Origin: Sphingomonas aerophila
Lineage (GTDB): Bacteria; Pseudomonadota; Alphaproteobacteria; Sphingomonadales; Sphingomonadaceae
Direction: 5' to 3'
Length of the DNA stretch: 64,000 nt
Assembly (NCBI RefSeq): GCF_014199305.1
Contig: NZ_JACIJK010000002.1
Coordinates: 124,001-188,000 of the forward strand
In this document: positions 1 to 64,000 of the stretch, one piece after another
Numbering within the stretch: the stretch's first letter is position 1
How the letters are laid out: every line of letters begins with the position of its first letter
Program-made: the position numbers and the translations under genes
Notes under the pieces: generated by a model
What the model saw: only the letters and a program-made list of their open reading frames with translations
What the model was told of the DNA's origin: nothing
The model's database searches: none

Positions 1-301
1 GGCGATGGCGGGCATCGATGGTTCGTGTGCCCAGGAAGCGGAAGCTTAGCTTACCCCGGCTATTGCCGCCCTTGGCAAAGCTCGGCCGGTAGCGCGCGGC
101 CACCGCCGCCTTGCCCCGGACAAGCCCGCGCGAGGTTACGAAAACGGCGTCCTCGGCGTAAACCCGCATGAAACGACCGAGGTCGCCCGCGTTCCAGCCG
201 GCGGCGCTGTCCTCCATGGCCGACCCGATCGGGTCCGGGGCGGCAGCGGCCAGCAGCAATGGAGTAAGTAGCGCAGCGGCAATGCCGCCAGCGCGGATCA
301 T
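1..301 (-). CDS. Secreted NTF2/SnoaL-like (DUF4440-type) protein, C-terminus off the window
   Basis: The frame starts with an ATG at 301 and stays open to the left edge, giving 100 visible residues. A signal peptide (about residues 1-20, Leu/Ala-rich) is followed by the segment GWNAGDLGRFMRVYAEDAVF, typical of SnoaL/DUF4440 proteins of the NTF2-like fold. These form small cone-shaped domains that bind or transform small ligands. The start overlaps the stop of the upstream EAL gene as ATGA, so the two are probably translationally coupled. The family is reasonably clear, but the substrate is unknown and the C-terminal part is missing. Confidence 0.7.
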   Translation of the reverse strand, partial: MIRAGGIAAALLTPLLLAAAAPDPIGSAMEDSAAGWNAGDLGRFMRVYAEDAVFVTSRGLVRGKAAVAARYRPSFAKGGNSRGKLSFRFLGTRTIDARHR

Positions 302-1863
302 CGGCCCGCAATCCAGGCGGCTAGCGCGGGCTCATCCATCGGCTCGGCGAGCAGGAAGCCTTGATACGTCGCGCACCCCTCCTCCGCCAACAACGCGCGC
401 TGCTTCTCGGTCTCAACGCCTTCCGCCACGACGGAAAGCCCCAAGGATCGTGCCATGTCGATCGCGCCGCGCACGACGACCCGGTCGCGCTCCGTGCCCG
501 CAATGTCCTGCGCCAAACTCTTGTCGAGCTTGAGATAGTCGACGGGGAGCGATTTGAGCCACGCCAGGCTCGAGTAGCCCGTCCCGAAATCGTCGATTGC
601 GACCCGACATCCAGCGGCACGAAGCGTCGCCAGCAGCGCCGCCGCGGCGGTCAGGTCCGCCATCAATCCGGTCTCCGTGATCTCCACCGTCAGCCTGCCA
701 TGGGGGAGGCCGAGGGCATCGACGTGATCAAGGAAGGTTTCCGCGAAGCGCGGCCGGTCGAGGTCAGCGGGCGTAAGATTCAGTGACACGGACAGACGCG
801 ACAGCTCAGGCGGCCATGCCGCGACCTGCGCAAGAACCAGCCGCTGGATGTGGTCCGACAGGGCAAGCGCGATGCCGCCGCGCTCGGCCGCCGCGAACAA
901 GCGCTCTGCCCCCAGCGCGCCCAGACGGGGGTGCTGCCAGCGGGCCAGCGCCTCCACCCCGGTAATCCGGCCGGTTTCAAGAGACGCCTGTGGCTGGAAC
1001 ACCAGCGTGACCTGCCCCGCGCTCATCCCGCGATGCAGGTCGAGTGCGAGTTCTTCCAACTCGTCGTTCGCTTCCCCGCCTGTGTCGCCCAGAGCCCGCT
1101 CCGTCCGCGCGATCAGGGCTGCGGAGTGCTCGTCAGGCCGACTTCCTGCAAGCGCGATGCGAGCGCCCAAGGTCACTGCCACGCCCTCCAAGCGGAATGG
1201 CCGATCGAGTGCTTCCTCGATCCGCGCGGCAGCCAAGATCGCTAGGTCCACCGGGCCAGCTATGGCCGCAACAAAGCCGGGGCCCGGGACTCGAATCAGC
1301 GCCGTATCGTCCTCATCGGCGAGCGCCTCCAGCACGGAAGCGACACGTCGCTCGGCTGCTGCGACCAACGACGTGCCGAGGTCACGTCCGTGCGCCGCGT
1401 TGACCAGATCCAGCCGTAGCAGTTGCACACGGATCAGCGTCTGCGAGTCACCCTGGCGCTGGGCGAGCCACTGCCCGAGCGCGCCATCGCCGGATCGCCG
1501 CTCGCGCGCACGCACCAGGCGTGCCGCCGCCGACAAGCTGTCGCCAAGTTCTATCCCGCCGCCCAACAAATGAAGGTGGGTTGCGCCCGCCGCCACCGCA
1601 GGTCCGGCGTCGGACGGATCGGCGAGAAGCGCCATTGCGGGACGGTTGGCGTCAGCAAGAGCACGCAAGCGGGTGATAGCTTCGTCGGGAGCCTCCGAAA
1701 GGTCCACAACGTCAATGTCTGCCAGCGCGTCCCCAACGATCCAGCCTGCGCGGACCAGTGCCGTTTCGTGTCGCGTGGCTGCTGCTGCTGGCCACAGCCG
1801 CACCACACCCCGTCGCTGCCCCGCGTCCCCCATCGCCAGCCGATGTAACGCCGCCACATCCAA
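298..1863 (-). CDS. EAL-domain cyclic-di-GMP phosphodiesterase with degenerate GGDEF domain
   Basis: This 521-residue cytosolic protein has a degenerate GGDEF-like region (about 130-265) and a complete EAL domain (about 280-515). EAL is at 304-306, and the expected metal and catalytic residues are visible: N362, E394, the DDFGTG loop at 424-429, K448 and E481 in AEGVE. At the GGDEF site the sequence is PGPGF (193-197), so cyclase activity is not expected and the domain may be regulatory. The predicted reaction is hydrolysis of c-di-GMP to pGpG. No membrane segment or PAS domain is seen; residues 1-125 are an unassigned sensory-like region. The gene is divergent from moaA and coupled to the NTF2-like gene downstream. 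Confidence 0.88.
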   Translation of the reverse strand: MDVAALHRLAMGDAGQRRGVVRLWPAAAATRHETALVRAGWIVGDALADIDVVDLSEAPDEAITRLRALADANRPAMALLADPSDAGPAVAAGATHLHLLGGGIELGDSLSAAARLVRARERRSGDGALGQWLAQRQGDSQTLIRVQLLRLDLVNAAHGRDLGTSLVAAAERRVASVLEALADEDDTALIRVPGPGFVAAIAGPVDLAILAAARIEEALDRPFRLEGVAVTLGARIALAGSRPDEHSAALIARTERALGDTGGEANDELEELALDLHRGMSAGQVTLVFQPQASLETGRITGVEALARWQHPRLGALGAERLFAAAERGGIALALSDHIQRLVLAQVAAWPPELSRLSVSLNLTPADLDRPRFAETFLDHVDALGLPHGRLTVEITETGLMADLTAAAALLATLRAAGCRVAIDDFGTGYSSLAWLKSLPVDYLKLDKSLAQDIAGTERDRVVVRGAIDMARSLGLSVVAEGVETEKQRALLAEEGCATYQGFLLAEPMDEPALAAWIAGR

Positions 1864-1904
1864 ACGGGAACCGACTTGTTCGCCAAGCGTCCAGGTCTTA
1901 GCTC

Positions 1905-2927
1905 GTGACCATGATCAGCGCCCCTATCCTTTCCGACCGGCGGCAGCTGGTCGATTCGCACGGGCGCACGATTCGTTACCTGCGGATCTCCGTCACCGAC
2001 CGCTGCGACCTGCGCTGCCGCTACTGCATGGCCGAGCAGATGACGTTCCTGCCCCGCTCGGCTTTGCTCCAGCTTGAAGAAATCGCCATCATTGCCGAGC
2101 GCTTCATCGCTCGCGGGGTATCAAAGATTCGGTTGTCCGGGGGCGAACCGCTGGTCCGGCGTGACGTTGGCGAATTGGTTGATCGTCTGGGAAGCCATGT
2201 CGGCCACGGGCTGGACGAGCTGACGATGACCACCAACGGCACACGCCTCGCCGCCCATGCCGGGCGCCTGGTTGCGGCCGGGATGAAGCGGGTCAATGTC
2301 AGCCTGGACAGCCGCGACCCCGCCAATTTCCGTTTCATCACGCGGCACGGCGATGTCGGTCAGGTGGTGCAGGGAATACTCGCGGCACGCGACGCCGGCC
2401 TGCGAGTGAAGATCAACACCGTTGCGCTGGCAGGCCTGAATGAGGCTGAGATACCGTCGCTGCTGCAATGGTGCATCGACGAGGGGCTCGATCTGTCGCT
2501 GATCGAAACCATGCCACTTGGTGCGATAGACGAAGACCGTGTTGACCGGTTCGTACCGCTGACCCGCGTCTTTGATGCCCTCTCAGCCGAGTTTCCGCTG
2601 GTCCGCGACAGCCACCGCACGGGCGGCCCAGCGCGCTATTGGCGGGTCGAGGGTACGAACACGCGCTTGGGCCTCATCTCCCCGCTCACGGCGAATTTCT
2701 GCGATGGCTGCAATCGCGTGCGTCTGACCACCGATGGCAAGCTTTATACGTGTCTTGGCCATGACGATCAGGTTGATTTGAAGTCAGCGTTGCGATCCGG
2801 CGGGGTTGCGGCGCTTGACGCGGCCGTCGATGCGGCGTTGCTGAGCAAGCCACGAGCCCACGACTTCCGGATCGGGTCCAACGAAGCCCCAGCCGTGGCG
2901 CGGCACATGAGCGTCACCGGCGGATGA
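1905..2927 (+). CDS. moaA: GTP 3',8-cyclase MoaA (molybdenum cofactor biosynthesis)
   Basis: This radical-SAM enzyme converts GTP to 3',8-cyclo-7,8-dihydro-GTP, the first step of molybdopterin synthesis. The N-terminal cluster motif CDLRCRYC holds C34, C38 and C41, and the SAM-binding GGEP is at 79-82. The second cluster is C266, C269 and C283. The protein ends in Gly-Gly, a known functional feature of MoaA. The 340-residue length is normal. The start is GTG 1905, or ATG 1911 two codons later. The stop overlaps nadK as ATGA. Other moa genes are not in the window. Confidence 0.96.
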   Translation: MTMISAPILSDRRQLVDSHGRTIRYLRISVTDRCDLRCRYCMAEQMTFLPRSALLQLEEIAIIAERFIARGVSKIRLSGGEPLVRRDVGELVDRLGSHVGHGLDELTMTTNGTRLAAHAGRLVAAGMKRVNVSLDSRDPANFRFITRHGDVGQVVQGILAARDAGLRVKINTVALAGLNEAEIPSLLQWCIDEGLDLSLIETMPLGAIDEDRVDRFVPLTRVFDALSAEFPLVRDSHRTGGPARYWRVEGTNTRLGLISPLTANFCDGCNRVRLTTDGKLYTCLGHDDQVDLKSALRSGGVAALDAAVDAALLSKPRAHDFRIGSNEAPAVARHMSVTGG

Positions 2928-3706
2928 GCCGGTTTGAGCGGAGGGCGCTTGTTGCCTCGCCCACGCCCGCTGCCCAGACCGCCGCGGCCGAGATTGCGGA
3001 TGCATGGGACTGGGTCTCGCCCGACGACGATCCCGATTTGATCGTGGCATTGGGCGGCGACGGCTTCATGCTGCAAACGCTGCACACCATGCTCGAACGC
3101 CGTCGTCCCGCTGTTCCCGTGTTCGGCATGAACCTGGGCACGGTGGGCTTCCTGATGAACGAATGGCGTCGTCATGGGCTGGACGAGCGGCTCACCCGCG
3201 CCAAGCCGTTTGTGGTCACCCCCCTCAGCATGACGGCGACCGGCATCGACGGCAGGGTTCATCAGCGCGCTGCGATCAACGAGGTGTCGTTGCTGCGCGA
3301 AACTCGCCAGACCGCCAATCTGGAGATCACCGTCAATGATCGTGTGGTCATGCCAGAGCTCGCCTGTGACGGCGCTCTGGTGGCCACGCCCGCTGGATCG
3401 ACAGCCTATAACCTGTCCGCACAAGGGCCTATCCTGCCGCTCGGATCGGGCATGCTAGCCCTGACGCCGATCAGTCCGTTCCGCCCACGACGCTGGCGAG
3501 GTGCCATCCTGCCGGACAAGGCGCGGATCGGGATCCGGGTTCTTGATGCGGGCAAGCGGCCCGTGTCCGCGGTGGCGGACCAGTTCGAGGTTCGGGACGT
3601 GCGTCAGGTCGACATCTGCATGGACCGGGCACGTGAACTGACGCTGTTGTTCGACCCCGAATACGCGCTCGATGACCGGATCACGATGGAACAGTTCATC
3701 GCCTGA
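2924..3706 (+). CDS. nadK: NAD kinase
   Basis: This cytosolic enzyme phosphorylates NAD to NADP. The diagnostic GGDG loop is at residues 44-47 (VALGGDGFM), followed by the NEVSLLRE segment and the conserved ATPAGSTAYNLSAQGPI region that binds NAD. The length of 260 residues fits the compact alphaproteobacterial form. The start ATG overlaps the moaA stop by four bases, so the pair is co-transcribed and probably coupled, although the link between NADP supply and molybdopterin synthesis is only positional. Confidence 0.95.
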   Translation: MSRFERRALVASPTPAAQTAAAEIADAWDWVSPDDDPDLIVALGGDGFMLQTLHTMLERRRPAVPVFGMNLGTVGFLMNEWRRHGLDERLTRAKPFVVTPLSMTATGIDGRVHQRAAINEVSLLRETRQTANLEITVNDRVVMPELACDGALVATPAGSTAYNLSAQGPILPLGSGMLALTPISPFRPRRWRGAILPDKARIGIRVLDAGKRPVSAVADQFEVRDVRQVDICMDRARELTLLFDPEYALDDRITMEQFIA

Positions 3707-3796
3707 ACGGCTCCGGGATGGCCGGTTCTCGCTTCCGTCGCATTCAGGGGTTGCATCGCGAAAATCGGCGGGTATAGAGCCGCCTCCACCGGCTAT

Positions 3797-3871
3797 TCCC
3801 TGATAGCTCAGCGGTAGAGCTCTCGACTGTTAATCGAGCGGCCGTAGGTTCGAATCCTACTCAGGGAGCCA
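3797..3871 (+). tRNA. tRNA-Asn (anticodon GTT)
   Basis: The cloverleaf is complete. The acceptor arm TCCCTGA pairs with TCAGGGA, the anticodon stem CTCGA/TCGAG encloses loop CTGTTAA with anticodon GTT, and the T arm GTAGG-TTCGAAT-CCTAC is perfect. The discriminator G and CCA are encoded. No integrase or duplicated 3' end was noticed nearby. Confidence 0.96.
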
Positions 3872-3979
3872 CCGGCGCTGCGCTTGGTCGCAAGCTGCCG
3901 GCGGCATTGGCGCTGAATAATTGCCGGATCATCACCTTCTATAAGCGCGCCTGATATGCTGCTGCGCGCAGCACGAACG

Positions 3980-4360
3980 TCATCGCTCGCCGCGGGACCG
4001 GGCCGGGGGATTGGCAGGAAGCGCCATCGCGCTCACGCTGCGTTCGACCTGCCCCAGCCGTTCCGTGCACGCCTTCATGATCGCAGGCCCGTTTGCCGCA
4101 GTCAGCAGCTTTTGCTGCGCGGCCAAAGCGGCCTTCAATGCCGTCGGCGATACCCGGCCGTCGATCCGTCCCAGATAGAATGCTGCGGTCGAGCCTGCGA
4201 TCACGCGAGCTTCCTGAGTCGTCGACGTGCGCGCATAGGTGTTGCTGACCAAAAGGCACTTCGCGTCGTCAGCTACGGTCTGCGCAACAGAGGCGGAAGC
4301 CATTGTCAGCGGGACCACTACCGTGATTGGCCATGCGGCCTTGTGCAGAAGCTTGAACAT
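3980..4360 (-). CDS. Small secreted protein of unknown function
   Basis: I do not recognise this family. I chose the ATG at 4360, which gives 126 residues beginning MFKLLHKAAWPITVVVPLTM, a good signal peptide with likely cleavage after ASVAQ. A longer frame starting at 4441 adds 27 residues that would bury the signal peptide. The mature part is Ala-rich and mostly helical, with two cysteines that could form a disulphide (one in AKCLL, one in MKACTERLG). It stands alone on the minus strand between tRNA-Asn and the yjbQ-like gene. Periplasmic location is inferred. Confidence 0.6.
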   Translation of the reverse strand: MFKLLHKAAWPITVVVPLTMASASVAQTVADDAKCLLVSNTYARTSTTQEARVIAGSTAAFYLGRIDGRVSPTALKAALAAQQKLLTAANGPAIMKACTERLGQVERSVSAMALPANPPARSRGER

Positions 4361-4476
4361 GCCTGAGCCTAACCCGTCGGCCAGTACCCGCAAGCTCAGT
4401 AATTGCGCATTAACTTTCCCGGGAGCATCATGACCGTTCATCCAGGAGAGGGTGAGGTAACGAGGCGGGGGTCTCT

Positions 4477-4497
4477 ATGGACGTGGTCATCTACTGA
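4477..4497 (+). other. Six-codon leader-type ORF (MDVVIY)
   Basis: The ATG is preceded by the purine-rich stretch GAGGCGGGGG, about 5-11 bases upstream, which looks like a strong ribosome-binding site. Six codons then lead to TGA. Two bases after the stop a strong hairpin begins (4500-4531). The arrangement resembles a leader peptide, but I know no described example with this peptide. It could also be chance. Confidence 0.3.
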
Positions 4498-4499
4498 AA

Positions 4500-4531
4500 G
4501 GGTCCGGGTCGCTCTTGCAGCGACCCGGCCC
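4500..4531. terminator. Strong hairpin in the yjbQ leader (terminator-like or leader element)
   Basis: CCGGGTCGCT (4504-4513) pairs perfectly with AGCGACCCGG (4519-4528) around the loop CTTGC, and flanking GGG/CCC extends the stem across a one-base bulge. There is no T-run on the plus side. On the minus strand the stem is followed by CTTTC. It lies 53 bases before the yjbQ-like start, so it may be a leader structure and not a terminator. Confidence 0.45.
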
Positions 4532-4583
4532 GACCATGTGATATTGGCTGGAGCCAAGCACGCCGCAACACCGTTGAGGTGGC

Positions 4584-5012
4584 ATGGAACAAGCCAGCAC
4601 TATTCTCCACGTCGATACGCCCGGCCAGGGCATGCATGAGGTCACCGATCAGGTTCTGGATTGGGTAGACCGCCAAGGCATCGATGTCGGCCTCCTGACC
4701 CTGTTTCTGCGTCATACCTCGGCATCGTTGCTGATCCAGGAAAACGCGGCGCCTGCCGCCCGACGGGACCTGGAACGCTACTTCGCCCGCATCGCGCCCG
4801 AGTCGCGCGACTACGAACATGACGATGAGGGTCCAGACGATATGCCCGCCCATTTGCGTGCCGCCTTGACCGCCGTGCAGTTGTCGATCCCTGTTGCCGA
4901 CGGACGGCCAGTTCTCGGGACGTGGCAGGGCATCTTCCTGTTTGAGCATCGCCGCCGGCCGCATCGCCGTGAGATTGCGGTCAATCTCATCGGCACTTCT
5001 TCAACACGATGA
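4584..5012 (+). CDS. YjbQ-family protein (UPF0047, secondary thiamine-phosphate synthase type)
   Basis: The protein has 142 residues, the usual length for this single-domain family. Diagnostic motifs are HTSASL (H44), a D-x-ERYF segment, the acidic HDDEGPDDMPAH (79-90) and GTWQGIFLFEH (112-122). In E. coli the family member has weak thiamine-phosphate synthase activity, while the physiological role is unresolved; the conserved His and Glu suggest metal binding. The upstream leader contains a six-codon ORF and a strong hairpin. The gene is otherwise alone. Confidence 0.88.
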   Translation: MEQASTILHVDTPGQGMHEVTDQVLDWVDRQGIDVGLLTLFLRHTSASLLIQENAAPAARRDLERYFARIAPESRDYEHDDEGPDDMPAHLRAALTAVQLSIPVADGRPVLGTWQGIFLFEHRRRPHRREIAVNLIGTSSTR

Positions 5013-5111
5013 GCCGTGCGGGAACGGAGCCAAGTTGTTCATCGCACGTTCTTATTCCGTACGGCATGGTGCGGCAGTTCGCCGCTTCCGCCGCGAATGG
5101 AGATCGTATCC

Positions 5112-5750
5112 ATGTCTTTCTCGTTGGGACGCAAGGTCGTCCTCGGCGCGCTCGCGTCGAGCGCGCTCCTGGTCGCGGGCTGTGCGACCGAAACCACCTA
5201 CCGCCCTGCTACCGGTCAGGGCTTCTACCGTACCGGTTTTAGCGAGCGGCAGGTCGAGCCGGGCCGTTTCCTGGTCAGCTTCGCCGGCAACTCGTCAACG
5301 TCGCGCGACACCGTCGAACGGTACCTGTTCTTCCGCGCCGCCGAACTGACGCTGCAGCAGGGCTATGACTATTTCGTCATGGCCGATCGGGACACCGATC
5401 GTCAGAGCCGCACCTATGCCACGCCCGGCTTCGGCGGTGGCTGGGGCTATGGTGGCCTTGGTGGCTATTGGGGTCCGTCCTGGCGCTATTATGGCCGTGG
5501 CTTCGGCGGCTTCGGCTATCGTCGCGGGTTTGGCGGCCTGGGCTGGAGCCCATGGTATGGTGGCGGCTTTGGCGGCTTCAATGACTTCGACATTCAGACC
5601 GTCGACCGGTTCGAGGCAAATGCCGAGATCGTGATGCGCAAGGGGCCGATCCCGCGCGACAACCTGCGCGCTTTCGACGCACGCCGTGTCGTCGAGACGA
5701 TCGGGCCAAGCGTCGTGTTGCCCGGTCAGGAGCGCAATCGCCGCCGCTAA
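5112..5750 (+). CDS. Gly/Tyr/Trp-rich outer-envelope lipoprotein (CC0125/CC1285-like)
   Basis: The 212-residue protein has a lipoprotein signal peptide with lipobox LVAGC (lipidated C24). The first half resembles the CC0125/CC1285 family of alphaproteobacterial lipoproteins (YRTGFSERQVEPGRFLVSFAGN, then an R-A-AELTLQQGYDYF segment). A central low-complexity stretch (about residues 100-155) is rich in Gly, Tyr, Trp and Phe. The start at 5112 is favoured because GGAG lies about ten bases upstream; an ATG at 5097 is possible. The function is unknown and envelope attachment is inferred. A hairpin terminator follows. Confidence 0.75.
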   Translation: MSFSLGRKVVLGALASSALLVAGCATETTYRPATGQGFYRTGFSERQVEPGRFLVSFAGNSSTSRDTVERYLFFRAAELTLQQGYDYFVMADRDTDRQSRTYATPGFGGGWGYGGLGGYWGPSWRYYGRGFGGFGYRRGFGGLGWSPWYGGGFGGFNDFDIQTVDRFEANAEIVMRKGPIPRDNLRAFDARRVVETIGPSVVLPGQERNRRR

Positions 5751-5770
5751 ATTGGCCTGGACTGACGTTG

Positions 5771-5807
5771 AAAGGGCCGGGTTCCCGTCGGGGAGCCCGG
5801 CCCTTTT
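5771..5807. terminator. Bidirectional terminator between the lipoprotein gene and secA
   Basis: AAAGGGCCGGG (5771-5781) pairs with CCCGGCCCTTT (5796-5806), and a T follows on the plus strand. The A-rich left flank serves the minus strand. It lies between two convergent genes. Confidence 0.85.
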
Positions 5808-5828
5808 CGTATCAGCTGGCTACCTCGT

Positions 5829-8570
5829 TCAGGCAACCGCCCCGTGGCAGTGCTTGTACTTACGCCCCGACCCGCACGGGCACGGCGCATTGCGGTTCAC
5901 CTGCCCCTCCCAGGAAGCAGGATCGTCGCCCAGTTCGGGCGCCTCCGGCCTGACGATCTGCAAGGGCGGCATCTGGGTCTGGATCAGGCCCAGCGAGCCA
6001 GCATCGATGTCACGGGTATCGTCATCCCCCGTGAACGGATCGAAGTGGCTGGTGATGAAGTCAGGCAAATCGGGCAGCGAGGGCGGCGGCTCCAGCTGGA
6101 ATTGCGCGTAGGCGATGGTGCGCGTCACATCCTGGCGGATCTGATCCAGCATGCGCTGAAACAGGCTGAACGCCTCCTGCTTGTACTCGTTGATTGGCGT
6201 CTTCTGCGCATAGGCGCGAAGGTGCACGACCTGGCGCAGCGCATCGAGCGTCGCCAGATGCTCCTTCCAGTGATGGTCCAGGTTCTGGAGCAGGATCGAC
6301 TTCTCGACCGAAGTCCAGGTTTCAGGATCAAGCTGAGCCTGCTTTTCCGCAACCAGTGCGTCAGCCGCCTGCTCAACACGTTCCTCAACCACTTCGGGGT
6401 CGATCGCGTCTTCCTGGAGCCATTCTTCCACGGGCAGGTCGAGCCCTAGCTGCTCGCTCAAGCCGGCCTTCATGCCCTGCACGTCCCATTGCTCCGGATA
6501 CGAACCCGGGGGGCATGCCGCGCCGACGATTTCGTTCACCGTCTCACGACGCATGTCCTCCACCATCTCGCCGACCGTTTCGGAGTCCATGATGTCGGCG
6601 CGCTGTTCGTAGATGACCTTGCGCTGATCATTCATCACGTCGTCATACTCGACGACCTGCTTGCGGATGTCGTAGTTGCGCGCCTCGACCTTCTTCTGCG
6701 CGGTCTCGATCGCCTTGGTCAGCCACTTGGAGCCGATTGCCTCGCCGTCCTCGATGTTGTTGCGCATCATCTTGGCGAACAGCGTGTCCGGGCCGAAGAT
6801 GCGCAGCAGGTCGTCGTCAAGGGACAGGTAGAACCGGCTCAGGCCCGGGTCGCCCTGACGTCCCGAACGGCCGCGCAACTGGTTGTCGATGCGCCGGCTC
6901 TCGTGCCGCTCGGTGCCGAGCACGAACAGGCCACCTGCCGCGAGCACGGCTTCCTTTTCCGCAGCGATCTCCTTTCGGATCGTCTCAGCCTGCTCCTCAT
7001 ATTCGGGGGTGCCGGCCGTCAACTCAGGGTGCTCGTCCAACATGCGGAACTCGACGTTGCCGCCCAGCTGAATGTCAGTGCCTCGGCCAGCCATGTTGGT
7101 TGCGATCGTCACGGCACCGACGCGACCGGCCTGCGCGACAATGTGCGCCTCCATCTCGTGATAGCGCGCGTTCAACACCTTGTGGTCCACGCCCTCCTGC
7201 GTCAGGAACTCGGACAGCAGCTCGGACTTTTCGATCGACACGGTGCCGACCAGGACCGGCTGCCCCTTCATGGCATGCTCACGGATCTTCTTGGCGATCG
7301 CGCGGAACTTGTCCTGTGTGTTCTTGTAGAACTCGTCCTCTTCGTCGACGCGGTTAATGGGCCGGTTCGTCGGGATGGTGACAACGTTCATCTTGTAGAT
7401 GTCGTAGAACTCGGCCGCTTCCGTCGCCGCGGTGCCCGTCATCCCGCTGAGCTTGGGATACATGCGGAAATAGTTCTGGAAGGTGATCGAGGCCATGGTC
7501 TGGTTCTCGGGCTCGATGTTCACGCCCTCCTTGGCCTCCACCGCCTGATGCAGACCTTCCGACCAACGACGCCCGTCCATCATGCGGCCGGTGAACTCGT
7601 CGATGATGATGACCTTGCCATCCTTGACGATGTAATCGGTGTCGCGCTTGAACATCTGGTTCGCGCGCAGCGCCTGGTTCAGATGGTGCACCACCTGCGT
7701 GTTCTCGAAATCATACAGGTTCGCGCCCTGTAGCAGCCCGGCGGCCTCCAGCAGCCGCTCGGCCCGCTCGGTGCCATCCTCCGTCAGGATGATCGAGCGC
7801 TGCTTTTCATCCTTCTCGTAGTCGTCGGGGACGAGCTGTTTCACGATCGCATCGACGCTCATGTACAGGTCGGACTTGTCATCGGTCGGGCCTGAGATGA
7901 TCAGCGGCGTACGCGCCTCGTCGATCAGGACGGAGTCGACCTCGTCGACGATCGCCATCGCGAACGGACGCTGCACCATCTGGGCGCGCGCATACTTCAT
8001 GTTGTCGCGCAGATAGTCGAAGCCGAACTCGTTGTTCGTGCCGTAGGTGATGTCGGCGGTATAGGCGTCGCGGCGCTGCTGGTCCGTAAGGTTCGGCACG
8101 ATCACACCGACCGAAAGGCCCAGGAAGCGGTACACCTGCCCCATCCACTCTGCGTCGCGGCTGGCGAGGTAGTCGTTGACAGTAATGACGTGGACGCCAT
8201 CGCCCGGCAGCGCGTTGAGGTAGGTCGCAAGCGTGGCGACAAGGGTCTTGCCCTCGCCCGTCCGCATTTCTGCGATCTCGCCTCGGTGAAGCACGATACC
8301 GCCGACCATCTGCACGTCGTAGTGGCGCTGGCCAAGTACCCGACTAGCCGCCTCCCGCACCGTGGCGAACGCCTCGGGCAGCAGGTTGTCGAGCTTCTCC
8401 CCGTTCGCCAGCCGCTCACGGAACAGCACGGTCTGATTGGCAAGCGTCGCGTCGTCCATCGCCTGCAGCGACGGCTCGAACAAGGCGATCTTGGCGAGCA
8501 ACGGGTTGAGCGACTTGACGTACCGGTCGTTGGAAGACCCGAAGAACGATTTGGCGAGGCCACCGAGCAT
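5829..8570 (-). CDS. secA: Preprotein translocase ATPase SecA
   Basis: SecA drives unfolded preproteins through SecYEG using ATP. The 913-residue frame begins [12 protein letters not shown] from ATG 8570; in-frame starts up to 8636 add a tail that does not look like SecA. Walker A is MRTGEGKT (102-109) and the DEAD-type motif is [13 protein letters not shown]. The nucleotide-binding fold 2 motif [13 protein letters not shown] is present. The C-terminus carries the zinc-binding SEC-C motif [14 protein letters not shown], which contacts SecB and ribosomes. It is a single-gene unit facing a terminator. Confidence 0.98.
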
Positions 8571-8666
8571 GGCTGAATTCCTATATGGATGAGCGGCAGG
8601 CATGGGATGCCCGCGAAAATAGACCAGTGCCGACAAGCGGCCGGCAGGACAGCATAGCGTCAGTCG

Positions 8667-8921
8667 CTATTCGCGGCGGCGCTGTCCAAACGCGGGTACA
8701 GTAGCGAGCGGAGCAAAGGGCCGCTCCGCGGAGGTCGGCAACAGGCTGAGTCCAGGCCACCCCTGTGCGGGCCTTGCCACCTTTGTTTCGGCATATGCCT
8801 TCAGCACACGGGCGGCACTAACCACCTGCTCCTGCGCTGCGGCAGTCTGCGCCGGCCGCACGCCAGTGATCGCGCCGGTGAGCGCGGTCAGGAAGGCAGA
8901 CAGGAGGAGAAGAAGATTCAT
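8667..8921 (-). CDS. Small hypothetical protein with N-terminal hydrophobic segment
   Basis: The 84-residue frame from ATG 8921 starts with a hydrophobic stretch (MNLLLLLSAFLTALTGAITG) that could be a signal peptide or membrane anchor. The rest is Ala/Pro-rich with no motif I recognise. An alternative start at 8942 adds seven residues. It lies 96 bases upstream of secA on the same strand, so it could share a transcript with secA, but no evidence ties it to secretion. It may be non-coding. Confidence 0.35.
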   Translation of the reverse strand: MNLLLLLSAFLTALTGAITGVRPAQTAAAQEQVVSAARVLKAYAETKVARPAQGWPGLSLLPTSAERPFAPLATVPAFGQRRRE

Positions 8922-9098
8922 CGGCGGCCTGTTCGTGGACATAGGAAGCTGAGGCGCGTCAGTCCACCACCATCGAAGGGATGGCGACGCCTTCTCACGT
9001 TCCGAACCTGCGCAATGGGCCGCAGCCCTGTCGCCGATCGGTATTCAACCACGCGACACGCCGATTGCCACCGTGTCTGCCGGGATTATGGGAACCGT

Positions 9099-10319
9099 AT
9101 GAACACCTCGCCCCTTGCTCAAGCCTTCCCCGAACTCCCGGCGATCGAGGGTGTCACCCTCCGCGTGGCGCGGGCGCGTTACAAGGAATGGGATCGTTGC
9201 GACCTGACCTTTGCGGAACTGGCCCCGGGCACGTCGGTCGCGGGCGTCACGACGCAGAGCCGCTGCCCCTCGCCCGAGGTGGAATGGTGCCGCAAGGCCT
9301 TGGTTCTGGGGCAAGCGCGCGCGCTGGTGGTCAATGCCGGCAACTCGAACGCTTTCACCGGTGATCGCGGGCGCGCCGCTGTTGAAGCAATTGCCGCGCG
9401 CGCCGCCGGACACCTCGGCTGCCAGCCGTCAGACGTGTTCGTCGCGTCGACCGGCGTGATCGGCGTACCGTTGCCGATCGACAAGGCGGAAGCCGGGTTG
9501 GACGCGGCCTTTACGGCTCAACCATGCGATTGGCGCGCCGCCACCGACGCGATTGGCACAACCGACACCTTCCCCAAGGCAGCGGTGACACGCGCCATCG
9601 TGGACGGGAAAACGATTACGCTGGTCGGGATCATCAAGGGTTCGGGAATGATCGCTCCGGACATGGCGACGATGCTCGGCTTCGTCTTCACGGACGCGGC
9701 GATCGAGCCAGCTTACCTCCAACGGGCGCTGACCGCCGCGAATGAGGCCAGCTTTTCCCGCATTACGGTGGATAGCGATACCTCTACTAGCGACACGGTG
9801 CTTGCCTTCGCCACGGGTGCAGCCGGCAATGCTACAATCACGGCAGACGAAGACGCCGGCGCCGATGCGTTCCGGGCCGCGCTCTCCGACCTTTGCCTCC
9901 AGCTTGCGCATCTAGTGGTCCGCGATGGGGAGGGAGCGACCAAGTTCATCCAGGTCGACGTCCAAGGAGCTGAGAGCGACCGGTCGGCGCACCGGATCGC
10001 GATGAGCATCGCCAACTCGCCCCTCGTCAAGACGGCCATCGCCGGCGGCGATGCCAATTGGGGCCGTGTGGTAATGGCCGTCGGCAAGGCCGGCGAACCA
10101 GCGGAGCGCGACCGGCTAGCCATTCGATTCGGCGCGACACAGGTCGCCCGCGACGGACTAGCAGTGCCGGACTATGACGAGGCACCGGTGGCCAAGCACC
10201 TTCGCGGACAGGAGATCGAGATCGGTGTCGACATTGGCCTGGGCGATGGTCGCGCAACGGCGTGGACCTGCGACCTGACGCACGGCTACATATCGATCAA
10301 CGCTGATTATCGCAGCTGA
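9099..10319 (+). CDS. argJ: Bifunctional ornithine acetyltransferase / N-acetylglutamate synthase ArgJ
   Basis: ArgJ recycles the acetyl group between N-acetylornithine and glutamate in arginine synthesis. The 406-residue precursor contains the self-cleavage site in SGMIAPDMATMLGF, where T191 is the expected nucleophile that becomes the N-terminus of the beta chain. The N-terminal TTQSRCPSPEVEWCR and VNAGNSNAFTG segments are typical. I chose ATG 9099 over the frame opening at 9015 because ArgJ homology begins just after it. No other arg genes are adjacent; the secA side is divergent. Confidence 0.96.
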   Translation: MNTSPLAQAFPELPAIEGVTLRVARARYKEWDRCDLTFAELAPGTSVAGVTTQSRCPSPEVEWCRKALVLGQARALVVNAGNSNAFTGDRGRAAVEAIAARAAGHLGCQPSDVFVASTGVIGVPLPIDKAEAGLDAAFTAQPCDWRAATDAIGTTDTFPKAAVTRAIVDGKTITLVGIIKGSGMIAPDMATMLGFVFTDAAIEPAYLQRALTAANEASFSRITVDSDTSTSDTVLAFATGAAGNATITADEDAGADAFRAALSDLCLQLAHLVVRDGEGATKFIQVDVQGAESDRSAHRIAMSIANSPLVKTAIAGGDANWGRVVMAVGKAGEPAERDRLAIRFGATQVARDGLAVPDYDEAPVAKHLRGQEIEIGVDIGLGDGRATAWTCDLTHGYISINADYRS

Positions 10320-10328
10320 GCAGGTCAA

Positions 10329-10607
10329 TCAGCCGAGTAGGTCGCGCTCCTCGGGATGTCGTTCGATATAAGCCGCAACGAACGGGCATTGCGGTACGAC
10401 CCGCAATCCGCGCTTGCGCACATCGGACAGGGCTGCTGCGATCAGGCGGCTGCCGATCCCCTGCCCTTCGAGACGCTCCGGCACGACTGTGTGAGTGAAC
10501 ACCACTCGGTCACTGGCCAGCTCGTACGCGGCAATGGCGACATCACCGTCGACCGGCAATTCATAGCGCTGCTCGGCCTCGTTGTTTCGGACAGCGGCCC
10601 CGGTCAC
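10329..10607 (-). CDS. Small GNAT-type N-acetyltransferase (YidJ/NATD1-like)
   Basis: From a GTG at 10607 the product has 92 residues, matching the short acetyltransferase family (Acetyltransf_CG). It shows a strand-rich N-terminus, then VPERLEGQGIGSRLIAAAL, the acetyl-CoA-binding Q/R-x-x-G-x-G/A loop, and a C-terminal CPFVAAYIERHPE ending shared by this family. The frame remains open to 10748, but that upstream part lacks similarity and any good start. The acetyl acceptor is unknown. It converges on argJ with a 9-base gap. Confidence 0.8.
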   Translation of the reverse strand: MTGAAVRNNEAEQRYELPVDGDVAIAAYELASDRVVFTHTVVPERLEGQGIGSRLIAAALSDVRKRGLRVVPQCPFVAAYIERHPEERDLLG

Positions 10608-10941
10608 GCTGCCAATTCCGCAACAGCGTGAACGGCAGGAGCTTTGCCACACTTCATGTAACGGGAATTGATAATGTAGCTGATCTGTGCGGACATGCTG
10701 CCTCCGGAACCGATCACTCAACTTGGCATTAGCGCCGACGTTCCACACTATACGTAAAGTGCGAAAAGCCTGCCCCGCTCACAAACGAAGATCTCAGCGC
10801 CCGCTTGGGTGAGCTCCAGCCAGGCCGCCGCCCGGTGGAGATCGTCTACACACGCCGCCAGGCTTTAGCAGTGTACCAAGCGGGACCAGACGAACCCGGC
10901 TGACCGGCCCAAACGTTGACGCACACGTCGATAGCACAAAA

Positions 10942-10965
10942 AAAGGGGGCCTGGCGGCCCCCTTT
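10942..10965 (-). terminator. Rho-independent terminator of the small membrane-protein gene
   Basis: AAAGGGGGCC (10942-10951) and GGCCCCCTTT (10956-10965) form a ten-pair stem with a four-base loop. On the minus strand it is followed by seven T residues (plus-strand A-run 10938-10944). Confidence 0.92.
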
Positions 10966-10989
10966 CGCAACCTCAAGCTGATCAAACGA

Positions 10990-11232
10990 TTAGTTGCTGT
11001 CGCTGTTATCATCGTTGTCGGCAACGACCACAATTCCGACAACCACGGCAGCCGCCGCGATCAGGGCAACGATCAGGCCGCCACCAGCAAGCTGGTCCTT
11101 GCCCTTGACGCTGCTGGCGCGAACCGACTTCGCAACCGACAGGCTAGCAGCGGGATTAGCCGGCGCTGCGAGGGCAGGAGCGGCGGCAAGCGAAAGGGCG
11201 GCAGCAGCCGCAAACATGTTAACGATCTTCAT
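10990..11232 (-). CDS. Small single-span membrane protein with acidic C-terminus
   Basis: The 80-residue protein has a cleavable signal peptide ending APALAAPA, a short basic linker, a second hydrophobic segment (about 50-70, GGGLIVALIAAAAVVVGIVV) and a strongly acidic tail DNDDNSDSN. A good terminator follows 25 bases after the stop, supporting a real monocistronic gene. I know similar short proteins from sphingomonads but no assigned function. Confidence 0.7.
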   Translation of the reverse strand: MKIVNMFAAAAALSLAAAPALAAPANPAASLSVAKSVRASSVKGKDQLAGGGLIVALIAAAAVVVGIVVVADNDDNSDSN

Positions 11233-11357
11233 CGAAGCACTCCCAAGTATCGCCTAATAACTTGCACACGAAACGACGTTCCGCAAGTGCGAAGGAACAC
11301 GACACGCATTCCGTTTATAGAGGCCGCTTGGCCTGAGCGGCCGAGGTAAGCCGAACC

Positions 11358-11431
11358 TGGAGCGGGTGAAGGGAATCGAACCCTCGTCGTAAGCTTGGGA
11401 AGCTTCTGCTCTACCATTGAGCTACACCCGC
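11358..11431 (-). tRNA. tRNA-Gly (anticodon CCC)
   Basis: On the minus strand GCGGGTG pairs with CACCCGC, the D arm is GCTC/GAGC, the anticodon loop TTCCCAA gives CCC, and the T arm GAGGG-TTCGATT-CCCTT is followed by discriminator T and encoded CCA. Confidence 0.94.
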
Positions 11432-11893
11432 TGAACAACGGCTCAGCGCTGTTTTGGCCGCCTGCGGCTCCCGGTCTACAATCCCGGTCACGGTCCGCAT
11501 GCGATGTGTCGGCCAACTGCCACGTTTTCGGCGGTGGCGTCAACGTACATACGACGCATCAGCCCCAACCCTGGCGATCCGCCGCATGGCTAGCTCGATC
11601 TCATGAGCAATGGTGGCGTCGGTACCTTACGTCTGCGCAGAAGGTATATCGGCTGAGTGCACTTAGCAGAACGGCCGGACAGCACCGTTGTCCACCTTGG
11701 CCACCACGCTCTGAGCGCCGCTACTACGCCGGTCGCGACGATAGTGGTCATTAAAGAAACAGCGCGAAAGTCCGGCCGGACCACGCCGCCAAAGTCCGCC
11801 GGTGTGCCCATGTCCGGCTCACTCCGCCGGCCGCTTACGTCCCAGCCCGCGCTGTTGGTCAGGCGTGCAGCGGTGCCCTGGCAGGAGGGTGTG
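11432..11893. other. Intergenic stretch of about 460 bases without a recognisable gene
   Basis: Between tRNA-Gly and the end of the sulfatase gene no frame shows a start, codon pattern or motif that convinces me. The open frames here have scrambled compositions. The minus-strand tRNA promoter must lie in its left part. A short minus-strand reading near 11580-11620 recalls a histidine-kinase H-box (IAHEIELAM) but is closed by stops within 30 codons. Confidence 0.5.
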
Positions 11894-13429
11894 TTATGTC
11901 CCCGGCGGACGAAAGAAGCGCGGCGGAAACGGTGCCTGCGCCGGCCCCTTTGGATCGCGTAACTCATTGCGCTCGCCAGCGTCTGCGCTGAGCGGGATCT
12001 GCATGCCGCCGGTTTCTTCCAGCAAGCGGAATAGCTTGGCACTCATTCGTTCGGCCAACTCTTCATGCCCAGGGCGCGCGAGAAGGTTATTGTTTTCGTT
12101 CGGGTCGGTAGCGAGGTCATACAACTCGTCCACGTCCCAGATGCCGTGAAAGTGGACATACTTGTACCTGTCCTCACGGAGCGCATGCACGGTTGGCGTC
12201 TGCGGGAAGTTGCGCTCCCAATAATATTCATAGATCAATTCGGTGCGCCAAGGTGCTTCTTCGCCACGCGCCAATGGCAGCATATCAGCGCCCGCTAACC
12301 CATCTGGCGCCACCAAGCCGGCGGCGGCGAGCATCGTCGGCGCCACGTCGATGTTGGCGACGACCTGGCTGACCTCTCCCGGCCCGAAAAGCGATGGGCA
12401 GCGCATCAGCATCGGCACGCGCATCGACTCCTCATATGCCGCGCGCTTGTCGATCAGGCCATGTTCGCCAAACATGAAGCCGTTGTCGCCCATGTAGAGG
12501 ATCAGCGTGTCGTCGAGTTCGCCGCGCCTGGCCAGCAGGTCCATGATCCGCGCCAGCCCTTCGTCGACCGCGAGCAGGGTTTCCATGTACCGCTTGTAAT
12601 AATCACCCACGTCCAGCGTACCGTGGTACGGATAGCCGACGCCGTGCCAACTATTACGTTGGTTCTCCACCCACATCGGCCGGCCTGGCACCTTGGGCCT
12701 CATGCTATCGGGATACCGGAAGGTCTGGTTGGTGTAGCGGCCCTTGTGCCGTTCGGCCGGAATGAACTCGGAATGCACCGCCTTGTGCGCCAGGTGCAGC
12801 ATCCACGGCCGCTTGCCCGATCGTTTCCCGATCCAGTCGAGCGCATAATCGGTGAGTTCGTCGGTTATGTAGCCCCTTTGCGGAACCTTGGCGCCATCGA
12901 CGTTGAGCCCGTTCGGGCCGGGCAAGTAGTCCCCCTGCCCTTTGAAACTGACCCAGCGATCGAACCCCGGCTGCGGCGTGTCGGTCTCCACGCCCATGTG
13001 CCACTTGCCGATGAGCGCGGTCTCATATCCGGCGGCGCGAAGATATTCTGGGTAATAGATCAGGCCGGGCGGGATCGGGTGGTTGTTGTCCACCACGCGG
13101 TGCTGGTGTGCATACAGGCCGGTGAAGATCGATGCGCGGCTGGGCGAGCAAAGTGCTGTTGTCACGAAAGCGTTGCGGAAGTGGACGCCCTCGCGCGCCA
13201 GCCGATCGAGCGTTGGCGTGTCGCCAAAGCTTTGCGCCTTCATGAACCCCATTGCGTCGTACCGGTGGTCGTCGGTCAGCACGACCAGAATGTTCTTCGG
13301 CCGCACGCCGTGTCTACGCCTGAGCTTTAACCGCTTCGGTGCGGGCGCCGCTGCTCCGGCCGCCCAGCTGTAAAGGCCGAAAGCACCGCCTGTGCCGGCC
13401 AGGAGCACGCCCCGGCGATCAACAGTCAC
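11894..13429 (-). CDS. Tat-exported type I sulfatase (first of a pair)
   Basis: This formylglycine-type sulfatase removes sulfate esters or N-sulfate from glycans. From GTG 13429 it has 511 residues and begins with the Tat-like signal VTVDRRGVLLAG. Metal-binding D53 and D54 lie in LTDDHRYD. The maturation motif is CSPSR, with C94 expected to become formylglycine. GKWHMG and GDNGFMFGEHG are further family motifs. The GTG overlaps the stop of the upstream sulfatase (GTGA), which decides the start over 13477. It resembles arylsulfatase A and iduronate or heparan sulfatases; the exact substrate is not readable. Confidence 0.88.
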   Translation of the reverse strand: MTVDRRGVLLAGTGGAFGLYSWAAGAAAPAPKRLKLRRRHGVRPKNILVVLTDDHRYDAMGFMKAQSFGDTPTLDRLAREGVHFRNAFVTTALCSPSRASIFTGLYAHQHRVVDNNHPIPPGLIYYPEYLRAAGYETALIGKWHMGVETDTPQPGFDRWVSFKGQGDYLPGPNGLNVDGAKVPQRGYITDELTDYALDWIGKRSGKRPWMLHLAHKAVHSEFIPAERHKGRYTNQTFRYPDSMRPKVPGRPMWVENQRNSWHGVGYPYHGTLDVGDYYKRYMETLLAVDEGLARIMDLLARRGELDDTLILYMGDNGFMFGEHGLIDKRAAYEESMRVPMLMRCPSLFGPGEVSQVVANIDVAPTMLAAAGLVAPDGLAGADMLPLARGEEAPWRTELIYEYYWERNFPQTPTVHALREDRYKYVHFHGIWDVDELYDLATDPNENNNLLARPGHEELAERMSAKLFRLLEETGGMQIPLSADAGERNELRDPKGPAQAPFPPRFFRPPGT

Positions 13430-14844
13430 TGATGCTGGCCCATGTGGGAATAAGGGTCGGTTTGCCCGGCCAGCCACGGATCCTTGGTTGCAGCACGGGT
13501 CGCTCGCAGCCGTTCCGCGAGTTCGGCCTTGATCGTCGCAAGCGCCGGATCGGCCGCGACGTTCACTAGCTCGTCCGGATCGCGCGTGAGATCATAGAGC
13601 TCTTCCGCGGGCCGCTGAAGATACGCCGCCTGGGTCCGACGCCCGAGCCGAATAGCTGGGTCCGCGCTGATCGCCTTCCATGATGGTGATCCTGCAACGT
13701 CGCCCGCGATCGGGTACGGCAGTTGCCAGGCGAGATTGAGAATATAGCTGTGCGTGCGGGTGCGGATGGCCCGCATCGGATAATACTGATTGATCTCGTG
13801 AAAGTCGTGGCTCGCGAACACCGCATCGCGGCTCGGGTCGCCGCTCTTTCCCATGATCGGGAGCAGCGACTTGCCCGAGAGCCGATAGGCAGCGGGAGGC
13901 GCCACGCCCGTCCAGTCGAGCACGGTCGGCGTAATGTCGGTCCAGCTTACCAAGGCGTCGTTCACCGCTCCGCCTATGCCGGCCGCGCGAATGATCAGCG
14001 GCAGGTGCAACCCAGGATCGTACAGGTTGGTCTTGGCGCCCGGAAACGGTCGGCCGTTGTCGCTGAGGAAGATCACCAGGGTCTCGGCGTCGCGGCCAAT
14101 ATCGGCGAGGTCGTCCAGGATCATGCCGACGCCCGCATCCAGGCGGCTCAACGACTCGTAATAGTCGGCAAGGTCCTGCCTGACCGCGGGCAGGTCCGGC
14201 AGGTGCGAGGGGATAGCGACACGACGGGGATCATAAGCGACCGGCTTCACGCCGGGCCATGGACGGTCGTTGCCATAGTCCACCGCCGCGCGATGCGGGT
14301 CGCTATACGCAACCGTCACAAAGAACGGCCGATCATCGCTCGACCGGATGAAGCTGGATGCCGCGATCGCCAGCTCTCGCACGTCGCGGATGCCCGATCG
14401 CTCGGGCACCAGCTCGACCTCGTAGGGAAAGGCGCTGTCCGGCCCGACATGCTTCTTGCCGACCAGCGCCGTCGCATAGCCTGCGCGGCGCAGCAGCGAG
14501 GGCAGCGTCTCGATGCCGGGTAGCAACGACTGGTGATGGACGTCGTGCTGGAGCCCGTACATCCCGTTCTGGTGAGTGTAGAGGCCGGTATTGATCACCG
14601 CCCGGCTCGGGCTGCACGACGACACCGCTGCGAACCCTTGCGTAAAGCGAGTGCCGGCGCGCGCCAGTGCGTCGATCCGGGGCGTTCGAATGGGCACACC
14701 GTAACAGCCGAGGTCGAGCCCCTGGTCGTCGGAAACGAGCAGCAGGACGTTGCGACGCTTCGCGCCGCCCTGCGCCATGGACGCAGAGGCGACAGACACC
14801 GCCGCCGCCCCCGCCATCCCCCTCAGAACATCACGTCGGTCCAT
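13426..14844 (-). CDS. Tat-exported sulfatase, heparan N-sulfatase-like
   Basis: The 472-residue protein starts with the Tat signal MDRRDVLRGMAGAAAV and a cleavage region near ASMAQG. D39/D40 (SDDQGLD) bind the metal, and CSPSR (C77-R81) holds the formylglycine cysteine. GKKHVGPD and LSDNGRPFPGAKTNLYDPG fit the N-sulfoglucosamine sulfohydrolase branch better than arylsulfatase A. It is 4 bases downstream of the TonB receptor and overlaps the next sulfatase by four bases. Activation needs a formylglycine-generating enzyme, which is not in this window. Confidence 0.86.
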   Translation of the reverse strand: MDRRDVLRGMAGAAAVSVASASMAQGGAKRRNVLLLVSDDQGLDLGCYGVPIRTPRIDALARAGTRFTQGFAAVSSCSPSRAVINTGLYTHQNGMYGLQHDVHHQSLLPGIETLPSLLRRAGYATALVGKKHVGPDSAFPYEVELVPERSGIRDVRELAIAASSFIRSSDDRPFFVTVAYSDPHRAAVDYGNDRPWPGVKPVAYDPRRVAIPSHLPDLPAVRQDLADYYESLSRLDAGVGMILDDLADIGRDAETLVIFLSDNGRPFPGAKTNLYDPGLHLPLIIRAAGIGGAVNDALVSWTDITPTVLDWTGVAPPAAYRLSGKSLLPIMGKSGDPSRDAVFASHDFHEINQYYPMRAIRTRTHSYILNLAWQLPYPIAGDVAGSPSWKAISADPAIRLGRRTQAAYLQRPAEELYDLTRDPDELVNVAADPALATIKAELAERLRATRAATKDPWLAGQTDPYSHMGQHQ

Positions 14845-14848
14845 GCGA

Positions 14849-17329
14849 TCAGAAATTCACCGCGGCGCTGAACCGGAAGGAGCGCCCGAGGATGGGACGC
14901 GCTAGGATCGGACCCGACCCCTGCCCGCCGATGATCCGCGGATTGCCCTCCGTCAGGCCGAGCTTATCGGTCAGGTTGTTGCCGGTGACCTGGAGCCGCA
15001 GTCGCTCTCCGATATCGACCGACACGCCGGCATCCAGCTGGTAGAAGTGCGGCAGCGTTTGCAGGTTCTCAGGGTCGGAGAAGCGGTTCCCGGTATATTG
15101 CAGCGTCGCGAACAGCGAGGGACGCAGGCCGCCGACCGGCAGTTCATAGGCGGGCGTCACCCGCCACATCCATTTGGGCTGACGCTGGACGCGGTTGCCG
15201 GTGTTGTCGATCGTGCCGTTGCCGGTGAAGAAGCCCCGGTACGTCGCGTCGAGCCAGGTGCCCGCCGCGGTCAGGCTGAAGCCCGCGAATGGCCGCAGCG
15301 CGCCCTCCACCTCGACGCCCGTCGCCTTGGCGCCGCCATTGGAACTGACCGGCACGTTGTCGATCAGCGTGGTGGTCGCCAGCCCGTCGAACTTGTTGTG
15401 GAATACGGTAGCGTACAGGTTCGCGATCTGGGTCGAAAGCTTCAACCCCGCTTCATAGGTGTCGACCTCGGCTCGTTGTGCCAGGCCCGTCTTGTTCGCG
15501 ATGTTGGTGGCCGATGCTTCGCGCAGATTGTCGAACTGCGGGAAGCTATTGCCGCGGCTGTAGCGGACGTAAACGCCAAGTGATCGGGTAAAGTCGTAGT
15601 TCGCGCCTGCCGTCCATGACCACGCGTTATCGCGGTAGCGAATCGTTCGCGGACTGCCGAACAAGGTGACGGCGTTGTCGTACAGCGTGTTGACGTTGCC
15701 ATCGAGGTTGACGGTGGGCCCCGAGGTTTGAAGCGTCGCGTCGACGCTGTGCCGCTGGTACCGGACCCCGCCATCGACCCTCAGCTCCGGCGTGATCTCC
15801 AGCTCGTCGACCGCGTAGAAGGCTGTGTCTTCGCCATCGTAATGCGCACGCACCTGGAACGCCGGGCCGCTGGTGAAGCCGCGCAGCGTCGCCTGTTGTG
15901 CCGTGCCGGCCGCATTGGTCAGGGTCAGGTTGAGCAACCGCGCGTTCGGAGTCCCGGTCAGCAGCACCTGATTACCCAGTGCCCACACGTCATACGACGT
16001 GTAATTGGTATAGAACACGCCGCCGGTGAGCTTGTTCGGCCCAGCCTTCCATTCCAACGCGGTGTCGGACACGAAGGACGAGATCTTCTTGCGCACTTCC
16101 CAGATGCCGGCGCGCAGCACCTGCGTGTCCGCGCCGGTCGAGACAGCGCCGCCGCCGTTGACGTAGCTGAGCCCGGTAAGCGTGGAGCCCGCACCGCCCA
16201 ACGTCACCGCCATGGCGGACGCGCTGACCGGCGCCGCCACCGGCACCAGGCCCAGCGTGTCGGCGTGGCCGCCAAGATAGCTCGTCCGTTCGCGAAAGCG
16301 AAAGCCCTCGGCCAATTCGTAGTCGAAGGTGATGCCGGTGTTGATCACCTTGGCCCCGCGCCCTTCCGCCAAATCTACATCCCGGCCGACCAGCGTGGTG
16401 GTTCGCCGCGTCTCCGGCCCGTTCAGCGTGCCCTTGCCGCCGTCGAAGCCGGGGTATTCGCTGATCTTGCCGTCGTTCGACACGACCGGGATCGGTAGCA
16501 GCCACTGGCCGCGATCGTTGAGGTAGCGGGCATAAACCTCGACAAAGCTGTTGCCGTCGAAATCATGGTGGATATTGCCGGTGATCTGCCCACCCTTCTC
16601 GGCCCGATAGCGCGGATCGCGGATGCCGTTGCTCTGGGCGTAATAGCCGCCGACCATGAAGCCGGTGTCGCCGCCGAGCGGCCCCGAAATCCAGGCGTCT
16701 CCGCGGATCTCGTCGTAGTCGGTGTAGGATCCCTTGGCGAAGCCCTTGAACTCCGACCCTCCTATCCGCGGTACCACGTTCACCGTCAGGCCGGGCTGGC
16801 CGTTTGAGAAAAGTGCGCCTGTGCCGCCGCGCACCGCCTCCACGCGCTGCACCGTTTCGTCCAGGCGGATCAGCTGCGAGTTTTCGAGGAACGATAGCGT
16901 CGGCGGCGCGAAAATCGGCGTGCCTGCGAACTGGAAGGTGACGAACTGCGCGTCGCCTCCCGATGGGTAGCCGCGCACAAAGATGTTTGCGCCGTTCTGG
17001 CCGCCTGAACTTTCCGCCATGACGCCTGGGACCGTTCGGAGCAGGTCGGCCGTGCTGTTGGGCGCGGCGCGCTCGATCGCATCGTTGTTGAGCGTGGTGA
17101 CAGCAAAGGCGGCATCCTGGCGTCGGGTGCCGCCACCGGCCGTACCCACCACCACGACGTCATCGCCCTGCGGCTCCGTCGTGTCGACCAGGCCTTTGTC
17201 CGGCTCCGCACGCTGTGCGCTGTCCGCCTCCTGTGCGGCGCCCGTCGTCTGAGCCGTGGCGGAAGCCGCGACCAGCAACGCTCCTGCCGCCGAGCCGATC
17301 GTCAATCCGCGGATCATCTTGCTCTGCAT
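14849..17329 (-). CDS. TonB-dependent outer-membrane receptor
   Basis: From ATG 17329 the 826-residue protein has a signal peptide (MQSKMIRGLTIGSAAGALLV), a plug domain (VVGTAGGGTRRQDAAFAVTTL, then LRTVPGVMAE) and a 22-strand barrel ending in GRSFRFSAAVNF with the expected terminal Phe. It imports a bulky ligand with TonB energy. FecA/FhuA-like siderophore receptors share this architecture, but the sulfatases directly downstream suggest a sulfated glycan ligand. No SusD-like protein is present, as usual outside Bacteroidetes. The 13 residues before ATG 17329 would bury the signal peptide. Confidence 0.88.
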   Translation of the reverse strand: MQSKMIRGLTIGSAAGALLVAASATAQTTGAAQEADSAQRAEPDKGLVDTTEPQGDDVVVVGTAGGGTRRQDAAFAVTTLNNDAIERAAPNSTADLLRTVPGVMAESSGGQNGANIFVRGYPSGGDAQFVTFQFAGTPIFAPPTLSFLENSQLIRLDETVQRVEAVRGGTGALFSNGQPGLTVNVVPRIGGSEFKGFAKGSYTDYDEIRGDAWISGPLGGDTGFMVGGYYAQSNGIRDPRYRAEKGGQITGNIHHDFDGNSFVEVYARYLNDRGQWLLPIPVVSNDGKISEYPGFDGGKGTLNGPETRRTTTLVGRDVDLAEGRGAKVINTGITFDYELAEGFRFRERTSYLGGHADTLGLVPVAAPVSASAMAVTLGGAGSTLTGLSYVNGGGAVSTGADTQVLRAGIWEVRKKISSFVSDTALEWKAGPNKLTGGVFYTNYTSYDVWALGNQVLLTGTPNARLLNLTLTNAAGTAQQATLRGFTSGPAFQVRAHYDGEDTAFYAVDELEITPELRVDGGVRYQRHSVDATLQTSGPTVNLDGNVNTLYDNAVTLFGSPRTIRYRDNAWSWTAGANYDFTRSLGVYVRYSRGNSFPQFDNLREASATNIANKTGLAQRAEVDTYEAGLKLSTQIANLYATVFHNKFDGLATTTLIDNVPVSSNGGAKATGVEVEGALRPFAGFSLTAAGTWLDATYRGFFTGNGTIDNTGNRVQRQPKWMWRVTPAYELPVGGLRPSLFATLQYTGNRFSDPENLQTLPHFYQLDAGVSVDIGERLRLQVTGNNLTDKLGLTEGNPRIIGGQGSGPILARPILGRSFRFSAAVNF

Positions 17330-17411
17330 ATGTCCGACCCCCTGCATCGCACGGCCGACGAGACCCATGTCCTCCGGTCCGCTGCAGGTGTATCGTGCCT
17401 GCGCGGCACTT

Positions 17412-17423
17412 CCGTCATGACGG
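17412..17423. promoter_or_regulatory. Perfect 12-base palindrome in the divergent promoter region
   Basis: CCGTCATGACGG is a perfect inverted repeat lying 83 bases upstream of the TonB receptor start and 121 bases upstream of the ABC ATPase start. It could be an operator for a dimeric regulator. No regulator gene is adjacent, so the assignment is tentative. Confidence 0.35.
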
Positions 17424-17544
17424 GGAAAATACGTGCGTGCCGATCCGGCGTCCGCCGCGACATTCTTGCCACGATGGCGGTCAGCGCTGCTCAGATCACG
17501 ACATCAGGCTCGGACCGAAGCGCATGCACGGTCGTTGAGCGACC

Positions 17545-18216
17545 ATGCGGGCAATTGAGACGTGCGGCTTGGCCAAGACGGTGGGAATCGACCGCGAGCT
17601 GTTCACCGGCCTTTCGCTAACCGTCACGCCGGGTGAGCTCGTCGCGATCACCGGCGAGTCAGGCGTTGGCAAGTCGACCCTGCTTAACATGTTGGCCGGG
17701 CTGGACGACGCCGATGCGGGGGAGATCCGGATCGAAGGCGTCGCGCTTGGCCCCCTGAATGATGAGACACGCACCAAGCTCAGACGTGAGCGGATCGGCT
17801 TCGTCTTCCAGGCTTTCCACATCCTGCCTTATCTCACCCTGGAACAGAACGTGGCGCTGCCGCTTGCGCTGATCTCGCCAGACAGCGCCGCTGCCAAGGC
17901 ACAGGCGGGCGTGGTGCTGGCGGAGGTCGGCCTCGGCGATCGCGGGCGTGATTATGCGCGCGACCTGTCCGGCGGCGAATTACAGCGGGTCGCCATCGCG
18001 CGGGCGCTGGTGCACCGGCCGGCAGTGATCCTGGCCGACGAGCCGACCGGCAATCTCGATCCTGAGACGGCGGGCCGCGTTCTCGACCTGCTTGCGCGTG
18101 CGGTGAAGTCCCGCGGGGCGGCCGCAGTAATCGTCACCCATTCGGCAGCGACTGCAGCGGTGGCTGATCGGGTGCTGATGCTCACCGCGCGCGGCCTGAC
18201 GCCAATCGATGGCTGA
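17545..18216 (+). CDS. ABC transporter ATP-binding protein (LolD/MacB type)
   Basis: The 223-residue ATPase has Walker A GESGVGKST (37-45), a Q-loop in FVFQAFHILPYLTLEQN, the signature LSGGELQRVAIARAL and Walker B VILADEPTGNLD. This is the LolD/MacB/FtsE branch that works with FtsX-fold permeases. The stop overlaps the permease start by eight bases. Together with the AttH-like protein it forms a three-gene transporter module. Lipoprotein sorting by LolCDE is an alternative, but the single long permease and AttH argue for a different export role. Confidence 0.92.
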   Translation: MRAIETCGLAKTVGIDRELFTGLSLTVTPGELVAITGESGVGKSTLLNMLAGLDDADAGEIRIEGVALGPLNDETRTKLRRERIGFVFQAFHILPYLTLEQNVALPLALISPDSAAAKAQAGVVLAEVGLGDRGRDYARDLSGGELQRVAIARALVHRPAVILADEPTGNLDPETAGRVLDLLARAVKSRGAAAVIVTHSAATAAVADRVLMLTARGLTPIDG

Positions 18217-20719
18217 GGCTGGGCTGCTTAGGTCCAGGCTGGCCCTTGCCTGGCTGGTTGCAGGCGAATGGCGCTGGCACCCGGGCCGTTTCGCCGCCAC
18301 GGCCGTCGCCATCGCCGTAGGGGTCGCGCTCGGCTTCGCCGTTCATCTGGTGAACGGCTCCGCACTCGCCTCGTTCGAGCAGGCGGTGACGGGGGTGAAC
18401 GGCGCCGCCGACCTGCAAGTCCGCGCACGAAGCCCACTCGGCTTCGACGAGCGGCTCTACCCGCGGGTTGCGACCGCGCCGGGCGTCGCCGACGCCAGCC
18501 CAGTTGTGCGCTTGTCTGCCAAAGCCGGACGCGCCCGGTTCGAGCTTCTCGGCCTCGACGTGATCCGGGCCGCAGCGGTGACGCCGAGCCTGGTTGGCGC
18601 GCGATCGAGCGGCCCCGATACGGGCAGTGACGACGTGTTCGCCGGCGACGCGCTCTTTTTGTCGCGTACCGCCCTGGCAGCAACCGGCGCACGGGTCGGC
18701 GAGCGGCTCCGGGTCCTTGCAAACCGTCGCGCGGTCAGCCTCCTTGTCGCGGGTACGCTGCCCGGAGTGCCCGACGGGCAGGCGATCGGAGCAATGGACA
18801 TCGCCGGGGCGCAATGGTCATTCGGAAAGCTCGGCCGGCTCGATAGGCTGGACCTGAAGCTGGACGACCGTACCGCAGCCGATACGGCACTGGTTCGCCT
18901 ACTTGGGGCCGAAGCGGTCGTGGCGACGGGAGAGACGGAGGCGCGGCAGGGCGATGCGCTCAGCCGGGCGTATCGGGTCAACCTCGACATGCTGGCGCTG
19001 GTGGCGCTGCTCACGGGAGGGTTCCTGGTCTTCTCCGCGCAGTCATTGTCCGTGACCCGACGATTGCGCGCCTTCGCGCTAGTTCGCACGCTCGGGCTGC
19101 CGAAACGCGGCATCATCGCTGCCGTGGCGCTGGAGGGCGCTATCATCGGCGTGGTCGGCGCGGCGATCGGGCTCGCAGTCGGCTACACCATGGCAGTGGC
19201 GGCGCTGCGACTGTTCGGCGGCGACCTCGGCGGCGGCTACTTCGCCGGAGGCACGGCGCGCGTCGTGTTCCAGCCGTTAGCTGCTGGGGCCTTTTTTGCG
19301 TTGGGTCTGGCGGCGGCCCTGCTCGGAAGCATCCTGCCAGCGCGCGCTGCGGCTCGTGCTGCACCGGCAGCAGCGCTGAAGAACGCGGGCGATGTCCTTG
19401 ATCCACGCGCGCCCGTCCCCTGGCGGCCGGCGCTTCTCCTGCTGCTTGGCGGCGGTGTAGCGGCGCTGCTTCCTGCAATTAACGGTCTCCCGGTGTTCGG
19501 GTTCACCGCCATGGCGCTACTGCTCGCAGGCGGCGTCGTCGGTGTGCCTTGGCTCGTTCGGAGGCTGCTGTCGCCGTGGCAGGACCGCGACCTCGGCACG
19601 GCGCCCCGGCTGCTGGCACTTCGCCATGTCCATGGCGCCCCCGGACAGGCTGCAATAGCGCTCTGCGGCATCGTCGCGTCCACCGCCCTGATGATCGCGA
19701 TGGCCACCATGGTGACGAGCTTCCGTGGCGCCGTGGACAGCTGGCTGGGACAGGTTCTGTCCGCGGACCTGTACATGCGTGCGGACGGCGGCGACCTTGA
19801 TCCGGCCGCCCAGCAACGGATCGCGGCCACGCCCGGCATTGCCCGGGCCGCATTCAGCCGACAACTGCCCCTGACCATCGTACCGGACCGCCCGCCGGTG
19901 ATCCTGATCGCGCGGCCGGTAAGCAGTAACGCGGGCGATCCGTCGCTGGTGCTGCTGGACAAGGCACCGGTGCCCGCACGCACCACGCCGGTGTGGGTTT
20001 CGGAACCTGCGGCATGGCTATACGGCTGGTCGCCGGGCAGCGACGTCGCATTGCCAATCGGCGGTTCGAGGCGGTTTCGCGTTGCCGGGATTTGGCGCGA
20101 CTATGCCCGCCAGCAGGGTGCGATAGTGATACGCGATTTGGACTATGCCCGCCTCACTGGGGACAAGTTGCGCGACGAAGCGGCGATCACCGTTGCTCCA
20201 GGATTCCAAACTGACGTCGTGCGCCGCTCGCTGATGGCAAGGCTGCCGCCCGGGGTTGCTGTCACCGAACCGGCAACGCTGCGCCGTTTCGCGCTACGAT
20301 TGTTCGACCGCAGTTTCGCGATCACATATGTGCTCGAGGCAGTGGCGATCCTGGTCGGGCTGGCGGGCGTCGCGGCCACCATGTCCGCGCAAACGATCGC
20401 GCGCAGCAAGGAATTCGGCATGCTGCGACATTTGGGGCTCACCCGACGGCAGATAACCGAGATGCTTGCGACCGAGGGCGCCCTGCTCGGGCTTATCGGC
20501 GCGGTTGCGGGCGTCGCGCTAGGCGCGCTGCTCGGGCAAGTGCTGATCCATGTCATCAACCCGCAGTCGTTCAACTGGACCATGGCCACGCGCTGGCCGT
20601 TCGGGACGATGGTCGGCGTCACAGCAGCGCTGGTTGGCGCGGCAACAATGACAGCGATGCTCGCCGGGCGGCGCGCAACCGCGTCGGACGCGGTCGCGGC
20701 TGTTCGGGAGGATTGGTGA
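18209..20719 (+). CDS. FtsX-type ABC permease, long two-domain form
   Basis: The 836-residue membrane protein has an N-terminal span (about residues 25-48), a large periplasmic domain, three spans at about 265-390, further spans near 405-455, a second periplasmic domain and three C-terminal spans (about 715-830). It thus carries two FtsX modules in one chain. The mobile-loop regions AFALVRTLGLPKRGI and EFGMLRHLGLTRRQI precede each FtsX module. This layout matches AttFG/YbbP-type permeases. The substrate is unknown; the ATPase upstream and AttH-like protein downstream are its likely partners. Confidence 0.88.
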   Translation: MAEAGLLRSRLALAWLVAGEWRWHPGRFAATAVAIAVGVALGFAVHLVNGSALASFEQAVTGVNGAADLQVRARSPLGFDERLYPRVATAPGVADASPVVRLSAKAGRARFELLGLDVIRAAAVTPSLVGARSSGPDTGSDDVFAGDALFLSRTALAATGARVGERLRVLANRRAVSLLVAGTLPGVPDGQAIGAMDIAGAQWSFGKLGRLDRLDLKLDDRTAADTALVRLLGAEAVVATGETEARQGDALSRAYRVNLDMLALVALLTGGFLVFSAQSLSVTRRLRAFALVRTLGLPKRGIIAAVALEGAIIGVVGAAIGLAVGYTMAVAALRLFGGDLGGGYFAGGTARVVFQPLAAGAFFALGLAAALLGSILPARAAARAAPAAALKNAGDVLDPRAPVPWRPALLLLLGGGVAALLPAINGLPVFGFTAMALLLAGGVVGVPWLVRRLLSPWQDRDLGTAPRLLALRHVHGAPGQAAIALCGIVASTALMIAMATMVTSFRGAVDSWLGQVLSADLYMRADGGDLDPAAQQRIAATPGIARAAFSRQLPLTIVPDRPPVILIARPVSSNAGDPSLVLLDKAPVPARTTPVWVSEPAAWLYGWSPGSDVALPIGGSRRFRVAGIWRDYARQQGAIVIRDLDYARLTGDKLRDEAAITVAPGFQTDVVRRSLMARLPPGVAVTEPATLRRFALRLFDRSFAITYVLEAVAILVGLAGVAATMSAQTIARSKEFGMLRHLGLTRRQITEMLATEGALLGLIGAVAGVALGALLGQVLIHVINPQSFNWTMATRWPFGTMVGVTAALVGAATMTAMLAGRRATASDAVAAVREDW

Positions 20720-21771
20720 TGCGAGCGGTCCTCGCCGCCGTGGCTGTCGCCGGGATCGCCGCCGCTCCACCCTACCCCGTCGTGCGCCCAGGGATCCGCC
20801 TCAGCTTCCCGGTTGATCATGGCGCGCACCCCGCGTTTCGCACCGAATGGTGGTATGTAACCGGCTGGCTAAAGGGCGCGGATGGTCGCGACGTCGGCTT
20901 TCAGGTCACCTTTTTTCGCGTGAACCCGCATGCCGGCGCGAACAACCCGAGCCGTTTCGCGCCGCACCAGGTGATCTTCGCCCATGCCGCGCTGTCGGAC
21001 CCAGCGCTGGGCCGCATCCTTCATGCCGAGCGCGCGGCACGAACCGGCTTCGGGTTGGCGGGCGCGGCAACCGGCACCGCGGCCGTGGGGCTGAATGGCT
21101 GGACTTTTCGCCGCCTATCCGACGGCCGATTCGCGAGCCGGGTGAGCGGTCGCGAGTTCTCCCTCGACCTTCGCTTTCGACCCACTCAGCCGCCGCTTGC
21201 CCAGGGCGAGAATGGGTACAGCCGCAAGGGGCCTAAACCTGAACAGGCGAGCTACTACTACTCGGTTCCGCACCTTTCGGTCGCGGGCACCGTTGCTCGC
21301 GCCGGCAAGGCGGAGCGGATGACCGGAGAGGCCTGGCTCGACCGCGAGTGGTCGTCCGACTACCTCGCCCCTGACGCATCCGGATGGGACTGGACGGGGC
21401 TCAACCTCGACGATGGCGGCGCGCTGATGGCATTCCGCATCCGCCGCAAAGGCGGAGGGGTGCTGTGGGCAGGCGGCTCGTACCGCCGACCTGATGGGCA
21501 GGTTATACGTTTGGCTCCCGGCGACGTGACGTTCACGCCAAAGGCGACGTGGCGCTCGGCGCGAACCGGTGCTCTCTATCCGGTGGCACAGATGCTGAGC
21601 GTCCGTCTCCCCGGCGGCGTTCGACGCTTTCCCCTTCAACCGATGTTCTCCGACCAGGAGGTGGACGCTCGTGCGGCCGGACAGCCCGTGTACTGGGAAG
21701 GCGCTGTTCGCACCATAACGGGCAGAGGGTACCTGGAACTGACCGGATATGCTGCCGACCTGAAATTGTAA
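20719..21771 (+). CDS. AttH/CrtC-like lipocalin-fold secreted protein
   Basis: The 350-residue protein has a short signal peptide (MRAVLAAVAVAGIAAAP) and the family's opening FPVDHGAHPAFRTEWWYVTG, followed by GFQVTFFR, FAHAALSDP, LDREWSSDYL and GWDWTGLNLDDGGALMAFRIR. These are hallmarks of the AttH / carotenoid 1,2-hydratase (CrtC) lipocalin-like family. AttH is usually found with an ABC ATPase and FtsX permease, exactly as here. The start ATG shares one base with the permease stop (TGATG). Carotenoid hydration is unlikely because no carotenoid genes adjoin. Confidence 0.86.
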   Translation: MRAVLAAVAVAGIAAAPPYPVVRPGIRLSFPVDHGAHPAFRTEWWYVTGWLKGADGRDVGFQVTFFRVNPHAGANNPSRFAPHQVIFAHAALSDPALGRILHAERAARTGFGLAGAATGTAAVGLNGWTFRRLSDGRFASRVSGREFSLDLRFRPTQPPLAQGENGYSRKGPKPEQASYYYSVPHLSVAGTVARAGKAERMTGEAWLDREWSSDYLAPDASGWDWTGLNLDDGGALMAFRIRRKGGGVLWAGGSYRRPDGQVIRLAPGDVTFTPKATWRSARTGALYPVAQMLSVRLPGGVRRFPLQPMFSDQEVDARAAGQPVYWEGAVRTITGRGYLELTGYAADLKL

Positions 21772-22082
21772 GCCCTCGACGATTTTGGGGCAATCGTGTG
21801 CCGAACAGTTGCGGACGCCTACTCCTCGGGTCATGCCGGAATTGTGAGTGAGCATGATCCGCTCATCGAACGGCCTTTCCTACAGGTCTTGTGGCATCTC
21901 GCCTCCGATACGCCGCTCAGCAGCCTGTTTTCGCCGTCCTGGCCAGGAGGCGACCCCGGCAGCGCCCCGTCGCAAGCTGGTGTGGCGGACAGAATTCGTA
22001 ACGGTCCCGTACTGGACGTCGCCTGTCGCGGCGCTAAGCGATCCGAGATGGGCCGCAGCGGCGCCTAAGAAGGGGGACCGGC
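21772..22082 (+). other. Intergenic leader of the phospholipase D gene
   Basis: About 310 bases without a convincing gene. Two overlapping 90-codon frames exist but have low-quality composition and no motif. The right end holds AAGGGGG before the phospholipase D start. No terminator hairpin or clear promoter was recognised. Confidence 0.45.
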
Positions 22083-23525
22083 ATGGTGAACAAGGGCGAA
22101 CAGGCGCTGTGGCGACGTGAGCATGCCAGCCGTTTCAGCGTCATCGTCGATGCGGATCGCTACTTCGAAGTTGCTCGGGTCGCGTTGCTTCAGGCCCGTT
22201 CGCGGATCATGCTGGTTGGGTGGGATTTCGATGCCCGGATTGTATTGAACCGGACCGAGCGCGAGCGGGGTGAGCCGGCTCAGATCGGCGACTTCCTGTA
22301 CTGGCTGGTCGACCGCACTCCCGGGCTGGAGCTGTACCTGTTGCGTTGGGACGTGGGCGCGTTCAAGTCACTGTTCCGGGGCACGACCCTGATCACCATG
22401 CTGCAATGGATGCGGCACCCTCGCATTCACACCAAGCTCGACACCCATCACCCGACCGGCAGCTCGCATCACCAGAAGATCGTGGCGATCGACGACTGCT
22501 TCGCCTTCTGCGGCGGGATCGACATGACGGGCGAGCGTTGGGACACCCGCAAACATCGGGACGGCGAGCCAGGACGACGGACGCCGGCTGGTCGCCCGTA
22601 CAAGCCGTGGCACGACGCAACCACGGCGGTTGCAGGCCCGGCGGCGTTGGCACTGGGCGATCTTTGCCGCGACCGTTGGCATCGAGCGACCGGCACGCAG
22701 CTGTCGCCGACATCACCCCGCGATTCATGCTGGCCCGACAATCTGCCCACAGACATCGAAGACGCCCAGATCGGCATTGCGCGAACGATTCCGGTGATGG
22801 ACGACCAGGAACCGGTGGACGAGATCGAGAAGCTGTTCCTGTCCCAGATCGCCCATGCGCGCCGGCACGTGTACATAGAAAGCCAGTATTTCGCCTCGCG
22901 CCGGGTTGCGGAGGCGATCGGTCGGCGGCTTCAAGAGGCCCACGGCCCGGAATTCGTCATCATCAACCCGCAAACGGCCGAAGGCTGGTTACAGCCGATC
23001 GCGATGGACAGCGCCCGGGCGCGGCTGATGAAGGCGTTGCGGGCTCTGGACACCCATGGCCGCCTTCGAATGTATCACCCGTACACCGCTGGCGGCGAGC
23101 CGATCTATGTGCACGCCAAGATTATGGTGGTTGACGATCGCACGGTCCGCATCGGGTCCGCCAACATCAACAATCGCTCGATGAAGCTCGACACGGAATG
23201 TGACGTGATCCTCGATGCGAGGGATAACGACGCGGCAAAGGTGGCGGAACTGGCGCTTCGGTTGCGCGATGACTTGCTGGCCGAGCACCTGGGTTGTGAG
23301 CTGGACGATGTTAGCGCGGCGGTCGAGCAGAACGGCAGCCTGATCGCGGGCATCGAGGCATTGCGCAAGCCAGGCAAGACGCTCCGCGAGTATGAATTGC
23401 CGGAACTCGGGCCGACCTTCACCTGGCTTGCCGACAACGAGCTTCTCGACCCAGAGGGACCGGACGAGATGTTCGAGCCCTTGGCTGAGCGCGGGTTGTT
23501 TCGCGGGAGACTACGCAGGCGGTGA
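22083..23525 (+). CDS. Phospholipase D / cardiolipin-synthase-like protein
   Basis: The 480-residue protein contains two HKD motifs: HHQKIVAIDD (H130, K132, D137) followed by GGIDMTGERWD, and VHAKIMVVDD followed by GSANINNRSMKLDTECDV. Such enzymes transfer or hydrolyse phosphatidyl groups. There is no N-terminal membrane span, unlike ClsA, so it is closer to ClsB/ClsC or stand-alone PLD proteins. A ribosome-binding AAGGGGG is present. The downstream gene converges. Substrate choice between cardiolipin synthesis and lipolysis cannot be read. Confidence 0.88.
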   Translation: MVNKGEQALWRREHASRFSVIVDADRYFEVARVALLQARSRIMLVGWDFDARIVLNRTERERGEPAQIGDFLYWLVDRTPGLELYLLRWDVGAFKSLFRGTTLITMLQWMRHPRIHTKLDTHHPTGSSHHQKIVAIDDCFAFCGGIDMTGERWDTRKHRDGEPGRRTPAGRPYKPWHDATTAVAGPAALALGDLCRDRWHRATGTQLSPTSPRDSCWPDNLPTDIEDAQIGIARTIPVMDDQEPVDEIEKLFLSQIAHARRHVYIESQYFASRRVAEAIGRRLQEAHGPEFVIINPQTAEGWLQPIAMDSARARLMKALRALDTHGRLRMYHPYTAGGEPIYVHAKIMVVDDRTVRIGSANINNRSMKLDTECDVILDARDNDAAKVAELALRLRDDLLAEHLGCELDDVSAAVEQNGSLIAGIEALRKPGKTLREYELPELGPTFTWLADNELLDPEGPDEMFEPLAERGLFRGRLRRR

Positions 23526-23548
23526 CCGCTTCAGGGTGGTGCGACTGG

Positions 23549-24148
23549 CTAGCCATCCTCTTCGGCCACCAGCCATCCGGACGGCGGGGGCGAGTTCCAG
23601 GGCCAGGTGCGGGGAACATCGACCAGGATCGCAGGCGCCAGCCATCCGGCCTGCACCAGGCGATGACGAATCGAGCGTAGTGGCTCGACCAAACCGTCGT
23701 CCACCGTCCGGTCAGCGGCGGAAGCGCGTTGCCAGAAATGGCGAACGCCGTCGCGATCATGCGAGTATCGGTACACCACAAGCAGCGCGAGCCGCAGTTC
23801 CAGGGTGGCGACCGCCCGCCCCCGAGAAGTGTGAACCGCCTGCTCCAGCACCTTCATCGCCGTGTCGAGCAGGTGAGCGTCCAGCCGGCCGACCCGCCTG
23901 GGCATATTGGCTGCGCGGCGGGCAAAGGGGACCGCCGCGGCGCGCAGGTTCGTTGAACCACAGCCAAAGCGCCGACATCGCAAGGCACGGGTGATCTCCG
24001 ACCAGACCTGGCTCGCGCCCAACGCGAACAGATGCCGGGCAAAGGCGTCGCGCTGCCAGTCCTCTTCGAAGCCGCACTCGCGGCAGGTGATCCGCACGTC
24101 CGCCTCGATCCGGGCCAGATCCGACAGGTGCTTGGGTTGTCCGACCAT
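23549..24148 (-). CDS. Zinc-ribbon protein of unknown function, end of the imuA-imuB-dnaE2 cassette
   Basis: I do not recognise a named family. The 199-residue protein has an N-terminal zinc-ribbon pattern with C22-x2-C25 and C58-x4-C63, then an Arg-rich helical segment (about 65-110), a helical middle and a Trp/Pro-rich C-terminus. No membrane segment is present. It starts 64 bases downstream of dnaE2 on the same strand, with no terminator hairpin seen between, so it may be transcribed with the SOS-controlled mutagenesis genes. A nucleic-acid-binding role is inference only. Confidence 0.65.
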   Translation of the reverse strand: MVGQPKHLSDLARIEADVRITCRECGFEEDWQRDAFARHLFALGASQVWSEITRALRCRRFGCGSTNLRAAAVPFARRAANMPRRVGRLDAHLLDTAMKVLEQAVHTSRGRAVATLELRLALLVVYRYSHDRDGVRHFWQRASAADRTVDDGLVEPLRSIRHRLVQAGWLAPAILVDVPRTWPWNSPPPSGWLVAEEDG

Positions 24149-24212
24149 GAAGTCTCATCTTGTGCGGGCGAAAAGGTCGGTACGGTGGCCGGGTCGCGGC
24201 GGCAGGTCCGGT

Positions 24213-27200
24213 TCAGTGGAAGTCGTGGCTGCGGATCGGGATCACCTCCTCCGGGTCGCACCCGGTGCGAAAGGGTGGATGGTAGAGGCTGCGTGGCTTG
24301 GGCTTCCATCCCGTCTCACCGCGGTCGGGTGAGCCGGCGTGGGTGGCGCCGTCGCCGGGGCTGGTTAGGCGCGGCATGTCGATTTCACCGACCTCGCGCA
24401 GCATGGCCGTGCGGTCATGGATGCGATCCGCGATGACGTGGATCACTTCTCCCTCGCGCTGCACCACGCCCGTCACGCTGATCATCGCGGAGGACATCAC
24501 GGTTGTGCGCTGGGCCTCAAACCGATCGGGCCACAGGATGATGTTGGCGACGCCGGTCTCATCCTCGACCGTGATGAACAGAACGCCCTTCGCGCTGCCA
24601 GGCTTCTGGCGGACCAGGATGATGCCCGCGACCTCGACACGACGCCCGTCGCGTGTGTCGCGCAGCGCAGCGCAGGTAATCACCCGCTGCCGCGCCAGCT
24701 CGCCGCGCAGGAAGAACAAGGGATGCTGGCGCAGCGTCAGCTGGGTCGCGCGATAGTCTTCGACCACTTCCCGCCCTGCCGTGAGTGCCACCAGCGACAC
24801 CGGCTCCTCGCGCCGCTCGGCAGCCTCCAGCAACGGCAGCGGCGTTTCGCCCAAGCCGCGGATCGCCCATAGCGCCTGACGCCGGTCCAGCCCCAGCGCG
24901 CGGAAAGCATCGGCCTTGGCGAGCTTCTCCAGCGTCGCGAGCGGCACGCCCGACCGCCGCCACATGTCCTCAACCGATGTGAACGGCGCCACTTCCCGCG
25001 CCGTCAGGATGCGAACGGCATCGATCACGGCGACACCGTGCACGATGCGCAGCCCCAGCCTGAGTGGCAGTTGGCCGTTTTTGCCGCCACCCTCTCCTAC
25101 CAGCCGCGTGTCCCAATCGCTCTCGACCACGCAGACCGGCTGCACCCTGACGCCATGCTCGCGCGCATCGCGGACGATCTGTGCGGGGGCATAGAAGCCC
25201 ATCGGCTGCGCATTGAGCAACGCCGCGCAGAACACGTCGGGATGATGGCACTTCATCCAGGACGAGGCATAGGCGATCTTGGCAAAGCTCGCCGCATGGC
25301 TTTCGGGGAAGCCATAGGAGCCAAACCCCTCGATCTGCTTGACCAGCCGCTCGGCGAACTCGGGGCCGATCCCCCTCTCGGCCATGCCCTCGATCAGCTC
25401 CGCTTTGAACTGCCCAACCCCTTGCGTGTATTTGAACGTCGCCATGGCCTTGCGTAGTTCATCGGCGCGGGCGGGCGTGAAGCCTGCGCCCTCGATTGCG
25501 ACCTTCATCGCCTGTTCCTGGAACAAGGGCACGCCATAGGTTTTGGCCAGCACCGCCTTCAGCGCAGGGCTGGGATAGTCGAACTCAATGTCCGGATTAC
25601 GCCGCTTCTGCTCGCGCCGCCTCAGATACGGGTGCACCATGTCGCCCTGGATTGGACCGGGGCGGACGATCGCGACCTGGATGGCAATGTCGTAGAAGGT
25701 TTCGGGCCGCATCCGTGGCAGCATCGCCATCTGCGCGCGGCTTTCTATCTGGAAGACGCCCAGCGTGTCGGCGCGCTGGATCATGGCAAAGGTCTGGGGA
25801 TCGTCGACCTGCAACGCCTCATGATCCAGCGTCAGGTGCACGTCCTTGTGCAGCGCGAGCAGGTTAAAGGCCCGCCGCATGCAGCCGAGCATACCCAAGC
25901 CGAGGATATCGACCTTCATCATCCCCGCTTCCTCGATGTCCTCCTTTTCCCATTCCACCACGCGTCGGTCGGTCATGGAGGCAGGCTCGATCGGCACCAG
26001 CCGGTCCAGGCGATCGCGGGTGAGCACGAAACCGCCGGGATGCTGCGACAGGTGGCGGGGCGTGCCGATCAGCTCGCGCGCCAGTTCCAGCGTCAGCGCC
26101 AGGCGCGGGTCGCCGCGGTCGAGGTTGAGCGCGTCGACGTGCCGGTCGGCGACGCCCTCCTCCGACCAGCCCCATACCTGTCCGGCGAGCGCTGCCGTCA
26201 TGTCTTCGGGCAGGCCAAGCGCCTTGCCGACTTCCCGCACGGCGCCCCGCGCGCGAAAGCGGCTGACCACCGCGGTCAGCGCGGCATGTTCATGGCCATA
26301 GGTTTCATAGATCCATTGGATCACTTCCTCGCGCCGTTCATGCTCGAAATCGATGTCGATGTCGGGCGGCTCTGCGCGGTTCTCGGACAGAAATCGCTCG
26401 AACAGCAGTTGGTGCACGACCGGATCGATCGAGGTGATGCCAAGGACGAAGCAGATCACCGAATTGGCGGCGGAGCCACGCCCCTGGCACAGGATCTCCT
26501 GGCTGCGTGCGAACTCCACGATCGAATGGACGGTCAGGAAGTACGCCGCGTAGTTGAGCTTCGCTACCAGCCCCAGCTCCTTGGCCAGCAGCTCGCGGTA
26601 CACGACCGGCGGGTTGCCGCTGAAGCGCTGCTCCAGCGCGCGGGAGGACAGCTTTTCCAACGCCTGTTGCGGCGTTTGCCCGGCCATCACCGCTTCTTCG
26701 GGATAGAGGTACTGGTCGCGCAGGTTGCGAGGTGAAAAGCTGCAACGCTCCACGATAGCCTCCACCGCGGCCAGCGCTTGAGGATAGCGGCCGAAGCGAC
26801 GGGCCATCTCGTGCGGGGGTTGCAGGCAGCGATCGGCGGAGCGTTCGCGCTTCAGGCCAAGGTCGTCGACCGTGCACTTTTCCCGGATCGCAGTCACCAC
26901 GTCCTGCAACAGGCGGCGGTCCGGTTCGTGGTAGAGCACGTCGCCCGTGACGAGTGGCGTCAGGCCATAGCGCGCCGCGTCTCCCGCCGCCTGGTGCAGC
27001 CGGCGCGCATCGTCCGGGCGTCGGCTCTGTGTCAGGCAGACATGGCCGCGATCCCGCCCGAACAGGTCCGCCATCCAGCGCAACTGCTCCTCGACACACC
27101 CGTCAGTGTCCGGCACCAGCGATGCGACCAGGCCATCGGCATGCGCGGCCAGATCCTCCCAATGCAGGAAGCATCGTCCCTTTTCGCCATGCTGCGGCCG

Positions 27201-27512
27201 CGCGCGCGCCTTGCCGATCGTCAGCAGCCGCGTCAGCCGGCTCCACGCGTCCAGGTCCTCCGGCCAGACCAGGACTGACGCGCCGGACACAAGGTCAAGC
27301 CGGCACCCAGTGACCAGGCGGATGGGCGCGTGCTGGTGCGACACCTCCTCGGCGGCGACCAGCGATCGCATGATGCCGGCAACCGAATTGCGGTCGGTGA
27401 TGCCCAGTGCCGGCATGCCCATGGTGGACGCGGTCGCGAACAGCTCCTCACACGACGACACGCCGCGCAGAAAGCAGAAGTGGGTGGACACCTGCAGCTC
27501 GCTATAGGTCAC
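24213..27512 (-). CDS. dnaE2: Error-prone DNA polymerase III alpha-like subunit DnaE2
   Basis: DnaE2 is the C-family polymerase of the ImuA-ImuB-DnaE2 mutasome that copies damaged templates. The 1099-residue protein has an N-terminal PHP domain (about 1-250), the palm with GRGSAANSVICFVLGI and PPDIDIDFEHERR carrying catalytic Asp residues, fingers, and a C-terminal OB fold (GVLFITVEDETGVANIILWP). The length matches DnaE2 and lacks the C-terminal tau-binding part of DnaE1. The start is GTG 27512, 16 bases after imuB. Confidence 0.95.
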   Translation of the reverse strand: MTYSELQVSTHFCFLRGVSSCEELFATASTMGMPALGITDRNSVAGIMRSLVAAEEVSHQHAPIRLVTGCRLDLVSGASVLVWPEDLDAWSRLTRLLTIGKARARPQHGEKGRCFLHWEDLAAHADGLVASLVPDTDGCVEEQLRWMADLFGRDRGHVCLTQSRRPDDARRLHQAAGDAARYGLTPLVTGDVLYHEPDRRLLQDVVTAIREKCTVDDLGLKRERSADRCLQPPHEMARRFGRYPQALAAVEAIVERCSFSPRNLRDQYLYPEEAVMAGQTPQQALEKLSSRALEQRFSGNPPVVYRELLAKELGLVAKLNYAAYFLTVHSIVEFARSQEILCQGRGSAANSVICFVLGITSIDPVVHQLLFERFLSENRAEPPDIDIDFEHERREEVIQWIYETYGHEHAALTAVVSRFRARGAVREVGKALGLPEDMTAALAGQVWGWSEEGVADRHVDALNLDRGDPRLALTLELARELIGTPRHLSQHPGGFVLTRDRLDRLVPIEPASMTDRRVVEWEKEDIEEAGMMKVDILGLGMLGCMRRAFNLLALHKDVHLTLDHEALQVDDPQTFAMIQRADTLGVFQIESRAQMAMLPRMRPETFYDIAIQVAIVRPGPIQGDMVHPYLRRREQKRRNPDIEFDYPSPALKAVLAKTYGVPLFQEQAMKVAIEGAGFTPARADELRKAMATFKYTQGVGQFKAELIEGMAERGIGPEFAERLVKQIEGFGSYGFPESHAASFAKIAYASSWMKCHHPDVFCAALLNAQPMGFYAPAQIVRDAREHGVRVQPVCVVESDWDTRLVGEGGGKNGQLPLRLGLRIVHGVAVIDAVRILTAREVAPFTSVEDMWRRSGVPLATLEKLAKADAFRALGLDRRQALWAIRGLGETPLPLLEAAERREEPVSLVALTAGREVVEDYRATQLTLRQHPLFFLRGELARQRVITCAALRDTRDGRRVEVAGIILVRQKPGSAKGVLFITVEDETGVANIILWPDRFEAQRTTVMSSAMISVTGVVQREGEVIHVIADRIHDRTAMLREVGEIDMPRLTSPGDGATHAGSPDRGETGWKPKPRSLYHPPFRTGCDPEEVIPIRSHDFH

Positions 27513-27528
27513 CGGGAACGTCCCACCG

Positions 27529-30108
27529 TCAATTGCCGAGCCCGTGCAGGAACCAGCTGAGGTCGCCCGTTTCCGCGCGCATGCCGTCGCCGCGGCGGAA
27601 CAGCCAGAAACGCTGGCCGCCCTCGTCTTCCACCCGGAAATAATCGCGCACCGCCAGCCGCTCGGGGCTACGGCGCCACCATTCGCCCGCCACGCGCTCC
27701 GGCCCCTCTGCCCGGATCACGCGATGCGTTTCGCCCCGCCAGGTAAAGCGGCGGGGTGGCTGGTCGGGCAGACCCGCCACGACATGGTCGATCCGCTCGG
27801 GCCGGCGCAGCAGCCACACGGGCCTGGGCCAGCGCGGGTGCCAGGGGTGGTCCTGACTGCGTCCGTCCAGCCGCCGAACGTCATCTGCCTTCAGCGCGCG
27901 CGCCTGCGCACGGGGCGCCTCCAGTGGCAAAGCCCTGGTGCAGGAACGCTCCGGCACGTCGCTGTCGACGGGGGCCACGCGCCACAGCCGGTCGGCGCCG
28001 ATCCGGTTCGCGAGTGCGTCGATCAGCGGCGCAAGATCCCCCGCGGCCTCGTCCGCCAGTGCCGGTGCCAGTGACTCCGGCCCCAGCGGATCGGCGCGGT
28101 GAACCAGCAGCGTGATAGCATCGATGCCATAGCCAGGCTCGATCTCCTCCATCCGCCGGAGCGTCAGGCGCAGCATGTGCCCCGCGTCCCTGGTCGGGCG
28201 CGCAAAGCCGAGCCGCATACGCTGCGGAACCCCGTCCACGCGCGCTGCCACCATCTCCACGACACGCGCGCCCTGCCCGGCCTGGGCGAGTTCGATCGCC
28301 AGTCGGGCCATCAATTCACGCAACCAGTGCTCGATCGCCTCCGGTGTCGCGATCGGTTCCGCAAAGCGCTGTTCCACCGACACCCGCGTCGGCGGGATGA
28401 CCGGGTCCAGCGGCTCGGGCAGGCGGCCGATTGCCTGGTCCAGCCGATCGGCGATGACACGGCCGAACCGGCGCACCAGCGGTGCACGCGGCATAGCCGC
28501 CAGCTGCCCGATGGTATCGACGCCCAGCCTCGCCAGCAGCTCGAGCGCGGGTGCCTCCAGTCGCAGCGCAGCCACCGGCATGCTCGCCAGCGCCGCTGCC
28601 TGCATACCGGCCCCCAGCACCTGCACCGGCTCGGCATAACCGAACCGCGCCAGTGCCCAGGCCGCCCCCGCGCTGTCCGCCACCGCTACTCGCGCGGTGA
28701 CGCCATGACGGGCGAGCAGGCGGACCAGCCGCCGTGCGAAGCGCGCTTCACCGCCATGCAGGTGCGCGACACCGGTCAGGTCGATGAACAGGCCATCGGT
28801 GCCACAGATCGACACGGTGGGAGCCCAACGCCGCGCCAGCAGTTCGGCGAGCGAGTGCAGGTCCGCTGCATCGCCATCCGGATCCGCCGTTCGCACCTCC
28901 AGGTCGGGCACCTGAGCACGCGCCATGGTCAGCGCGGTGCCGGGCCCGATCCCGAGCGCACGGGCGGTGGCATTGGCGGCAACCACCTCCACGCGCGATC
29001 CCGTTCGTGCCGTGGTCACCATCGGCGCTTCCGCTGCGTCCGCTGGCGCCGCGGTGCTGAGTTCGTCGTCACGGCACACGCGTGACACCACGCTAGCCAG
29101 CGTACGGCCGGTTTGAAAGAAGCGCCCCTGGCCATAGGTCGGCGCGGTAGGCGCGCTGCGCCCGTGATTGTCGGGATGCGGCCCCTCGCCCGGAAACTGG
29201 ACAGCGGGCATGGCGGCCAGCTGAGCCAGGCTGGGCGGCGTGACATAACCCGCTTCCCCGCCATGGCCGTCCCGCGCGGACCGGCGCGGTGTGCGCATGG
29301 CGCGGCGTACCACCACATCCTCGCCCGGGCCGTGCACCGGCGGCATGGCAGCTGCACGGGCAAGCGACAGGGGCGCAGCCGGCGCTTCGTTGCGATAGCG
29401 ATCACGCCTGGTTTCGCCTTGCAACGCGGCACCACGCCCTGCCTTGGCCGGAGCATCCTCGCCCGGGAACTGAAGCGACGGCATGGCCGCATACCGGCGA
29501 AGGCTCGCACCTACCTCATCGGCCGGGGCCGGGCGGAACGGGTTGTCGACCACCTCGCTCTTTCGCGACAGCTCCTGCATCGATGGGCGCTGGTGAACGG
29601 GCAGCGCGCTCACGGCCGATTGCAGGTCCTCGCCGTGCCAGCCGCGGGTGCCCGGCCTGAACAGCGGTTCGGCGGCTTCGGTACGCCTGGCCATTTCACG
29701 CAGGGGCGCTGGCGCCGCTACGCGCTCCTCTGGCGGCCGTGACAGGCCCTTTCTGGCCGGCCCTGTGGCAAAGGGGTTGTCCGCTGCCTGGCTGGTGCGG
29801 CCCAACTCGCGCTGGGGCGGACGGCGATGGTTGGGCAGCGCCTCGATCGCGGCCTCCACCTCCCGGCGCGAGTCGGCCAGCGCGCTGCCACCCACATCGG
29901 GGTCGCTTCGTGCCCAACGTGCGCCAGGGCGCCAGCCGCCCTCGTTGGGCACTGAACAATGCTGAGCGCGCTCTGCCGCCGCATCGGCGCCCAGCGCATC
30001 AAGGGCGGCGCTCGCGTCGGCCTCAGCCGACGGCGCGCGCCGGCGCTCGATCCTGCGCAGCCGGTCGATCGACCAGTGCGGCAGGTAGAGCGAGGCGACC
30101 CGCTTCAT
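27529..30108 (-). CDS. imuB: ImuB, catalytically inactive Y-family polymerase with a long repeat-bearing insertion
   Basis: ImuB is the hub that links DnaE2 to the sliding clamp. From ATG 30108 it has 859 residues, while ImuB proteins are usually about 500. The N-terminal strand VASLYLPHWSIDRLRR (4-19) is followed by an Ala/Arg/Pro-rich insert (about 22-360). The Y-family fold resumes at PMVTTARTGSRVEVVAANA (362-380), continues through GLFIDLTGVAHLHGGE (439-454) and includes helix-hairpin-helix and little-finger regions. Catalytic Asp/Glu residues of active Y polymerases are absent. The start lies 86 bases inside imuA; an upstream extension to 30219 is unlikely. Confidence 0.88.
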   Translation of the reverse strand: MKRVASLYLPHWSIDRLRRIERRRAPSAEADASAALDALGADAAAERAQHCSVPNEGGWRPGARWARSDPDVGGSALADSRREVEAAIEALPNHRRPPQRELGRTSQAADNPFATGPARKGLSRPPEERVAAPAPLREMARRTEAAEPLFRPGTRGWHGEDLQSAVSALPVHQRPSMQELSRKSEVVDNPFRPAPADEVGASLRRYAAMPSLQFPGEDAPAKAGRGAALQGETRRDRYRNEAPAAPLSLARAAAMPPVHGPGEDVVVRRAMRTPRRSARDGHGGEAGYVTPPSLAQLAAMPAVQFPGEGPHPDNHGRSAPTAPTYGQGRFFQTGRTLASVVSRVCRDDELSTAAPADAAEAPMVTTARTGSRVEVVAANATARALGIGPGTALTMARAQVPDLEVRTADPDGDAADLHSLAELLARRWAPTVSICGTDGLFIDLTGVAHLHGGEARFARRLVRLLARHGVTARVAVADSAGAAWALARFGYAEPVQVLGAGMQAAALASMPVAALRLEAPALELLARLGVDTIGQLAAMPRAPLVRRFGRVIADRLDQAIGRLPEPLDPVIPPTRVSVEQRFAEPIATPEAIEHWLRELMARLAIELAQAGQGARVVEMVAARVDGVPQRMRLGFARPTRDAGHMLRLTLRRMEEIEPGYGIDAITLLVHRADPLGPESLAPALADEAAGDLAPLIDALANRIGADRLWRVAPVDSDVPERSCTRALPLEAPRAQARALKADDVRRLDGRSQDHPWHPRWPRPVWLLRRPERIDHVVAGLPDQPPRRFTWRGETHRVIRAEGPERVAGEWWRRSPERLAVRDYFRVEDEGGQRFWLFRRGDGMRAETGDLSWFLHGLGN
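29187..29841 (-). repeat. Short repeated peptide motifs encoded inside the ImuB insertion
   Basis: Two families are visible. Family A is ALP-x-H-x-RP...(R/Q)EL-x-R-x-S-x-x-x-DNPF at residues 90-113 and 168-191, with a shorter relative ending EAAEPLF at 134-150. Family B is AAMP-x-(L/V)-x-x-PGE at 207-217, 253-263 and 298-308. Spacing within family B is about 45 residues. The copies are diverged at the DNA level. Confidence 0.7.
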
Positions 30109-30772
30109 CGGAGCCCTCCACGGTAAGTTGAAACGGATCGCCGCCACGCTGGCGGACGCACTCGACACGCCAATGCGCCCTGCCCAGCCCTTCCCAGGGC
30201 ACAGGGGCGGAGGGCGCATGCGCTACCCGCCAACGGGTCACCGCCGCTGATGGGGTATCCAGCGGGTCACCGCCGCCCCGCGCGGGCCGCCGAAGCAGCA
30301 GCGCCGGTGTGCTGCCGCCCTCCGCCGCCAGTTGCAGCCGCCGCGCCTGCGCCATTTGCACACGCCGCGCTTCTCCCACCACCGCGCCCAGTCCGCGATG
30401 GCGCAAACCCTCTTCCACCAGCGCCAACAGCTCCGCATCGTCGCGGGCCTCGGCATAGATTACGCGGGAGGGGTCCAGCCCTGCCTGGTAGAGCCCCGGC
30501 GCGAACAGGTCGCGGGAACGCACGACCCATAGAACATCGCCCCTCGTTCGCGCTGCGATCCCGGCGACGAACAGAACCGCCGCAGCATCATCGCCCCATC
30601 CGGATCCGCAGGACGATGCCTCATGCAGCGCGTCCAGCCTAACCCCGCCATCGGCCAGCCGTTCGTCAAGCTCGCCTACCCCGAACGGCAGCACCGGATG
30701 CTCCCGCGCGTCGCCCTCAATGGCTCGCAACGCTTCGCGCAAAGCGGCAATGGTGGGCGGAGACTCGGACAC
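30023..30772 (-). CDS. imuA: ImuA (RecA/SulA-like cassette protein)
   Basis: The 249-residue protein has a RecA-like core (LPFGVGELDERLADGGV, then LDALHEASS) without a canonical Walker A lysine loop, plus VLWVVRSRDLFAPGLYQAGLD and the VEEGLRHRGLGAVVGE segment typical of ImuA. It is required with ImuB and DnaE2 for damage-induced mutagenesis; it binds ImuB and probably RecA filaments. The gene begins 22 bases from an SOS box and overlaps imuB by 86 bases, so it opens the operon. Confidence 0.9.
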   Translation of the reverse strand: MSESPPTIAALREALRAIEGDAREHPVLPFGVGELDERLADGGVRLDALHEASSCGSGWGDDAAAVLFVAGIAARTRGDVLWVVRSRDLFAPGLYQAGLDPSRVIYAEARDDAELLALVEEGLRHRGLGAVVGEARRVQMAQARRLQLAAEGGSTPALLLRRPARGGGDPLDTPSAAVTRWRVAHAPSAPVPWEGLGRAHWRVECVRQRGGDPFQLTVEGSDEAGRLALPAALVDRPAAQDRAPARAVG

Positions 30773-30794
30773 GGCACGACTCGTAATGACGAAC

Positions 30795-30809
30795 GTTCGT
30801 GTTTTGTTC
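30795..30809 (-). promoter_or_regulatory. LexA (SOS) box GTTC-N7-GTTC upstream of imuA
   Basis: GTTC at 30795-30798 and GTTC at 30806-30809 are separated by seven bases (GTGTTTT), matching the alphaproteobacterial LexA operator. It lies 22 bases upstream of the imuA start, where LexA would block transcription until DNA damage. Confidence 0.85.
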
Positions 30810-30885
30810 CGGTCACCGCGTCAGGTCAACCCGACTCCGCACGGCTTGTCGCGCGGGAGCAGATTACCCCCACGCGACACATAGC

Positions 30886-31470
30886 TTAGCGCAACCGCTC
30901 AATCTTCCGAGCGAGCTCGTCGATCAGTTCCGCGACTTCGTGCACCGTTTCCGACGTGATGTCGCCCGCCGCGACCCTGTGGCGGATGGCCACGCCCAGG
31001 TTGCGCATCGCGCGCCACACGGGCGAGCCGCCTTGCTCTCGCTGAGCCGCTCCCATGTCACGCAGCTTCGCCATCAAGGCATCGACCTCGTCGCGCCGAT
31101 CCGCAAGATGAGAGCGGCCCGCCTCCGTCACGGCAAAGCGCTTCTTGGTGTCGTCGGATTGCTGCTCGTCCACCAGACCCATCTCGTCGAGCATCGTCAG
31201 CGTCGGGTACACGACACCAGGGCTCGGCGCATAGCTGCCGCCCGTCATCTCCTCGATGGACCGGATCAGCTCATAACCGTGCCGCGTCTCCTCTGAGATC
31301 AGCTGCAGCAGGATAAGCCGCAATTCTCCACCATCGAACTGGCGGCGTCCCCGACCCCGCTCCTGGCGCTGACCACCCATGTCGAAGCTGAAGGCGAACG
31401 GGTCAAAGCTCCAGCCGCGCCCACGAGGGCCGCAACCCCGTCCGCGATCATCACCCAAATGAATGCGCAT
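30886..31470 (-). CDS. PadR-family transcriptional regulator
   Basis: The 194-residue protein has a Gly/Arg-rich N-terminus (residues 1-45) followed by the PadR winged helix (LRLILLQLISEETRHGYELI, SPGVVYPTLTMLDEMGLV and KKRFAVTEAGRSHL) and a C-terminal helical dimerisation region. The N-terminal GRGCGPRGRGWSFDPFAFSFD tail occurs in other alphaproteobacterial PadR proteins. A good AGGAG precedes the ATG. A palindromic AGATATATCT 32 bases upstream is the likely autoregulatory operator. No effector gene is adjacent on the same strand. Confidence 0.9.
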   Translation of the reverse strand: MRIHLGDDRGRGCGPRGRGWSFDPFAFSFDMGGQRQERGRGRRQFDGGELRLILLQLISEETRHGYELIRSIEEMTGGSYAPSPGVVYPTLTMLDEMGLVDEQQSDDTKKRFAVTEAGRSHLADRRDEVDALMAKLRDMGAAQREQGGSPVWRAMRNLGVAIRHRVAAGDITSETVHEVAELIDELARKIERLR

Positions 31471-31500
31471 CGTCTATCTCCTGTGTTTCACGATACAGCC

Positions 31501-31549
31501 AAGATATATCTAGATCGCCTGAGTCGCAAGACACCTCAAGATATGTTTT
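31501..31549. promoter_or_regulatory. Likely PadR operator region
   Basis: The perfect palindrome AGATATATCT (31502-31511) and a second related AAGATATGTTTTG (about 31539-31551) stand out as AT-rich sites in GC-rich DNA between padR and rarA. PadR regulators often bind ATAT-centred repeats near their own promoters. Confidence 0.55.
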
Positions 31550-31602
31550 GACCCAGTCTGCCTGGAGGTGACGCGATCCACTCAACCGCCTAGAACGGGT
31601 CC

Positions 31603-32925
31603 ATGGCCGACCTGTTCGCCGGGCTGGAACCCGACCCGCCCACCCCAGCCGCTTTCGATCTCGACGCGCCCCTTGCGGAGCGTCTTCGGCCGCGCGCGCT
31701 CGACGAGGTGATCGGGCAGGAGCACCTGACCGGCCCTGCCGGCGCGATCGGCCGCATGGTCGCCGCTGGCCGCCTGTCCTCGCTTATCCTGTGGGGGCCG
31801 CCGGGCACCGGCAAGACCACTATCGCCCGCCTCCTTGCCGATGCGGTGGGCTTGCGCTTTGTCGCGATTTCCGCGGTCTTCTCTGGCGTCGCTGACCTGA
31901 AAAAAGTATTCGCCGAAGCACGGGATCGCGCCCGCGCGGGCCAGCGCACCCTGCTGTTCGTGGATGAGATCCATCGCTTCAACCGCGCGCAGCAGGACGG
32001 CTTCCTCCCTTATGTCGAGGACGGAACGGTGGTGCTGGTCGGCGCCACGACCGAGAACCCGTCCTTTGAACTCAACGCCGCACTGCTCAGCCGCGCACAG
32101 GTGCTGGTGTTGCACCGCCTGGGCGCCAAAGCCCTGGACGAACTGCTGACCCGAGCCGAGGCGGCGGAGGGTCGCCCGCTTCCCCTGACTCAACCCGCGC
32201 GTGAGGCGCTGGTCGCGGCGGCCGATGGCGACGGCCGCTTCCTGCTCAATCAGGTCGAAACGCTGTTCTCCGTCGCGCCCGACGCGCCGCTCGACCCGGC
32301 CGAGCTCTCGGCCCTGCTTCAGCGCCGCGTCGCGATCTACGACAAGGATCGCGAAGGCCATTATGGCGTCATCTCGGCGCTTCACAAATCCATCCGGGGA
32401 TCGGATCCTCAGGCCGCGCTCTACTACCTTGCCCGCATGCTGACGGCGGGCGAGGAACCGCTCTACGTGCTGCGGCGGCTAACCCGCGCCGCGGTGGAGG
32501 ACATCGGCCTCGCCGATCCGCAAGCGCTGGCTCAGTGCATCGCAGCCAAGGAAGCCTATGACTTCCTGGGCTCGCCCGAGGGCGAACTCGCGATCGCGCA
32601 GGCTTGTTTGTACCTCGCGACCGCGCCCAAATCGAATGCGGTTTACATGGCGCAAAAGGCCGCCTGGGCGAGCGCCAAGGAGAGTGGCTCGCTGAGCCCG
32701 CCCAAGCACATCCTGGGTGCCCCGACGCGGCTGATGCGCGACCTCGGCTATGGCGAAGGTTACGCCTATGACCACGACGCGCCGAACGCCTTTTCGGGCG
32801 CTGACTATTGGCCGGACGGCATGACGCCACAGCGCTTCTACGAGCCCACGGAGCGCGGCTTCGAGAAGCGCATCGCCGAACGCCTGGCCTGGTGGGATGA
32901 GCGGCGGCACGGTGAGCGCGACTAG
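31603..32925 (+). CDS. rarA: Replication-associated recombination protein RarA (MgsA)
   Basis: This AAA+ ATPase acts at stalled replication forks and binds SSB. The 440-residue protein carries Walker A GPPGTGKT (65-72), Walker B LLFVDEIHRFN, the sensor-1 GATTENPSFELN and the C-terminal tetramerisation region (HYGVISALHKSIRGSDPQAALYYLARML). The length is standard. Its last 29 bases overlap the next gene, which suggests a coupled pair. It is divergent from padR. Confidence 0.95.
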   Translation: MADLFAGLEPDPPTPAAFDLDAPLAERLRPRALDEVIGQEHLTGPAGAIGRMVAAGRLSSLILWGPPGTGKTTIARLLADAVGLRFVAISAVFSGVADLKKVFAEARDRARAGQRTLLFVDEIHRFNRAQQDGFLPYVEDGTVVLVGATTENPSFELNAALLSRAQVLVLHRLGAKALDELLTRAEAAEGRPLPLTQPAREALVAAADGDGRFLLNQVETLFSVAPDAPLDPAELSALLQRRVAIYDKDREGHYGVISALHKSIRGSDPQAALYYLARMLTAGEEPLYVLRRLTRAAVEDIGLADPQALAQCIAAKEAYDFLGSPEGELAIAQACLYLATAPKSNAVYMAQKAAWASAKESGSLSPPKHILGAPTRLMRDLGYGEGYAYDHDAPNAFSGADYWPDGMTPQRFYEPTERGFEKRIAERLAWWDERRHGERD

Positions 32926-33802
32926 CCGTACCTCCCCGCGCAGGTTCCGGCATTTCGCCGCAATCGACTGGTCGGGCGCGGTTGGAGAGCGGCAGCGCGG
33001 CATCGCCGTCGCGCTTGTGTCGGGCGCAGGGGAAGCGCCGCAGCTAGTCCGTCCGGGTCACATCTGGTCGCGAGCTGAGGTACTGCACTGGCTGCTCACC
33101 GACCTGCCCACCGATACGCTGGTCGGGATGGATCTTGGCGCTGCCCTGCCCTTCCACGATCAGGGCGCCTACTTCCCGGGCTGGGCGGAAAGCCCTGCAG
33201 ATGCGCGTGCGCTCTGGGCGTTGGTCGATCGGATCGCCGCGGACGAACCGCACCTCGCTGCCAACCGCTTCGTCGATCATCCAGAAGTCGCCCGGCACCT
33301 GCGCCGGCCAGGCGGGCGCGCTGGCGATCTGTTCCCGCCCGGCCGAGGACGCCTCCGCGTCACGGAGGAGCACCAGCGTGCGGCGGGGTTGAGCCCGGTC
33401 AGCAACCTCAACCTTGTCGGCGCGGCACAGGTCGGCAAGGCGAGCCTGACCGGTATGCGGGTCCTTCATCGCCTGTCTGGGCACCTTTCCGTGTGGCCTA
33501 TGGATCAGCTTCCAGCCCCCGGGTCGGTCATGGTCGAGATCTATACCACGCTGGCGGCGCGCGCCGCGGGCATACAGCCGGGCCGCAGCAAGCTACGCGA
33601 CGCAGTCGCCCTCGACGCCGCACTGGCGGCGCTTGGCAGCCCCGCTCACTCGCCCCTCGCCCGACTGGACGACCATCAGGCCGACGCGCTTCTTGCCGCC
33701 GTCTGGCTCAGCATCGTCGGTAATGACGCAAATTTGTGGTCTCCGCCCGCACTTACCCCCATGCTGGCCATCACCGAAGGCTGGACGTTCGGCATTGTGT
33801 GA
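32897..33802 (+). CDS. DUF429-like protein (RNase H-like fold), overlapping rarA
   Basis: The 301-residue protein reads like an RNase H-fold member: FAAIDWSGA (about 20-28) and VGMDLGAALPF (about 76-86) carry Asp residues at strand ends, VMVEIYTTLAAR (about 210) a Glu, and DDHQADALLAAVW (about 258-270) an Asp pair. These are the expected positions of the acidic catalytic residues. It begins 29 bases inside rarA, so expression is tied to rarA. GTG 32912 is an alternative start. A nuclease role at stalled forks is inference. Confidence 0.72.
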   Translation: MSGGTVSATSRTSPRRFRHFAAIDWSGAVGERQRGIAVALVSGAGEAPQLVRPGHIWSRAEVLHWLLTDLPTDTLVGMDLGAALPFHDQGAYFPGWAESPADARALWALVDRIAADEPHLAANRFVDHPEVARHLRRPGGRAGDLFPPGRGRLRVTEEHQRAAGLSPVSNLNLVGAAQVGKASLTGMRVLHRLSGHLSVWPMDQLPAPGSVMVEIYTTLAARAAGIQPGRSKLRDAVALDAALAALGSPAHSPLARLDDHQADALLAAVWLSIVGNDANLWSPPALTPMLAITEGWTFGIV

Positions 33803-33820
33803 GGCAGGGAGCATCCAGGC

Positions 33821-33896
33821 GCCGGGTTAGCTCAGCTGGTAGAGCAGCGGTTTTGTAAACCGAAGGTCGCGGGTTCGATTCCTGCACTCGGCACCA
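33821..33896 (+). tRNA. tRNA-Thr (anticodon TGT)
   Basis: GCCGGGT pairs with ACTCGGC, the D arm is GCTC/GAGC, the anticodon loop TTTGTAA gives TGT, and the T arm GCGGG-TTCGATT-CCTGC precedes discriminator A and encoded CCA. Confidence 0.93.
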
Positions 33897-34019
33897 CCTT
33901 CCGGGGTCAGCCCCGATGGCACGAATGCCGTTCTCCCTGGCCTACACTTCTGATTCATTTGCGGACGAACCGACGTACCGACTGCAACCCCGGCGTGCTC
34001 GGGGCGTTGCGCTTGCGGA

Positions 34020-34715
34020 ATGATAAAAGTCGCGAGCTACAATATTCGCAAGGGGATAGGTGCCGATCGACGGCGGAGTCCCGAACGGATCCTGGACGTG
34101 CTGGCGGAGATCGACGCCGACGTCGTGGCACTACAGGAAGCGGATCGACGCTTCGGGCAGCGCCATTGCGTGATCCCCGACCACCTTCTTGACGAGCGGA
34201 GCGACTGGAAATCAGTCCAGTTCGGCATGCGCCCCGGCAGCATGGGCTGGCATGGCAATGCGATTCTGATCCGCAAGCGTGCCAGGGTCGTCGGGTGCGA
34301 GCCGATCCACTTGCCCGCACTCGAGCCGCGCGGCGCGGTGATGGCCGACCTGCAGGATGGCGAGCAAGCGCTTCGAATTGTGGGCATGCATCTGGACCTG
34401 TCGGGATTATGGCGCCGCCGTCAGGCAGCCACCATCCTGGCCCATGTGTCGGACAAGACAGTGCGACGGCCCACGGTCATGATGGGTGACCTGAACGACT
34501 GGACTGCAGGGTCTGGCTGTTTGCGGGACTTCGCCCGGGAGTTTCGCTTTGCCGAAACGGGTCCTAGCTTCCATGCCCGCCGGCCGATCGGACGCCTCGA
34601 CCGCATCATGGTGTCACGCGACCTTCGTGTTCTGGATTGCGGGGTGCACGCTAGCGCCACATCGCGGCGGGCGTCCGATCACCTGCCGATCTGGGCGGTG
34701 ATCGGGCCGGCCTGA
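34020..34715 (+). CDS. Endonuclease/exonuclease/phosphatase-fold (EEP) hydrolase
   Basis: The 231-residue protein belongs to the DNase I-like fold. N8 in ASYNIRKG and E40 in VVALQEAD bind the metal, GMHLDL provides the catalytic His, GDLNDW the Asp/Asn pair, and SDHLPIWA the terminal Asp-His. No signal peptide is present. Fold members cleave phosphodiesters in DNA, phospholipids or inositol phosphates. The stop shares one base with the start of the patatin-like gene (TGATG), which hints at lipid metabolism. E. coli has a comparable pairing of an EEP protein (YbhP) with cardiolipin synthase ClsB. Confidence 0.85.
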   Translation: MIKVASYNIRKGIGADRRRSPERILDVLAEIDADVVALQEADRRFGQRHCVIPDHLLDERSDWKSVQFGMRPGSMGWHGNAILIRKRARVVGCEPIHLPALEPRGAVMADLQDGEQALRIVGMHLDLSGLWRRRQAATILAHVSDKTVRRPTVMMGDLNDWTAGSGCLRDFAREFRFAETGPSFHARRPIGRLDRIMVSRDLRVLDCGVHASATSRRASDHLPIWAVIGPA

Positions 34716-36976
34716 TGCGTGAAAAGGAACTGCGGCTCGCGCTGGTCTGCTACGGCGGGATCAGCCTTGCGGTCTATATGCATGGCATCACCAAGGAGGT
34801 ATGGCACCTTGCCCGCGCCAGCCAGGCCTTCTACGACGATGACCAGGCGATCGGCGCCACGGCGGCCGTGTATCGCGAGCTCTTGGCCGAGTTGCAGGAA
34901 CAGGGGCAGACGCGTCTTCGTGTTCTGGCGGACATCATCGCCGGCGCCAGTGCGGGCGGCATCAACGGCATCTTTCTGGGGCAAGCGATAGCCACCGGCC
35001 AGTCGCTCGACCCCCTGACCGACCTGTGGCTGCAAGCGGCCGATGTGGAGCAGCTGATTGACCCCGACGCGGCGCCGGCGTCACGCTACTCGAAGGCATG
35101 GGCACTGCCCCTCGCCTGGCTTGCCGCCGGGCGGAGCGCGCCCAGTGTCGAAGCCCTTGATGAAACGACCCAGGCCGAAGTGCGGGCCAAGCTGTCCCAT
35201 TTCGTGCGCTCCCGCTGGTTCGAACCGCCATTTGGCGGGGCAGCGCTGCTTCGACTGTTGCTGGACGCGCTTGGCGCGATGAAGGCCGGCCCGCGCGGCC
35301 CCAGGCTGCTGCCGCCGGGTCAGCCCCTGGACCTGTTCGTGACCGTGACGGACTTTTCGGGCCATCCGGAGCGGCTCCGCCTGAACTCACCCGCTGAGGT
35401 GGTCGAAACCGAACACCGTGTCGTGGTCGGCTTCTCGGATGCAGGCGACGGCACGGACACGCTCGCCGACCCGGCAGAGCTCGCCTTTGCCGCGCGGGCG
35501 ACGTCCAGCTTCCCCGGTGCCTTTCCGCCGTTTCAAGTGCGTGAGCTTGACGGGGTTCTCGAGGAGCGGCACGCCGAATGGCCGGGACGCGACGCCTTTC
35601 TTTCCCGCGTACTGCCGCGGGCAACGGCGGCGAACGCCGTGGACAAGGTGTCGCTGATCGACGGGTCCGTGCTGGCGAACGCACCCTTCCGCCCAGCAAT
35701 CGAAGCGCTCGCCGAGCGCCCTGCGCGGCGACAGGTTGACCGGCGCTTCGTGTATGTGGACCCGTCGCCAGGCATCAAGTTGGGCCTTCGAGGCACGGGG
35801 GAGAACCCGGGGTTCTTCCAGACCATCCTGGGTGCAATCAGCGAACTTCCCCGGCAGCAGCCAATCCGTGACAACCTTGAAACCCTGTCCGACCGCTCGG
35901 CCCGGATCGACCGGATGCGTGATGTCCTGTCGGCGGTTCGGCCAGAGGTGGAAGCTCAGATCGATCGGCTGTTCGGCCGCACCCTGTTTCTCGACCGGCC
36001 TACCCCGGCCAGGCTTGCATCCTGGCGCAAACGTGCGCTGGAGGGCGCGATCGCGCAGGCAGGCTATGCCTATTCGGCTTATCGCCACTTGAAACACGCC
36101 CATGTGGTCGACGCGATCACGCGATTGTTGCACCTGGCTGCAGGTCAGGAAGTCAGGCTGCCCGACATGCGCGGCGCGGTGGCGAAGCTTGCAATCGAGC
36201 GAGGTTATGGTGGGGGCGGAGCAGCCGAGATCGACTTTCTGCGCCAGCTCGATCTTGGCTACCGGTTGCGACGGCTGCGGCTGCTCGCCCGGCGTCTCGC
36301 CGATCTCGAAATGGAGAACAACGACGCGACCGCGCTAGCCCCGGCGCGCGAAGCGATCTACGGCGCGCTCGCAAATTATCTCGACCTGCAACGCACGCCC
36401 TCGCTGGCAGAGCTTCGCAGCCAGGCGCGGGCCGCCCAAGATGATGCCGGAGCAGCCGTGGATCAGCTTGCGGCGACACTCGCGCTGCAACGCTTGGACG
36501 CAGAAACCGACAACCGACTTGCCGAAGGGCTTGCCGGGATCGACCGAATGGCGCGGCGTGCGTTGCTGCTGACCTATCTCGGGTTTCCGTTCTACGATGT
36601 CGCGACGCTGCCCCTGCTCCAGGGCGAAGGGCTGGACGAGTTCGATCCGATCCTTGTCGACCGTATCTCTCCCGATGACGCGGTCGCCATCCGTAGGGGG
36701 GGCGCAGCCGCCACACTGAAAGGCATCCAGTTCGGCAGCTTTGGCGCGTTCTTCAGCCGGGCTTATCGCGAAAACGACTATCTTTGGGGTCGCCTTCATG
36801 GGGCAGACCGGCTGGTCGACATCGTCGTGTCCACCCTGCCGGCCAACGTCGCGCGGAAACCGGGCCGCGTCACGGCGCTGAAACGGGCGGCGTTTCTGGC
36901 CATTCTGGACGAGGAACAAGGCCGGTTGTCGGCGATCCCGCACCTGTTCAAGCAACTCCGGGCGGAAATCGGCTAA
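34715..36976 (+). CDS. Patatin-like phospholipase (patatin-related, long form)
   Basis: The 753-residue protein has an N-terminal patatin core: the oxyanion region RLALVCYGGISLAVYMHGI (7-25), the nucleophile elbow GASAG (S79) and the catalytic Asp in LIDGSVLANAPF, where the usual DGG is DGS. The remaining half is mostly helical and not assignable. It fits the long patatin-related family (TIGR03607 type). It would act as an acyl hydrolase on phospholipids at the inner face of the membrane. It is coupled to the EEP gene and followed by lapA. Confidence 0.85.
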   Translation: MREKELRLALVCYGGISLAVYMHGITKEVWHLARASQAFYDDDQAIGATAAVYRELLAELQEQGQTRLRVLADIIAGASAGGINGIFLGQAIATGQSLDPLTDLWLQAADVEQLIDPDAAPASRYSKAWALPLAWLAAGRSAPSVEALDETTQAEVRAKLSHFVRSRWFEPPFGGAALLRLLLDALGAMKAGPRGPRLLPPGQPLDLFVTVTDFSGHPERLRLNSPAEVVETEHRVVVGFSDAGDGTDTLADPAELAFAARATSSFPGAFPPFQVRELDGVLEERHAEWPGRDAFLSRVLPRATAANAVDKVSLIDGSVLANAPFRPAIEALAERPARRQVDRRFVYVDPSPGIKLGLRGTGENPGFFQTILGAISELPRQQPIRDNLETLSDRSARIDRMRDVLSAVRPEVEAQIDRLFGRTLFLDRPTPARLASWRKRALEGAIAQAGYAYSAYRHLKHAHVVDAITRLLHLAAGQEVRLPDMRGAVAKLAIERGYGGGGAAEIDFLRQLDLGYRLRRLRLLARRLADLEMENNDATALAPAREAIYGALANYLDLQRTPSLAELRSQARAAQDDAGAAVDQLAATLALQRLDAETDNRLAEGLAGIDRMARRALLLTYLGFPFYDVATLPLLQGEGLDEFDPILVDRISPDDAVAIRRGGAAATLKGIQFGSFGAFFSRAYRENDYLWGRLHGADRLVDIVVSTLPANVARKPGRVTALKRAAFLAILDEEQGRLSAIPHLFKQLRAEIG

Positions 36977-37048
36977 ATGGGCGGCGCGCTCGCCCCCTAG
37001 GCAACCCGGTAATGTCGAGCTATCCCCCTCCCACTTGCCGGAGGACAG

Positions 37049-37399
37049 ATGCAGTTCCTGAAAATCCTGTTCTGGTGCCTGCTCGCCTTTGTCGCCGCCC
37101 TGTTCACCTATGGCAATTGGAACACGGTGCCTGTGCGGCTGTGGAGCGGGCTGATCGCCGATATCAACCTGCCCTTGCTACTTCTGATCACGTTCCTGGC
37201 CGGGCTCGTGCCGGCATTGGTCGGAAGCAGCTGGCGTCGGTGGCGGCTGCGACAGCGTCTCGCCGCCACTGAAGGGGCATTGGCTCAGGCCCAAGCTGCC
37301 CTTTCCCCGCCTGCTCCGGTCATCGTCGCACATGAGCCGGCGATCGCGCCCCTCCACGTTACGCCGGCAACGCCGGACGTGCCGCCCGACCCCGCATGA
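37049..37399 (+). CDS. lapA: LapA-domain inner-membrane protein
   Basis: The 116-residue protein has two membrane spans (about 1-22 and 42-62), with the family's TYGNWNTVPVRLW between them, then a cytosolic coiled-coil-like stretch (WRRWRLRQRLAATEGALAQAQAAL) and a Pro-rich tail. LapA works with LapB in E. coli to control LpxC and lipopolysaccharide synthesis; lapB is not in this window. A GGAGG precedes the start. The stop overlaps the pyrF start (ATGA), a linkage common in alphaproteobacteria. Confidence 0.85.
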   Translation: MQFLKILFWCLLAFVAALFTYGNWNTVPVRLWSGLIADINLPLLLLITFLAGLVPALVGSSWRRWRLRQRLAATEGALAQAQAALSPPAPVIVAHEPAIAPLHVTPATPDVPPDPA

Positions 37400-38067
37400 A
37401 CCCCGTCTTTGTCGCGATCGACACTCCTGATCTCGCCCAGGCGCAGGCGCTCGCGGCCGCCGTCGCGCATCATGTGGGTGGACTGAAGCTGGGCCTCGAG
37501 TTCTTCGCCGCCCATGGTGCTGGCGGCGTTGCCCAGCTTGCCGGGAGGGGATTGCCGATCTTCCTCGATCTCAAGCTCCACGACATTCCCAATACCGTCG
37601 GCAAGGCGGTGGCCGCCCTTGCGCCGCTGGCCCCCGCGCTGCTTACCGTTCACGCCGCAGGTGGACGGGCGATGCTGGCTGCGGCCCGAGCGGCTGCGCC
37701 GGCGTCAACGCGCGTGATCGCCGTAACAATGCTGACCAGCCTTGATGCCGGCGACCTGGCCGACACAGGCGTGATGGGCACCCCCGGTGATCATGTCCTC
37801 CGCCTTTCCGCGCTGGCGCGGGTGGCCGGTGTCGACGGCATTGTTTGTTCGGGCGAGGAGGTTGCCTCGGCGCGCCTATCCTGGCCCGACGCAACCTTGG
37901 TCGTCCCGGGCCTGCGCCCGGCCGACACCGCGCTCGGGGATCAGAAACGGGCGGTGACCCCGGCCGCCGCGCTCGCCGCGGGTGCCAGCGTGTTGGTCAT
38001 CGGCCGCCCGATTACCGAAGCCAGCGATCCCGCCGCGGCCGCACGCGCGATCGCCCGATCCCTGTAA
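37396..38067 (+). CDS. pyrF: Orotidine 5'-phosphate decarboxylase
   Basis: PyrF performs the last step of UMP synthesis. The 223-residue TIM barrel shows the catalytic array FLDLKLHDIPNTV with D58, K60 and D63, substrate-binding FVAIDTPD at the start, and VVPGLRP and VIGRPI phosphate-binding loops near the end. The length is normal. It is coupled to lapA by a four-base overlap and followed by a small ORF and the trp genes. Confidence 0.97.
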   Translation: MNPVFVAIDTPDLAQAQALAAAVAHHVGGLKLGLEFFAAHGAGGVAQLAGRGLPIFLDLKLHDIPNTVGKAVAALAPLAPALLTVHAAGGRAMLAAARAAAPASTRVIAVTMLTSLDAGDLADTGVMGTPGDHVLRLSALARVAGVDGIVCSGEEVASARLSWPDATLVVPGLRPADTALGDQKRAVTPAAALAAGASVLVIGRPITEASDPAAAARAIARSL

Positions 38068-38104
38068 GCACGCCACCGACACGCCGTTCGCGCGTTGTCG
38101 GGCC

Positions 38105-38347
38105 ATGCTGATCCAGGATCTCAACGAAGCTCGGGAATTGGTCGAGTCGGTTCGCGCCGCCGCCCGCGTACATAACCGCACTTGGGAGGCGCTCGTGCCC
38201 GACGCGTTCACCGTCAACCTCGCCGCCGAGGCTGAAGAGGAGCGCGCCTATGAGGAGATGGCGGCGGCCAAGCACGCGCTGCGCGATCATATCTGCCATG
38301 TTTACGGCCTTTCGATCCGGGAGCTCGCAAGTCTGGCAATGCCCTGA
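38105..38347 (+). CDS. Small hypothetical protein between pyrF and trpF
   Basis: The 80-residue protein from ATG 38105 is helical and acidic (LAAEAEEERAYEEMAAAKHAL), with a C-terminal CHVYGLSIRELASLAMP. There is no signal peptide. I do not recognise the family. It sits in the operon-like run, 37 bases after pyrF and 59 before trpF, and has normal composition for the region, so it is probably a real gene. Confidence 0.55.
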   Translation: MLIQDLNEARELVESVRAAARVHNRTWEALVPDAFTVNLAAEAEEERAYEEMAAAKHALRDHICHVYGLSIRELASLAMP

Positions 38348-38406
38348 ACCTGTTGGCCGCCTGATGCTTTCTTGACGAAGAGGGCCTCGCCCGCCACCTG
38401 CCCATC

Positions 38407-39042
38407 ATGCCCGTTCAAACCAAGATATGCGGCCTGTCCACCGCCGCGACGCTCGACGCGGCGATAGCGGGTGGCGCCAGCCATGTCGGCTTCGTGTTCT
38501 TTGCCCCTTCACCGCGCAATCTGTCGTTCGATTTGACTGCGGGGTTGGCCGCCCGCGTCCCGCCGCGGGTCGCCCGCGTCGGAGTATTCGTCGATCCGGA
38601 CGACGCGCTGATCGATGCTGCGATCGCGGTGGGCCGGCTGGACGCCATCCAGCTTCACCGAACCGCTCCCGCCCGCGTCGCAGCCTTGCGCGGTCGCACT
38701 GGTCTAGAAACCTGGGCCGCGGTGCCGATCAAGACGCGCGCGGATTTGGGCGCCGCCCGCTCGCTCGCTGGTGCGGCAGATCGCATCCTGTATGACGCCA
38801 AGACACCCGAAGGTGCCACGCTGCCCGGTGGCATGGGGGTGCGCTTCGACTGGGCGCTGCTTGACGGAGTGTCGCACCCACTCCCCTGGGCCATGTCGGG
38901 CGGGCTTGATTCGGCCAATGTTGCAGAGGCAATCCGCCGTACGGGCGCCACGCTCGTTGACGTGTCCTCGGGCGTGGAGAGCGCGCCCGGCGTTAAGGAT
39001 GTGGACAAGATTGCCGCCTTCCTTCAGGCGAGCGCGCGATGA
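38407..39042 (+). CDS. trpF: Phosphoribosylanthranilate isomerase
   Basis: TrpF catalyses the Amadori rearrangement in tryptophan synthesis. The 211-residue barrel starts with [20 protein letters not shown], with the catalytic C8, and contains [25 protein letters not shown], the LYDAKTPEG loop and [14 protein letters not shown], all standard. The stop overlaps trpB by four bases (ATGA). trpD and trpC are not nearby, so the pathway genes are split. Confidence 0.96.
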
Positions 39043-40268
39043 ACGTCCCAAACTCCTTCCGTACGCTGCCCGATGAACGCGGCCATTTCGGTGACTATGG
39101 CGGTCGGTATGTCGCCGAGACGCTGATGCCGCTGGTCCTCGACCTCGACCGCGAATACCGCGCGGCTAAGGCTGATCCGGCGTTCCAGGCCGAGTTTGAC
39201 GACCTGCTCGAACATTATGTCGGTCGCCCGAGCCCGCTCTACTATGCGGAACGGCTCACCGAAGCGCTGCGCGCGTCCGCGCCGGACGGCATGGGTGCCG
39301 AGGTCTGGTTCAAGCGTGACGAGCTGAACCACACTGGCGCGCACAAGATCAACAACTGCATCGGCCAGATCCTGCTTGCCCGGCGCATGGGCAAGACCCG
39401 GATCATCGCGGAGACCGGCGCCGGCCAGCATGGTGTAGCAACCGCCACCGTATGCGCGCGCTTTGGCCTGCCTTGCGTCATCTACATGGGTGCCAAGGAC
39501 GTCGAGCGCCAGCAGCCCAACGTGTTCCGGATGAAGCTGCTTGGCGCAGAAGTGCGGCCGGTGACGAGCGGTGCTCACACCCTGAAGGACGCGATGAACG
39601 AGGGCATGCGCGACTGGGTCGCCAACGTCCACGACACTTTCTACATCATCGGCACTGCTGCTGGCCCGCACCCTTATCCGGAACTCGTCCGCGACTTTCA
39701 GTCGGTGATCGGCCGCGAGGCGCGTGAGCAAATGCTGTCGCGAACCGGCCGACTGCCTGACCTGCTGGTTGCCGCCATCGGCGGCGGCTCGAACGCGATC
39801 GGCCTGTTCCATCCTTTCCTGGACGATGCCGAGGTGGCCATGCTGGGGGTCGAGGCCGCTGGCGAAGGGCTCGACAAGCGTCATGCCGCTTCGCTTGCGG
39901 GCGGATCACCCGGCGTTCTCCACGGCAACAAGACCTATCTGCTGCAAGACGACGACGGGCAGATCACGGAAGCGCACTCGATCAGCGCTGGCCTCGACTA
40001 CCCGGGCATCGGCCCGGAGCATGCCTGGCTGAAGGACATCGGCCGCGTCGAATATACGGCGGTGACCGACACCGAAGCGCTCGACGCTTTCCAGCTATTG
40101 TGTCGTACCGAGGGGATCATTCCGGCCCTTGAGCCCTCTCATGCCATCGCAGCGGTTGCCCGTAAGGCGCGGGAGATGCGGCATGATCAGGTGATCCTGG
40201 CCAATCTATGCGGCCGGGGCGACAAGGACATCTTTACGGTCGCCCACGCACTCGGGGTAGCGATATGA
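39039..40268 (+). CDS. trpB: Tryptophan synthase beta subunit
   Basis: TrpB condenses indole and serine using PLP. The 409-residue protein has the PLP lysine K103 in [10 protein letters not shown], the phosphate-binding GGGSNA and the AETGAGQHG loop. The N-terminal [18 protein letters not shown] is typical. It overlaps trpF at the start. Its stop overlaps a 28-codon ORF that bridges to trpA, and a hairpin begins three bases after the stop. Confidence 0.97.
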
Positions 40269-40351
40269 CTGCCCGCTTGGTCAAGCGGGCTGCGTCTGGC
40301 TTTGCAGGCGGCGCCGTGACCGGAGTCCATCGGCGGGGGGTCCGGTCTTGA
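40265..40351 (+). other. 28-codon bridging ORF between trpB and trpA
   Basis: An ATG at 40265 overlaps the trpB stop (ATGA) and the frame ends at TGA 40349-40351, overlapping the TTG start of trpA (TTGA). It therefore fills the intercistronic gap without an untranslated base. The peptide ([20 protein letters not shown]... then Arg-rich) has no known motif. It may serve translational coupling and not encode a functional peptide. Confidence 0.35.
40271..40290 (+). other. Intercistronic hairpin after trpB
   Basis: GCCCGCTT (40271-40278) pairs perfectly with AAGCGGGC (40283-40290) around the GGTC loop, starting two bases after the trpB stop. No T-run follows, so it is more likely an mRNA stability or translation element than a terminator. 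Confidence 0.55.
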
Positions 40352-41139
40352 GCCGCCTTTCCGGTGCCTTCCGTCCAGACCGGCCCGCCCTGGTCGCCTT
40401 CATCACGGCTGGCGACGGCGATACAGCCGCTTTGCTCGACGCCCTTGTTGGGGGCGGTGCGGATGTCATCGAACTCGGCATGCCCTTCACGGACCCGATG
40501 GCGGACGGTCCTGCAATCCAGGCAGCAAACATTCGCAGCCTCGCCGCGGGCACAACAACCGCCGGCATCCTGTTGCTCGCACGCGATTTTCGGGCGCGGC
40601 ACCCGCATGTTCCCCTTGTCCTGATGGGCTATGCCAATCCCATGCTGCGCCGTGGTCCGGACTGGTTCGGGCTGGCGGTCGCTGACGCCGGCGTCGACGG
40701 CATCATCTGCGTCGACATCCCGCCCGAGGAGGACGACGCACTTGGCCCGGCTCTGCGCAGTCGCGGCGTCGCCTCGATACGACTTGCCACTCCCACGACC
40801 GACTCAGCACGCTTGCCTCAGGTGCTGAACGGCGCGGATGGCTTCCTTTACTATGTCTCGGTCGCCGGGATCACAGGCCTGCAACAGGCCGCGCAGGCGT
40901 CGATCGAGGATGCCGTTTCCCGGCTGAAAGCGTCAACTGCCCTTCCGGTCGCGGTCGGCTTTGGCGTTCGTACGCCCGAACAGGCCGCCGCCATTGCGCG
41001 CGTTGCCGACGGCGTTGTCGTGGGTTCCGCCATCGTCGAACTGATCGAGCGGCACGGCATCAACGCCCCCGAGCACGTCCAGTCCTATGTCAGCAGCTTG
41101 TCGGAAGCCATTGCTTCTGCTCGAAAGGTTCCAGCATGA
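40348..41139 (+). CDS. trpA: Tryptophan synthase alpha subunit
   Basis: TrpA cleaves indole-3-glycerol phosphate and passes indole to TrpB. The 263-residue barrel has catalytic E42 in [10 protein letters not shown] and D53 in MADGP, the PEED loop and the phosphate-binding [10 protein letters not shown]. The start is TTG 40348, chosen because GGCGGGGGG lies 7-15 bases upstream and no in-frame ATG precedes it. The stop overlaps accD (ATGA). Confidence 0.95.
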
Positions 41140-41990
41140 CCTGGCTCAACTCCGTCCGCAACGCATTGTCGTTCGGTGGCAAGAAGCCGCAAACGGACGA
41201 AAACCTCTGGCACAAGTGCAAGGGGTGCGGGCAGATGGTTTTCACCAAGGAGTTGGAGGAGAACCTCCACGTCTGCCCTCGGTGCGATCACCACGAGCGG
41301 ATCGGGCCTAAGCTGCGCATCCGCTTCACGCTGGACGAAGGATCGTGCGCCGAACTCCCCCCGCCCGAGGTGCCGCAGGACCCGCTGAAGTTCAGGGATA
41401 CAAAGCGGTATACGGATCGGCTCAAGACGGCGCGCGCCGATAACGGTGAACGCGACGCGCTGGTGAATGCGCGCGGCACCATCCTGGGCCATCCGGTCGT
41501 GCTGGGCGTGCAGGATTTCGGCTTCATGGGCGGATCCATGGGTCTCGCCGTCGGCGAGGCTTTCGTTCGCGGCGTCGAGGAAGCGATCCGCCTCGGCTGC
41601 CCTTATGTCATCTTCACCGCAGCCGGGGGCGCACGCATGCAGGAGGGCATCCTGTCGCTGATGCAGATGCCGCGCTCCACCGTTGCGATCCAGATGCTGC
41701 ACGATGCCGGGCTGCCCTATGTGGTCGTGATGACTGACCCCACCACCGGCGGCGTCACCGCGAGTTATGCGATGCTGGGCGACGTACAGATTGCCGAGCC
41801 CAATGCGCTGATCGGCTTCGCTGGGCAGCGCGTTATCGAGCAGACCATCCGTGAAAAGCTGCCCGAAGGCTTCCAGCGCTCCGAATATCTGTTGGAACAC
41901 GGCATGCTGGACATGGTCGTCCATCGCAGCGAGATGCGCGAGCGGCTGGCGACGGTGATCGGCTATCTCACCGCGTCCAAGGCGGCCTGA
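41136..41990 (+). CDS. accD: Acetyl-CoA carboxylase carboxyltransferase subunit beta
   Basis: AccD with AccA transfers carboxyl to acetyl-CoA for fatty-acid synthesis. The zinc ribbon is C28, C31, C47 and C50 (WHKCKGCG...VCPRC). The crotonase-fold core shows [22 protein letters not shown] and [12 protein letters not shown]. The 284-residue length is standard. It is coupled to trpA, and folC follows after 17 bases, the classic trpA-accD-folC arrangement. Confidence 0.97.
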
Positions 41991-42007
41991 CCCCCCCCGG
42001 GGCGATC

Positions 42008-43312
42008 ATGCCCGACCACGCCATCTCCACGCATCCCGCCGTGCAGGCGCAACTGGATCGGCTTGCTCGCTTGTCGCCGGGTGTCGACACGCTGGGGCTC
42101 GACCGGATCGCGCGCCTGCTGGCGCGGTTGGGCGACCCGCATCTCAGCATGCCGCCGGTGTTCCATGTTGCTGGGACCAACGGGAAGGGGTCGACCTGCG
42201 CTTTCCTTCGCGCCGCGATCGAGGCCGCAGGTCATTCAGTGCACGTCTATTCGAGCCCGCATCTCGTCCGTTTCAACGAGCGGATCAGGCTGGCTGGGCA
42301 ACTGATCGAGGATGAACTGCTTGCCGCCCTGCTGGCCGAAGTGCTCGACCATGCGGACGGTATCGACGCCAGTTTCTTCGAGGTGACGACAGCAGCCGCG
42401 TTTTTGGCGTTCGCCCGCACTCCCGCCGCGGCCACGATCGTGGAGGTGGGGCTGGGTGGCCGGCTGGACGCTACGAACCTCGTCGTCCCCGCCGTGACCG
42501 GCATTGCCGCGCTCGGCTACGACCACCAGCAATTCCTCGGCACACGGCTGACCGACATCGCGGCCGAGAAAGCCGGGATCGCCAAGCCCAACGTGCCGGT
42601 TGTGACGATGGATTATCCTGCACCGGTCACAGCGCGCATTGCCGAGATCGCGGCTGCTGTGAGCGCGCCGGTATTGGCGCGCGGCTCCGCCTGGTTCAGC
42701 GAAACCGCCCGGACGACAATGCGGTATCACGACGCGGGGTTTGCCGTCGTGACACGCCGGCCCCGTCTGGTCGGGGCTCACCAGTCCCGCAACCTGGCGC
42801 TTGCGGTTGCGATGCTGCGGCATCAGGGCGCGCTCTCGGTGCCCGAGGCCGCGCTACGGGCCGCGGCGGATTGGGCAAGCTGGCCCGCACGAATGCAGCG
42901 TCTTTCCGAAGGTCCGCTAGTGCGTCTGTTACCCACCGGCTCAGAGTTGTGGCTAGACGGGGCACACAATCCGTCGGCAGCTGCGCCGGTCGCGCGCGCC
43001 CTGCGCACCATCGCACAGGGCCGGCCGGTTACCCTGATCCTGGGCATGCTCGCGAACAAGGACGCGGCAGGCGTTCTGCGCCACCTGGCTCCGGGTGCTC
43101 ATAGCCTGATCGCCGTTCCGATACCCGGTCACGAGCATCATGTTCCCGCGAAGCTTGCCGAACTGGCTGAGCAGTTCGGAGTTCCCGCGACCTTCGCGCC
43201 AGACGTCGCCACGGCGCTGCAACGAGTGGAGCGGCCCGGCCCCGTTCTGGTGGCCGGATCACTGTACCTTGCAGGGTCCGTGCTCGCCGCCAATGACGAG
43301 GCTCCCGACTAG
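42008..43312 (+). CDS. folC: Bifunctional folylpolyglutamate / dihydrofolate synthase
   Basis: FolC ligates glutamate to dihydropteroate and folates. The 434-residue Mur-ligase-fold enzyme has the P-loop VAGTNGKGST (54-63), the YSSPHLVRFNERI substrate loop, the VEVGLGGRLDATN motif and WLDGAHNPSA in the C-terminal domain. Order and length are standard. It closes the trp-acc-fol run; DUF6628 follows after a short gap. Confidence 0.96.
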   Translation: MPDHAISTHPAVQAQLDRLARLSPGVDTLGLDRIARLLARLGDPHLSMPPVFHVAGTNGKGSTCAFLRAAIEAAGHSVHVYSSPHLVRFNERIRLAGQLIEDELLAALLAEVLDHADGIDASFFEVTTAAAFLAFARTPAAATIVEVGLGGRLDATNLVVPAVTGIAALGYDHQQFLGTRLTDIAAEKAGIAKPNVPVVTMDYPAPVTARIAEIAAAVSAPVLARGSAWFSETARTTMRYHDAGFAVVTRRPRLVGAHQSRNLALAVAMLRHQGALSVPEAALRAAADWASWPARMQRLSEGPLVRLLPTGSELWLDGAHNPSAAAPVARALRTIAQGRPVTLILGMLANKDAAGVLRHLAPGAHSLIAVPIPGHEHHVPAKLAELAEQFGVPATFAPDVATALQRVERPGPVLVAGSLYLAGSVLAANDEAPD

Positions 43313-43380
43313 GGCCGCTTTTGCGATTGACTATCAATAGCGCATGGGGCGAGGTTTGGCGATCAGCCGGAGTCGCGTTC

Positions 43381-43815
43381 ATGACCAGCCTGCAACTCGC
43401 CATCACGCTCCCCAGGCTCGCGCCTGCGTGCCCCAATGCGGCGCTGGCGCTGTTCGCAGTTCGGCGGATGGGCGCTCATGGCCTCGACGACGCCCATGCT
43501 GCCGAGGCGATGCTGGCCGGGTTCGGGCAGCAGTTCCGCCGTCCCCTCCTCTGCACTCGCGCGTTCATGGCCGATCTGTCGGCGTCGGCGACGGGCCCGA
43601 TCGCCATTGCGCCATGTTGCTGCAGGCGCATGACGGCGGCGGAGGCTGCCTTGATCGGCGTGCTGTCACGCGCAGAGGCTGACCCCGCACGCGCCCACCT
43701 GCTCTTGGCCGATCTGATGGGCCGGCGCCGGGCGGACGGCGTTCTTGCCAGCGCGACCGCTATGACCCTCGCCTTCGCTGACGAGGGCCGCCCGATCGGC
43801 GGCCGGCCTAGCTGA
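43381..43815 (+). CDS. DUF6628-family protein (sphingomonad-type)
   Basis: From ATG 43381 the product has 144 residues. The block ALFAVRRMGAHGLDDAHAAEAMLAGFG, ATGPIAIAPCCCRRMTAAEAALI and RAHLLLADLMG matches what I know as DUF6628, found mainly in sphingomonads. A triple-Cys PCCCRRMT motif is its most striking feature and could bind metal. An upstream frame to 43321 lacks support. The function is unknown. The 3' end overlaps the convergent permease gene by eight bases. Confidence 0.75.
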   Translation: MTSLQLAITLPRLAPACPNAALALFAVRRMGAHGLDDAHAAEAMLAGFGQQFRRPLLCTRAFMADLSASATGPIAIAPCCCRRMTAAEAALIGVLSRAEADPARAHLLLADLMGRRRADGVLASATAMTLAFADEGRPIGGRPS

Positions 43816-45157
43816 TCGGGTCGCCCCGCCGGTTCGCAGACCCGTCCCGAACATCTCCCTCACCAATCGCTCCGGCGGTGCCGATGGACCGGTCGACCAG
43901 TCCGCTTCGGCTCATCCACCAGAACAGGGCAACGCCGGGCAACGCGATCGCGGTGGTCAGCAGATAGAAGTCGACATAGCCAAACCGCTCGATCAGCGCC
44001 CCCGCCGTGGTGCCGGTGACCACCCGGCCGACGATGCTTGCCGCGGCGGAGATCAGGGCGAACTGGGCAGCAGTGAAGCGCAGGTCGCAGAGCGCCGAGA
44101 AGTAGGCGATGACCACCACGCCACCAAAGCCGCTGGCGATGTTCTCAAACCCGATCGCGCCGGCCATGCCAATGTTGGAGTGGCCAGCCGCCGCCAGCCC
44201 GGCGAACGACAGGTTAGACACCGCCATCAGCACCAGCGCGAGCAGCACCGACCGCTTCATCCCGAAACGTGCATACAGCACGCCGCCAATGAAGATGCCG
44301 ATCAGGTACGCAATGAATCCGATGAACACGTCATAAAAGGCGATCTCGTCCCCGGTGAAGCCCAGGTCGTCGAACAACAGCCGGAACGTCAGGTTGGCAA
44401 GCGTATCGCCCACTTTGTGGATCAGGATAAAGGCGAGCACGATCCAGGCACCCTCACGGCTGAAAAACTGGACAAAGGGCCCCCACACCGCCGCGAGCGC
44501 TTCACCCACGCGACGCCGCGCCACGGGATCGCGGTGGCGAGCGGGCTCGCCCAGCACCAGCCCCGCCACCATCGCGGGCAAAGCAAAAGCGGCACAGGCA
44601 AGATAGGCCGCGCTCCAGCCGGCTCGCTCGGCCACGACCAGCGCCAGCGCGCCCGCGCCGGCCGAGCCGATGCGCCAGCCATATTGGCTCATGCCCGAGC
44701 CGACGCCGAGTTGGCGCGGCTCCAGTATCTCGATCCGATAGGCATCGATCACGATGTCATATGTTGCACCCGCCGCGCCAACCAGGATTGCGGCCGTTGC
44801 AGTCGCGCCAATGCTGGCCGCGGGATCGACCAGCGCCAAGTTCGCGACCGCGGCGATCACCAGCACGCCCGCCACCAGAAGCCAGGACACGCGCTGGCCA
44901 AGGTGCCCGATGATCGGCAGGCGCACGCCGTCGACCAGCCACGCCCATAGCCATTTCAAATTGTAGACCAGGAACGCCAGGCTGAACGCCGTGACCGTCT
45001 TCTTGTCGATGCCGCTCGCCGCCAAGCGGGTCGTCAGCGTGGCGCCGATCATCGCATAAGGAAAGCCGGAGGAGATGCCGAGCGCCAGCGCGGCCAGGGG
45101 CGCACGTTCCAGGTAAGGAGCGATCCCTCCCGCCCAGTTTCCCGCTGCTCGTGCCAT
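43808..45157 (-). CDS. MFS permease, AmpG-like
   Basis: The 449-residue inner-membrane protein has about 12-14 spans and the AmpG-family features LERAPLAALALGISSGFPYAMIG at the start, FLVYNLKWLWAWLVDGVRLP and GATYDIVIDAYRIE, where the acidic residues match AmpG. AmpG imports anhydromuropeptides for cell-wall recycling and can feed beta-lactamase induction. No ampD or nagZ is adjacent, so a different substrate within the PAT/AmpG family is possible. Confidence 0.82.
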   Translation of the reverse strand: MARAAGNWAGGIAPYLERAPLAALALGISSGFPYAMIGATLTTRLAASGIDKKTVTAFSLAFLVYNLKWLWAWLVDGVRLPIIGHLGQRVSWLLVAGVLVIAAVANLALVDPAASIGATATAAILVGAAGATYDIVIDAYRIEILEPRQLGVGSGMSQYGWRIGSAGAGALALVVAERAGWSAAYLACAAFALPAMVAGLVLGEPARHRDPVARRRVGEALAAVWGPFVQFFSREGAWIVLAFILIHKVGDTLANLTFRLLFDDLGFTGDEIAFYDVFIGFIAYLIGIFIGGVLYARFGMKRSVLLALVLMAVSNLSFAGLAAAGHSNIGMAGAIGFENIASGFGGVVVIAYFSALCDLRFTAAQFALISAAASIVGRVVTGTTAGALIERFGYVDFYLLTTAIALPGVALFWWMSRSGLVDRSIGTAGAIGEGDVRDGSANRRGDPIS

Positions 45158-45229
45158 TCTGCCTCCACCACCCGATCGGAGGCGACCCTAGCGGCAATTG
45201 CCGTGAACGACAGCCCCGGTCGGGGCGGA

Positions 45230-45661
45230 TCAGGCGTCGCGTTCGAACAGGCGGAAGCCGCCGGGCAGCTTCTTCACCGGCCGACCACCCCGTTTCGCTT
45301 CGATCGCCGCAATCGCATGAAGCAGGTCGCGTTGGGCATAGGGCTTCGCGAGCAGGCCATCGGCATAGATCGACGCATGGTCAGGAAAGTTGCCGGTCAC
45401 GAACAATACCGCCATTCCCCGGGCATGTGCGGCGCGGGCGACATCCACGCCTGACCCGTCCGCCAAATTAACGTCGACCAGCACCATGTCGACCTCCCCC
45501 TCACCCTCGATCACGCGCACTGCGTCCGCGACGCGGTCAACCGTTGCGACGATCTCAAAGCTGGCCTCGGAGAGGAAGTGTTCGTTGTCGAAAGCGACCA
45601 ACGGCTCATCCTCCACGACGAGGAGTCGCGCGATCTGCCGCTTTTTACGCGCGAAGATCAT
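45230..45661 (-). CDS. Single-domain response regulator
   Basis: The 143-residue protein is a lone receiver domain. The acidic pocket is E17/D18 with E19 (VVEDEP), the phosphoacceptor is D63 (MVLVDVNL), the switch Thr lies in LFVTGNF and the conserved Lys in LAKPY. There is no output domain, so it acts by protein contact or as a phosphate sink. Similar single receivers in sphingomonads act in the stress or motility networks. No histidine kinase is adjacent. Confidence 0.88.
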   Translation of the reverse strand: MIFARKKRQIARLLVVEDEPLVAFDNEHFLSEASFEIVATVDRVADAVRVIEGEGEVDMVLVDVNLADGSGVDVARAAHARGMAVLFVTGNFPDHASIYADGLLAKPYAQRDLLHAIAAIEAKRGGRPVKKLPGGFRLFERDA

Positions 45662-45781
45662 GAAAACGTCCGCCCTGCCCTGGCCGCCATGAGCGGCTGC
45701 CGTTTGTTCCTAACGTTTCGGAGCCGATCCAGACGCAAATTATTTGCACCCCGACCGGAGTTTCCGGGCTATGGCCGCCCC

Positions 45782-47248
45782 ATGTCGAGCCGCACCGCGC
45801 CCAACAGCGCCGAACCCGCCGACGCCGCACGCGCCACCCCCGCTGGCGAGCGTATCGCCAAGCTGCTTGCCCGCGCCGGCGTAGCCTCCCGCCGGGAGGT
45901 GGAGCGCATGATCGCGGAAGGTCGCGTAACCCTGAACGGCGAGCCCGTGGACACGCCCGCGACCGTTCTGCGGTCGCTTGCCGGGGTTGCCGTCGATGGC
46001 CAACTCGTGGCGGCGGCAGCGCCCGCCCGCTTGTTCCTGTACCACAAGCCGGTAGGGCTGCTGGTCACCGAGAATGATCCTCGCGGGCGGCCAACCATCT
46101 ATGACCGGCTTCCTGCCGACCTCCCCCGCGTCGTGCCGGTTGGCCGGCTCGACCTCAATACCGAAGGACTGCTGCTGCTCACCACCGACGGTGGGCTGAA
46201 GCGGGAATTGGAGTTGCCCGCTACTGGGGTGCCGCGCACCTATCGCGCCCGCGCCTATGGGCAGGTGAGCCAGGCAGCGCTTGAAGATTTGATCCACGGA
46301 ATTGAGATCGAGGGCGTGCGCTATGGCCAGATCGACGCAAACATGGAACGGCGCACCGGCGCTAACCAGTGGATCGAGCTGACCCTGACCGAGGGCAAGA
46401 ACCGGGAAGTCCGACGCGTTCTGGAGCATTTGGGGCTGCAGGTCGGACGATTGATCCGCACCCGCTACGGCCCATTCGTGCTCGGCGACCTGCCCGCCGG
46501 CGAATTGGGCGAGGTGCGCCAGCACGACCTTGTCGCCTTTCGTCAGGCACTCGCAGGTAAGCGCCCCCAGTTGACCGAGCCGATCGCGCCCGCAAACCTG
46601 AAGTCCGCGCGCCGTGAGCCGGAGCCCGACCAGCAGGAGGATCGCTCGGAAGCGCCCGGCCGGCGACCAACCGCGCGCACCCAGCGTTCGGCGGGCGCTA
46701 CCAGCAGCACTCGATCGCCAACCCGCGCGGCCCGTACGGACGACCGAGGGGCTGATCGGGCCAACACCGCACGCCGTCGCCCGGAGCAGCGCGCCACTGC
46801 CGAACAGCGACCGGATCGGCCGGCCTCGCGCACCCGGGCCGAAGCATCTTCGACAGGCCGCCCGGACCGTGAACGTTCGTCGTCTGCGGGGCAGCGACGT
46901 GGTGGCGATCGCGCTTACTTCGGCGGCGCTGCTGGACATCAAGGCCGACGCGAACGTGAGGAAACTCCTGACCGTCCGTCGCGCAATGACGGCGGCGGCT
47001 TCACGCGTGCAGCAGCGGCTCCCGGGAGGACCAATCGCACAGGCCAGCCTTCGCGCCCTGCGCGCGGCGGCGAGGATCGGCCTGCTCGCACCTCAACTCC
47101 CGGTCGCGCCGACCGCACGCTGCCGTCTACGCGTTCGCACGGCGCTGGAGAGAACCGTCCCGGCGCGTCAAAACCGCGCGGCACGCGCCCGGCGCGTCCT
47201 GACCACCCCCCCCGCCCTCCTCGCGGCGGCAAGCCACGGGGTCGCTAG
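45782..47248 (+). CDS. rluB: 23S rRNA pseudouridine synthase RluB-like, with long Arg-rich tail
   Basis: From ATG 45782 the 488-residue protein has an S4 RNA-binding domain (about 20-65, AKLLARAGVASRREVERMI) and the RsuA/RluB catalytic core (about 75-255) with the nucleophile Asp in GRLDLNTEGLLLL. The pseudouridylation target is likely U2605 of 23S rRNA. The last about 215 residues are low-complexity Arg, Pro, Gly, Ser and Thr, predicted disordered; such tails occur in several alphaproteobacterial RluB proteins. The upstream extension to 45578 overlaps the response regulator and is not used. Confidence 0.88.
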   Translation: MSSRTAPNSAEPADAARATPAGERIAKLLARAGVASRREVERMIAEGRVTLNGEPVDTPATVLRSLAGVAVDGQLVAAAAPARLFLYHKPVGLLVTENDPRGRPTIYDRLPADLPRVVPVGRLDLNTEGLLLLTTDGGLKRELELPATGVPRTYRARAYGQVSQAALEDLIHGIEIEGVRYGQIDANMERRTGANQWIELTLTEGKNREVRRVLEHLGLQVGRLIRTRYGPFVLGDLPAGELGEVRQHDLVAFRQALAGKRPQLTEPIAPANLKSARREPEPDQQEDRSEAPGRRPTARTQRSAGATSSTRSPTRAARTDDRGADRANTARRRPEQRATAEQRPDRPASRTRAEASSTGRPDRERSSSAGQRRGGDRAYFGGAAGHQGRREREETPDRPSRNDGGGFTRAAAAPGRTNRTGQPSRPARGGEDRPARTSTPGRADRTLPSTRSHGAGENRPGASKPRGTRPARPDHPPRPPRGGKPRGR

Positions 47249-47251
47249 CCC

Positions 47252-47788
47252 ATGCGTGTTATTGCCGGGCAATGGCGCGGGCGTCCGCTGGTCGCGCCGC
47301 GTGGCGATGCGACCCGTCCCACCGCCGATCGTACGCGAGAGGCATTGTTTTCGATGCTTGCCAGTCGCCTCGGCAGTTTCGAGGGGCTGGCCGTAGCTGA
47401 TCTGTTTGCGGGCTCGGGCGCGCTTGGGATCGAGGCCCTGTCGCGTGGTGCGGCCTCGTGCCTGTTCGTTGAGCAGGACCGCGCCGCGCTGGACGCTCTA
47501 CGCGCCAACCTGGCGACCTTTGGCGTGCGTGGCGATGTACGGGCCGGATCGGTGCTGGCGCTGGGGCCCGCCCCGCAGCCGCTCGACCTGCTGATGATGG
47601 ATCCACCTTACGGCACTAGCGCCGGCGCGGTGGCGCTCGACAAGCTTTCTCGGCTGGGCTGGACCGGCCCCGCTACCTGGATCAGCATCGAAACCGCACG
47701 CGACGAGGCAGTCACGGCGGCGGGGTTCGCGGTCGATGCCGAGCGCGTCCATGGCAAGGCGCGCCTGACCCTTCTCAGGGCCGCCTGA
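47252..47788 (+). CDS. rsmD: 16S rRNA (guanine-966-N2)-methyltransferase RsmD
   Basis: RsmD methylates G966 of 16S rRNA in the assembled 30S subunit. The 178-residue Rossmann-fold protein has the SAM loop DLFAGSGALGIEALSRGA (50-67) and catalytic DPPY (117-120). N-terminal MRVIAGQWRGRPL and RPTADRTREALF are typical of the family. It follows rluB by three bases, making a two-gene rRNA-modification unit. Confidence 0.95.
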   Translation: MRVIAGQWRGRPLVAPRGDATRPTADRTREALFSMLASRLGSFEGLAVADLFAGSGALGIEALSRGAASCLFVEQDRAALDALRANLATFGVRGDVRAGSVLALGPAPQPLDLLMMDPPYGTSAGAVALDKLSRLGWTGPATWISIETARDEAVTAAGFAVDAERVHGKARLTLLRAA

Positions 47789-47852
47789 GAACGGTCACAA
47801 TTTTCCGGCCGGCTGACACAATCGAGATACAATTCGGTTCTAAGGATCACTT

Positions 47853-47941
47853 GTCGCTGTCCTCCCCCCTGTGACAGCGACGGGCGCTTACAGCGTCTTC
47901 CCCGAACTACGGGGCGGTCCGTCTGGGCCGCCCCGCCCTTT
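47853..47941 (+). ncRNA. Candidate small RNA or structured uvrD leader
   Basis: GTCGCTGTC (47853-47861) pairs with GACAGCGAC (47873-47881) around a C-rich loop with six consecutive C. Next is a short CGCT/AGCG hairpin. Then CCCCG (47900-47904) can pair with CGGGG (47910-47914), or GGGGCGG (47911-47917) with CCGCCCC (47928-47934), followed by GCCCTTTC. The last two options exclude each other. A TACAAT (47828-47833) could be a -10 element, but no good -35 was found. Confidence 0.4.
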
Positions 47942-47983
47942 CGACGGTTGCCCCAGGCGCTCGCGTTCCCTACCTGTTCGACG

Positions 47984-50305
47984 GTGAACGACAGCCAGAT
48001 CTCGACCGGGCAGCTCGCCGACCCGCCATACCTCCGGAACCTCAATCCGCCGCAGCGCGAAGCCGTGCTGACGACAGAGGGGCCTGTGCTGATGCTGGCC
48101 GGAGCGGGCACGGGCAAGACGGCAGCGCTGACTGCCCGGCTCGCTCACCTGCTGTACACGCGCAAGGCGTGGCCGTCCGAGATCCTGGCCGTGACCTTCA
48201 CCAACAAGGCGGCGCGTGAGATGAAGGAGCGCGTCGGCCGGCTGGTTGGCGAGGCGGTCGAGGGCATGCCCTGGCTTGGCACCTTCCATGCGATCGGGGC
48301 CAAGATGCTGCGCCGCCACGCGGAACTGGTCGGGCTGCAGTCCAATTTCACCATCCTCGACACAGACGACCAACTCCGCCTGCTGAAGCAGCTGATCGTC
48401 GCGGCGGATCTGGACGAGAAGCGCTTTCCCGCGCGCAGCCTCGCCGGGCTGATCGACGAATGGAAGAACAAGGGCCTGTCGCCGCGCGACATCGATGCGG
48501 GGGAGAGCGAGCGCTACGCGAACGGGCGTGGCGGCGAGCTGTATGAGCAGTACCAGGCACGGCTGAAAGCAGTGAACGCCTGCGACTTCGGCGACCTGCT
48601 GCTGCACATGCTGGTTATCCTGAAGACCCACCGCGAGGTCCTGGAGCACTATCAACAGCGCTTTCGCTATATCATGGTGGACGAATACCAGGACACCAAC
48701 GCCGTCCAGTATCTGTGGCTGAGGCTGCTGGCGCAGGAGCGCAAGAACATCGCGTGCGTCGGCGACGATGATCAATCTATTTATTCCTGGCGTGGCGCTC
48801 AGGTGGAGAACATTCTTAGGTTTGAGAAGGACTTTCCTGGCGCAGCTGTGATCCGGCTTGAACAGAATTACCGGTCCACGCCGCACATCCTGGCTGCTGC
48901 CGGGGGCGTGATAGCCAACAACTCGGGGCGGCTCGGCAAGCAGCTGTGGACCGAACTCGACGTGGGTGAAAAGGTTCGGGTGCTCGGCGTCTGGGACGGG
49001 CCGGAGGAAGCTCGCCGGGTCGGCGACGAGATTGAGACATGCCAGCGCGCGGGAACCTCGCTTGCCGACGTGGCCATCCTTGTTCGCGCGTCGCACCAGA
49101 CCCGCGAGTTCGAGGACCGCTTCATCGCGATCGGACTGCCGTACAAGATCGTGGGCGGCTTCCGTTTCTATGAGCGCGCGGAAATCCGGGATGCGCTCGC
49201 CTATCTGCGGGTGGTAAACCAGCCGGCCGACGACCTCGCGTTCGAACGGATCGTCAATGTTCCCAAGCGCGGCCTGGGTGACAAGGCGATGGCGCGGCTT
49301 CATCAGCTTGCCCGGCGGACCAATACACCGCTGACCACCGCGGCGGCGCGCATCCTCGACACCGATGAACTGACCCCGCAGGCGCGTCGCGCGCTCGGCA
49401 ACCTGATCGGCGACATTGCCCGCTGGCGCGACCGCGCGCGCGAACTGCCGCACCCGGAGCTCGCCCGACAGTTGCTGGACGAAAGCGGCTACACGGCCAT
49501 GTGGCAGGCCGAGAAGTCGGCCGAAGCGGCAGGGCGGCTCGAGAATTTGTCCGAGCTCGTTCGCGCGATGGAGGAGTATGAGTCGCTCGGCGCCTTCCTT
49601 GAGCATGTCAGCCTGGTGATGGACAATGAGGGCGGCCCGGAGCAGCCGCAGGTCACCATTATGACGATCCACGCCGCCAAGGGCCTGGAGTTCGACACCG
49701 TGTTCCTGGCCGGCTGGGAGGAAGGACTGTTCCCCTCGCAACGCGCGCTCGACGAGGGCGGCACCCGCAGCCTCGAGGAGGAGCGCCGTTTGGCCTATGT
49801 GGCGATCACGCGGGCACGTCGGCGGGCGATCATTCTCCACGCGGCCAACCGTCGCATCTATGGCCAATGGACGAGCTCAATTCCGTCACGCTTCGTGAAC
49901 GAGTTGCCGGCCGAACACATCGACTCCGAAACCACGATGACGGGCGGCGCCAGCCTGTGGCAGGCGAACTGGTCAGAACAGGCCGATCCGTTTGCCGATG
50001 TCGCGCGCGGCACTGGCCGTGGGCCAGGCTGGCAACGAGCCGCTGGGACGCTGGATGCCAAGAAGCCCGGCGGCGATTGGGGGCAGCGGACCTTTTCCAC
50101 CGCGCCAACCCGTGTCGCGGAAAGTCGCGGCCCCGCCGTCAGCCTCGGCAACAAGGGTCGCAGCGACCTCAGCGTTGGCCAGCGCGTCTTTCATCAAAAG
50201 TTCGGCTATGGCGACATTGCCGCCATCGAGGGCAACAAGCTCGAAATCGACTTCGAACAAGCCGGCCGCAAGCGTGTGATGGACAGTTTCGTCACCATTG
50301 GATGA
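47984..50305 (+). CDS. uvrD: ATP-dependent DNA helicase UvrD/PcrA
   Basis: UvrD unwinds DNA in excision and mismatch repair and clears stalled forks. From GTG 47984 the 773-residue SF1A helicase has a Q-motif (LNPPQREAV), Walker A AGAGTGKT (39-46), Walker B in VDEYQDTN, the GDDDQSIYSWRGA motif, TIHAAKGLEFD and VAITRAR. The C-terminal part (about 720-770) has the Tudor-like RVFHQKFGYGDIAAIEGNKLEIDF found in PcrA/UvrD. The frame opens earlier with TTG 47948, but GTG 47984 looks better. A structured region precedes it. Confidence 0.94.
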   Translation: MNDSQISTGQLADPPYLRNLNPPQREAVLTTEGPVLMLAGAGTGKTAALTARLAHLLYTRKAWPSEILAVTFTNKAAREMKERVGRLVGEAVEGMPWLGTFHAIGAKMLRRHAELVGLQSNFTILDTDDQLRLLKQLIVAADLDEKRFPARSLAGLIDEWKNKGLSPRDIDAGESERYANGRGGELYEQYQARLKAVNACDFGDLLLHMLVILKTHREVLEHYQQRFRYIMVDEYQDTNAVQYLWLRLLAQERKNIACVGDDDQSIYSWRGAQVENILRFEKDFPGAAVIRLEQNYRSTPHILAAAGGVIANNSGRLGKQLWTELDVGEKVRVLGVWDGPEEARRVGDEIETCQRAGTSLADVAILVRASHQTREFEDRFIAIGLPYKIVGGFRFYERAEIRDALAYLRVVNQPADDLAFERIVNVPKRGLGDKAMARLHQLARRTNTPLTTAAARILDTDELTPQARRALGNLIGDIARWRDRARELPHPELARQLLDESGYTAMWQAEKSAEAAGRLENLSELVRAMEEYESLGAFLEHVSLVMDNEGGPEQPQVTIMTIHAAKGLEFDTVFLAGWEEGLFPSQRALDEGGTRSLEEERRLAYVAITRARRRAIILHAANRRIYGQWTSSIPSRFVNELPAEHIDSETTMTGGASLWQANWSEQADPFADVARGTGRGPGWQRAAGTLDAKKPGGDWGQRTFSTAPTRVAESRGPAVSLGNKGRSDLSVGQRVFHQKFGYGDIAAIEGNKLEIDFEQAGRKRVMDSFVTIG

Positions 50306-50329
50306 TGACGCCACGGGCCGGGTTGCGGT

Positions 50330-50803
50330 CTATTTCGCGTTCAGCGTGTCCAGGTAGCGATCGACCAAGGCGCATCCGTCATCGGTCAGTTGCACCATTG
50401 TCCGGCGGCGATCCTCGCCTGCTTCGCGCCGCGACACCAGCTTCAGCCGTTCAAGCTCTACGATCGCGCGCTGGGCGGTTGTGGTCGGCACCGGCGACAT
50501 CGAACAGACTTGCTTCGTCGATAGTGCCTCACCCGCGGCCTCCGCCACATACAGCCCGATCAGTATGTCGAAGCCTGGCTCACCAAGCAGGCTTGGGGGA
50601 AAGATGCTCGCACGCTTCTTGCGCACGTCAATCATCAACCGCGCCAGCTCGACCTTGTCCTTCGGGATCTCGTTTGACGTGACAGACGCGGAAGGAGGCC
50701 GTTCCAGATCCAGTTCATGCTTCCAACGCGTCAGCACGCCGACCAAGTCAGTGAGCAGATGCTGGGTCACTCCAACACCTTCGGTTCGACCAATCACGTT
50801 CAC
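50330..50803 (-). CDS. MarR-type winged-helix regulator
   Basis: From GTG 50803 (with GAGGGG five bases upstream; GTG 50824 is an alternative) the protein has 157 residues. The C-terminal part is a winged helix: LSTKQVCSMSPVPTTTAQRAIVELERLKLV is the recognition region and REAGEDRRRTMVQLTDDG the wing, as in MarR. The first 60 residues are unusual and not assigned. It converges on uvrD. Targets are unknown; it may be paired with the divergently oriented Crp/Fnr regulator. Confidence 0.78.
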   Translation of the reverse strand: MNVIGRTEGVGVTQHLLTDLVGVLTRWKHELDLERPPSASVTSNEIPKDKVELARLMIDVRKKRASIFPPSLLGEPGFDILIGLYVAEAAGEALSTKQVCSMSPVPTTTAQRAIVELERLKLVSRREAGEDRRRTMVQLTDDGCALVDRYLDTLNAK

Positions 50804-51007
50804 GCCGGCCCCTCTTTTCTGCACCTCCGATTAAGATGCGTTGTTCTGAAGAGGCTGGAAACGCTTTGTCCGGTATCCGACGCCGTCTGACCCCTTTGGC
50901 ATCAGGCCTAGCCGGGGCATTCAAATCATTTCTGTCCGGTATCGGACCGAAAGTGGCGCAAACCCGTTCGTGGTGTACGTGCGCCTGCCTTCCGAACAGG
51001 GCCTTAG

Positions 51008-51715
51008 ATGACGGATCTGCACAGAAATAAGTTGCTGACAGCACTGAGCGAAGCCGACCGGCGGTTGATCGCTGACAATGGGACCTATTGTGAGGTCCCG
51101 ATCGGAAGCCGGCTGTGGTCGCCATTCGAAGACCGCAAGCAGGTCTACTTCCCACTTTCGGGACTGCTCTCCATCACCCTTGAGCGGGAATCCAGCCTGA
51201 CCGAAGTCGCGATCATCGGCACCGACGGCTTCTGCGGTGGCCATGCCTTGTGCGAAGGCGTCGTTCTTCCGTTCACGGCCCTAGTCCAGATCAGCCCGCT
51301 CCACGCATGGAGCATGTCGGCGGAACTCCTCCGCACGCTGACGATACGGAGCATGACCCTGCAGCAGGCTCTGCTACGTTACACGTTTGATCTGATCGTG
51401 CAGATCTCCGAAACCGCATACGCCAATGCGCGTCAGACTGTTGAACAACGTACTGCCCGCTGGCTGCTGTTGTGCTGCGATCGTCTGGAACGGGACAGCA
51501 TCGACGTGACTCATGACCTGCTCGCCATGATGGTCGCAGCGCAGCGGACCGGAGTGACCGCCGCCATTCACCTGCTGGAAGAGAAGGGCGCCATCCGATC
51601 GCGTCGTGGGACAGTTATCATGCGCGACCGCGCCGTGCTGGAGGGCATCGCTGGCGCCGGCTACTCCCGCCCACGGGCCGCGTTCGACTACGGATCGAGC
51701 GCCGACGCGGAATGA
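51008..51715 (+). CDS. Crp/Fnr-family transcriptional regulator
   Basis: The 235-residue protein has an N-terminal cyclic-nucleotide-binding-like barrel (about 10-130, GSRLWSPFEDRKQVYFPLSGLLSI) and a C-terminal helix-turn-helix (about 170-215) in DLLAMMVAAQRTGVTAAIHLLEEKGAI. It lacks the Fnr Cys cluster and the exact cAMP-contact residues, so the signal is unknown. Similar proteins in sphingomonads are annotated simply as Crp/Fnr. It converges on the GH43 gene. Confidence 0.85.
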   Translation: MTDLHRNKLLTALSEADRRLIADNGTYCEVPIGSRLWSPFEDRKQVYFPLSGLLSITLERESSLTEVAIIGTDGFCGGHALCEGVVLPFTALVQISPLHAWSMSAELLRTLTIRSMTLQQALLRYTFDLIVQISETAYANARQTVEQRTARWLLLCCDRLERDSIDVTHDLLAMMVAAQRTGVTAAIHLLEEKGAIRSRRGTVIMRDRAVLEGIAGAGYSRPRAAFDYGSSADAE

Positions 51716-51719
51716 GGCG

Positions 51720-52718
51720 CTACGGCGTCATCGTTACCGGCCGGATCGTCCCATCCGGATTGAAGAACATCCTGTCCACCGCCAGCACGCGGTGATCGCC
51801 GGCGCGGTCGTCGATCGGCCTGCGGTGATAAGCGATCCACCAGCGGTCGGACCCTGGCTCCTTGACCACCGAATGATGTCCGGCACCACGGGCGATCCGC
51901 TCGTCCTGCTGCAGGATGATGCCTCGCGGCGTGAACGGGCCGAGCACGGTTGGACCGGTGGCATAGGCGACGCGGTAATCGGACCCGGTCCATTCGCCTT
52001 CCGACCACATCAGGTAATAGGTCCCGTTCCGCTTCACGACGAAGCTGCCTTCGACATATCCGGGCGGGGTCAGTTCCTTGAAGATCGATCCATCGGGGAA
52101 GTGCTCGACCGATCGAAGGTCCGGAGACAAGCGCACCACGTTCAGGTGCCGCCATCCACCATAGAACAGGTACACGCGCCCATCGTCGTCGCGGAATGCC
52201 ATGGGATCGATAGGCTGCGCACCGTTCTCCACCGTCCCGATCAAAGGGCGCCCGATCGCGTCGCGGAAAGGGCCACCCGGCCGATTGCTGACCGCCACGC
52301 CAATGCCGCCCGTCTCGCCCGGGTGCACATCATTTGCACCGAAGAACATGTAGTAGCGTCCATTCGCAGCAATGACCGAGGGCGCCCAAAGGGCGTACGC
52401 TGCCCAACTAATCGACCCGGTATCGATAATCCGCGGATGCTTGGTCCAGTGCTTGAGGTCCGGAGACGAGAAAGCATCCATATAGGTCTGGGTCAGAAAT
52501 GCCGGACGGATGTCCGGCTTGGCACGCATCGCTTCCTGAGCGGCCGACAGCCTCGGGGCTGGTGCGTTCGCCGGCGCTTCGGAGGTGGTCGGGTAGATCC
52601 AGTACTGGCCGCCAAACCGATGGATCTCCGGGTCAGCATACCAGCCCTTCGTGACCGGGCCGGCAACCGCTACCCCCGCTGACATCAGCGCCAGCGTCGT
52701 CACAATCAGTTTGCGCAC
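51720..52718 (-). CDS. Secreted glycoside hydrolase family 43 protein
   Basis: From GTG 52718, with GGAGAAGG about 5-12 bases upstream, the 332-residue protein has a signal peptide (VRKLIVTTLALMSAGVAVAG) and the five-bladed propeller signature WYADPEIHRFGGQYWIYPTTS with the catalytic-base Asp. Further blade motifs are YALWAPSVIAANGRYYMFFG, IDPMAFRDDDGRVYLFYGG and PGYVEGSFVVKRNGTYYLMWSEG with the proton-donor Glu. Likely substrates are arabinose- or xylose-containing glycans. The long upstream extension to 52826 is rejected. Confidence 0.87.
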   Translation of the reverse strand: MRKLIVTTLALMSAGVAVAGPVTKGWYADPEIHRFGGQYWIYPTTSEAPANAPAPRLSAAQEAMRAKPDIRPAFLTQTYMDAFSSPDLKHWTKHPRIIDTGSISWAAYALWAPSVIAANGRYYMFFGANDVHPGETGGIGVAVSNRPGGPFRDAIGRPLIGTVENGAQPIDPMAFRDDDGRVYLFYGGWRHLNVVRLSPDLRSVEHFPDGSIFKELTPPGYVEGSFVVKRNGTYYLMWSEGEWTGSDYRVAYATGPTVLGPFTPRGIILQQDERIARGAGHHSVVKEPGSDRWWIAYHRRPIDDRAGDHRVLAVDRMFFNPDGTIRPVTMTP

Positions 52719-52806
52719 TCGCCTTCTCCGTTCTGGAAAGGGGCATGCCCGGCTGTCCCAGCCTGGGCAATAGCTGCGCTTGAACGACCTGCAACGCGGT
52801 TGGTCA

Positions 52807-52831
52807 GGAACGATACACTTGCGCAACCGTA
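52807..52831 (+). promoter_or_regulatory. EcfG-like promoter, one mismatch, before the glycine-zipper gene
   Basis: GGAAC (52807-52811), 16 bases, then CGTA (52828-52831), against the consensus CGTT. It lies 46 bases before the start. It is a weaker match than the other two in the window. Confidence 0.35.
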
Positions 52832-52877
52832 TCGGTTGGCGTCGCCCGCCTCGGGCCAGCCAAGAGGAACATCCACT

Positions 52878-53432
52878 ATGTTCACCCGCCTTCTGACCGC
52901 CGGTGCTCTTGCCGCCACGGTCCTTTCAGCCGTCCCCGCCGTGGCGCAGAGCGCCGCCGAGCAGCGCCGTTTCGATGACGCGCAGGCGCGTTTCGACCGC
53001 GAATACGACCTGTTTCGTCAGGCGGTCGACCGGTATCGTTCTTCGCGCACCGCGGGGTATCAGGGCAGCAACTATGATGACCGCGGCGGCTATCGGACCG
53101 CGCCCGACGCTTACGTCAGCGACGGTCCCGCGACGGACGATCGCTACGAACCCAATTACGATCCGTCCCGCTATTACCGCGTAGGCCCCAACTATCAGGA
53201 GCGGGTGCTGACCACTAACGAGCGCGTCTATGCCGGCACGGACGGACGCTATTACTGCCGCCGCTCGGATGGCACGACCGGGCTGATCGTCGGCGGCGCA
53301 ACCGGGGGCATCCTGGGCAACGTCATCGATGGCGGCCACAGCCGCAGCGTCGGCACGCTTCTCGGCGCCGCAGCCGGCGCGCTCGCCGGCCGCGCGATCG
53401 AGCGCAACCAGCAGGAGGTTCGCTGCCGATAA
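52878..53432 (+). CDS. Glycine-zipper 2TM-type surface protein
   Basis: The 184-residue protein has a signal peptide (ending AVPAVAQS), a helical Arg-rich segment, a Tyr/Asp-rich low-complexity region (about 58-115), and a C-terminal glycine-zipper (GLIVGGATGGILGNVIDGG...GTLLGAAAGALAGRAIE), the pattern of the 17-kDa antigen and RcnB/2TM families. It would sit in the outer or inner membrane. GAGG lies shortly upstream of ATG 52878. A hairpin terminator follows. The family is clear but the function unknown. Confidence 0.82.
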   Translation: MFTRLLTAGALAATVLSAVPAVAQSAAEQRRFDDAQARFDREYDLFRQAVDRYRSSRTAGYQGSNYDDRGGYRTAPDAYVSDGPATDDRYEPNYDPSRYYRVGPNYQERVLTTNERVYAGTDGRYYCRRSDGTTGLIVGGATGGILGNVIDGGHSRSVGTLLGAAAGALAGRAIERNQQEVRCR

Positions 53433-53461
53433 TCAGGTTGCCGCTTCTGGCGACCCGCTTG

Positions 53462-53500
53462 GGGCGGATCGGAAAGGCAATCGCCACTCCCGATCCGCCC
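53462..53500. terminator. Terminator hairpin after the glycine-zipper gene
   Basis: GGGCGGATCGG (53462-53472) pairs perfectly with CCGATCCGCCC (53490-53500) with a 17-base loop, between two convergent genes. There is no strong T-run. Confidence 0.6.
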
Positions 53501-53519
53501 TAGGCGACCCTGTTATGGT

Positions 53520-53855
53520 CTAGATTGCCATCAGCACGGTGCCGACATACTTCTCGTCGCTGGGCTGGAACAACTCACTCGGCGTGAAACGCCGGGCAGT
53601 CAGTCGCAACGGTTGCAACCCGGCCAGCTTGAACGTGCCAAGTTTCACCTCACGTGGTGGCTTGCCGTCCCGTTCCAATGTCACAGCATCCAGGTATAGC
53701 TCACCATGGCGCGTATACAGGACGTGAGGCGCCAGCGTCACCTCGCCACGGTTGTAGGTAGCCGCAATCGCGAGCTGCTTGACGATAGCCTCAAGGACGA
53801 CCGGAGTCGTCTCTGGCACGGGAGCGGGCTTGGACGCGCTCTGATCGGAAGTCAT
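53520..53855 (-). CDS. Small WYL-like hypothetical protein
   Basis: The 111-residue protein resembles a stand-alone WYL-type beta-barrel: IAATYNRGEVTLAPHVLYTRHGELYLDAVTLERDGKPPREVKLGTFKLAGL fits the pattern of positions seen in WYL domains. WYL domains bind nucleic acids or cyclic nucleotides. There is no helix-turn-helix part. The match is my reading only and the family assignment is weak. It converges on the glycine-zipper gene. Confidence 0.55.
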   Translation of the reverse strand: MTSDQSASKPAPVPETTPVVLEAIVKQLAIAATYNRGEVTLAPHVLYTRHGELYLDAVTLERDGKPPREVKLGTFKLAGLQPLRLTARRFTPSELFQPSDEKYVGTVLMAI

Positions 53856-53956
53856 GCGGGACCCCTAGCTTGCTTCGCTGCGCCGCAGCAACAACGCCGA
53901 TGCCTTTTACCCGTTCCAGTTACGGAACGATCCGCCGATCCGGCGATTGTGGCGGA

Positions 53957-54451
53957 ATGAGCGAAACCGCCGAGAAGACTGATCCCGAATTATGGGAGAA
54001 GGTCAAGGAAGAGGTGACCGCGGGCGCCAAGGGCGGCCATGCGGGCGAGTGGTCGGCCCGCAAGGCGCAGATGGCAGTAGCCGAATACAAGAAGCGCGGG
54101 GGCGCATACAAAGGCAAGAAAGACCCGCACAATTCACTCCACGAGTGGAGCGAGGAAGATTGGGGCACGAAATCGGGCGAGAAGAGCGGCGACACTGGCG
54201 AGCGCTATCTGCCCAAGAAAGCCCGCGAAGCGCTATCCGACGACGAATACAAGCGTACCACTGCCAAGAAGCGCGCCGACAGCAAGGCCGGCCATCAGCA
54301 TAGCGCCCAGCCCAAGGACGTTGCCGAAAAGACTCGTCCCTATCGCGACCACCGTACCAAGGCCGAGTTGTACGAAGCCGCCAAAAAGCGCGACATCCCC
54401 GGCCGGTCCAAGATGTCGAAAGAGCAGCTCGAAAAGGCGTTCGCCGCGTGA
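53957..54451 (+). CDS. DUF5872 / KGG-type stress protein
   Basis: From ATG 53957 the 164-residue protein is extremely hydrophilic and Lys/Glu-rich. KVKEEVTAGAKGGHAGEWSARKAQMAVAEYKKRGGAYKG matches the DUF5872 block. The C-terminus TKAELYEAAKKRDIPGRSKMSKEQLEKAF looks like a SAP/Rho-N helix-extended-loop-helix. Such proteins are often stress- or desiccation-linked. An upstream extension to 53870 lacks support. A GGAAC lies at 53924-53928, but the -10 part is poor and close to the start. Confidence 0.75.
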   Translation: MSETAEKTDPELWEKVKEEVTAGAKGGHAGEWSARKAQMAVAEYKKRGGAYKGKKDPHNSLHEWSEEDWGTKSGEKSGDTGERYLPKKAREALSDDEYKRTTAKKRADSKAGHQHSAQPKDVAEKTRPYRDHRTKAELYEAAKKRDIPGRSKMSKEQLEKAFAA

Positions 54452-54460
54452 TCGGCTGCT

Positions 54461-54487
54461 GGTCCGGCTCCCAACAGGAGCCGGACC
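54461..54487. terminator. Terminator hairpin between convergent DUF5872 and S9 peptidase genes
   Basis: GGTCCGGCTCC (54461-54471) pairs perfectly with GGAGCCGGACC (54477-54487) around a five-base loop. It sits seven bases from the S9 stop. Confidence 0.8.
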
Positions 54488-54493
54488 TGAACC

Positions 54494-56632
54494 TTACCTT
54501 GCGGCCGTCACCGCACCGGCACCCGATGGCGCGTCCATCAACTTCTGGCTGAAATAGACCATCTGCAACGCGGCGAGCTTCGCCCCCTGCGCGATATCGG
54601 CGTCACCCGAGTGGCCGCCCGCCGTGTCCTCATAGAACAGGTACGGCAAACCGAACTCCTTCATGCGCGCCGCAAACTTCCGGGCATGTTGCGGGCCGAC
54701 ACGATCGTCCTTTGTCGTGGTCCAGATATACGGCTCGGGGTACGCCACCCCACGCTTCAGGTTGTTGTAGGGTGAAATCTTGGCCAGGAAAGCCGCCTCG
54801 TCGGGGTTCTTGACCGATCCATATTCGTCGACCCAGGAATAGCCCGCGGCGATCTGTTCGTAGCGCAGCATGTCGAGCAGCGGCACACCGATCGACACCG
54901 CCCGCCACAAATCGGGATGCTGGTTGAACTCGACGCCCATCAGCAGGCCGCCGTTCGATCCGCCATAAATGCCCAGCTTCGCCGGGCTGGTCAGCTTGCG
55001 CGCGGACAGGTCCTTCGCGACCGCTGCGAAGTCGTCATAGATGATCTGCCGCTTGGTCTTGCGCCCTGCTTCGTGCCAGGCCGGGCCAAATTCGCCGCCG
55101 CCGCGGATGTTCGCGAGAACGAAGCTGCCGCCGCGCTCGACCCAGATCTTGCCCGTGGAGCCGAGATAGGTCGGCGTCCGGGACAGTTCGAACCCGCCAT
55201 ACGCCGTCATGATTGTCGGGGTCGTCCCATCGAGCGGCACGTCGCGGCGATGGACGATGAAGTAGGGGATCTTGGTCCCGTCAGTGGAGGTTGCCTCGAA
55301 CTGCTCCACCACGGCGCGGGACGCGTCGAACTTGGCAGGAAGCGTGCGAACCTTCGCCACGGTCGCGCTCGCCGCGTCGAGCGTCCAGAGCGAGGTCGGG
55401 TCGAGAAAGCCGTTGACGCTGATGAAGCCCTTGTCGCTGCGATCCGTCACGCTCGCCAGATCGATGGCGGCATTGTCGGGCAGCATCACTGGCCGCGAGG
55501 TCCAGCCCTTTGGACCATGGCTGAAGACCGTGAAGCGCCCGCGCACGTTGTCCAGGGTGCTGACCAGCAGCTTGGTGCGGGTGGTCGAAGCTCCCTCTAC
55601 CGACTGGCGCGCGTTTGGCCGGAACGCCAGCGTCGGCGTTCCCCGCCCCGCGACGAAATCTGCCAGCGGCATGGACGCGACGGAACCCTGCGGAATACCG
55701 CCCCAGTCCTCGCTGGTCTGGAACACGACCTGACCGTCCACCAGCCCCGCGATCCGCGTCCGCTGAGGCAGGGTGGTCGGCTTCACGCCCGCCGGTGTCC
55801 AGATCAGCTTGTCATTGCCAAAGAACGTGCGGCCACGGGTAATGTAGACCAGCCGATTGCCCTTGGCATCCACCACGACATTGGCGCCAGTGCTGACCTG
55901 GTCGCCCGTCTCACCGCGGAACACCTCGGTCGCCTTTTCCAACGGCTGACCGCGCTTCACCATCTTGACCACGAAGGGATAGCCGGACTGGGTCATTGTT
56001 CCCTGTCCCCAGTCCCGCGACACCAGCAGCGTGTCCTTGTCGATCCAGGTAGCGTCCTGCTTGGACGTCGGCAGGGTGAAGCCGTCCGCAACGAACTCGC
56101 TCGCCTGCAGGTCGAACTCGCGATAGGTGACCGCGTCCTCGCCGCCCTCCGACAGCGCGACCAAGCACAGCCGCTCTTCGGGCTGAAGGCAGGTTAGCCC
56201 CTTGAAGACCCAGGTCTTGCCCTCGGCCTTGCCCAGCGCGTCGATGTCGAGCGCAACCGTCCAGGCGGGTTCCGCTGCGGCGTAGCCGGCCTCGGTCGTC
56301 CAGCGGAAAATTCCGTGCGGATGGTCGGCATCGCGCCAGAAATTATAAATGCGGCCGAACAGCTGGTTCGGCATCGGAATGCGATCCTTGGCCGCAGCAA
56401 TGGCCAGCGCTTCGGCCTGGTAGGTCGCGAAACGGGGATCGTTCTGCAGGCGCGGCAGCGTGCGGGCGTTCTCTGCTTCCACCCAGGCAAGCGGCTTGGC
56501 GCCGTCCTTGTCCTCAAGCCAGATATAAGGGTCGTTGCTGGTGTTCATGGCCGTCATCTGCGCGTGCGCTGACGTCGAAACAAGCGGTTGGGCGAGAAAG
56601 GCGGTGGCAAGAAACAAGGCACGCAAGCGCAT
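54494..56632 (-). CDS. Secreted prolyl-oligopeptidase-family (S9A) peptidase
   Basis: From ATG 56632 the 712-residue protein has a signal peptide (MRLRALFLATAFLAQPLV), an N-terminal helix region (DPYIWLEDKDGAKPLAWVEAEN) and a seven-bladed propeller (about 100-430). The alpha/beta hydrolase domain shows the Ser nucleophile in GIYGGSNGGLLMG, the Asp in TTKDDRVGP and the His in DTAGGHSGD. It cleaves peptides after proline in the periplasm. GTG 56638 is an alternative start. It converges on the DUF5872 gene and is divergent from an MFS exporter. Confidence 0.9.
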   Translation of the reverse strand: MRLRALFLATAFLAQPLVSTSAHAQMTAMNTSNDPYIWLEDKDGAKPLAWVEAENARTLPRLQNDPRFATYQAEALAIAAAKDRIPMPNQLFGRIYNFWRDADHPHGIFRWTTEAGYAAAEPAWTVALDIDALGKAEGKTWVFKGLTCLQPEERLCLVALSEGGEDAVTYREFDLQASEFVADGFTLPTSKQDATWIDKDTLLVSRDWGQGTMTQSGYPFVVKMVKRGQPLEKATEVFRGETGDQVSTGANVVVDAKGNRLVYITRGRTFFGNDKLIWTPAGVKPTTLPQRTRIAGLVDGQVVFQTSEDWGGIPQGSVASMPLADFVAGRGTPTLAFRPNARQSVEGASTTRTKLLVSTLDNVRGRFTVFSHGPKGWTSRPVMLPDNAAIDLASVTDRSDKGFISVNGFLDPTSLWTLDAASATVAKVRTLPAKFDASRAVVEQFEATSTDGTKIPYFIVHRRDVPLDGTTPTIMTAYGGFELSRTPTYLGSTGKIWVERGGSFVLANIRGGGEFGPAWHEAGRKTKRQIIYDDFAAVAKDLSARKLTSPAKLGIYGGSNGGLLMGVEFNQHPDLWRAVSIGVPLLDMLRYEQIAAGYSWVDEYGSVKNPDEAAFLAKISPYNNLKRGVAYPEPYIWTTTKDDRVGPQHARKFAARMKEFGLPYLFYEDTAGGHSGDADIAQGAKLAALQMVYFSQKLMDAPSGAGAVTAAR

Positions 56633-56725
56633 CGGCACGGATCCCCGAATGGTTCTGGCGGAACTGTGACGGTCGGGACGCGCGCGGGCAATGCATCCTT
56701 TTCAGCCAAATCAGCTTTTTGCCGG

Positions 56726-58129
56726 ATGACCGACGGCCTTCCGACACCTCGCCGCTTCCGCGCCATTGCCGCCCTGTGCTTTGGAACCGCGCTGGTGATC
56801 ATTGATGGCGGTGTCGCCAACGTCGCCCTCCCGACCATCGCGCGCGACCTGCGGGTCGACTCCAGTTCCGTGGTGGCGATCGTCACCGTGTACCAGCTTA
56901 CCCTCGTGATGCTGATGCTGCCCTTTGCCGGGCTGGGTGAGCGGATCGGGCTGAAGCGAATGTACCAGGTGGGGCAGCTGATCTTCACGGTCGCGACGCT
57001 GCTGTGCTTCTTTGCGCGCAGCCTACCCTTCCTGCTGGTCGTGCGGGCCGCGCAGGCGGTCGGGGCCGCGGGTGCGCTGGCGGTCGCGTCGGCGCTGATC
57101 CGGTCGACATACCCCGCCGGGCAGTTGGGGCGCGGGCTTGGCATCAATTCGGTGATCGTGGCGAGTTCAGCGGCCGCGGCGCCGACGTTAGGGGGCCTGA
57201 TACTGGCTGTTGCGCCCTGGCCCTGGGTGTTCGCGAGTGCCATTCCGTTCGCGATCGTTTCGCTGATCCTTGGTCGCGCGCTTCCCGACGTGCCCCGTCG
57301 ACAGGCACGGTTCGACGTGGGCGGCGCCGTGATGTGCGCGGCCATGTTCGGGCTGGTGATCGGCGGCGCGGAAAGTGCCGTGCACGGCGACAGCCCGGTC
57401 GTGTCGGGCGCGATCGTCCTTCTCGGGGCAGCGATTGGCGTCGTGTACGTCCGGCGAGAGCGGGCGATTGCCAACCCGATCCTGCCGGTCGACCTGCTGG
57501 TTCGCCCAGTGATCGCTCTGTCAGCCATCGGCGCCTTCACGGCCTTTGTCGCGTCCATGACGCTACTGCTGTCCACCCCGTTCCGCCTGACGCAAGAGTT
57601 CGGGCTTGGCGCGGCCGCCGTAGGAGCCGCGATCGCCCCATGGCCCCTTACCAACATGATCGTCGCGCCGCTGGCGGGCTGGCTGTCGGATCGAGTTCCC
57701 GCGGGCTTGTTGGGCGGGATCGGCATGGCGATCTCGATCATCGCGCTGCTCTTGCTTGCCAACCTGCCCGCGCATCCAAGCTACTTCGACATCGCCTGGC
57801 GAATGGCGCTGTGCGGATCGGGCTTCGGCACTTTTCTGCCGCCCAACGCACGCCTGATCATCGGGTCGGCCCCCAAGCAGCGCGCCGCCGCTGCCGGTGG
57901 CCTGGTCGGCACGGTGCGGCTGGTGGGACAGACCACCGGCGCGACCCTGGTTGCCGCGCTGCTGGCACTCGGCGTCGGCGGCGGAGCAACCCCGGCCTAT
58001 GTCGCGGCCGGGCTAGCCCTTGTCGCGGGGCTGTGCAGCCTTGCCCGGCTGCGCCCATCCATCCGCAACCCGGACGAGGCGGAAACCCGAGCCCAGGTTC
58101 CGACGCTCAAGTCACCCCGGCTCGGCTAG
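56726..58129 (+). CDS. MFS drug exporter, DHA2 (EmrB/QacA-like)
   Basis: The 467-residue inner-membrane protein has about 14 spans. Motif A-like GLGERIGLKRMYQVGQ is after span 2, VVRAAQAVGAAGALAVASALIRSTYP is motif B, and GLGINSVIVASSAAAAPTLGGLIL is motif C, which marks proton-coupled exporters. The start ATG 56726 has a GCCGG nearby but no strong ribosome-binding site. The upstream extension to 56588 overlaps the S9 gene and is rejected. The stop overlaps the convergent DUF885 gene by four bases. Confidence 0.88.
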   Translation: MTDGLPTPRRFRAIAALCFGTALVIIDGGVANVALPTIARDLRVDSSSVVAIVTVYQLTLVMLMLPFAGLGERIGLKRMYQVGQLIFTVATLLCFFARSLPFLLVVRAAQAVGAAGALAVASALIRSTYPAGQLGRGLGINSVIVASSAAAAPTLGGLILAVAPWPWVFASAIPFAIVSLILGRALPDVPRRQARFDVGGAVMCAAMFGLVIGGAESAVHGDSPVVSGAIVLLGAAIGVVYVRRERAIANPILPVDLLVRPVIALSAIGAFTAFVASMTLLLSTPFRLTQEFGLGAAAVGAAIAPWPLTNMIVAPLAGWLSDRVPAGLLGGIGMAISIIALLLLANLPAHPSYFDIAWRMALCGSGFGTFLPPNARLIIGSAPKQRAAAAGGLVGTVRLVGQTTGATLVAALLALGVGGGATPAYVAAGLALVAGLCSLARLRPSIRNPDEAETRAQVPTLKSPRLG

Positions 58130-59817
58130 AAGACCGACCGGGGGACCGGCTCCTTCATCATGGCCTGGCGCACCAGCGGGATCGGCGGCCCACCGAAGCT
58201 CAAGAACTGGTCGTGAAAGGTTTTCCATCCGGCCCGGCCGCCATGTGTCGCGGTCCAGTCAGTTCGCAGACGCCGGATCATCAGCTTGCCCATCGTATAG
58301 TTGAGATAAGCCGGATCGTACGTGCCACGCGCGGACTGCTGACGCGCATTCCCCTCATCCTGATAGCATTGCTCGACAAACAGGCGGCGCGACTGGTCCT
58401 GCGTCATGCCGCGCGCATGCAGCCCGATGGCGGACAGGTAGCGGCAGTCGCGCAACAAGGCGTTTGCCAGTTGCCCAATATGCACGGCCGGGTCGCCGTT
58501 CCCCAGCCCCGCATCCCACATCATCTCCTCCGCGTAATGGGCCCAACCCTCGGCATAGGCATAGCCGACGCTGATCCGGCCAAAGATCGACGGCGACCGA
58601 TTGGCGTGAAGGAACTGGACGAAGTGCCCAGGCATCACCTCATGGACCGAGGTGAACAGCAGGTCCTCCTTGCCCGGCACAAAAGCATCGCGCGTCTTCT
58701 GGTCCCAGGCGGGATCAGGCGGGGAGATGTAGTAGATGGACGGAATGCCCTTCTCATACGGTCCCGGCGGATCGATGTAGGCGGAGTTCTGCCGGTTATA
58801 GGGCGGGCTTTCTTCCACCTTCGCCTGCTCGCCGCCGGGGATCGTCACCAGATCGTGTTGCACGACAAAGGCCCGCAGCGTCGGGATCTGGCGACGGGCC
58901 TCCGCTACCGGCCCGCCCTCGGGCTTGTCGGCGTTCATCTTCTCGGTGCAGGCCTGGATCGTCTGGCCCGGCGCATAGGCCGCGCATGCCTCTCGTAAGG
59001 CCGCTTGATTGCGCAGCAGGTCCGCACGCCCGATCGCCTCGAGCTGATCGAGCGGGGTATCCACGCCCTCGGTCGCCATCAGCATTCGGAAGAATCGCGC
59101 GGCTCCGAGCGCGTAGTCCTGGTTCGCGCTTGCCCTTTGCGCGTCAAGCCACGTCGCAAGCTGCGTCATCGCCTGCGACGCGCCGGCCGCCGCTGCTTTC
59201 AGGTCAGCCTGGAGCTTCCGGTCCTTCACCGACGCGAAAGCTGCAACCGCATCGCCCGAGTAATAGCCCGCAAAGCCGCTAAACCCTGCCACTCCATAGT
59301 TCACGAAGCTGAGCGGCAGCGGCCCCTTCAAGTTCGTGCGGATGTTGGTCGCGGCGGTCGGGATCGCGCGAAGGAATCTGGTCAGCGCCTTGATACGCAC
59401 CTCTGCGGGGGCGTAGTTGCGCGCCACATAGACGTTGGGGTCGAGGCCGCCGCCCACGTAAAAGGCGGGATTGCGATGCGGCTGGTCGGCATCGGTCAGC
59501 CAGAACAGCTGCCCTTCGTAGACCTTGACCAGATAGTCGCGCTCGAACCGCTCCGCACCGGTCAGCTTGGAAAAGTCGCGCGCCCGCGTGATCGTTCGGC
59601 GCAGGAACTCGGCCTGGCGCTGAAGTCCCGCTGCGCTCCAGTCGGCCAGCCGGCCGTCGAAATCGTGGCGCCCTTGGTACACGGCGTTGCTCGGGTTGAG
59701 CCGGAACCCTTCCTCGATCGTGGCATTGCGAAATGTCGACCAGGGCGAGGTGGTCGGCGCTGGAGCCGCCCCGATCAGGGCAAGCGCGGACAAGCAGGCG
59801 AGCAATCGACGACGCAA
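58126..59817 (-). CDS. DUF885-family secreted metallopeptidase-like protein
   Basis: From TTG 59817, with GAGG eight bases upstream, the 563-residue protein begins with a signal peptide (LRRRLLACLSALALIGAAPA). ATG 59862 in the same frame is possible but would bury it. The hallmark is SVHEVMPGHFVQF, the HE-x-x-PGH zinc-binding pattern of DUF885. KEDLLF and YAYAEGWAHYAEEMM follow, with the third ligand Glu. The family is thought to be zinc peptidases. It converges on the MFS gene. Confidence 0.85.
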   Translation of the reverse strand: MRRRLLACLSALALIGAAPAPTTSPWSTFRNATIEEGFRLNPSNAVYQGRHDFDGRLADWSAAGLQRQAEFLRRTITRARDFSKLTGAERFERDYLVKVYEGQLFWLTDADQPHRNPAFYVGGGLDPNVYVARNYAPAEVRIKALTRFLRAIPTAATNIRTNLKGPLPLSFVNYGVAGFSGFAGYYSGDAVAAFASVKDRKLQADLKAAAAGASQAMTQLATWLDAQRASANQDYALGAARFFRMLMATEGVDTPLDQLEAIGRADLLRNQAALREACAAYAPGQTIQACTEKMNADKPEGGPVAEARRQIPTLRAFVVQHDLVTIPGGEQAKVEESPPYNRQNSAYIDPPGPYEKGIPSIYYISPPDPAWDQKTRDAFVPGKEDLLFTSVHEVMPGHFVQFLHANRSPSIFGRISVGYAYAEGWAHYAEEMMWDAGLGNGDPAVHIGQLANALLRDCRYLSAIGLHARGMTQDQSRRLFVEQCYQDEGNARQQSARGTYDPAYLNYTMGKLMIRRLRTDWTATHGGRAGWKTFHDQFLSFGGPPIPLVRQAMMKEPVPRSVF

Positions 59818-59889
59818 CGGCAGAACCTCGATTCGGGAGAGCTGGTTTCGAAGTTGTGGCATCGCCCGGATGAACACGCCAGTGCGAAG

Positions 59890-59915
59890 GGAACGGCGGC
59901 AGATGCCCTGACGTT
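59890..59915 (+). promoter_or_regulatory. EcfG general-stress promoter, perfect match
   Basis: GGAAC (59890-59894), a 17-base spacer, then CGTT (59912-59915). This is the consensus of alphaproteobacterial EcfG sigma factor promoters. It lies 27 bases upstream of the start of the chloroperoxidase-like gene. Confidence 0.75.
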
Positions 59916-59942
59916 TAACTCAGGTAAATTCGGAGCAAGCTC

Positions 59943-60770
59943 ATGCCATACATCAAGACCCGCGACGGCACCGACCTGTACGTGAAGGACTGGGGCAGCG
60001 GGCGCCCTGTCATCCTAACGCATGGCTGGCCGTTGAACGCCGACAGCTGGGACGTGCAGGCGCAGGCGCTGGCTGAGGCAGGCTTCCGGGTCATTGCCTA
60101 TGATCGCCGTGGCTTCGGCCGCTCCGGCCAGCCTTGGGACGGCTACAACTACGACACGCTAGCCGACGACTTGGCCGACGTCATGAAGGCGGCCGGTGCC
60201 GACCAGGATGCGACAATCGTCGGGTTCTCCATGGGAGGTGGCGAAGTCGCGCGCTACATGAGCCGGCATGAGGGCAAGGGCGTGATCGCCGCAGGACTGG
60301 TCGCCTCGGTCGTGCCCTATATGCTGAAAACCGACGACAACCCGAATGGCGCTCCGGAGTCGACCTTTCAGCAGATGCGGGAAGGCATCAAGGATGATCG
60401 CGCCCACTTCTTCCGGCGCAAGTTCACGCCGCAATTCTACGGCGTCGGGTACATCAGCAGCCCGGTCAGTGACGATGTGCTCGACTATTCCACCAGCCTC
60501 GCGCTGATGGCGGGACTGAAGCCAACGCTCGCGTGCCTTGACGCGTTTGCCTATACCGATTTCCGGCCGGACCTGCCTGCGTTCCGCGTGCCCACCCTGA
60601 TCGTGCATGGGACGGGCGACCAGACCGTGCCCATCGATACGTCGGGTCGCGCGGCGGCGCTGGGCATCGCGCAAAGCCAGCTGGTCGAATATGACGGAGC
60701 GCCGCACGGGCTGAACGTCACCCATGCTGATCGGCTCAGCCAGGATCTGCTGACCTTTCTTGGTCGCTGA
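59943..60770 (+). CDS. Alpha/beta hydrolase, non-heme chloroperoxidase-like
   Basis: The 275-residue protein has HGWP (27-30) for the oxyanion hole, nucleophile S96 in GFSMGG, the catalytic Asp in HGTGDQTVP and His in GAPHGLN. The opening YIKTRDGTDLYVKDWGSGRPV is typical of cofactor-free haloperoxidases, esterases with perhydrolase activity. There is no signal peptide. A perfect EcfG promoter suggests general-stress induction. A terminator hairpin follows at 60777. Confidence 0.9.
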   Translation: MPYIKTRDGTDLYVKDWGSGRPVILTHGWPLNADSWDVQAQALAEAGFRVIAYDRRGFGRSGQPWDGYNYDTLADDLADVMKAAGADQDATIVGFSMGGGEVARYMSRHEGKGVIAAGLVASVVPYMLKTDDNPNGAPESTFQQMREGIKDDRAHFFRRKFTPQFYGVGYISSPVSDDVLDYSTSLALMAGLKPTLACLDAFAYTDFRPDLPAFRVPTLIVHGTGDQTVPIDTSGRAAALGIAQSQLVEYDGAPHGLNVTHADRLSQDLLTFLGR

Positions 60771-60776
60771 TCAAAG

Positions 60777-60810
60777 AAAGGGCGGGCGCGAGGGTCGCGT
60801 CCGCCTTTCC
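60777..60810. terminator. Bidirectional terminator between the hydrolase and ftsB
   Basis: AAAG...GCGGGCGCGA (60777-60791) pairs with TCGCGTCCGCCTTT (60794-60807) with one bulge and one wobble. CCCTTATTT follows on the plus strand and an AAAG flank serves the minus strand. Confidence 0.75.
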
Positions 60811-60811
60811 C

Positions 60812-61129
60812 TTATTTGTTGGGTATGATGACCTCGTCGGGGTGGACGACGTTCAGTTGTTTGCGGGTCATCTCATCGACCATGTCCGGGTTGGCATGGT
60901 CGGGATTGAGCAGCGCGACCCGATTCTTCAACACCTCGCGCCGGTGATCCAGCACCTGGTAGTCCTTTTCACGCTTCGCCAGCTGGCGCTTGTAGTCGCC
61001 GTAAGCGAGCATGCCGTTAGGTCCCAGCACGGCATAGATGCCAAAAAAGGTCATCAGAGTCAGCCCTACCGCCGGCCAGGCGGCACGCTTCATTGTTCTG
61101 CCAAAAGCGCTGGAACGGAACACGGGCAT
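60812..61129 (-). CDS. ftsB: FtsB/DivIC-type septum formation initiator
   Basis: The 105-residue protein from ATG 61129 (GGGGTGAG upstream) has one membrane span (about 16-36) and a periplasmic coiled coil (DYKRQLAKREKDYQVLDHRREVLKNRV), followed by the conserved LNPDHANPDMVDEMTRKQLNVVHPDEVII. This is FtsB, part of the FtsQBL complex in cell division. A TTG start at 61159 overlaps the eno stop and cannot be excluded. The eno-ftsB order is conserved in many proteobacteria. Confidence 0.9.
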   Translation of the reverse strand: MPVFRSSAFGRTMKRAAWPAVGLTLMTFFGIYAVLGPNGMLAYGDYKRQLAKREKDYQVLDHRREVLKNRVALLNPDHANPDMVDEMTRKQLNVVHPDEVIIPNK

Positions 61130-61155
61130 CACTCTCACCCCTTGCGGTCGCGCGA

Positions 61156-62481
<1,326 letters not shown>

Positions 62482-62530
62482 CTACTGTGCCAGGCTTTCC
62501 CCGGCAATCGTTGTGCGCTTTCAGGCGCAG

Positions 62531-62555
62531 GGAACCGTGCCAGCCGCGGCATGTT
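62531..62555 (+). promoter_or_regulatory. EcfG-type promoter before the DUF883/holin/DUF3618 cluster
   Basis: GGAAC (62531-62535), 17 bases, then GTT (62553-62555) preceded by T where the consensus has C. It is 30 bases before the first gene of the cluster, well placed for a general-stress promoter. Confidence 0.65.
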
Positions 62556-62584
62556 GAACGGGCGACCACGAAAGGGTTTGGGAC

Positions 62585-63157
62585 ATGGCTGATAACGACG
62601 CGAAACCGATGACCGACGCCGACATCGACACGCCGCCGGCGACCACCGAGTTCGCCCCGGCCGAGCCGCTGAAGGACGCCGGCGTGGAATTCGAGGCCGC
62701 CGACTCCGGCACACAAGGTTCTACAAGTTCGCAGGGCGGCGCAGGCGAGGGTACCGCCACCAAGGCGACCCAGGCGATCAAGGAAGGTGCAACAAAGCTT
62801 CAGGGCCAGGCCACCGACAAGCTTCGCGCTTATGCCCAGGACGGCCAGTCGCGCGCTGGCGGCGCCCTCGATCAGCTGGCGCAGCTGCTGAACGACGCGG
62901 CGCACCAGGTCGATAACAAGCTCGGCGCACAATATGGCGATTACGCCCGTCAGGCCGCGGGCACCGTGTCCGGCTTTTCCGATACGGTGAAGGCAAAGGA
63001 CGTCGACGAGCTATTCGAGGAAGCGCGCGGTTTTGTGCGCAAGAGCCGCGGCGTCGCGATCGGCGCAGCGGCAGCGCTCGGCTTTGTCGTCGCTCGGCTG
63101 GTCCAGTCCGGCTTGGACGCCGAGCGCGGCCGGACGGCCAGCAACGACGAGGTCTGA
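62585..63157 (+). CDS. DUF883-like (ElaB/YqjD-type) membrane-associated stress protein
   Basis: The 190-residue protein has a disordered acidic N-terminus (1-58), an amphipathic helical middle with repeated A/Q/K heptads (ATKATQAIKEGATKLQGQATDKLRAYAQ) and a C-terminal membrane span (GVAIGAAAALGFVVARLVQSGL). This resembles ElaB/YqjD/DUF883 proteins, which tether ribosomes to membranes in E. coli in stationary phase. It opens a tight cluster with an EcfG-type promoter. The DUF883 assignment is my reading. Confidence 0.75.
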   Translation: MADNDAKPMTDADIDTPPATTEFAPAEPLKDAGVEFEAADSGTQGSTSSQGGAGEGTATKATQAIKEGATKLQGQATDKLRAYAQDGQSRAGGALDQLAQLLNDAAHQVDNKLGAQYGDYARQAAGTVSGFSDTVKAKDVDELFEEARGFVRKSRGVAIGAAAALGFVVARLVQSGLDAERGRTASNDEV

Positions 63158-63158
63158 T

Positions 63159-63521
63159 ATGCTCGATCCGTCGCCCCGAACGGGTGACTTCGGCGGCGTT
63201 GCGCCCGACGAAGAGGAAAGCGTCGGCACGCTGATTTCTCGCCTCGTCTCCGAAGGGCGTTCGCTGGCTCAGGCCGAGTTGACGCTCGTCAGGGCGAAGG
63301 CAGGCGAACGCGTTGGGGCATACCGCAGCGCCGCGATCTTCTTTGGCGCGGCGGGTCTTCTCGCCCTGGCGGCGTTGATCGCGCTGCTGGTGGGATTGGA
63401 GTTGACCTTGGCACCGTTGGTGGGACCAGGTGGCGCGACCGCGATGGTGGTGTTGGTCACGCTCGTCATCGCAGCTGTGCTCGCCTTGATCGGCAAGCGC
63501 AGCCTGGCCCCGAGGAGCTGA
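63159..63521 (+). CDS. Phage-holin-family (DUF1469) membrane protein
   Basis: The 120-residue protein has a soluble acidic N-terminus (1-24), a helix (GTLISRLVSEGRSLAQAELTLVRAKAGE) and two membrane spans (about 57-78 and 89-113). This is the Holin-III/DUF1469 layout, which in alphaproteobacteria goes with DUF883 and DUF3618 genes and not with lysis. It starts one base after the previous stop and ends three bases before DUF3618. Confidence 0.85.
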   Translation: MLDPSPRTGDFGGVAPDEEESVGTLISRLVSEGRSLAQAELTLVRAKAGERVGAYRSAAIFFGAAGLLALAALIALLVGLELTLAPLVGPGGATAMVVLVTLVIAAVLALIGKRSLAPRS

Positions 63522-63524
63522 GGC

Positions 63525-63827
63525 ATGGCGACGAACCCCGATCCCGCCGCCCAGATTGCCGCGGCCGAGCACGACGCGACCATCGCGCGTGAACGCCTGT
63601 CACGGACGGTGGCGCAGTTGCAGGACCGGCTTAGCCCGAAGCAGATCGCACGCCGGGCGGTTCGCGATGCTGGCGACCGCAGCACCGCGGCCGTGGACAC
63701 GGCACGCCGCAATCCGGGTACCGCCGCCGGGCTTGTGGCCTGTGCGGGCCTGTTTCTGGCCCGTCACCGGATCGCCTCGCTGTTCCGGCGCAGGCGGCCC
63801 AAACAGTCCGTCAACAAAACCGCTTAG
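63525..63827 (+). CDS. DUF3618-family protein
   Basis: The 100-residue protein shows the family pattern: an N-terminal helix (AAEHDATIARERLSRTVAQLQDRLSPKQIARRAVRDAG) and a short membrane-associated helix (GTAAGLVACAGLFLARHRIASLF), then a basic Lys/Arg tail. The family is usually found next to holin-like DUF1469 genes. The role is unknown; envelope stress is inferred from the context and the EcfG-type promoter. Confidence 0.85.
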   Translation: MATNPDPAAQIAAAEHDATIARERLSRTVAQLQDRLSPKQIARRAVRDAGDRSTAAVDTARRNPGTAAGLVACAGLFLARHRIASLFRRRRPKQSVNKTA

Positions 63828-63853
63828 ACGCTCCGCACGAGAGGACTCTCAGA

Positions 63854-64000
63854 ATGGCTCAGAACAACAACAACAAGCAGGCCCATGAAGCAGAGCATGG
63901 CCGCCTTCATAATGCGCGCGACGCGGCGAGCGACGTTGCGCACCGCGCGGCCAAGAGCATCGATTCCAACCCGCTGGGCGTACTCGTCGGCGGCCTTGCG
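63854..64000 (+). CDS. YqjD/ElaB-like protein, cut by the right edge
   Basis: From ATG 63854 the visible 49 residues start MAQNNNNKQAHEAEHGRLHN, followed by RDAASDVAHRAAKSI and NPLGVLVGGLA, where a membrane helix would begin. The pattern matches YqjD/DUF883 proteins, which end in a Gly-rich membrane span. It is the fourth gene of the stress cluster. The C-terminus lies beyond the window. Confidence 0.7.
   Translation, partial: MAQNNNNKQAHEAEHGRLHNARDAASDVAHRAAKSIDSNPLGVLVGGLA

Follow-up and report, generated by a model that had tools for sequence, protein, structure and literature searches.

Many bacteria possess a polymerase complex that generates mutations, and ImuB is its hub. In the mycobacterial literature ImuB is described as a dead Y-family scaffold that bears a RecA-NT motif and an ImuB-C domain and has ImuA and DnaE2 as partners (PMC6511836, PMC10421592, PMC11791113), and its clamp motif, QLPLWG at residues 352-357, is reported to be essential (PMC10421592). 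The ImuB of Caulobacter has also been described as bearing a clamp-binding motif (PMC8102061). The locus analysed here resembles the mycobacterial ImuA'-ImuB-DnaE2 mutasome in its Y-family scaffold, RecA-NT-like stretch, ImuB-C domain and ImuA and DnaE2 partners, but differs, when compared by description, in belonging to a clade without an equivalent clamp glutamine and with a long motif-bearing loop. It lies in a window of 64,000 nucleotides of Sphingomonas aerophila DNA, where an imuA-imuB-dnaE2 cassette is present around imuB, with an imuA match below the NCBIfam curated cut-off:

24213 to 27512, minus strand, dnaE2, error-prone C-family polymerase
27529 to 30108, minus strand, imuB, 859 aa, stop included in the coordinates
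30023 to 30772, minus strand, imuA (NF033429, E 9e-17, 61.6 bits, cut-off 150)
30795 to 30809, minus strand, GAACN7GAAC, a short distance ahead of the imuA start

The GAACN7GAAC sequence, which we take to be an alphaproteobacterial LexA (SOS) box, is read as such because of its position before imuA and not because of its match count, which is 3 in the window against 1.45 expected by chance (at least 3 in 18 of 100 shuffles). The final 86 nt of imuA overlap the start of imuB, and roughly there the extra loop begins. The protein is laid out as follows:

27544 to 27765, minus strand, residues 782-855, DUF6504 (Pfam), presumably the ImuB-C domain
27976 to 28035, minus strand, residues 692-711, RecA-NT-like stretch LAPLIDALANRIGADRLWRV, assigned by eye from the description in PMC6511836
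28069 to 28092, minus strand, residues 673-680, DPLGPESL, site of the usual clamp-binding glutamine, here S679
28093 to 29025, minus strand, residues 362-672, resumption of the Y-family core
29026 to 30036, minus strand, residues 25-361, extra loop
30037 to 30108, minus strand, residues 1-24, start of the Y-family core with its first strand and helix, by comparison with the relative L030

The Y-family core is recognised both by Pfam, which places IMS at 370-485 (from profile position 30) and IMS_C at 575-672, and by Foldseek, which matches the protein to Dpo4/DinB (best E 1.3e-14, with low global TM-scores); the DUF6504 match (E 1.4e-7) is above its curated cut-off. The first strand, which we take to be the place of a Y-family catalytic Asp, reads VASLYLPHW and, as judged by eye, contains no Asp. 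The stretch 692-711 can be aligned in nearly all rows of the ImuB alignment, its likeness to the published RecA-NT being one of description only. An AlphaFold2 model of L030, a relative whose loop carries only motif W, shows a strand at 4-8, a helix at 12-24, a low-confidence stretch at 30-69 and a strand at 74-79, which indicates that the core is interrupted after its first helix and before its second strand; the model of the window's protein does not form the first strand. About 330 additional residues are inserted at this junction. With its limits set 6 residues beyond the strand anchor and 8 residues inside the resumed core, the loop has 360 aa, against 26-56 aa in short-loop ImuBs. The Pfam layout, this measure and the self-comparison described below confirm the claim of an earlier note, made from the sequence alone, that this 859-residue ImuB bears a repeat-bearing insertion of about 340 residues. 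Its description as rich in Ala, Arg, Pro and Glu is borne out by the composition of residues 29-361 (18.6%, 12.0%, 11.1% and 7.2%, respectively). A domain of a known family was rejected, since a Pfam search with residues 18-360 alone returned no family at E <= 10 and a PDB sequence search nothing better than E 0.066; searched with the whole protein, Pfam gave a single sub-cut-off match, HTH_31 at 11-47 (E 0.059). In one plasmid record imuB is annotated as starting inside the insert, and given such a start the arm may be easily overlooked.

Within the loop, four kinds of island (W, A, B and F) and the sequence RDGHGGEAG can be delimited:

29074 to 29127, minus strand, island F, residues 328-345, GRFFQTGRTLASVVSRVC
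29164 to 29232, minus strand, B3, residues 293-315, SLAQLAAMPAVQFPGEGPHPDNH
29248 to 29274, minus strand, RDGHGGEAG, residues 279-287
29317 to 29367, minus strand, B2, residues 248-264
29455 to 29505, minus strand, B1, residues 202-218
29536 to 29628, minus strand, A3, residues 161-191
29650 to 29709, minus strand, A2, a weak copy, residues 134-153
29770 to 29862, minus strand, A1, residues 83-113
29908 to 29958, minus strand, island W, residues 51-67, CSVPNEGGWRPGARWAR, motif GWRPGARWA

The residue ranges of families A and B and the DNPF, EPLF and AAMP-PGE motifs were found where the earlier note had put them. In an ungapped self-comparison (BLOSUM62, 300 shuffles with best scores of mean 36.7, sd 5.2 and largest 67), A1 (83-118) against A3 (161-196) scored 99, beyond every shuffle, and the B pairs (B1-B3 58, B2-B3 54, B1-B2 51) exceeded most shuffles but not the largest. 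Seven diagonals scored at least 36, including one that is a long, diffuse match and no repeat, against a mean of 0.77 and a maximum of 4 in shuffles. A2 is marginal: its score of 39-40 is not significant alone, and the A profile gives it 1.3 bits, the largest of 1560 shuffled scores being 0.5. The same profile scores the A2 of L006, L007, L008, L010 and L012 at 7.7-17.2 and that of L004, L015, L016 and L042 below 0.5. At the DNA level the B copies are three 37-nt direct repeats spaced by 135 and 138 nt.

The distribution of the loop was followed in 132 ImuBs collected by likeness to that of the window, so that the counts describe this sample and not all ImuBs; 60 stretches were hand-picked (58 ImuB places and two truncated genes), and the motif profiles were made from members of the same set. 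Rows were left out as copies of the window (L070, L100, L101, L105) or of L016, L009 and L015, with which lengths and scores agree (L041, L043, L044), as fragments (L034, L037, L039), as the same gene as L002 (L003), as truncated (L165, L166), for a wrong frame in the alignment (L128) or no usable frame (L040), and also L160. A further 14 were omitted because their starts escaped the search pattern (L002, L085, L088, L089, L091, L099, L150, L153, L155, L158, L159, L162, L164, L167); where the start can be read, inspection by eye suggests a short loop. The loop measures 66-494 aa in 78 ImuBs (cut-off at least 60 aa) and 26-56 aa in 54. In a core tree built without the clamp linker, all 78 long loops fall in one Sphingomonadales clade of 80 rows (SH-aLRT 99), whose other two members, L054 and L064, have open frames and no arm, two apparent losses. 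Motif W occurs in 77 of the long loops, A in 68, B in 32 and F in 35, the order W<A<B<F being retained in 78/78, and A and B have multiplied in the window's subclade; in the 54 short loops no motif scores above the largest shuffled value. The arm is not strictly required, as L054 and L064 do without it, the 71-aa loop of L056 contains neither W nor A, and in nine clade members W occurs without A. The short-loop ImuBs, from other Alphaproteobacteria and other sphingomonads, share the core and the RecA-NT-like stretch, and their imuA and imuB overlap to a similar extent, but they differ in loop length and in a conserved glutamine before that stretch (48/54). Across genomes, motif A was found at E <= 7.3e-12 in 40 of 298 from the family, judged by position to lie within ImuB (in two places a truncated one), and at E <= 1e-4 in one of 240 from the class, the window's own (3/240 belong to the family); elsewhere in the window's genome it gave noise and a single weak match, which spans about half of the motif (E 0.002).

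Selection was estimated as pN/pS from 19 species and 147 species pairs, which are not independent. The core gave 0.30 (0.27-0.34), the spacers 0.40 (0.34-0.46) and all islands together 0.25 (95% 0.20-0.30), overlapping the core. W (0.15), F (0.16), B3 (0.10, residues 295-314) and RDGHGGEAG (0.08, residues 278-288) are tighter than the core; A1 (0.31), A3 (0.43), B1 (0.34) and B2 (0.43) are no tighter, and A2 stands at 0.19. The nominal spacers 29-50 (0.22) and 220-247 (0.24) are also tighter than the core, so the island borders are an incomplete description. Mean identity over 32 thinned rows, using best-scoring copies, was 0.78 for W, 0.66 for A and 0.55 for the core. The earlier note would have been refuted by a loop missing or unalignable in all relatives and free of selection; the loop is present, alignable, common to one clade and under selection. 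In the AlphaFold2 model of the window's protein, pLDDT is below 50 at 50-79, 99-136, 138-158, 182-293 and 299-358, with helices at 81-90, 134-145, 159-168 and 177-188; low pLDDT in a model built on only 34 related sequences is weak proof of disorder, and the loop is probably floppy or disordered for most of its length.

The confinement of the loop to one clade, its fixed island order, the purifying selection on several islands and its low predicted order point to the reading to which we incline, with some reserve, that the insert serves as a docking arm, specific to this clade and disordered for the most part, in the fingers loop of ImuB, itself presumably a dead Y-family scaffold. The islands W, A, B and F would be the docking motifs of a multi-motif arm in the SOS mutasome and, more weakly, the arm may take over some of the recruitment for which a clamp peptide serves elsewhere, since the glutamine conserved at the usual clamp-binding site is missing from this clade. 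The flexible multi-motif tether proposed in the earlier note is in this respect supported indirectly by low AlphaFold2 confidence, island order and selection, but not in its clamp peptides. A clade that is without the key clamp residue and has kept both cassette and motif arm makes mutasome recruitment directly testable in bacteria of soil and leaves that are harmless.

An alternative that we consider unlikely is an intramolecular role, in which the islands pack against the ImuB core or ImuB-C and stabilise or gate it instead of binding a partner. The strong matches to A and B3-F lie in ImuB in the genomes searched, and the loop is inserted adjoining the fingers; against this, the blocks that contain W in the window's model have a mean pLDDT of 33-35, and W falls within the low-confidence stretch of L030, and the armless L054 and L064 keep open frames.

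A stronger form of the docking-arm reading, that the clade gave up the ImuB clamp peptide and that the disordered multivalent arm became a new recruitment route whose strength is tuned by the number of A and B copies, seems quite unlikely to us. Glutamine occupies the usual clamp column in 0/78 long-loop ImuBs against 48/54 short-loop ones, lies one residue earlier in 15/78 and somewhere in the linker in 24/78. The association of arm and glutamine loss amounts to about one event on the tree and is suggestive only: there are 2 independent pairs (sign test p = 1), and L116, L129, L130 and L136 have lost the glutamine and have no arm.

It is decidedly improbable that the loop grew neutrally, a dead polymerase's fingers loop tolerating insertions in which repeats and palindromes pile up functionless, and for the islands this is already disfavoured. 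The wide range of loop lengths fits such growth, as do the pN/pS of 0.67 in the stretch 346-360 and the in-frame palindromic repeats of 12/78 inserts against 2/78 in the core. These repeats, which we take to resemble Rickettsia palindromic elements or REP-type repeats, include two that recur genome-wide, and in several of the genomes concerned the copies of such elements number in the tens. On the other side stand the constraint on W, B3, F and RDGHGGEAG beyond that of the core and the unchanged island order; neither of the two tested elements has a copy in the window's genome, and the window's insert DNA matches the rest of that genome only over 26-27 bp, so debris of those two elements was rejected as the source of the insert.

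That the insert itself carries sliding-clamp-binding peptides, in the DNPF/EPLF ends as the earlier note suggested or in a loose Q-x-x-L (QREL in A1), would suit the essential motif of mycobacteria (PMC10421592), the vanished glutamine, the QREL of 19/78 loops (the commonest loose form, window included) and the short-loop ImuBs, about half of which show only loose forms at the usual site (Q-x-x-[LMIVF] in 28/54, against 1/78 long-loop ImuBs), but is highly improbable, as Q-[LMI]-x-[LFM]-x occurs in the loop of 0/80 clade members and Q-x-x-[LM]-x-[FLY] in 0/78 long loops, so that a canonical peptide was rejected. The loose Q-x-x-[LMI] is found in 47/78 loops against a shuffle mean of 36 (range 25-48), not clearly enriched. 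Motif A ends in H/N-P-F, and its most constant residues in 32 rows thinned to below 75% core identity (P, P and S at 100%, H, G, R, A and P at 97%, F at 91%) are unlike those of clamp peptides; its glutamine (72%) lies within HQRPxM without clamp-type spacing. The loose QREL of A1 could still make a weak clamp contact.

Three further ideas were set aside. One is a shift of the clamp motif to DnaE2: the 24 DnaE2s examined all carry YRATQLTLRQHPL or a variant close to it (QMSLR, QLSLR), but we take this stretch to lie in a structural segment, as in DnaE. Another is that a paralogue takes on the clamp: L002, a second, short ImuB-like gene in the window's genome, carries QLTLF, and its relatives at E <= 1e-60 (73/298 genomes) include ordinary ImuBs of other clades. 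The third is co-variation in ImuA, where 13 columns differ between groups, including Q and F in RQRGGDPF (207-214), but any long branch would yield such columns.

The genes imuA, imuB and dnaE2 form one cassette on the minus strand of the window. The start of imuA is directly preceded by a GAACN7GAAC site, which we take to be the alphaproteobacterial LexA box; such sites are no commoner in the window than expected by chance.

30023-30772, minus strand, imuA
27529-30108, minus strand, imuB (ImuB, 859 residues)
24213-27512, minus strand, dnaE2

ImuB matched the Pfam families IMS, IMS_C and DUF6504, and its model retrieved the Dpo4 and DinB polymerases in Foldseek, with low global TM-scores, as would be expected when confidence is poor over much of the protein. 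Residues 18-360, searched alone and covering nearly all of the insert (25-361), gave no Pfam match and no noteworthy relative by PDB sequence search. Self-comparison of the insert upheld most of the earlier proposal of two repeat families: the likeness of A1 (83-113) to A3 (161-191) exceeded all 300 shuffles, and pairs of B copies (202-218, 248-264, 293-315) exceeded most shuffles and are visible as direct repeats in the DNA too, but A2 (134-153) is weak on its own in the window, being clearer in some relatives and not in others. A second, short ImuB-like gene (L002, a 493-aa frame without the insert) lies on a different contig of the same genome; in the alignment it has no recognisable RecA-NT-like stretch (residues 692-711 of the window ImuB), but its end resembles DUF6504 and it carries the clamp-type motif QLTLF.

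ImuBs were collected from 37 loci of named genomes, 60 chosen stretches, a family survey (298 genomes, ImuB match in 269) and a class survey (240 genomes, 123 matching at E ≤ 0.001, part of them weak and DinB-like). After removal of copies, fragments, truncated or misframed rows and rows whose start the pattern missed, the 132 remaining proteins fell into two sets by loop length, 26-56 aa (n=54) and 66-494 aa (n=78). The insert is real and shared with relatives, more broadly than first noted. All 78 long loops keep the island order W (51-67), A, B, F (328-345), with W present in 77, A in 68, B in 32 and F in 35; two strong A copies characterise the window's subclade (18 of its 19 rows) and occur in no other long loop (0 of 59). 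In a quick IQ-TREE search (LG+G4, clamp linker omitted, with a long-branch warning for outer rows), all 78 fall within a single 80-row clade (SH-aLRT 99), in which the short-loop L054 and L064 are nested. The motif-bearing loop marks a clade of Sphingomonadales ImuBs. Its presence and absence need three changes on the tree, which fits one gain and two losses, and the loop was probably gained once. Literature searches on ImuB and dnaE2 (Sphingomonas, Novosphingobium, Sphingopyxis, Sphingobium, disordered insertion, mutasome) found the insert in no title or abstract opening among the open-licence matches listed; one article describes ImuBs as varying by deletions, the word "insertion" being absent from its main text (PMC12926913).

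The A profile matched 55 of the 298 family genomes at E ≤ 0.01; 40 of these, counted manually from the listing, reached E ≤ 7.3e-12 and the other 15 were at chance level. The strong matches lie, by position, in ImuB or, twice, in truncated ImuB genes that retain motif A (L165, L166). Across the class, only the window's own genome of 240 matched at E ≤ 1e-4, in a sample with three members of the family. The B3-F profile matched 20 family genomes at E ≤ 0.01, six of them strongly and in ImuB frames. Parts of the insert, never more than 80% of its length, matched 22 sphingomonad plasmid records; in NZ_CP110113.1 the annotated imuB start (6121) falls within the matching stretch (5957-6372), so annotation may hide the arm. 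A 7.9-kb "Bacteriophage sp." record, MT837036.1 (H21), perhaps a bacterial fragment, contains a match to residues 51-113 of the window ImuB at 55.6% identity.

In mycobacterial ImuB, the clamp motif QLPLWG (352-357) is described as essential in PMC10421592, whereas long-loop sphingomonad ImuBs lack the Q at the inferred equivalent column (S679 in the window). A conserved Q stands there, ahead of the RecA-NT-like stretch, in 48 of 54 short-loop and 0 of 78 long-loop ImuBs; its place and forms such as QLPL and QLSL suggest that it is the clamp site in Alphaproteobacteria. Q-x-x-[LMIVF] occurs in the linker of 28/54 short-loop versus 1/78 long-loop proteins. Against a clean loss, 24 of the 78 have a Q somewhere in residues 673-691, and 15 have one a single residue before the column. 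The association between arm and missing Q (Fisher's test, 1e-29, kinship ignored) amounts on the tree to about one event, for which the independent-pairs test (p = 1) has no power; moreover, the Q is also lost in L116, L129, L130 and L136, which have no arm. The suggestion that the DNPF/EPLF endings are clamp-type peptides found no support: none of the 80 clade members has a strict pentapeptide in the loop or the linker, a narrow test that the linker passes in only 5 of 52 short-loop proteins, and the looser Q-x-x-[LMI], found in 47/78 loops, lies within the shuffle range (25-48, mean 36). Its commonest form, QREL (19 loops), sits within A1 in the window. The boldest reading left by the data, and an improbable one, is that the arm has taken the place of contact with the clamp.

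The AlphaFold2 model of the window ImuB (34 sequences; mean pLDDT 58.5) places most of the insert below 50, predicts short helices within the A copies and leaves the first strand unformed. In L030, a relative with W only, the first strand and first helix reach about 80, and residues 30-69, containing W, remain below 50. The insert is probably a disordered arm, which these models fit without proving.

Selection was compared in the 19-species subclade (147 non-independent pairs with core dS < 1.1). Relative to the polymerase core (pN/pS 0.30), W, RDGHGGEAG (279-287), B3 and F (0.08-0.16) and A2 (0.19) are tighter, A1 is equal (0.31), and B1, A3 and B2 are looser (0.34-0.43). Pooled islands (0.25, 95% 0.20-0.30) overlap the core (0.27-0.34); pooled spacers give 0.40, and the so-called spacers 29-50 (0.22) and 220-247 (0.24) are likewise tighter than the core. 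Over 32 rows of the wider clade, likeness was 0.78 for W and 0.66 for A against 0.55 for the core, figures biased towards W and A by the use of best-scoring copies. On balance we lean slightly towards a docking arm.

The loop begins about where the imuA overlap ends, so an insertion further upstream would presumably alter ImuA too: in 123 of 133 rows the frame upstream, which we take to be imuA, overlaps the start of imuB by 77-152 nt, most commonly by 86 nt. Residues 207-214 of the window ImuA read RQRGGDPF; in the arm-bearing group the Q is found in 77/77 and the F in 88%, and both are absent from 49 short-loop ImuAs.

A pattern search found in-frame palindromic repeats in the inserts of 12 of 78 relatives (L017, L021, L022, L024, L025, L027, L029, L035, L038, L047, L048 and L049; 51.6 kb covered) and in the core of two of 78 (114.5 kb). 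Insertions are thus tolerated in the loop, as a flexible region would allow. Allowing up to two mismatches, one element has from 61 + 57 copies on the two strands (L022 genome) down to 2 + 8 (L017 genome), and a second has 21 + 16 (L047 genome) and 27 + 25 (L048 genome), some inside imuB; the window's genome has no copies of either. In L036, an in-frame repeat element of the CTTCGACAGGCTCAG type lies in the polymerase core instead of the loop.
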